This document shows positions 1 through 21,771 of a DNA stretch of 21,771 nucleotides, piece after piece. Source of the DNA: Bacteroidota bacterium. Lineage in GTDB: Bacteria; Bacteroidota; Ignavibacteria; UBA10030; UBA8401. A program made the translations under genes and the position numbers. Below the pieces are notes generated by a model. It was not told the origin of the DNA. It saw nothing but the letters and a program-made list of their open reading frames with translations, and did no database searches. The first letter of the stretch is position 1. Each line of letters opens with the position of its first letter. The stretch covers positions 1 to 21,771 of the forward strand of contig DMPG01000111.1 in NCBI GenBank assembly GCA_003456055.1, in the 5' to 3' direction.

Positions 1-1467
1 CGGAAATATCATAACAGCAGCGGAGACAACAACGCCAATAAGATCACCAACTTGCATCTTCCATGGTGTGCCGCCAAGAATGTGACCGACCTTGAGATCT
101 TGCAACATTTCACCTGCGACTGCAGCGGAAACGCAAATAACACCCGCAACTCCTAATACTGTTGCAATTCCGGTAATCCCTTTTTGTCCGAGCGCAACCA
201 TCAACAATGCTGCAATAATTACTGTGGAAAGCGTGAGTCCGCTGATTGGATTATTCGATGAACCGATCATTCCTACAAGATATCCGGAAACTGCAGCAAA
301 GAAAAATCCGGCAATGATCATAACAACAGTAGCCGTCAATGCAGCAACAACATCCTGAGCAAAATGATTATAGAGAAAGAAAGTAAGAATTGCCGCTCCC
401 CCAATTCCCAAAAATACTTTTGCCATGCCGAGATCTGATTCTGTACGATTTGTTTCCGGACCGCTCGTTGCAGCTTTTTTCACATCGCTGATGGATCGCT
501 TCAATCCACCGATAAGATTTTTTCGCATACGAAACAATGTAAATGCCGCGCTCATCAACATTCCACCGATCGCTATCGGACGAACGATGAATCTCCAAAC
601 CGTCGTTGCCTGAGCAAGCCACGTATGATCGGTTAGTCCTTCCGGATGTGCCGCTTCAAGACTGGGTCCTAACCAAAATAATAGCAGTGGAACAAAAAGT
701 CCCCACGCAAGCAATCCGCCGGCAAAGTTGAGCGAGGCAAGACGCGGTCCAATAATATATCCTACACCCATATATGCCGGGCTTACTCCCGGTGTAGAAA
801 GAACGAATCCACCGCTTGCATTTAACGATGTCCCGGTCTTGCCAAGTTCAACCGGACCTTTTGCAAACGGAATAAATTTTTCCCATGAAGCAGCAAATAA
901 TGACATTTGTTTTAAAGCCTGGATCACCGCTCCAACCCCGCCGGCAATCATAAGATAGACTGCACCGCTTCCGCCGCGCTGACCTGCTTTATGAATTTCT
1001 CCGGCAGCAACAGATTCCGGAAACGGAAGTTCGACATCTTCAACCATTACGCGGCGAAGAAGTGTTACAAACAACACTCCCATGATACCGCCAACCATCA
1101 TAATTGCAGTTGCTTCAAAATAGTGACTGGAAAGATCTGTCCAAACACCGGAAATAAGAAATGCCGGAATTGTGAAGATCGCACCTGCTGCAACCGATTC
1201 GCCGATAGAACCAACTGTTCGTGCAATATTTTCTTCAAGAATTGTTCCCTTGAAAATTCGAAGCAGCGCCATACCAATAACTGCTGCCGGATATGTTGCT
1301 GCTATCGTCATACCTGCTTTTAATCCAAGGTATGCATTTGCAGCGCCAAGAATTACAGACATCACGAGCCCGATGATTACGGCACGCATTGTGAATTCTT
1401 TCATATCTGTTTGGGCAGGAACATACGGAACATATTTCAATCCGCCGCCTGTTTTCATTTCAGCCAT
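1..1467 (-). CDS. OPT-family oligopeptide transporter (3' end outside window)
   Basis: Integral inner-membrane transporter of the OPT/YSL superfamily, which in bacteria is thought to import small peptides or metal chelates by cation symport. The frame starts at the ATG at 1467 and stays open for 489 codons to the window edge, so the C-terminal part of a protein that usually exceeds 600 residues is missing. The protein reads as repeated hydrophobic segments. Residues about 40-60 (NAYLGLKAGMTIAATYPAAV) match the conserved first-helix region of the bacterial OPT family. Another conserved-looking stretch is GSSNNPISGLTLSTVI near residue 390. A good ribosome binding site (AAGGAGAA, 1472-1479) lies 4-6 nt before the ATG. 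It begins 57 nt after the proline dehydrogenase stop with no terminator between, so the two are probably co-transcribed. The substrate cannot be told from the sequence; a link to proline-rich peptides is inference from the neighbour. Family call is firm. Confidence 0.92.
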   Translation of the reverse strand, partial: MAEMKTGGGLKYVPYVPAQTDMKEFTMRAVIIGLVMSVILGAANAYLGLKAGMTIAATYPAAVIGMALLRIFKGTILEENIARTVGSIGESVAAGAIFTIPAFLISGVWTDLSSHYFEATAIMMVGGIMGVLFVTLLRRVMVEDVELPFPESVAAGEIHKAGQRGGSGAVYLMIAGGVGAVIQALKQMSLFAASWEKFIPFAKGPVELGKTGTSLNASGGFVLSTPGVSPAYMGVGYIIGPRLASLNFAGGLLAWGLFVPLLLFWLGPSLEAAHPEGLTDHTWLAQATTVWRFIVRPIAIGGMLMSAAFTLFRMRKNLIGGLKRSISDVKKAATSGPETNRTESDLGMAKVFLGIGGAAILTFFLYNHFAQDVVAALTATVVMIIAGFFFAAVSGYLVGMIGSSNNPISGLTLSTVIIAALLMVALGQKGITGIATVLGVAGVICVSAAVAGEMLQDLKVGHILGGTPWKMQVGDLIGVVVSAAVMIFP

Positions 1468-1524
1468 GAGATTCTCCTTTTATTATTTGATCGTTAATTA
1501 AAGTGTTTTCTATTGTACAAAGTT

Positions 1525-2427
1525 TTATTGTCCAACTCCAAAGATCGCTTTGAATACATTCCCTGCCATTTGAGGATTTTCTTTCAATCTCCGGACAGAA
1601 TATCCATACCAATCTTTACCAAAGGGAACATATACTCGAAGGCGATGTCCTTCAGCAATCAAACTATTCCGTGTTTCATGTCGCACACCCAACAGCATTT
1701 GAAATTCATACCGCTCTTTCGGTACACCCAATTCCACAATCATTTTTTTTGCACCATTGATCAACACATCGTCGTGCGTTGCAACGCCGACATAACATCC
1801 GCTTTCAAACAATATGCGAAGGAGCTTCAGATAATTATCCTGAATTCCCTTGTAATCTTTAATCGCATCTTCCGGCGGCTCATTATAGATCCCTTTGCAC
1901 AACCGAACATTTGCTTTTTCTGCAGCAAGTGTACGAATATCCTTCTCACTGCGATGCAGATATGCCTGGATCACAATACCGACTCTTTCGTACTGTGACC
2001 GCATTGTTTGGTAAATTTCTAATGTTGCTTTGGTACATGTCCGATCTTCCATATCGACACGAACAAAATTATTATGCACTCTCGCAGTTTCAATGATTGC
2101 ATTCGTATTATCGATGCAAAATTGTTTGTCCATTTTAAGTCCGAGCGAGGTCAATTTAATGGAGAGATTTGAATCAATTCTATTTTCAGCGATTCCGTTT
2201 AACACGGCAATGCTTGCATTTCGGCTTTGGGTCGCTTGGTCTTTTGTAAAAATATCTTCGCCAAGCACATCGACCGTAGCCATTGCATGGATGGAATTCA
2301 ACTGCTGAACTGTCTTTACCGCGTCGGGAAATGTGGCGCCGGCAATATATCGGCCGGCAATTTTTGCAACAATTTGTTTCGGAACAAATGGAAGTGTTCC
2401 AACAATAAGATTATTCAGAAGGTTCAT
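1525..2427 (-). CDS. proline dehydrogenase, monofunctional, FAD-dependent
   Basis: Oxidises L-proline to pyrroline-5-carboxylate using FAD and passes electrons to the membrane quinone pool: the first step of proline catabolism. The 300-residue length fits a stand-alone PRODH rather than the bifunctional PutA. Conserved TIM-barrel strand motifs appear in order: SIKLTSLG (89-96), RVDMED (123-128), IQAYLHR (153-159), VRLCKGIY (174-181), VATHD (215-219), FQMLLGVR (242-249) and YSVRRLKENP (276-285). The last is the C-terminal helix whose two arginines hold the proline carboxylate in this family. No P5C dehydrogenase gene is adjacent in the window, so the second enzyme must be elsewhere. The ATG at 2427 has no visible Shine-Dalgarno and lies only 8 nt after the stop of the GxxExxY gene. 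Codons upstream of it belong to the inverted-repeat arm, so an earlier start is unlikely. Confidence 0.95.
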   Translation of the reverse strand: MNLLNNLIVGTLPFVPKQIVAKIAGRYIAGATFPDAVKTVQQLNSIHAMATVDVLGEDIFTKDQATQSRNASIAVLNGIAENRIDSNLSIKLTSLGLKMDKQFCIDNTNAIIETARVHNNFVRVDMEDRTCTKATLEIYQTMRSQYERVGIVIQAYLHRSEKDIRTLAAEKANVRLCKGIYNEPPEDAIKDYKGIQDNYLKLLRILFESGCYVGVATHDDVLINGAKKMIVELGVPKERYEFQMLLGVRHETRNSLIAEGHRLRVYVPFGKDWYGYSVRRLKENPQMAGNVFKAIFGVGQ

Positions 2428-2435
2428 AAATATTG

Positions 2436-2846
2436 CTATGCCACAGATTCACAGATTAAAATATTTTTAAAAATAACTCTTTTGAATTTTAACGACGACT
2501 CTCCAAAGTTAACCAGTAAACCAACTTTACAGTTCGATATTGCAAGATAATTTATCATCTGATTATAATGATCTTCTATCAAATTTTTTTGCGCTTTCAC
2601 TTCAAGAATTATGGAGCCAAAAACAATAAAATCTGCAAAAAACTTATGCGGAAGAATTATGTCTTTATATTGTATTGAGTATTCTTTCTCGCGTTCAAAA
2701 ACAATTGCTTTTGTTTTGAATTCATATTCAAGCGCATCTTTATAAACAATCTCAAAAAGTCCTTTTCCTAATATTCTATGAATTTCCATACAAATTCCAA
2801 TTATTGTATGTGTTTCTACTTTTAAAGGAAAATGCTCTTCAATCAT
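2436..2846 (-). CDS. GxxExxY-family protein (PD-(D/E)xK-like)
   Basis: A 136-residue protein of the GxxExxY family, which belongs to the PD-(D/E)xK nuclease-like superfamily; its biological role is not established. The name motif is visible as GLFEIVY (G29, E32, Y35). Candidate nuclease-core residues are D72 in FADFIV, E82 and K84 in LEVKA, and a QMINYL segment (Q96-L101) resembling the superfamily's later Q/Y motif. All expected core residues are present, so it may be catalytically competent. The ATG at 2846 is preceded by GGAAGGA (2851-2857). The last five codons (CESVA) and the start of the reading frame's flank are formed by, or abut, 20-bp inverted repeats, making the gene look like cargo of a small element inserted in an otherwise metabolic gene set. 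Codon use is more AT-rich than its neighbours. Confidence 0.88.
   Translation of the reverse strand: MIEEHFPLKVETHTIIGICMEIHRILGKGLFEIVYKDALEYEFKTKAIVFEREKEYSIQYKDIILPHKFFADFIVFGSIILEVKAQKNLIEDHYNQMINYLAISNCKVGLLVNFGESSLKFKRVIFKNILICESVA
2439..2458 (+). repeat. left arm of inverted repeat (TGCCACAGATTCACAGATTA)
   Basis: Twenty bases exactly complementary to 2860-2879. Internally it is a tandem of two CACAGATT octamers (2442-2449... offset by one base from the arm start, 2443-2458). It overlaps the end of the GxxExxY gene, encoding residues CESVA on the minus strand. Confidence 0.9.
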
Positions 2847-2859
2847 TATTTCCTTCCAA

Positions 2860-2879
2860 TAATCTGTGAATCTGTGGCA
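2860..2879 (-). repeat. right arm of inverted repeat
   Basis: Exact reverse complement of 2439-2458. It lies between the stop of the outer-membrane barrel gene (6 nt away) and the ribosome binding site of the GxxExxY gene. With the two arms ~400 nt apart, a stem could form only in single-stranded DNA or in a full-length transcript. Confidence 0.9.
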
Positions 2880-2885
2880 ATAAGT

Positions 2886-4235
2886 TTACAACGCAAATAC
2901 GAATGACACTTTTGGTGTGATCCGTTTTTGTGGTTTATAACCGGTAATATTTCCATCGGTGTCTTTCACTGGTGCAAATGTCCATGTGTATAATGTTGAA
3001 ACGATCATGAATGGATACGGTTTATATCCGACTTCTGCATACAATAATGACCGCTCATCAAGGGTAAAGACATCTTTGTTGTTTCGAATATTTCGTTTGT
3101 CATATCCCGCACTGACCATTACAACAGGAATCTTGTCTCCGGTATTTGTTCCGAGATGCATAATTCCACTGGTCGGATTAAGATCGAGTTTTTGATACGA
3201 TCCTTCAACCTGAATTGTGCCGAGCACATCCACTAACAGACTTCCAAAGTATCCCGGTCCCTGAGAGATTGTTTTTGCTAACGTTTTTGCTTTGCTGTGG
3301 AAATTTCCAGGCGTGGATTGATACCGTTCCAATTCATAGAATGCATCAAAATATGCCGGGATGAACTGGTCAGACTCTCCGAATCGGCGTTCAAATTTCG
3401 AGAACATTTTTACGACACCAAGAAAAGAAAAGTTTGCTTCAAGCCCGGTTGCAAATCCATGTCCGTAATTCAATACTTTCGCATAATCAAGATAATACGT
3501 CAGATCGGCGATCGACGATCGAAGCAACGGCAGACCAAGATCCACACCAACAACTGTCATCGTTCCCGAATTTGCTGCCGATGTATCGACACCTGTAATA
3601 ACAAGTGATGTATCGCGCGAATCACCTCGAACATCACTTGCAACGGTTGCTCCAATTTCAAGATTTCCAAGAACAGGAATATCTTTTGCCGGGGTGAATT
3701 GCAGCGGACGGGTGTATCCTCGCATCCCTAACACACTTGCTCCAGCAAAATCGCCGTACACAGTCTCTAATCCCCATTTACCAAAATCAATATCAAGCTC
3801 TGTTCCGATTTTTCTATTGTCAAAGCTCGGACTGTTCCTGTAATTATAGAGTATAAAGCCATGTCCAAGTTTTGAGTAATCCAGAGCTCCAAGACGGATA
3901 TAGAATTCATCCCCTTTGCTTCCATACCGCAAATATCGGATGATACGGATATAATCGTACGTTTCATCAAAATCTTCTTTTCGAATCTTTTGATCTTTGC
4001 TGCTGATGTTTAGATTCAGATCAAGCCCGATACCGAATTTTCCGAATGCAATTTCGGGCGCAAGAGAAACAAGATAATATGCTTCTCCGTCGATCCACGT
4101 CATACCAACGCCCCCTTTTATAACACCTTCCGTACCGCCTCCTTTTGCAGCCGCAGCGGCGGATTTACTTTGAGCAACCAATGACAATGAACCAATGAAC
4201 ATTGAAGTAATGATAATTACAAATATTTTTTTCAT
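2886..4235 (-). CDS. putative outer-membrane beta-barrel protein
   Basis: A 449-residue exported protein that I do not recognise as a named family. A clear signal peptide (MKKIFVIIITSMFIGSLSLVA, cleavage likely after A21) is followed by a short low-complexity AAAAAKGGG stretch and then alternating amphipathic beta segments rich in Y/F/G, such as GKFGIGLDLNLNI and GFATGLEANFSFLGVVKMFSKFERRF. It ends in a strand (PKVSFVFAL) of the kind used by barrel assembly. This supports a porin-like or barrel protein in the outer membrane. The reading frame is open up to an ATG at 4334 inside spmB, but the ATG at 4235 is preferred because it gives a signal peptide and has AGGAAA (4240-4245) upstream. It starts 16 nt after the spmB stop, so it is likely in the spmAB operon. 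What it transports is unknown. Confidence 0.75.
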   Translation of the reverse strand: MKKIFVIIITSMFIGSLSLVAQSKSAAAAAKGGGTEGVIKGGVGMTWIDGEAYYLVSLAPEIAFGKFGIGLDLNLNISSKDQKIRKEDFDETYDYIRIIRYLRYGSKGDEFYIRLGALDYSKLGHGFILYNYRNSPSFDNRKIGTELDIDFGKWGLETVYGDFAGASVLGMRGYTRPLQFTPAKDIPVLGNLEIGATVASDVRGDSRDTSLVITGVDTSAANSGTMTVVGVDLGLPLLRSSIADLTYYLDYAKVLNYGHGFATGLEANFSFLGVVKMFSKFERRFGESDQFIPAYFDAFYELERYQSTPGNFHSKAKTLAKTISQGPGYFGSLLVDVLGTIQVEGSYQKLDLNPTSGIMHLGTNTGDKIPVVMVSAGYDKRNIRNNKDVFTLDERSLLYAEVGYKPYPFMIVSTLYTWTFAPVKDTDGNITGYKPQKRITPKVSFVFAL

Positions 4236-4251
4236 GATTTTCCTGTGAAGA

Positions 4252-4800
4252 TTAAATGCCGAACAAAATACGGGTGATAAACACCGCGCCGAGCATCCCA
4301 AAAAAATCGGCGATAAGACCGGCTGGTAATGCATGACGCGTATTTTTTATTCCAACAGAACCGAAATAGACAGCAAGAATATAGAACGTTGTTTCACTGC
4401 TTCCGTACATTGTTGAAGCAAGAACGCCGATAAACGAATCAACACCGTTTGTTTTCATCAATTCCGTCATCAAACCCATTGAACCGCTGCCGGAGAGCGG
4501 ACGAAGCAGCCCCAACGGAAGAACTTCCGCCGGCATACCAATAAGATTTGTAATCGGTGAAAGGATAAGAACAACTACATCCATTGCGCCGCTAACTCGA
4601 AAGATACCGATGGCAAACAACATTGCAACAAGAAACGGAATGATGCGCACCGCCGTATTGAATCCATCTTTTGCTCCTTCAACAAATACTTCATACACTT
4701 TTACTTTTTTGATCACTCCCCATCCAAGAAAAACGACGATGAAGATCGGGATTGCAAGCGCAGAGATAATGTTTATAGCAGAACGGAAGATCTCAACCAT
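4252..4800 (-). CDS. spmB: spore maturation protein B-like membrane protein
   Basis: A 182-residue inner-membrane protein of the nucleoside-recognition (Gate) domain family, homologous to Bacillus SpmB, which with SpmA contributes to spore core dehydration. Conserved blocks are FVEGAKDGF (39-47), GMPAEVLPLGLLRPLSGSGS (88-107) and GSSETTFYILAVYFGSVG (133-150) followed by KNTRHALPAGL. Several hydrophobic helices span the length, and the size is normal for the family. It overlaps spmA by 8 nt and has a near-perfect Shine-Dalgarno inside the end of spmA, indicating coupled translation. The function outside spore formers is unknown; a transport role is an inference from the Gate domain and from the neighbouring transport and catabolic genes. 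Confidence 0.93.
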   Translation of the reverse strand: MVEIFRSAINIISALAIPIFIVVFLGWGVIKKVKVYEVFVEGAKDGFNTAVRIIPFLVAMLFAIGIFRVSGAMDVVVLILSPITNLIGMPAEVLPLGLLRPLSGSGSMGLMTELMKTNGVDSFIGVLASTMYGSSETTFYILAVYFGSVGIKNTRHALPAGLIADFFGMLGAVFITRILFGI

Positions 4801-5794
4801 TCTTCACCTCCGCATCCTTATCCTCTACCAGCAATTCTTTTTTATACCGTGGAAGTCGCTGCAAAATTTTTACTGAGATCAATCCGGCAGTGGTTGCACA
4901 CGCCGCGCCGAAGATCGAAGTACCGATAATAATTCCCGGATCCGCTGAGCCGAGTCCTGCACGAATTGCGATTACCGTTGCAGGAATCAATGTTAATCCC
5001 GATGTATTGATGACAAGAAATGTACACATTGCATTCGTTGCTGTTCCCGCTTTTGGATTGATCTTGTTCAACTCTTCCATCGCTTTTAATCCCATCGGAG
5101 TTGCCGCATTATTTAGACCGAACATATTTGCCGCAATATTCATGATCATTGCCGCGACCGCAGGGTGATTGGATGGAACATCGGGAAATAATCTTCGAGT
5201 AATTGGCGTCATTAATTTTGTCAATATCTCCAGCAATCCTGCCGCTTCGCCTACCTTCATAATGCCGAGCCATAACGCCATCACACCGATCAAACTTAAT
5301 GATATGGTCACTGCCGTATCTGAAAATTCGATCGCTGCTTTTGTCACTGCTTTGATCTTCACAAAAGAAACCCGTTCCATCGTAAAAATAATTTCTTTTT
5401 TCCCCTGATCGAATGAAATGATCTCCGCTTCCAACTTATCTTTTCCACCCGCCGCTTTCGCCATTTCTTTCCAGAACGAAGGGGTCGCATCGGTTATCGG
5501 TATCTCTAATTTTTGTTTACCGGATGAGAGTGTGGTGAGTATTGCGGTTTGTCGGATTTCGGTTTGCTGCGATTGTGTTGAAGAAATATTATAGAATTGA
5601 TCGAACGCTGCTGACGGAAAGATAATTTCTCCGTCGTATGCAGGACGAACCGAGGTTCGTTGTTTCGTCGTTTCAAATTGGGCTGTTACCGGAACACCGT
5701 TTCGATATGTGTTCGTTACTTCATCGTTGATATCCCTTCCGACTGCGGTAAATATCCCGATCATCAGAAGAGAGATCCATACATAATTAAGCAT
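4793..5794 (-). CDS. spmA: spore maturation protein A-like membrane protein with extra soluble insert
   Basis: A 333-residue SpmA homologue. The N-terminal helix (MLNYVWISLLMIGIFTAVGR) and the nucleoside-recognition domain from about residue 162 onward are typical: SLIGVMALWLGIMKVGEAAG (167-186), then NIAANMFGLNNAATPMGLKA (219-238), which is the family hallmark, then further helices to about 310. Between the first helix and the domain (about residues 21-150) is a hydrophilic stretch of ~130 residues that Bacillus SpmA (about 196 residues, from memory) does not have; topology would place it on one side of the membrane as a soluble domain. The ATG at 5794 has only a weak ribosome site. It is the first gene of the set running to the OPT transporter, so it probably follows its own promoter in 5795-5860. 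Confidence 0.9.
   Translation of the reverse strand: MLNYVWISLLMIGIFTAVGRDINDEVTNTYRNGVPVTAQFETTKQRTSVRPAYDGEIIFPSAAFDQFYNISSTQSQQTEIRQTAILTTLSSGKQKLEIPITDATPSFWKEMAKAAGGKDKLEAEIISFDQGKKEIIFTMERVSFVKIKAVTKAAIEFSDTAVTISLSLIGVMALWLGIMKVGEAAGLLEILTKLMTPITRRLFPDVPSNHPAVAAMIMNIAANMFGLNNAATPMGLKAMEELNKINPKAGTATNAMCTFLVINTSGLTLIPATVIAIRAGLGSADPGIIIGTSIFGAACATTAGLISVKILQRLPRYKKELLVEDKDAEVKNG
4804..4811 (-). promoter_or_regulatory. strong Shine-Dalgarno for spmB inside the spmA coding end
   Basis: Reads GGAGGTGA on the minus strand, fully complementary to the usual 16S anti-SD, 3 nt before the ATG at 4800. It fixes the spmB start and fits a coupled, roughly stoichiometric SpmA/SpmB pair. Confidence 0.8.
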
Positions 5795-5808
5795 AAGTGC
5801 CTATCGCT

Positions 5809-5833
5809 ATTATAGATTGCGTTCTAACGTTAG
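5809..5833 (-). promoter_or_regulatory. possible spmA promoter -10 box with adjacent palindrome
   Basis: On the minus strand a perfect TATAAT (5809-5814) lies 15 nt before the spmA ATG, with a 10-bp palindrome CTAACGTTAG (5824-5833) between it and where a -35 would be. No good -35 hexamer is visible at 16-18 nt, and the leader would be only ~8 nt, so this may be an activator-dependent or chance match. Confidence 0.3.
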
Positions 5834-5875
5834 GAAATATAACCGATGAAATCTGAGGAAGCAAGAAGATGATGA

Positions 5876-5914
5876 AAGAAAAATCCCTAAAATGAAAGGG
5901 TCATTTTAGGGATT
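5876..5914 (-). terminator. rho-independent terminator of the 5942-9064 gene
   Basis: A perfect 14-bp stem (5882-5895 with 5901-5914), 5-nt loop, followed on the minus strand by TTTTTCTTT. It lies 28 nt beyond the stop at 5942 and separates the secreted-protein operon from spmA. Confidence 0.85.
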
Positions 5915-5941
5915 AGGAAAGAACGTGACTGTTTTTTATAA

Positions 5942-8900
5942 CTATTTGACTAACATCATCTTTTTTACCTCAGTAAACTTATCTGACGTTAGTTTATAAA
6001 TGTACATTCCGCTAGAAAGTTTGGATGCATCGAACTCTACTTGATAACGACCTGTTTCCTTGAAGTCGTTAATAAGAGTTGCCACTTCTTTTCCAAGAAC
6101 ATCATACACTTTCAACACAACATTTCCTGATTTTGGCAAAGCGTAGTTAATCGTTGTTGTAGGATTAAATGGATTGGGATAGTTTTGTTCAAGCGAATAT
6201 GAAGTAATGACATTACTTCCCTGATAACCAATCGCTACCCGATTTGAACCTCTTTTTCCTAAAAACACTTCAGTATCGTATCGTTCTGCTATTGAGTAAT
6301 GAACACTATCTGACGATGAGACTTTTAATCGTAGTTTCACCACTCTCGATCCGATTCCGGATGTGTTTACTTGATACCCGATATTGTCATATTGAAAAAC
6401 GTTATTCTCAGTATATTCGATATCATCGTAGGTACCAATTACTTGTTCGGTTTGGGCATCAATTAATTCTACGTTAAATCGTACAGTATTTCCATTTTGT
6501 AATGCTGCTGTTGCAGCAAGTGAATCTGTTATACCATACCGTACACCGTAAAGGAAGTTTGACTGACCGGTTAAATTAAAGTTTTCGGTTGTTAAATATT
6601 GATTGACTATTGGAAGAGAATCAATGTTTGTCGTGTCAGGAATAGTTTTAAATTTAATAAGTTTCCCGTCAACTAATATATCGCCAAATGTAAAGTAAAA
6701 CTGTGCACTGTCTTTTGTTATGATCCCTTCTCGGCCAGAATAGATCGGTTGCGATTGTTGTTTTGATTGGATCGGAAGCAAATCTTTTGACAGTACAAAT
6801 TTATTTGGACTTCCTTCGGTAAGGAAATATCCGTACATCGTTCCAAATGATTCTCCATTAGTTACCTGTATATCTTTACTGCCGGTGATAGCTGTTCCCG
6901 ATGGCTGAACGAATGTATTAATCTCGCTAAAACTAATGCTTCTCATATATTTTGCTGATGCACCATTGTTTTCCGTCCAACCGATAACATAATTCTGATC
7001 GTCGGTTCCAACCGTGTATTTATTAAAACTTACGCTTCCAACATTATTTCCCCACGACCAAAAATATGTAGGATTTGATGGATCGGTCAATATAGTATTA
7101 TAAATCCATTCACCTTCTTCGATTGCAGATTTTGCCAAACCTTCTTCCGAAGGTTCCCATCGTCTTCCATACCACGCCAAACGAGCACCGTCATCAAACG
7201 AAATTATTGAAGGCTGATAGTTTGATGAATAACCGCTTGTGGAAGAAACATTTGTTGATGTTCCAAGAGCTTCAAAATTTCCATTAACACGTTGTTGTAG
7301 TTGGCGATAGTAGATATGTGAGCCGCTTTGAAATGCTAAATGAAAATGATAGAAGCCATCATAAGGATAAAAAGTAGTATTTTCAGCAGCAAGTGTTGGA
7401 TTGATTGCATTGGCAGCCACACCGGCATCGTCTGTAAGTTGTACCGTATTTATTTTCCAGACAAAAACCCCATTTTCGTATTGTCCAAATCGATAAAATA
7501 ATCCGGCACTTCCTTGTTTCCACACAATTAATATTTTACCGTTCTGTGTAGATGCAACAACCGGAGAGCAATTATTGGAATATGTTGGAATGTCTAAAGA
7601 AATGTCAACTATTGTTACAGTTTCGTTTTCATCAATGATACTCAATTTAAGATCAGTATTATTGTTTCCATTCTTTTGCTGATAAACCAGTAATAACTTA
7701 TCACCATAGATGGCAGCCGACGGATTGCTTGCTTCTGTTGATGACAAATTACTTACATATTGTAGTGCCCAATCGCTCCCTCCGCTTACTTTCCGCTCTA
7801 ACCATATTTCTCCCATTGATTCGTAAGCGCTATACATGTCTCCGTTCACTTTACGAATAATTTTTCTTTGACCGTTGCTTTTAATAGCAAGTGCATTGTT
7901 GGTTGCTTGGATCGCTTTGTAATTTCCAACAAGATTTATATTGCTGGTAACAACCAAACCGCGAGATTGAGAACTTACACCATCGCTCCAATTCATAAAG
8001 TTCCAGTTAACACCAAGCGTACCGTTTGAGACGGTGGAGTTAATGATTCTGGTAAAATCTTTGTAGTCATAATCATCAAATGTTACTCCGGTTGTTGTAT
8101 TTCCATCAATTGTATAAGAAACCGTACCACCGCTGTAACTTCCTTCCAACAGATTGGAGAGTTGCACATGCTGGGCTTGAGGAAATTTTGCTTTATATCT
8201 TAAATCACCATCAACTGTTATTTGAATTCTTCGAGGTCCAATATCACTTTGTGGTGCAGTCTCTTCTCCTTTGAACCAATTCTTGTATTTATTCATTCCG
8301 TTTGTTTCTGTAAGGTATTGCTGAGGTGTTTGAAGTTGATGAGTTTCTGTTACTCCCCACCAAAATGTTTTAGGAGATTGAAATGAAGATGGGGTTCCGC
8401 TTACAACTTCTTCAATAAAACCAACGTCATCCTTTTGATTTACATCATTATACACCTTAATCTGTCGCGGTCCGGAAAATGTATAATAAAAAATGGCTTC
8501 ACCTTCATTTGTAGTAAATGTTGGGATAGCGTTTATAAAAGAAGAAGTAATAGCGTCGGGTAATATTTTTGTTCCCGAGTTCAGTTCAACTTCCGGCATT
8601 TTACTTGCAAACTGGCTTTCACTAAGACTGATACCAAAGGCACTAAGATTTACAGATGTCGCCTTAAAAAATAATTTGTAACCTAATTCCATCTGCCGTA
8701 AAATAATATCGCCGGTTATTGTAACACTTCCATGTATCGGTTGTTGTTCGTTACCAGGAAGCCAATCTTGCAAAACTTCAACAAATGTAGCCGACGCACT
8801 AATTGTTGCTTTTTTATCAACAATAAAATGAATTGTTGCTCCGTCAAGGTTTAGAAAGTAACCTTTCGTAGCAAACGTCGTTTTATAGTCTCCAAAATTT

Positions 8901-9064
8901 ATTGAACGTGAATTGGTTGCAGCAAGCAGCAATTGGTTTATATCTGTGTCTGTGATTTTAACACGGATATCTTGCTGTGAAAAAAGAGCATTAGAGAATA
9001 AAATAAGAATAAAACTTAGAGCAATGAAATATGGCCTGTGTAAAAACAATTTTTTAGTTTTCAT
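5942..9064 (-). CDS. T9SS-exported large protein with propeller-like region
   Basis: A 1040-residue protein with a signal peptide (residues 1-29, ending NALFSQ), so exported to the periplasm and then probably carried through the type IX system. Residues ~30-210 form an unclassified beta-rich region. Around residues 340-385 is a WNFMNWSDG ... LVGNYK pattern resembling bacterial Flg_new/InlB-B-type repeats. From residue ~395 (NGQRKIIRK) to ~960 are repeats of the type 'nPsaaiyGdkLLLVYQQ' resembling a sialidase-like beta-propeller. The last 80 residues are a type-A T9SS sorting domain (NYPNPFNP, LKVYDVLGKEVATL, KKMMLVK). No catalytic motif was found, so it may be an adhesin or binding protein. 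The frame can be read five codons further to a TTG at 9079, but the ATG at 9064 starts a better signal peptide. It follows the 9080-10066 gene by 15 nt, so the two form an operon. Confidence 0.82.
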   Translation of the reverse strand: MKTKKLFLHRPYFIALSFILILFSNALFSQQDIRVKITDTDINQLLLAATNSRSINFGDYKTTFATKGYFLNLDGATIHFIVDKKATISASATFVEVLQDWLPGNEQQPIHGSVTITGDIILRQMELGYKLFFKATSVNLSAFGISLSESQFASKMPEVELNSGTKILPDAITSSFINAIPTFTTNEGEAIFYYTFSGPRQIKVYNDVNQKDDVGFIEEVVSGTPSSFQSPKTFWWGVTETHQLQTPQQYLTETNGMNKYKNWFKGEETAPQSDIGPRRIQITVDGDLRYKAKFPQAQHVQLSNLLEGSYSGGTVSYTIDGNTTTGVTFDDYDYKDFTRIINSTVSNGTLGVNWNFMNWSDGVSSQSRGLVVTSNINLVGNYKAIQATNNALAIKSNGQRKIIRKVNGDMYSAYESMGEIWLERKVSGGSDWALQYVSNLSSTEASNPSAAIYGDKLLLVYQQKNGNNNTDLKLSIIDENETVTIVDISLDIPTYSNNCSPVVASTQNGKILIVWKQGSAGLFYRFGQYENGVFVWKINTVQLTDDAGVAANAINPTLAAENTTFYPYDGFYHFHLAFQSGSHIYYRQLQQRVNGNFEALGTSTNVSSTSGYSSNYQPSIISFDDGARLAWYGRRWEPSEEGLAKSAIEEGEWIYNTILTDPSNPTYFWSWGNNVGSVSFNKYTVGTDDQNYVIGWTENNGASAKYMRSISFSEINTFVQPSGTAITGSKDIQVTNGESFGTMYGYFLTEGSPNKFVLSKDLLPIQSKQQSQPIYSGREGIITKDSAQFYFTFGDILVDGKLIKFKTIPDTTNIDSLPIVNQYLTTENFNLTGQSNFLYGVRYGITDSLAATAALQNGNTVRFNVELIDAQTEQVIGTYDDIEYTENNVFQYDNIGYQVNTSGIGSRVVKLRLKVSSSDSVHYSIAERYDTEVFLGKRGSNRVAIGYQGSNVITSYSLEQNYPNPFNPTTTINYALPKSGNVVLKVYDVLGKEVATLINDFKETGRYQVEFDASKLSSGMYIYKLTSDKFTEVKKMMLVK

Positions 9065-9079
9065 CTTTTTTTCTTTCAA

Positions 9080-10066
9080 TTAGTTGTTAATCAATTTTGT
9101 TGCACCATACCAACTGGTGCTATTAACCGGAACTAGCGGGTATTCTCGAACGTACCATGTATTATCGTGTTGAAATCTTGCTTTAACGATACAATTACTT
9201 CCAGTGCCAACACCAATGTTCCCCATATTGATAGTTAAGTATTGTTGTGAAGATAGACTCTTTGGTGAAGTAACATCGGGATAGCCGTGATAGATCACAT
9301 TACTTCCACCAAGCGGAACAATGATTACTTCTTTTACTTTTACATCAAGGTTTGTTTTGAAGTAGATAAAATCATCGAGGTTCCCCCCATCACCATCCAT
9401 TGATACCCAAAAAACTGGTTTAGATGAACTTAAGGAAACTGTAATCACAAATTGTAGAGTATTTGGAATTATTTGAGTTTGAAGCGTTGCATCAATAAAC
9501 CGTATGCTTTGTTGAGCAAATAGCGTAGTGTTAATCTGATTAATAAGTTTGGAAGGATATGCAATCCATCCGCGAGTATTGAAGTTTGAAATAATATTTG
9601 TTTCAACCCATGAAGGAAGAATAGGCGTTACAGCATCAAGTGTTGCTTGAAGATTAGTGAGAAACGCTTGAATTTGTGTTAACCGAATTTGGCCAGTGTC
9701 GATATTGAGTGATGGCTGAATAACAAAATGGTACAAAAGATTACTCCCATCTTTTACATCAAATTCCATTTGCAATTTTGCACTTCCGGCAGCAAGGTTT
9801 ACTTCCGGCAAAGCAAGGTAGATTTTGTAGCTTGTGCCGCTAACTATTATTTCTCTGGGAAAACCTACCGCATTATATTGTGTTTGTAAGTATCTGTTCA
9901 TTGATGTTTGTGTTACCTCAATTAGAGTAGAAATGTTATGGTTTGTAGCAGTTTCATTTGTAGCTTCTGTTCGTGATTGTTTATAGAATTGTGCTGACAT
10001 TATTGATGTTCCTATGCAGAAAAAGATACATATTCGTAAAAAAGATTTGAATTTTAATTTTTTCAT
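9080..10066 (-). CDS. secreted protein of unknown function
   Basis: A 328-residue protein with a signal peptide (residues 1-25, ending in SIMSAQ) and no sorting domain, so probably periplasmic or surface-exposed. The mature part is predicted from its pattern to be beta-rich with one amphipathic helical segment. The stretch from STLIEVTQTSMNRYLQ through PSWVETNIISNF to RFIDATLQTQIIPNTLQFVI recalls the tubular lipid-binding (TULIP/YceB-like) layout, and the N-terminal part of the next gene's product has a comparable order (ITDTDINQLL ... LPDAITSSFI). This similarity is by eye only. The start is fixed by AAGGAGAG 5-7 nt upstream (10072-10079). It is the first gene of a two-gene operon with the 1040-residue T9SS cargo, suggesting a shared function such as a partner or chaperone. 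Confidence 0.72.
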   Translation of the reverse strand: MKKLKFKSFLRICIFFCIGTSIMSAQFYKQSRTEATNETATNHNISTLIEVTQTSMNRYLQTQYNAVGFPREIIVSGTSYKIYLALPEVNLAAGSAKLQMEFDVKDGSNLLYHFVIQPSLNIDTGQIRLTQIQAFLTNLQATLDAVTPILPSWVETNIISNFNTRGWIAYPSKLINQINTTLFAQQSIRFIDATLQTQIIPNTLQFVITVSLSSSKPVFWVSMDGDGGNLDDFIYFKTNLDVKVKEVIIVPLGGSNVIYHGYPDVTSPKSLSSQQYLTINMGNIGVGTGSNCIVKARFQHDNTWYVREYPLVPVNSTSWYGATKLINN

Positions 10067-10259
10067 TTGAACTCTCCTTGTATTAAAAATTGTTATAATG
10101 ATTAAGTGGCAAATTTTGTTATATTTTAACTACTGTTCATTTATGGACTCCTTGCTACGATTTGCACTGTTTTTCAAGCAAACAAAAAAAGACGTAGATT
10201 TTCCCTATAAAGGGGAAATTGCATGTTCACTACAGCGCTCTTTGTTGTTTGTGATATAC

Positions 10260-10289
10260 CCCTTCATACAGTTGACGCTGTATGAAGGG
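10260..10289 (-). other. hairpin after the 10296-11444 gene
   Basis: A perfect 12-bp stem (CCCTTCATACAG, 10260-10271, with 10278-10289) and a 6-nt loop, 6 nt past the lipoprotein stop. It lacks a U-tract on either strand, so it may be a weak or rho-assisted terminator or a 3'-end stabiliser. The rest of 10067-10295 holds a short second inverted repeat (TTTCCC/GGGAAA near 10200-10220) and no convincing promoter. Confidence 0.5.
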
Positions 10290-10295
10290 TGTTTA

Positions 10296-11444
10296 TTACG
10301 GTATCCCTTGTATTACTGCATACACCTGTGAATCCATTTCGAGAACCAACCAAATTTTTCCAGAACTACTTTTTTTAATAGGACGAAATGCACCCCAGTC
10401 TTTTCCTAATTGGAATGCTGGAATAGGTTGAACAAGTGGCATATCTGAACCATTTGAATGATATAGGAAATATCCAATACTAGAAATCCAATAATCACCG
10501 GGTGAAAAAAGGGCGATATAACCAATAGGTTTCCTGAATGAAGCTATTTCTCTCTTTACGAATGCAATTGAATTCCCTTTTGTTGTAAATTCAAATATTC
10601 CACTTCCTACAACATACAGATAGAGTGAATCTGTAATTGGGCAACGATATACAGCAACATCATAAATATCGGCACCAGCTTCTGGAATTTGAATTGGCAT
10701 TCCTGTTGCGTTTTCATTATCCATCAATTTGATCCAATTAGTGTCAATGTATTTCCATATTTGTTGAAAATACTGTCCAGTCGGCAACGATTTAACTGCT
10801 CTCGCGTACACTTCTGTTTTTGAAATACCTGTGACCCTTGTGAAATTAAATTCTGTCGGAGTTTTTTGATAAACCCACTCAGCCGTGTAACCATCTTTTG
10901 TATATACAATTCCATTATCTCCAACGGCAATAAAATATCCTTTGCCGTCAGTCCATACGCTGCGCAATTCTCCTTGTGTTTGAAATTGTTGAGTTTTCCA
11001 TTTTTTGGTACTATTATCAAACTCTGTTATCGCTGCCAATATACCTTCAGGCATACCGCGCCAACCAACCCCCGCCATAAAATGACTATCTCCTGTAACG
11101 TCATTGGCTTTCATCAAAATGTCGAGAAAGTCAATTTTTTCATTCCATGTTTTTCCATTCCAGTGTAAACCTACGTAGCTGGTGTTCTGTCCATTAATAA
11201 CGGGTCCATGCATATCTCCCATTACCCAAGCATCGGAATCGGAGAACGCATGAAGACCACCAAGAAAAGAAGGCCACCAAGCAATTGTATCTAATCGCCA
11301 TGTAAAATTACGGTTACCTACAGGGTAATCGCAGTTGGTCGGTGTTGGTGGTACAATAATTATCGGTGGTTCATCTTTGCAATTCATCTGCAAAAAAGAG
11401 ATTGATGACATTATTACAAAAAATATTACAGTTGTTTTTTTCAT
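10296..11444 (-). CDS. putative lipoprotein, propeller-like, paralogue of the 15324-16685 product
   Basis: A 382-residue envelope protein. The N-terminus MKKTTVIFFVIMSSISFLQMNC has an h-region ending at C22 followed by KDEPP and a proline-rich linker, as in lipidated surface proteins. The residue before Cys is Asn, which is not the canonical lipobox. From residue ~45 (FTWRLDTIAWW) the protein has short repeats such as VGLHWNGKTW and FIAVGDNGIVYTKDG, in the style of beta-propeller or BNR-like proteins. The product of 15324-16685 shares the signal peptide, the F-x-W-x-L-(D/E)-T-I motif and the WNGKxW motif. It lacks the Fn3-like N-terminal domain of that paralogue. The start at 11444 has no clear Shine-Dalgarno. 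No enzymatic motif is seen; the role may be display or binding at the cell surface. Confidence 0.75.
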   Translation of the reverse strand: MKKTTVIFFVIMSSISFLQMNCKDEPPIIIVPPTPTNCDYPVGNRNFTWRLDTIAWWPSFLGGLHAFSDSDAWVMGDMHGPVINGQNTSYVGLHWNGKTWNEKIDFLDILMKANDVTGDSHFMAGVGWRGMPEGILAAITEFDNSTKKWKTQQFQTQGELRSVWTDGKGYFIAVGDNGIVYTKDGYTAEWVYQKTPTEFNFTRVTGISKTEVYARAVKSLPTGQYFQQIWKYIDTNWIKLMDNENATGMPIQIPEAGADIYDVAVYRCPITDSLYLYVVGSGIFEFTTKGNSIAFVKREIASFRKPIGYIALFSPGDYWISSIGYFLYHSNGSDMPLVQPIPAFQLGKDWGAFRPIKKSSSGKIWLVLEMDSQVYAVIQGIP

Positions 11445-11896
11445 AGTCTTTAAACTAAATGTTAATGATGTGGTTATCTCGTCTCGTTATTAAATCTTAT
11501 TACTTTTTTCGCAATTCCAACTTGAAACAATATTAAAACATTTTAATCTCACGGTAAATAAATATTCTCAGATCATATCTTCCTGAGAATGATAATAGTG
11601 CAACTATCGTACCTTGTAATAAATGGTCTTATATTAATGTTTTGCCAATCGGAATGTTCACTACTACGAAGAACTTTTTGTTTCGGTCATATGTGGGAAT
11701 TGAGATGGCTAAATATTTTTTTCGAAATTATCACGCGATTTATTGGAGTAGCTGTAGAAGTGATGCACGATACACTTTGTTAGTTTTTTGTTTAATGAGA
11801 AAAAAATAAATTATGAACGCGCGCGCAAATTACAATAAATAAAAAAAGCGGACTTTCGCCCGCCTTTGATTTTATAATTACATAACACACTAATTT
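11445..11896. other. 452-nt intergenic region
   Basis: AT-rich upstream region of the 10296-11444 lipoprotein. It holds an 8-bp inverted repeat (ATTCTCAG 11564-11571 with 11583-11590, 11-nt spacer) about 120-145 nt before the ATG, a possible operator, and the terminator at 11841-11863. A 64-codon plus-strand frame (11589-11783) has no ribosome site or recognisable sequence and is not called. A GCGCGCGC run occurs at about 11818-11825. No clear promoter was found. Confidence 0.5.
11841..11863 (-). terminator. rho-independent terminator of the metalloprotease operon
   Basis: On the minus strand the RNA reads GCGGGC-GAAA-GUCCGC (6-bp stem including one G-U, GNRA tetraloop), followed by seven T then ATTTATT. 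It lies about 33 nt after the metalloprotease stop. The shape is textbook. Confidence 0.9.
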
Positions 11897-14800
11897 TTAT
11901 TTTACTAACATCATCTTCTTTACCTCGCTGAATGTATCTGATGTTAGTTTATAAATATAGATGCCGCTGGAAAGATTTGAAGCATCAAATTCTACAGAGA
12001 ACCGTCCGGATTCTTTGTAACTATTGACCAATGTAGCTACCTCTTTCCCTAGAACATCATATACTTTCAACATCACATATTCTGCTTTCGGTAATGTGTA
12101 ACTGATCGTAGTCGATGGGTTGAAAGGATTTGGAAAATTTTGAATCAATCCAAATTCATTTGCACCCAACGTACCTCTATATGATATTTTTTCTGCTTTA
12201 CGTTCTTGTTTCCCTAATATTGTCGCTTCTGTTGATTGTCTGTCTGTTACATTATAGACAGGATCAAGTCCATTGTGAGAAACCACTAGACGGAGTTGAA
12301 CGGTTCTGTTTCCAATACCATCAACATTAACCTGATATCCAAGATTATCATATTGTGTCGGATTTAAGGCATTAAAAACAATATTATCATACGAACCAAT
12401 TACTTCTTTTGTTTGTGCATCGATTAATTCTACCAAGTATGACACTGAACCATTTGAACCTAAAAGATTTATTGCCGAAGTCGAATCTGTTGTTCCATAT
12501 TGTACGCTAAAGAACAATTGAGATGAATTGGAAATTGCAAATGGTTTTGTCGTAAGAACGTTATTCAGGTTTGCCGCATTAAAGACAGAAATCGTATCCG
12601 GAAATTCAACAAACGCAATTGGTTCTCCGTTTACCATTACATCGCCAAGAACGAAATAAAACTGCGCATCATCTTGAGCGATCACCCCTGTTCTCCCGTT
12701 TGCAATTCCGTTGCTTTGAGATTTCGCGAAACCGTACTGAGCCAGTCCTACTGAGAAGCGATATGGTGTTTGATTGATATTCAAACCTGCCACATAAAAT
12801 GAATTTGAAGAAAGTCCTTCCGAAACTTGAACTGTTCCTCCGCTAACATTGCTCATTGTGCGAATTGTAGGAGAATTTAATATGGTATTGTCTTTATTGT
12901 AAATTGTTGTTCCTGCTTGACTCCAAGCAATAAGATAACCGACATTTGAACGATTTAACTGTGTGCTTGTTACAAGATTTCCAAAACTCCAGAAGTAATA
13001 ATAATCAGCAGCCTTAAAGATAGATACATTTTCTTGTATATCAGGATCATATGGATTTAAACGTTGACCATTCCAACTTAACCGAGCTATATCATCATTT
13101 AAGACAATGATCGAGGGAAGATAATTCCATGTGTATCCACTGCCGGTTGACAGAATAGACAGCGTGCCGGAAGTAATTCCACCGGTTTGCACCAACAACT
13201 GTTTATACATCACATTTGAATATGTGGCTGCTTTTTGCTCGTACGCAATGTGAAAAAGATTTGTTATACCGGATTGGCCCGCAGGACCGCTGGCTACTAC
13301 TGCAGGAGTAACTGAATTTGAATTTCCAAAATAACCGCTGTTTCCTGCACCGGAATAAGCAGTTAATGTTGATGAAGTAACATTGTACGTTTTGTAATAG
13401 ATTCTATTTTCTTGCCAAACAACCGCAAGCAAACCTCCACTTGTGCTGCTCACGGTTGGATTGGTTGGATAAGTATTTGCAACACTTGTTGCAATTATTG
13501 CCGTTGCTTGCTCTGTTAAATTTCCGCCGCTATAAAGATAGTTCTTTACCCGAATTTGAGCATTGCCTCCGTTATTTTCTTGATACACAAGAATAATATT
13601 ATTTCCGTAAACACACGCCGCAGGTAATTTTCCATTGCTTGAGGTAAGCGAAGTAGTTGTTTGCCACGTTGTTCCTCCGTTTGTGCTTCGTTCATACCAA
13701 ATCTTATCTAACGATTGATAAAAAATATGGAGTGTTCCATCGCTTGTCCGCACAATCTTTCGTTGTCCAGAATTTGTAAAGTTGTAATTGTAGTTGGACA
13801 TTAGTTGTCCTTTGAGATTTGAGGTAACCGAAGTATTACTCTGATCAAATCGAATTTTCGTTCGATGCATGCTTGGCGTTTCAAATAACGCAGAACCTTG
13901 GGTTATCGACCAATTCGATAACATATACGTTGATTTTCCATCGATTGAAGTTGGTGCTTCAATTTCATAAAAAGGGTTTACGGGGTTATCATAATCGATT
14001 CCTAAAAATACTCCGCTGTCACTGGCGGTTGCATTATAAATTCCTGGAGGCTTAACGGGTGTCTGGTAAGCAAAAAAACTATTCGGCTGCGAACCATTTG
14101 CATCTGCAACATACCATGGATCACGAATGCTTATTGATTTAGCAAATCCATCTATCAATGTTGAGAGGGTAACCGGTGTGACCCCAACGAAGTTTGCTCT
14201 TCGTGTTGTTGGCACAGTTCCTACAGGATAGTTTTCTTTTAATCGAAATTGATTTAAAGATTCGTCCCAATTATTGTTTTTATTATTTCCTTGTAATCGT
14301 TCATGGTTTGTTTTAACTGAATAGGTCGTTCCCGAGAATAGTTTAACAGTTTCATTTGAATTAACAATAATGTTGTTCACTCCTAATGAAGTACCTGAAA
14401 TTACAGAAGTGCCGATTTTATTTTGAAAAGTAATTGAGGTTCCCGTTAATAAATTTGACATTCTATTTTCAATAGCCTCATGCATTCTTCCAATTTGTTG
14501 GTTGGAAAAATGTTCCCCACATTCTTTTACATAAGCCATTATATTTCGGGTGTCTGGCACGTAAAACTGATTACACTCATCGCGTGGGGGCGACGGAGGA
14601 TAAGGTGGATCGTATTCACAATTTGAATTAACTTTATCAATTAGGTTTGGATCAGCAGGCGTATCACATAATAAATCACCCGCTTCTGTACAATTTGGAG
14701 GACATGAACCATCATCACCTACTATTCGAGTTACCTTTTCATAACCAAATATTGTTTCATGTGGATGATACAAATTAAAACAATGTCCAATTTCATGTGC

Positions 14801-15304
14801 AAGAACATTCCAGATTGTTGCATAATCATTAACGATTGCAACTGAATAGCTTGGAATCGTAAGTGCATTTCCTGCCCAGTTCTCACTTGTCCCACCTATA
14901 AAATAAACATTTATTGCATTTGGATTATTATAAATACCAAAAAGCTGCAGTAATTCATTTGAATCTTCGATTTGATAATAAGTATCGCTCTCTATATAAT
15001 CTATAGAAAATTTAATAAACCTAAGAAAGGAATTGGAATATGCAGTATTCAATTGAGATAATGACAAATCTATATTTTGCAAAGAAATTCCTGGCTGAGT
15101 CGAAGTTCGAACCACATGAATTGCAAGATGTATTGTTTTAACTGTAGTAGGCATCACTAAATTTGACGGATCGCCATACGGCGCTGCTTGAGTCTTTGTA
15201 ATAGTTGGTGAAGCTTTTGTTCCACAATCTATTTGTTGAGCTATTAAATCTATCGTTGGAAAAATACAGCCAAAAAATATAACACAGCGGACTAATGTTT
15301 TCAT
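11897..15304 (-). CDS. secreted pappalysin-family (M43) zinc metalloprotease with T9SS sorting domain
   Basis: An 1135-residue exported endopeptidase. Residues 1-23 are a signal peptide (ending in LIAQ). The metzincin zinc site is HEIGHCFNLYH (H170, H174, H180 as ligands, E171 as catalytic base). It is followed by the M43-type GDLLCDTPA (209-217) and the Met-turn NIMAY (M256). Several cysteines (C201, C205, C213, C229, C244, C262) sit around the active site and probably form disulfides. From about residue 509 (SGQRKIVR) the protein is homologous to the C-terminal half of the 5942-9064 product, including propeller-like repeats (GNNIILVYQENNGG). The last 80 residues are a type-A T9SS sorting domain (NFPNPFNP, LKVYDVLGKEVATL, KKMMLVK). 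The ATG at 15304 is preferred over one 12 nt upstream because a GGAGG site sits between them. It is co-transcribed with the lipoprotein 19 nt upstream. Confidence 0.92.
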   Translation of the reverse strand: MKTLVRCVIFFGCIFPTIDLIAQQIDCGTKASPTITKTQAAPYGDPSNLVMPTTVKTIHLAIHVVRTSTQPGISLQNIDLSLSQLNTAYSNSFLRFIKFSIDYIESDTYYQIEDSNELLQLFGIYNNPNAINVYFIGGTSENWAGNALTIPSYSVAIVNDYATIWNVLAHEIGHCFNLYHPHETIFGYEKVTRIVGDDGSCPPNCTEAGDLLCDTPADPNLIDKVNSNCEYDPPYPPSPPRDECNQFYVPDTRNIMAYVKECGEHFSNQQIGRMHEAIENRMSNLLTGTSITFQNKIGTSVISGTSLGVNNIIVNSNETVKLFSGTTYSVKTNHERLQGNNKNNNWDESLNQFRLKENYPVGTVPTTRRANFVGVTPVTLSTLIDGFAKSISIRDPWYVADANGSQPNSFFAYQTPVKPPGIYNATASDSGVFLGIDYDNPVNPFYEIEAPTSIDGKSTYMLSNWSITQGSALFETPSMHRTKIRFDQSNTSVTSNLKGQLMSNYNYNFTNSGQRKIVRTSDGTLHIFYQSLDKIWYERSTNGGTTWQTTTSLTSSNGKLPAACVYGNNIILVYQENNGGNAQIRVKNYLYSGGNLTEQATAIIATSVANTYPTNPTVSSTSGGLLAVVWQENRIYYKTYNVTSSTLTAYSGAGNSGYFGNSNSVTPAVVASGPAGQSGITNLFHIAYEQKAATYSNVMYKQLLVQTGGITSGTLSILSTGSGYTWNYLPSIIVLNDDIARLSWNGQRLNPYDPDIQENVSIFKAADYYYFWSFGNLVTSTQLNRSNVGYLIAWSQAGTTIYNKDNTILNSPTIRTMSNVSGGTVQVSEGLSSNSFYVAGLNINQTPYRFSVGLAQYGFAKSQSNGIANGRTGVIAQDDAQFYFVLGDVMVNGEPIAFVEFPDTISVFNAANLNNVLTTKPFAISNSSQLFFSVQYGTTDSTSAINLLGSNGSVSYLVELIDAQTKEVIGSYDNIVFNALNPTQYDNLGYQVNVDGIGNRTVQLRLVVSHNGLDPVYNVTDRQSTEATILGKQERKAEKISYRGTLGANEFGLIQNFPNPFNPSTTISYTLPKAEYVMLKVYDVLGKEVATLVNSYKESGRFSVEFDASNLSSGIYIYKLTSDTFSEVKKMMLVK

Positions 15305-15306
15305 GA

Positions 15307-15314
15307 TTCCTCCC
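15307..15314 (-). promoter_or_regulatory. ribosome binding site that decides the metalloprotease start
   Basis: GGGAGGAA on the minus strand, 2-3 nt before the ATG at 15304. The alternative upstream ATG at 15316 would overlap this site, so the downstream ATG is chosen. Confidence 0.7.
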
Positions 15315-15323
15315 ATGAATTAA

Positions 15324-16685
15324 TTATTTTTTTCCCATCAACACAAACCCCGATTTAAATATTCCGTAATATCTGGCACCGCCAACAACTACTAAATTTT
15401 TAGAAACAGCAACACCTCCGTAAGGACTTTGATCTTGGTTAGCCAATTGATCGATTAACCTCCACGTTGAACCATTAAAATGATACATCACTCCAAACTC
15501 ACACGCGATAACAATATTGTTTTCATTTGAGCCTCGTATAGAATAAGGGAAATATTGAATTTGGAATTTTTCGATAGATGACTTATCTGTTTTTAAAGAA
15601 TAAGAGTAGATAAACGTGCTCGAACTTGGTAGATAAACTTTTTGCTTGTAAATCCAGAGTGAGCGAATATATTCTTTCAAAAAATCATCTGGCTTATGCA
15701 TGTTCCATTCATATAATTTTTGCACGACATTATTTCTATATCTCAAGACGGCACACTTCCCATTAGAATCCCAACCTGTAACCCATACTTCTTTCCCATC
15801 TTCTGTTCCATAAATATCGGTCATCGTTGTATTGGTTAAACTGTCAAGTTTAGTCCAAGATGTTCCGTTGTAATGTACGAACACTCCACCTCCGCCTGCA
15901 CCAAAAATATTATTAGGGCTTGTTCCCCATAAAGTTTGCACTGGTGTGTTACGCATATAAATGTATTCTTTTCCTTTTTCACCGATACCGTCCCAACGAA
16001 TAAACTCTATACTTGTTGCAAACCATATTTCATCGGGTGCAAAGACATGAATTCCATAAATTTCATCAGGAAAATAATAATGCGGTGGTGTTGGCGGAAT
16101 TTGTTGGTGTTCTACCATCACTCTTAGCAATTTCCACATTTTTCCATTCCATTGAGCAACATTAAATGGTGTTTGTGTATTAGTCGAAGTATCTTTTTCA
16201 TAAAATTTTCCAACGGCATACACAAGTGTATCATTAACTATTGCTACATCACGTATAATGCTGTTTTGGTAACCAATGGTTTCAAGCGTCCAGATAAAAT
16301 CGTGGCTTGTTGTATCCATTGTTTTAATCTCTAATGCTTTGCTAGAATCTTTAGCTTTATTGTTCTCAATCCGTAATACCCTATAAGAATAATTTCTCTG
16401 CGGCAATGCTGCGGTATCAACAATTGTTGTCTCTTGTGCGGCAAGAGTAAACATAAAGAGCGGTAAAGAATTTCTGGTTAGTTGTATTGTTCTTGGTTGA
16501 AGTGTGTCTGTTGTTTTAATTTTAAGCCACACTTCACTTAATCCAATTTCGTCTGCTGTTAATCCAATCGTTGATACATATATTGGTGGGTCAGGCGGTA
16601 CAACGGGCGGTTCCTTTTTGCAATTCATCTGTAAAAAAGAGATCGAAGACAGCAATAGAAAAAATACAATAGTTGGTTTTATCAT
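15324..16685 (-). CDS. putative lipoprotein with Fn3-like domain and propeller-like region
   Basis: A 453-residue surface lipoprotein candidate. The signal peptide runs to C22 (SSISFLQMNC) and is followed by KKEPP and a PP-rich linker. Residues ~38-120 look like a fibronectin-III-type beta sandwich (GLSEVWLKIKTTD ... RNYSYRVLRIEN). The segment TTSHDFIWTLETIG (125-138) leads into a repeat region with VAQWNGKMWKLL, YNGTSWTKLD, HFNGSTWRLI: a propeller-like pattern I associate with a lipoprotein family abundant in Ignavibacteria and often mis-annotated. No catalytic residues are evident. The ATG at 16685 has AGGAAT 5 nt upstream and a sigma70-like promoter 27 nt upstream. It is the first gene of the operon with the M43 protease, so it may anchor, bind substrate for, or regulate the protease (inference). 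Confidence 0.78.
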   Translation of the reverse strand: MIKPTIVFFLLLSSISFLQMNCKKEPPVVPPDPPIYVSTIGLTADEIGLSEVWLKIKTTDTLQPRTIQLTRNSLPLFMFTLAAQETTIVDTAALPQRNYSYRVLRIENNKAKDSSKALEIKTMDTTSHDFIWTLETIGYQNSIIRDVAIVNDTLVYAVGKFYEKDTSTNTQTPFNVAQWNGKMWKLLRVMVEHQQIPPTPPHYYFPDEIYGIHVFAPDEIWFATSIEFIRWDGIGEKGKEYIYMRNTPVQTLWGTSPNNIFGAGGGGVFVHYNGTSWTKLDSLTNTTMTDIYGTEDGKEVWVTGWDSNGKCAVLRYRNNVVQKLYEWNMHKPDDFLKEYIRSLWIYKQKVYLPSSSTFIYSYSLKTDKSSIEKFQIQYFPYSIRGSNENNIVIACEFGVMYHFNGSTWRLIDQLANQDQSPYGGVAVSKNLVVVGGARYYGIFKSGFVLMGKK

Positions 16686-16711
16686 ACGATATTCCTGTCA
16701 ATAGTCACATC

Positions 16712-16740
16712 AATATATCGCCTGTTTGTTAATTCTGCAA
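16712..16740 (-). promoter_or_regulatory. sigma70-like promoter of the lipoprotein-metalloprotease operon
   Basis: On the minus strand TTGCAG (16735-16740), a 17-nt spacer and TATATT (16712-16717). The predicted start lies about 20 nt before the ATG at 16685, leaving room for the AGGAAT ribosome site. This is the best promoter match in the window. Confidence 0.6.
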
Positions 16741-16972
16741 TCACGATAGCCTGTCGCATGCAGATAAATATGTGAACCTCCATTTTCAAACAGTTCCCCC
16801 TTCTGCATATATATATCCGTAAAAATCAAAAATCGGAACGAAAAAAAATAAAAATATTTTAACTTTATTTTGAATATCGTCTTTTTGAAGAAATTTTGAA
16901 GGTTTTTAGAAAAAAAATTTAGTAAAAATGTAATACAACTAAATCGGAGAAATAAGTCCGGAGGAAAAATAT

Positions 16973-17044
16973 ATGTTGCGGGAAAAAATTATTTTTAAAA
17001 CAAAAAACCTTGCAGAATATTATCTCCGCAAGGTTTTTTATTAA
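16973..17044 (+). CDS. possible 23-residue small peptide overlapping a terminator
   Basis: ATG at 16973 preceded by GGAGG (16960-16964) at a workable distance gives MLREKIIFKTKNLAEYYLRK followed by VFY and a TAA. The last two thirds coincide with the terminator hairpin, so much of the sequence is set by that structure. It is the only plus-strand frame here with a good ribosome site, but no promoter or homologue is known to me. It could equally be chance. Confidence 0.2.
   Translation: MLREKIIFKTKNLAEYYLRKVFY
17002..17039 (-). terminator. bidirectional rho-independent terminator after the kinase operon
   Basis: A 12-bp perfect stem (AAAAAACCTTGC, 17002-17013, with 17028-17039) and a 14-nt loop. 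It is followed on the minus strand by TTTTTTGTTTT and is also T-rich on the plus strand. It lies 21 nt after the stop of the REC-kinase gene. Confidence 0.85.
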
Positions 17045-17060
17045 ACGTCTGTTTCACCGG

Positions 17061-18197
17061 TCAATTTTCCATCTGTGCCGGAAGCGTGAACGTGAACGAT
17101 GTTCCTTTGTTCAATTCGCTCGTTACACCAATCGTTCCGCCGTGTGCCTGAACTATTAATTTACAGATTGCAAGTCCAAGTCCGGTCCCTTTTTCTTTTA
17201 TCTTTCTTGATGATGAGACCTGACGATACTGCTCAAACAATAAGGGAATCTCCTCCGGTTTTACGCCAATGCCGGTATCGCTTACCGTTACCTTAATAAA
17301 CTGTTGTTTTTGATCTACTGATGCCTCTTGCTCAACTTTGATCTCCACAGTTCCATTGTCCGAAGTGAACTTGACCGCATTGGAAAGGAGATTGGTCATC
17401 AGTTGAACAATCTTTCCCGAGTCTGCATCAAGCCGGGGTAAATCGACACTCACATCGGTAATAAGATTGATATTTCTCTGTTTGAATTGCAGCAAGAACG
17501 GCTGCAGCGATTCTTCGATCAATTCGTGAATGGTGATCGTCTGTTTGGTCAATGGTATCTGTCCGGCCTGATATTTGGAAAGATCGAGCAGGTCGTTCAC
17601 CAGATATGACATTCCGCGCGTCGATGCAAGGACGGTTTGCATTAATTTTATACTGTCCGTGTCAAGCGGTTTTTCCTCGCCATAATGACGAAGGATATAA
17701 TCAATACTGCTGATAATGATCGTTAACGGAGTGCGCAGATCGTGAACAAGCATCGCCATAAACTGCGATTTTACCTGTTCAAGTTCACGCTGCATCGCCA
17801 TTACTCTATAGATAGAACGAACGCGTGCAAATAATTCTTCAAGATCGATCGGCTTCGTTAAATATTCTTCCGCTCCAAGCAATATTCCTTCAGCGATACT
17901 TTGAGGATCACGTTTGATCGCCGTTAAAAAAATCACAGGAATTCTTGCCGTTTCAGGATTTGCACGAAGGCGGCGCAGGGTTTCAAAACCATCCATCTCC
18001 GGCATCTGAATGTCCAGAACGATCATATCCGGATGCTGCTCTTCGGCAACAACCAAACATTCCTTCCCGCTCGATGCGCGGAACATCTTGATCGGTTTTT
18101 TCTTTAATGCGAACTCCAAAAGATCAAGATTGTCTTCAGTGTCGTCAACAAAAAGGACTTTTGGTATCTCCGGAATTGTTTCGTCGTTTTCAATCAT
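17061..18197 (-). CDS. soluble REC-HisKA-HATPase histidine kinase
   Basis: A 378-residue cytoplasmic kinase with an N-terminal receiver, so its autokinase activity is probably set by phosphorylation of that receiver. Receiver: acidic pair D18-D19 (LFVDDT), phospho-acceptor D62 (VLDIQMP), T92 (FLTAI), K115 (LTKP). A short coiled linker (about 125-145) leads to the HisKA H-box MLVHDLRTP with H152. The ATPase domain has the N-box LLSNAVKF (N273), G1 DTGIGV (307-312) and G2 GTGLGLA (337-343). All key residues are intact. There is no membrane segment, Hpt or DNA-binding domain. It starts 12 nt after the stop of the hybrid kinase gene and is last in the operon. This domain order is common in Bacteroidota-type and cyanobacterial signalling; the signal and target are unknown. 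Confidence 0.93.
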   Translation of the reverse strand: MIENDETIPEIPKVLFVDDTEDNLDLLEFALKKKPIKMFRASSGKECLVVAEEQHPDMIVLDIQMPEMDGFETLRRLRANPETARIPVIFLTAIKRDPQSIAEGILLGAEEYLTKPIDLEELFARVRSIYRVMAMQRELEQVKSQFMAMLVHDLRTPLTIIISSIDYILRHYGEEKPLDTDSIKLMQTVLASTRGMSYLVNDLLDLSKYQAGQIPLTKQTITIHELIEESLQPFLLQFKQRNINLITDVSVDLPRLDADSGKIVQLMTNLLSNAVKFTSDNGTVEIKVEQEASVDQKQQFIKVTVSDTGIGVKPEEIPLLFEQYRQVSSSRKIKEKGTGLGLAICKLIVQAHGGTIGVTSELNKGTSFTFTLPAQMEN

Positions 18198-18209
18198 AAT
18201 GACTCTTTC

Positions 18210-21089
18210 TTACGATGCAGAATTAATTGCCTGTCTGATTGCAGTTGCAAGTGTATCGGATGAATAATCGCGTTTTTGTATCAGGTCAATGGTCAGTTTA
18301 TCGATCTCTGAAATTTGTGTTTCTGTCAGATCGATACCCGTTAGAATGATCACCGGAATTGAACGAAGCTGTTCGGATTGTTTCAATCGTCGCAGCATTT
18401 CAAATCCATCCATCACCGGCATGCTCAAGTCCAACAAAATCAATGATGGTTTCCCGCTCTCAATTTTCGACAACGCAACCTGTCCATTGTTTGCAGTTTG
18501 AACGGAAAATCCTCCGTCTTTCAAAACTTTTACCATCAACGAACGAAAATCATCGTCGTCATCCACGACCAAAATATATTTGTCATCAATTGACGCTGCT
18601 TTTCGTACCATTTTTAATACGAGCGTTACATCGGCTGGTTTCGGCAGATAATCAATTGCACCAAGTGAGTATGCCAACGGAATATTGTCCACCATAGAAT
18701 GGATGAGCACCGGAATATTTTGCGTCAGCGGATTTGCTTTCAATTCACGCAGCACCTGCCATCCATCTTTTTTCGGCATCATAATATCAAGCGTAATGAC
18801 CGACGGCTGTAACTGTTCTGCAAGTTTAATTCCATCATCGCCGGAGTTTGCACCAAAGACCGTAAACCCTTCCGGAACGAGATAGTTACGGAGAATCTCG
18901 ATCACATCGGGTTCATCGTCAATACACAGCACACGCATCTCACCGCTTTTTATAAATGGAATTTCAAGTTGTTTGATCGACTGCACGACTGGCAATTCGA
19001 TTGGTTTTGGCGGCGGCGGAGCCGGTTGATTTACAACATCGGTATTATCATTGCTCTTATAGATCGGCGGAATCGACAGTGTAAATGTAGAACCTCGTCC
19101 GACCATGCTTTCAACAGTAAGATCTCCGCCGAGCAATTGTGCAAGCCGGCGGGCAATCGGAAGACCAAGACCTGTTCCCTGATACTTTCTTGAATGACTG
19201 CTGTCGATCTGAGAGAACTCTTCAAAAACCCTTGCAAGATTTTTTGCTTCGATCCCAATTCCGGAATCGATAACAGAAATTTTCACCATCGGCGCTTCAA
19301 ATCGTGCGCTGATAATGATTGTACCATTCTCGTCGGTAAATTTCGCGGCATTGCTCAAGAGGTTCACAAGAATCTGTTTTATCTTCAGCATATCGGAACT
19401 GATCATCGGCAGATCCGCTCCAAGTTCGGTGTTCAACTTGATATTCTTCTGTCTGATCAGCGATTCCGCCGTCATCACAGCACCGTTCACTACTTCTTCA
19501 ACCGATTCTGTTTCAATGCTCACATGCATCCTGCCGGATTCGATCTTTGAAAAATCAAGAATATCATTGATCAACTGCAGCAAATGTTTTCCATTCTTCA
19601 GCACTTTTCCCATTGCTTTGCGCTGGTCGTCCGTCAACGGATCGCCGTTATCGCTCAGTAAGATCGACGAAAATCCAATAATGGAATTTAACGGGGTGCG
19701 AAGCTCATGCGACATGTTGGAAAGAAAATCGGATTTAACGCGGTATGCTTTTTCCAATTCCTGTGTCTTTGTGTTCAACTCATCGTGCTTCTTTGAAATC
19801 TCGCGTGAAAGTTCCTGGGTTGCTTCGTAATTTTGCACGTTCGTTATTGCAACACCAATTTGAGGGAGAGAACTCTCGAGCAGATCGCGGGTTAATCTGG
19901 TAAATTGCTGCATTGAACCGAGGACCAGTACGCCGATCAGATTTTCCTGGAATAAAATCGGAAATGCATATGTGTATGCCGGAACGGATGTATGTATTCC
20001 GGTATCGATGGGGAAATTTGAATTCAACGTAGCGTCCGAAATTTCCAGTGATTTTTTTAATCGAGCACATTCACCCACTACGCCCTCGCCAATGGCAAAC
20101 GAGTTCTGCGATCGGTCATCATTGCTCATTGCAAATTTTCCGGCGGCGGAAAGTTTATTGATATCCTTATGGTAAATATAGAGAGCACCTGTTCCTGAGC
20201 GGGTTTGCTGGCACAGCAAATCCAGACTTTCCGTAACGACACCACTGAATGTATTGTTTCGGTTCAGCGTTGTCATCATATCGGAATATCCTTTAACGCG
20301 GGTATAATTCTCGTTCAACATATTTGACATGTTGTTGAATTCACCGGCAAGCTGGCCAAATTCATCGACCCGCTGGAAATCAAGCGTGACGAATTTTGAT
20401 TCCATAATGTTGCGTGCACCTTCGCGCAGTTGATCAAGAGGCTGGGTAATTGAACGACTTAACACGAATCCTAATGCAATGGCAAAGAAGGCAAAGAGAA
20501 TGTTGATGTAAATAATGAACCGCGTAAGTTCACTTCCAAGTTTCCTGGCATAATCAATCCTTTGAGATTGAGAGAACAGAATTTTTTCATAGATGGTTGC
20601 TGTTATCAGCCGCGCTTGCGAAAGATAATTTTTCTCGGTCTCCAATTTGTCAAGATCTGAAGTCATTAATGCAATGGAATCTTTTCCGATATGTCCATCA
20701 ATGACTTTTATCCGCACTTCTCCGATATATGTTGTCCATTCAAAGAATAACGACTCCACCTGGTCGAGATCATTCGTCACGAGAGAATCTACAGCACTGT
20801 TTTTTATGTCATCAATTAACAGGGGGAAAATTTTTAGACCATTGAGAAACAGATCTTTGTATTGAGGATGTCTAGACTTAGAGTATTGATCAAGATATTC
20901 GGGGATATCAACAAGGTTAGCCCGGAGTTCTTCCAGCCGATTGAGAAACTGCACTTCAGAGCTTGAAGATCTATATTCGTTTTCAATTCTCAACTGTCTG
21001 CTGGTAACGATCCATGTCATAGCAAGCAGAACAATGAGTAAGAACCCAAAATATCCCAAAACCTTAAAATAAACTTTCTTACGGAACAT
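18210..21089 (-). CDS. membrane hybrid histidine kinase (HAMP-GAF-HisKA-HATPase-REC-REC)
   Basis: A 959-residue sensor kinase in the inner membrane. TM1 is about residues 11-30 and TM2 about 191-211. Between them lies a ~160-residue helical sensor segment, CHASE3/4HB-like in pattern. Then follow HAMP (about 212-264), a GAF-like domain (about 275-420), a coiled coil (about 425-455), HisKA with H461 (NMSHELRTP), and HATPase with N580 (LLSNAAKF), G1 DSGIGI (608-613) and G2 GTGLGLPI (638-645). A proline-rich linker (PAPPPPKP, ~689-696) leads to two receivers: REC1 with D768 (TLDIMMP) and K817 (LPKP), and REC2 with D887 (LLDLSMP) and K939 followed by Arg rather than the usual Pro. Kinase residues are intact. 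AGGA upstream (21093-21096) supports the ATG at 21089. It follows the single receiver gene by 9 nt. Confidence 0.94.
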   Translation of the reverse strand: MFRKKVYFKVLGYFGFLLIVLLAMTWIVTSRQLRIENEYRSSSSEVQFLNRLEELRANLVDIPEYLDQYSKSRHPQYKDLFLNGLKIFPLLIDDIKNSAVDSLVTNDLDQVESLFFEWTTYIGEVRIKVIDGHIGKDSIALMTSDLDKLETEKNYLSQARLITATIYEKILFSQSQRIDYARKLGSELTRFIIYINILFAFFAIALGFVLSRSITQPLDQLREGARNIMESKFVTLDFQRVDEFGQLAGEFNNMSNMLNENYTRVKGYSDMMTTLNRNNTFSGVVTESLDLLCQQTRSGTGALYIYHKDINKLSAAGKFAMSNDDRSQNSFAIGEGVVGECARLKKSLEISDATLNSNFPIDTGIHTSVPAYTYAFPILFQENLIGVLVLGSMQQFTRLTRDLLESSLPQIGVAITNVQNYEATQELSREISKKHDELNTKTQELEKAYRVKSDFLSNMSHELRTPLNSIIGFSSILLSDNGDPLTDDQRKAMGKVLKNGKHLLQLINDILDFSKIESGRMHVSIETESVEEVVNGAVMTAESLIRQKNIKLNTELGADLPMISSDMLKIKQILVNLLSNAAKFTDENGTIIISARFEAPMVKISVIDSGIGIEAKNLARVFEEFSQIDSSHSRKYQGTGLGLPIARRLAQLLGGDLTVESMVGRGSTFTLSIPPIYKSNDNTDVVNQPAPPPPKPIELPVVQSIKQLEIPFIKSGEMRVLCIDDEPDVIEILRNYLVPEGFTVFGANSGDDGIKLAEQLQPSVITLDIMMPKKDGWQVLRELKANPLTQNIPVLIHSMVDNIPLAYSLGAIDYLPKPADVTLVLKMVRKAASIDDKYILVVDDDDDFRSLMVKVLKDGGFSVQTANNGQVALSKIESGKPSLILLDLSMPVMDGFEMLRRLKQSEQLRSIPVIILTGIDLTETQISEIDKLTIDLIQKRDYSSDTLATAIRQAINSAS

Positions 21090-21098
21090 AATTCCTGC

Positions 21099-21473
21099 TT
21101 AAATATTAACGTATTTCCGGATCAACCGAGTTAGCTCGTCTGGATCCATCGGTTTAGTGTAATGCTCTATGCAGCCAATCGATTTTGTCAAAACTTTGTC
21201 TTCAACTCTGGCCTGTGCTGTAAAAGCGATGATCGGAATATGCTGGATCGCCGGTGTTGCCTTGATGATCTTTACTGCCGTAAATCCATCCATTACTGGC
21301 ATTTGCATATCCATGAGAATAAGATCTGGAATGTGCTGTTCAGCTAATGATACTGCTTCTTGACCGTTCTCCGCCTGTAACAATTGAATATCAAGCCCGC
21401 TCCGTTTTACCATAAATACGATTAAGTCGCGATTATCTTCATCATCTTCAGCTAACAATACTTTTTTTGCCAT
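21099..21473 (-). CDS. single-domain response regulator (CheY-like receiver)
   Basis: A 124-residue protein consisting only of a receiver domain. Acidic pocket EDDED (9-13), phospho-acceptor D55 (LILMDMQMP), switch T85 (AFTAQ) and K107 (YTKPMD) are all present, so it should be phosphorylated normally. With no output domain it probably acts as a shuttle or phosphate sink among the kinases encoded just downstream, or binds a target protein directly. It is the first gene of a three-gene operon. The ATG at 21473 has only a weak ribosome site (GGTGAAAA region). Confidence 0.93.
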   Translation of the reverse strand: MAKKVLLAEDDEDNRDLIVFMVKRSGLDIQLLQAENGQEAVSLAEQHIPDLILMDMQMPVMDGFTAVKIIKATPAIQHIPIIAFTAQARVEDKVLTKSIGCIEHYTKPMDPDELTRLIRKYVNI

Positions 21474-21485
21474 CTGTTTTCACCG

Positions 21486-21514
21486 AATTTAATTGAATTT
21501 TTGCAATGAAACAA
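21486..21514 (-). promoter_or_regulatory. possible promoter of the phosphorelay operon
   Basis: Minus strand TTGTTT (21509-21514), 17-nt spacer, TAAATT (21486-21491), placing transcription start close to the ATG at 21473. The match is moderate and the region is AT-rich, so chance is possible. Confidence 0.3.
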
Positions 21515-21564
21515 AGTTATGAAGCAAGTCATTGAGAAGCAAGACCGAAAACGATGTAACCGAT

Positions 21565-21581
21565 GTTCTAATGATTAGAAC
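21565..21581. promoter_or_regulatory. palindrome, possible operator (GTTCTAATGATTAGAAC)
   Basis: 8-bp arms around a single central base, about 92-108 nt upstream of the first gene of the phosphorelay operon. The size and symmetry fit a dimeric regulator site; no regulator is identified. Confidence 0.35.
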
Positions 21582-21771
21582 GAGAAAAAACGAGACAAAA
21601 ATATCCTAATTGACCGATCCGTTACCTTTTTTACTTCTTAAATGCTGTTGTACTACGGTTCAGAAGTTTGTGCTGTCTTACTATAACGGAAAATTGTGGC
21701 TCTGTTTGTTGTCTATCGTAAAAAGCAATCCGAAAGAAGGTCACCGATCTGTATCATTGCATCTCATCGTT

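What the first reader, a model, noticed from the sequence alone, without database searches (positions are those of the whole stretch)
2439..2879. Single-gene GxxExxY unit enclosed by 20-bp perfect inverted repeats
The two arms (2439-2458, 2860-2879) are exact complements and each is built from two CACAGATT octamers. They enclose only a ribosome site and a nuclease-like gene with an apparently intact core (D72, E82, K84, Q96). No transposase is present. This looks like a minimal element, possibly mobilised in trans or through its own nuclease-like product. I recall similar repeats beside GxxExxY genes in other environmental genomes but know of no described mechanism.
Basis: partly seen in the sequence, partly recalled or inferred. 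Interest (0 to 1): 0.72.

Follow-up and report, generated by a model that had tools for sequence, protein, structure and literature searches.

The report
Nuclease gene with private hairpin repeats
A small gene for a DNA-cutting-type enzyme sits between two mirror-image copies of a short repeat; related genes each have their own such repeat, and gene-less copies are scattered through related genomes, which looks like an undescribed kind of genomic parasite or repeat-copying system.

Summary
In detail: window 2436-2879 holds one GxxExxY (PD-(D/E)XK, TIGR04256) gene with perfect 20-bp inverted arms made of CACAGATT octamers. The hunch is largely right, and the pattern is wider. Of the 80 best relatives found, 65 have inverted flanking arms (5 of 4,565 control windows). 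In 16 genomes with several GxxExxY genes each gene carries its own repeat: the own right arm is the best partner in 68 of 74 loci (16 expected). Arm similarity rises with protein identity, also where no neighbour gene is shared. Repeat hits reach 151 and 252 per genome with two patterns, many as gene-less inverted pairs; 73 genomes with the gene hold 678 hits (control 53), 75 without hold 72 (control 51). An internally deleted copy, a nested palindrome and presence/absence beside proline dehydrogenase indicate movement. No target duplication was seen. The protein model is nearest to Cas4. Best reading: a REPIN-RAYT-like system with an unrelated nuclease in place of the HUH transposase. That the nuclease moves the repeats is inferred; orphan repeat populations exist.

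The parts
2439..2458 (+). left inverted arm TGCCACAGATTCACAGATTA, two CACAGATT octamers, GCCAC near the outer end; also encodes the last codons of the ORF
2860..2879 (-). right inverted arm, exact reverse complement of the left arm
2436..2846 (-). GxxExxY / PD-(D/E)XK nuclease-like gene, 136 aa; TIGR04256 match residues 12-125; D72 E82 K84 Q96 Y100
2439..2468 (-). codons 127-136, probable read-through tail into the left arm (a protein identical over 126 aa stops at residue 126; another, 99% identical, shares the 136-aa form)
2850..2857 (-). Shine-Dalgarno-like GGAAGGAA before the ATG
   Evidence: read directly
2439..2879 (.). whole unit, 441 bp, between the proline dehydrogenase gene (1525-2427) and a 482-aa ORF with a partial ImpL63 match (2886-4334); absent from this spot in G001

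Best explanation
The unit is one member of a repeat-enzyme system. A small Cas4-like PD-(D/E)XK protein is paired with its own short tandem repeat, placed as inverted arms around its gene. Such repeats also occur without the gene as hairpin-forming palindromes elsewhere in genomes that have GxxExxY genes. Shown by sequence: the arms, their private identity per gene, their co-variation with the protein, the gene-less palindromes, an internally deleted copy, nested copies, and absence from an orthologous spot. Inferred: the protein recognises its own repeat (probably as a hairpin or cruciform), cuts at or near the CCAC ends, and host repair or replication then copies the palindrome to a new place. 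Gene-bearing copies act as the source; gene-less copies are non-autonomous. It works like a REPIN-RAYT system with a nuclease in place of the HUH transposase.
Against: No movement was observed and no enzyme was assayed. Nineteen of 74 loci score under 15 in the arm test and 15 of 80 under 16. Repeat populations exist without a close gene: G021 has 16 hits and no family match, and 9 of 53 genomes without a 70% relative still have 5-65 CGCAAAG hits. Of the 8 genomes with that relative, CGCAAAG-type arms were seen beside it in 5; in two the test missed them and one was not scored. Seven of 13 fetched G064 palindromes are a CACGAATT type whose gene in G064 is uncertain. At one site 43 loci keep the gene in place. 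The window's own repeat is not multi-copy in its host. The empty site in G001 is too diverged to give exact ends. A PD-(D/E)XK nuclease has no strand-joining chemistry that I know of (recalled).
Confidence: 0.6

Rival explanations
1. Homing-type selfish gene: the palindromes come first and spread by other means, and the GxxExxY gene is a homing endonuclease that cuts gene-less palindromes and inserts itself into their loops.
For: The gene-less form is the gene-bearing form with a short loop; the enzyme is of nuclease type; orphan repeat populations exist; homing endonucleases of the PD-(D/E)XK class are known (recalled).
Against: Hits are near background in the phylum-sample genomes without the gene (72, control 51), though above it in the order sample (36, control 6); one gene-less copy (L094) keeps gene remnants and is a deletion derivative, not a precursor.
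Confidence: 0.18
2. MITE moved in trans by an ordinary transposase, with the nuclease gene as a captured passenger.
For: Inverted ends, gene-less derivatives and nested copies are typical of MITEs.
Against: Repeat type follows the GxxExxY protein locus by locus; no excess of target duplications at 80 elements; no transposase lies in the unit. The genomes were not searched for transposases.
Confidence: 0.11
3. The arms are not mobile-element ends but operators or nuclease-binding sites for a host function, such as autoregulation of the gene or DNA processing at hairpins; dispersal is a by-product of repair at hairpins.
For: The gene is fixed at one site in 43 loci while both arms change together between species groups; catalytic residues are conserved.
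Against: Gene-less palindromes, nesting and presence/absence are not needed for autoregulation.
Confidence: 0.11

Closest known systems
REPIN-RAYT (REPtron, TnpA-REP) systems
   Same: Inverted pairs of short repeats that form hairpins, spread between genes, with a specific enzyme gene near them (abstract of PMC3116915; passages of PMC8266576); repeat types go with enzyme types; the enzyme gene is often kept vertically (for RAYTs recalled)
   Different: The enzyme is PD-(D/E)XK/GxxExxY, not an HUH tyrosine transposase; arms are tandem units of about 8-10 nt, often with GCCAC at the outer end; the GTAG/CGTC tags of REPs were not looked for
MITEs
   Same: Non-autonomous copies with inverted ends, at least one by internal deletion (L094)
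   Different: No target duplication detected and no transposase in the unit; genomes not searched for one
Cas4 and related PD-(D/E)XK nucleases (lambda-exonuclease/RecB type)
   Same: Fold and D-ExK residues, with a Q96...Y100 pair like the QxxxY motif of that group (motif recalled)
   Different: Stand-alone gene of about 125 codons with cognate repeats; only two cysteines in the conserved part of the window protein, so no four-cysteine cluster like that of Cas4 (recalled)
Homing endonuclease genes
   Same: Single nuclease gene as apparently selfish unit
   Different: Flanked by private inverted repeats that also occur without the gene

Membership tests
GxxExxY family (TIGR04256 / PF13366) | profile score above curated cut-off | tested here: met
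   132 bits against 35; 117.6 against 22
GxxExxY family (TIGR04256 / PF13366) | PD-(D/E)XK fold and catalytic residues | tested here: met
   AlphaFold2 pLDDT 89.2 with Cas4 as best match; E82 and K84 invariant, D72 at least 90% in 58 sequences
REPIN-RAYT system | doublets of short repeats as inverted pairs forming hairpins | tested here: met
   DNA hairpin z-scores -9.9, -8.4 and -7.7, and -2.8 for L186, whose left arm was cut short in the query
REPIN-RAYT system | cognate HUH (Y1) tyrosine transposase | tested here: not met
   the only gene in the unit is PF13366/TIGR04256; RAYT genes elsewhere in these genomes were not searched for
REPIN-RAYT system | repeat type specific to enzyme type | tested here: met
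   with the exceptions told in the Against line
DDE transposon or MITE | target-site duplication | tested here: not met
   direct repeats of 2-6 nt at the motif-defined ends of 80 elements within 1.5 s.d. of shuffled pairs (12 against 9.3 at 2 nt, 4 against 2.6 at 3 nt); duplications at another boundary would be missed
DDE transposon or MITE | transposase gene in the element or in the genome with matching ends | tested here: inconclusive
   none in the unit; genomes were not searched for transposases
Cas4 | homology to Cas4 profiles | tested here: inconclusive
   L160 and L158 proteins hit Cas4 models at E 0.0042 and 0.0047, the window protein not at E up to 1
known anti-phage defence systems | PADLOC model match | tested here: not met
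   no match for the window protein at E up to 1; the three relatives tried have only weak matches (Cas4, and RTasPDDEXK at E 0.011)
homing endonuclease gene | cuts the gene-less allele and is copied into it | not testable with these tools
   needs a cleavage assay

The most novel reading that the evidence does not exclude
GxxExxY proteins are the mobility enzymes of a widespread class of bacterial elements that have no transposase or recombinase: a Cas4-like nuclease reads a private repeat 'address', cuts hairpins of it and lets host repair copy them, so a genome can carry several independent nuclease-repeat pairs, each with its own population of palindromes.
Probability: 0.45. Interest if true: 0.93.

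Novelty: new variant of a known kind. Interest (0 to 1): 0.85.

Why it matters
GxxExxY is a common family (4,468 proteins matched the window protein; 73 of 148 sampled genomes of the phylum have a match over the cut-off) that I found in print only in passing. If the pairing is what it seems, a family of unknown role gets a testable function, many unexplained intergenic palindromes get an owner, and there is a second, independent solution to what REPIN-RAYT systems do, with a compact nuclease whose sequence preference may change from gene to gene and could be read from the arms.

Tried and rejected
Chance: rejected by shifted windows and reversed-pattern controls. One shared arm for all GxxExxY genes: rejected. 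The first pattern in the host used a wrong spacing (NN between the octamers) and found nothing; corrected. Phage or plasmid carriage: no match in phage records; 8 plasmid records of 25 kb to 1.6 Mb, all predicted non-mobilizable, identity under 60%; in viral contigs 59 stretches matched a pattern but none encoded a relative. Known RNA family: none at gathering score in the window and nine palindrome loci. Defence system: no PADLOC match for the window protein; PHROGs none for it, weak ones for three relatives. Solved structures by sequence: no match under E 0.2. Exact ends from an empty site: G001 lacks the unit, but the intergenic sequence is too diverged. Target duplication: no excess; inverted complementarity beyond the ends was in excess at 3 and 4 nt (25 against 15.5, 19 against 10.7), so the palindromes may reach a little further out. 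A search of papers for arm sequences returned mostly papers with primers or similar sequence lists by title, none of use.

Limits of the counts. The 80 loci are the best 80 of 155 and are not independent (43 of 44 Flavobacterium-type loci share both neighbours in one linked cluster). One search used 40 places listed for seven genomes (others listed there, some at contig ends, were left out), 28 loci, two more from G064, and four of the seven in G000; of these four the C31 copy has an internal stop, and C400, C308 and C118 were left out as broken or partial. The 112 elements were chosen for arms of score 15 or more and exclude L100-L152. In one search neighbours were compared within 1.6 kb or less (about 400 bases for the loci), so some same-site pairs may remain. 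In one search L187, L200, L203 and part of the candidates were left out, and many elements come from the one Flavobacterium site. In the phylum count G204 (E 8e-4, under the cut-off) counts as lacking the gene. One search printed 42 of the 44 loci, and its rule missed some left arms, which one search shows. Three loci were not scored for arms. After checking against the calls I lowered the main confidence from 0.62 to 0.60, because some palindromes in G064 have no clear gene.

Full report
What is in the window. Window 2439-2458 and 2860-2879 are exact inverted repeats of 20 bp, each with two tandem CACAGATT octamers. With them lies one minus-strand gene, 2436-2846, a clear GxxExxY / PDDEXK_3 protein with D72, E82 and K84 conserved in its relatives. 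The unit lies between a proline dehydrogenase gene and a 482-aa ORF with a partial match to an ImpL63 model. The reading frame runs out through the left arm; a protein identical over 126 aa stops before it, while another shares the 136-aa form.

The host and its relatives. The host has family matches on seven contigs (C31, C295, C222, C242, C400, C308, C118), some with stops, frame-shifted or partial. Five of six copies tested have inverted arms, each with different letters. The window's own 16-mer is found nowhere else exactly in the host. Of 60 genomes of the relatives sample, host included, 41 have the family, with up to 12 matches each.

Arms beside the gene are the rule. A scan of named genomes with an alignment of the window protein and two relatives gave 155 loci, best 80 kept. 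Comparing the two flanks of each gene, 65 of 80 reach a score of 16 and 68 reach 13; shifted control windows in the same loci reach these in 5 and 20 of 4,565. Fifteen loci fall under 16. The outer end is mostly GCCAC. Because 43 of the 44 Flavobacterium-type loci share one site (one neighbour looks like MiaB by its sequence, recalled), I tallied the other 36 from the rows: 26 reach 16, one of them (L090) with arms of another kind.

Each gene has its own repeat. Eight Flavobacterium genomes have two to eight family matches each, some partial. Of 28 loci examined, 22 have arms of score 15 or more by my count of the rows, with letters that differ between genes of one genome. Over 74 loci in 16 genomes the own pair has median score 19, cross pairs in the same genome 8.5; the own right arm is the best partner in 68 of 74, with 16 expected. 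At the one shared Flavobacterium site the arms differ between groups of species, and both arms of a locus are mostly of the same type, so the arms are kept matched through time.

The repeat follows the protein. Over 112 elements with arms, protein identity and arm similarity correlate (Mantel r 0.61; highest of 2,000 permutations 0.07). Leaving out pairs with a detected shared neighbour ORF, arms match in 56 of 70 pairs at 80% or more identity, 58 of 102 at 70-80%, and 18 of 4,485 below 50%.

Gene-less palindromes. A pattern for two adjacent units gave up to 151 hits per genome in the relatives sample, with 0-4 for the reversed control. In eight Flavobacterium genomes a second pattern gave 12-252 hits, control 1-4 each. 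Hits are units, not palindromes; in G066, by my reading of the rows, 24 of 57 hits form 12 gene-less inverted pairs 29-139 bases apart. I fetched 18 sites chosen from these hits: 17 have CCAC...GTGG at both ends and L187 has no clear right end. In G063 (2 sites) and G066 (3) the type is that of the arms of a gene in the same genome (L156, L169). Of 13 in G064, 4 have the type of its gene L164, 7 are a CACGAATT type, and 2 hold both; a G064 gene with CACGAATT units in its arms exists (L185), but the match is loose. Three of four folded examples form near-perfect DNA hairpins, z -7.7 to -9.9; the fourth, cut short at one arm in the query, z -2.8.

Presence goes with the gene. In the order-level sample, 41 genomes with the gene hold 991 hits (control 22), 19 without hold 36 (control 6). 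In the phylum sample, 73 with hold 678 (control 53), 75 without hold 72 (control 51), p = 2e-13; leaving out genomes seen before, 585 (control 48) in 67 and 67 (control 50) in 73. The tests treat genomes as independent. Following one repeat alone, CGCAAAG, in 61 genomes of one genus: all 8 with a 70% or closer relative of its gene have it, 3 to 60 hits, and the other 53 have a median of 0. Nine of those 53, however, have 5 to 65 hits, so orphan populations exist, and arms of this type were seen beside the relative in only 5 of the 8. G021 (16 hits, no match) is a similar exception in the order sample, and three genomes without the gene have 5 or more hits in the phylum sample.

Signs of movement. 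Around proline dehydrogenase the host has the full unit on one side. G001 (87% identical enzyme) has none in the stretches seen on either side. G005 and G010 have gene-less palindromes at the host's site, that of G005 degenerate, and a full unit on the other side. G007 has the start of a unit on that other side, where its contig ends. G002, G003 and G006 show none. L094 holds, about 3 kb from a full copy, a 156-bp copy that keeps both arms and the start of the gene (74% identity) and lacks about 290 bp inside. L200 shows one palindrome inside the loop of another, L203 two interleaved ones. No excess of target duplications was found at 80 elements.

Reading. The architecture matches REPIN-RAYT systems as described in the abstract of PMC3116915 and passages of PMC8266576: inverted repeat pairs forming hairpins, with a specific enzyme. 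The enzyme here is unrelated and lacks the HUH transposase that defines RAYTs, so it works like such a system and is not a member of it. That the protein binds its repeat is supported by co-variation; that it cuts it and so spreads it is inferred.

Literature. Searches for the family names found three papers, each with one passing mention (passages read). Searches for repeats with PDDEXK nucleases, MITEs in Flavobacterium, RAYT systems and RAYT-independent REPs returned listings in whose titles and abstract starts I saw nothing that describes this pairing. The library lacks most subscription papers, so absence there is weak evidence of novelty.

Noticed in passing
window 5943-6187 and 11898-12142: Two large ORFs share a C-terminal stretch (73% DNA identity) with an N(Y/F)PNPFNP motif that I recall from type IX secretion sorting domains.
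   Followed up: no
L087, L089: Records labelled Methylococcaceae and Methylobacter carry units whose protein is 89-90% identical to that of a Bacteroidetes record (L082); L089 shares a neighbour gene with a Bacteroidales locus (L083), so mis-binning is possible.
   Followed up: partly
L091:494-1756: Three gene-less copies of about 205-212 bp and one gene stand in a row.
   Followed up: partly
L125:2903-3721, L137, L153:4277-4526: Rows of CACGGATT-type palindromes on one or both sides of the gene.
   Followed up: no
L203:1-501: Two different palindromes interleaved as A B A' B', which simple insertion into a loop does not explain.
   Followed up: no
G110 contig C46:166437-166976: A dense row of CACAGATAACACAGAT-like units in a genome with no family match (hits).
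   Followed up: no
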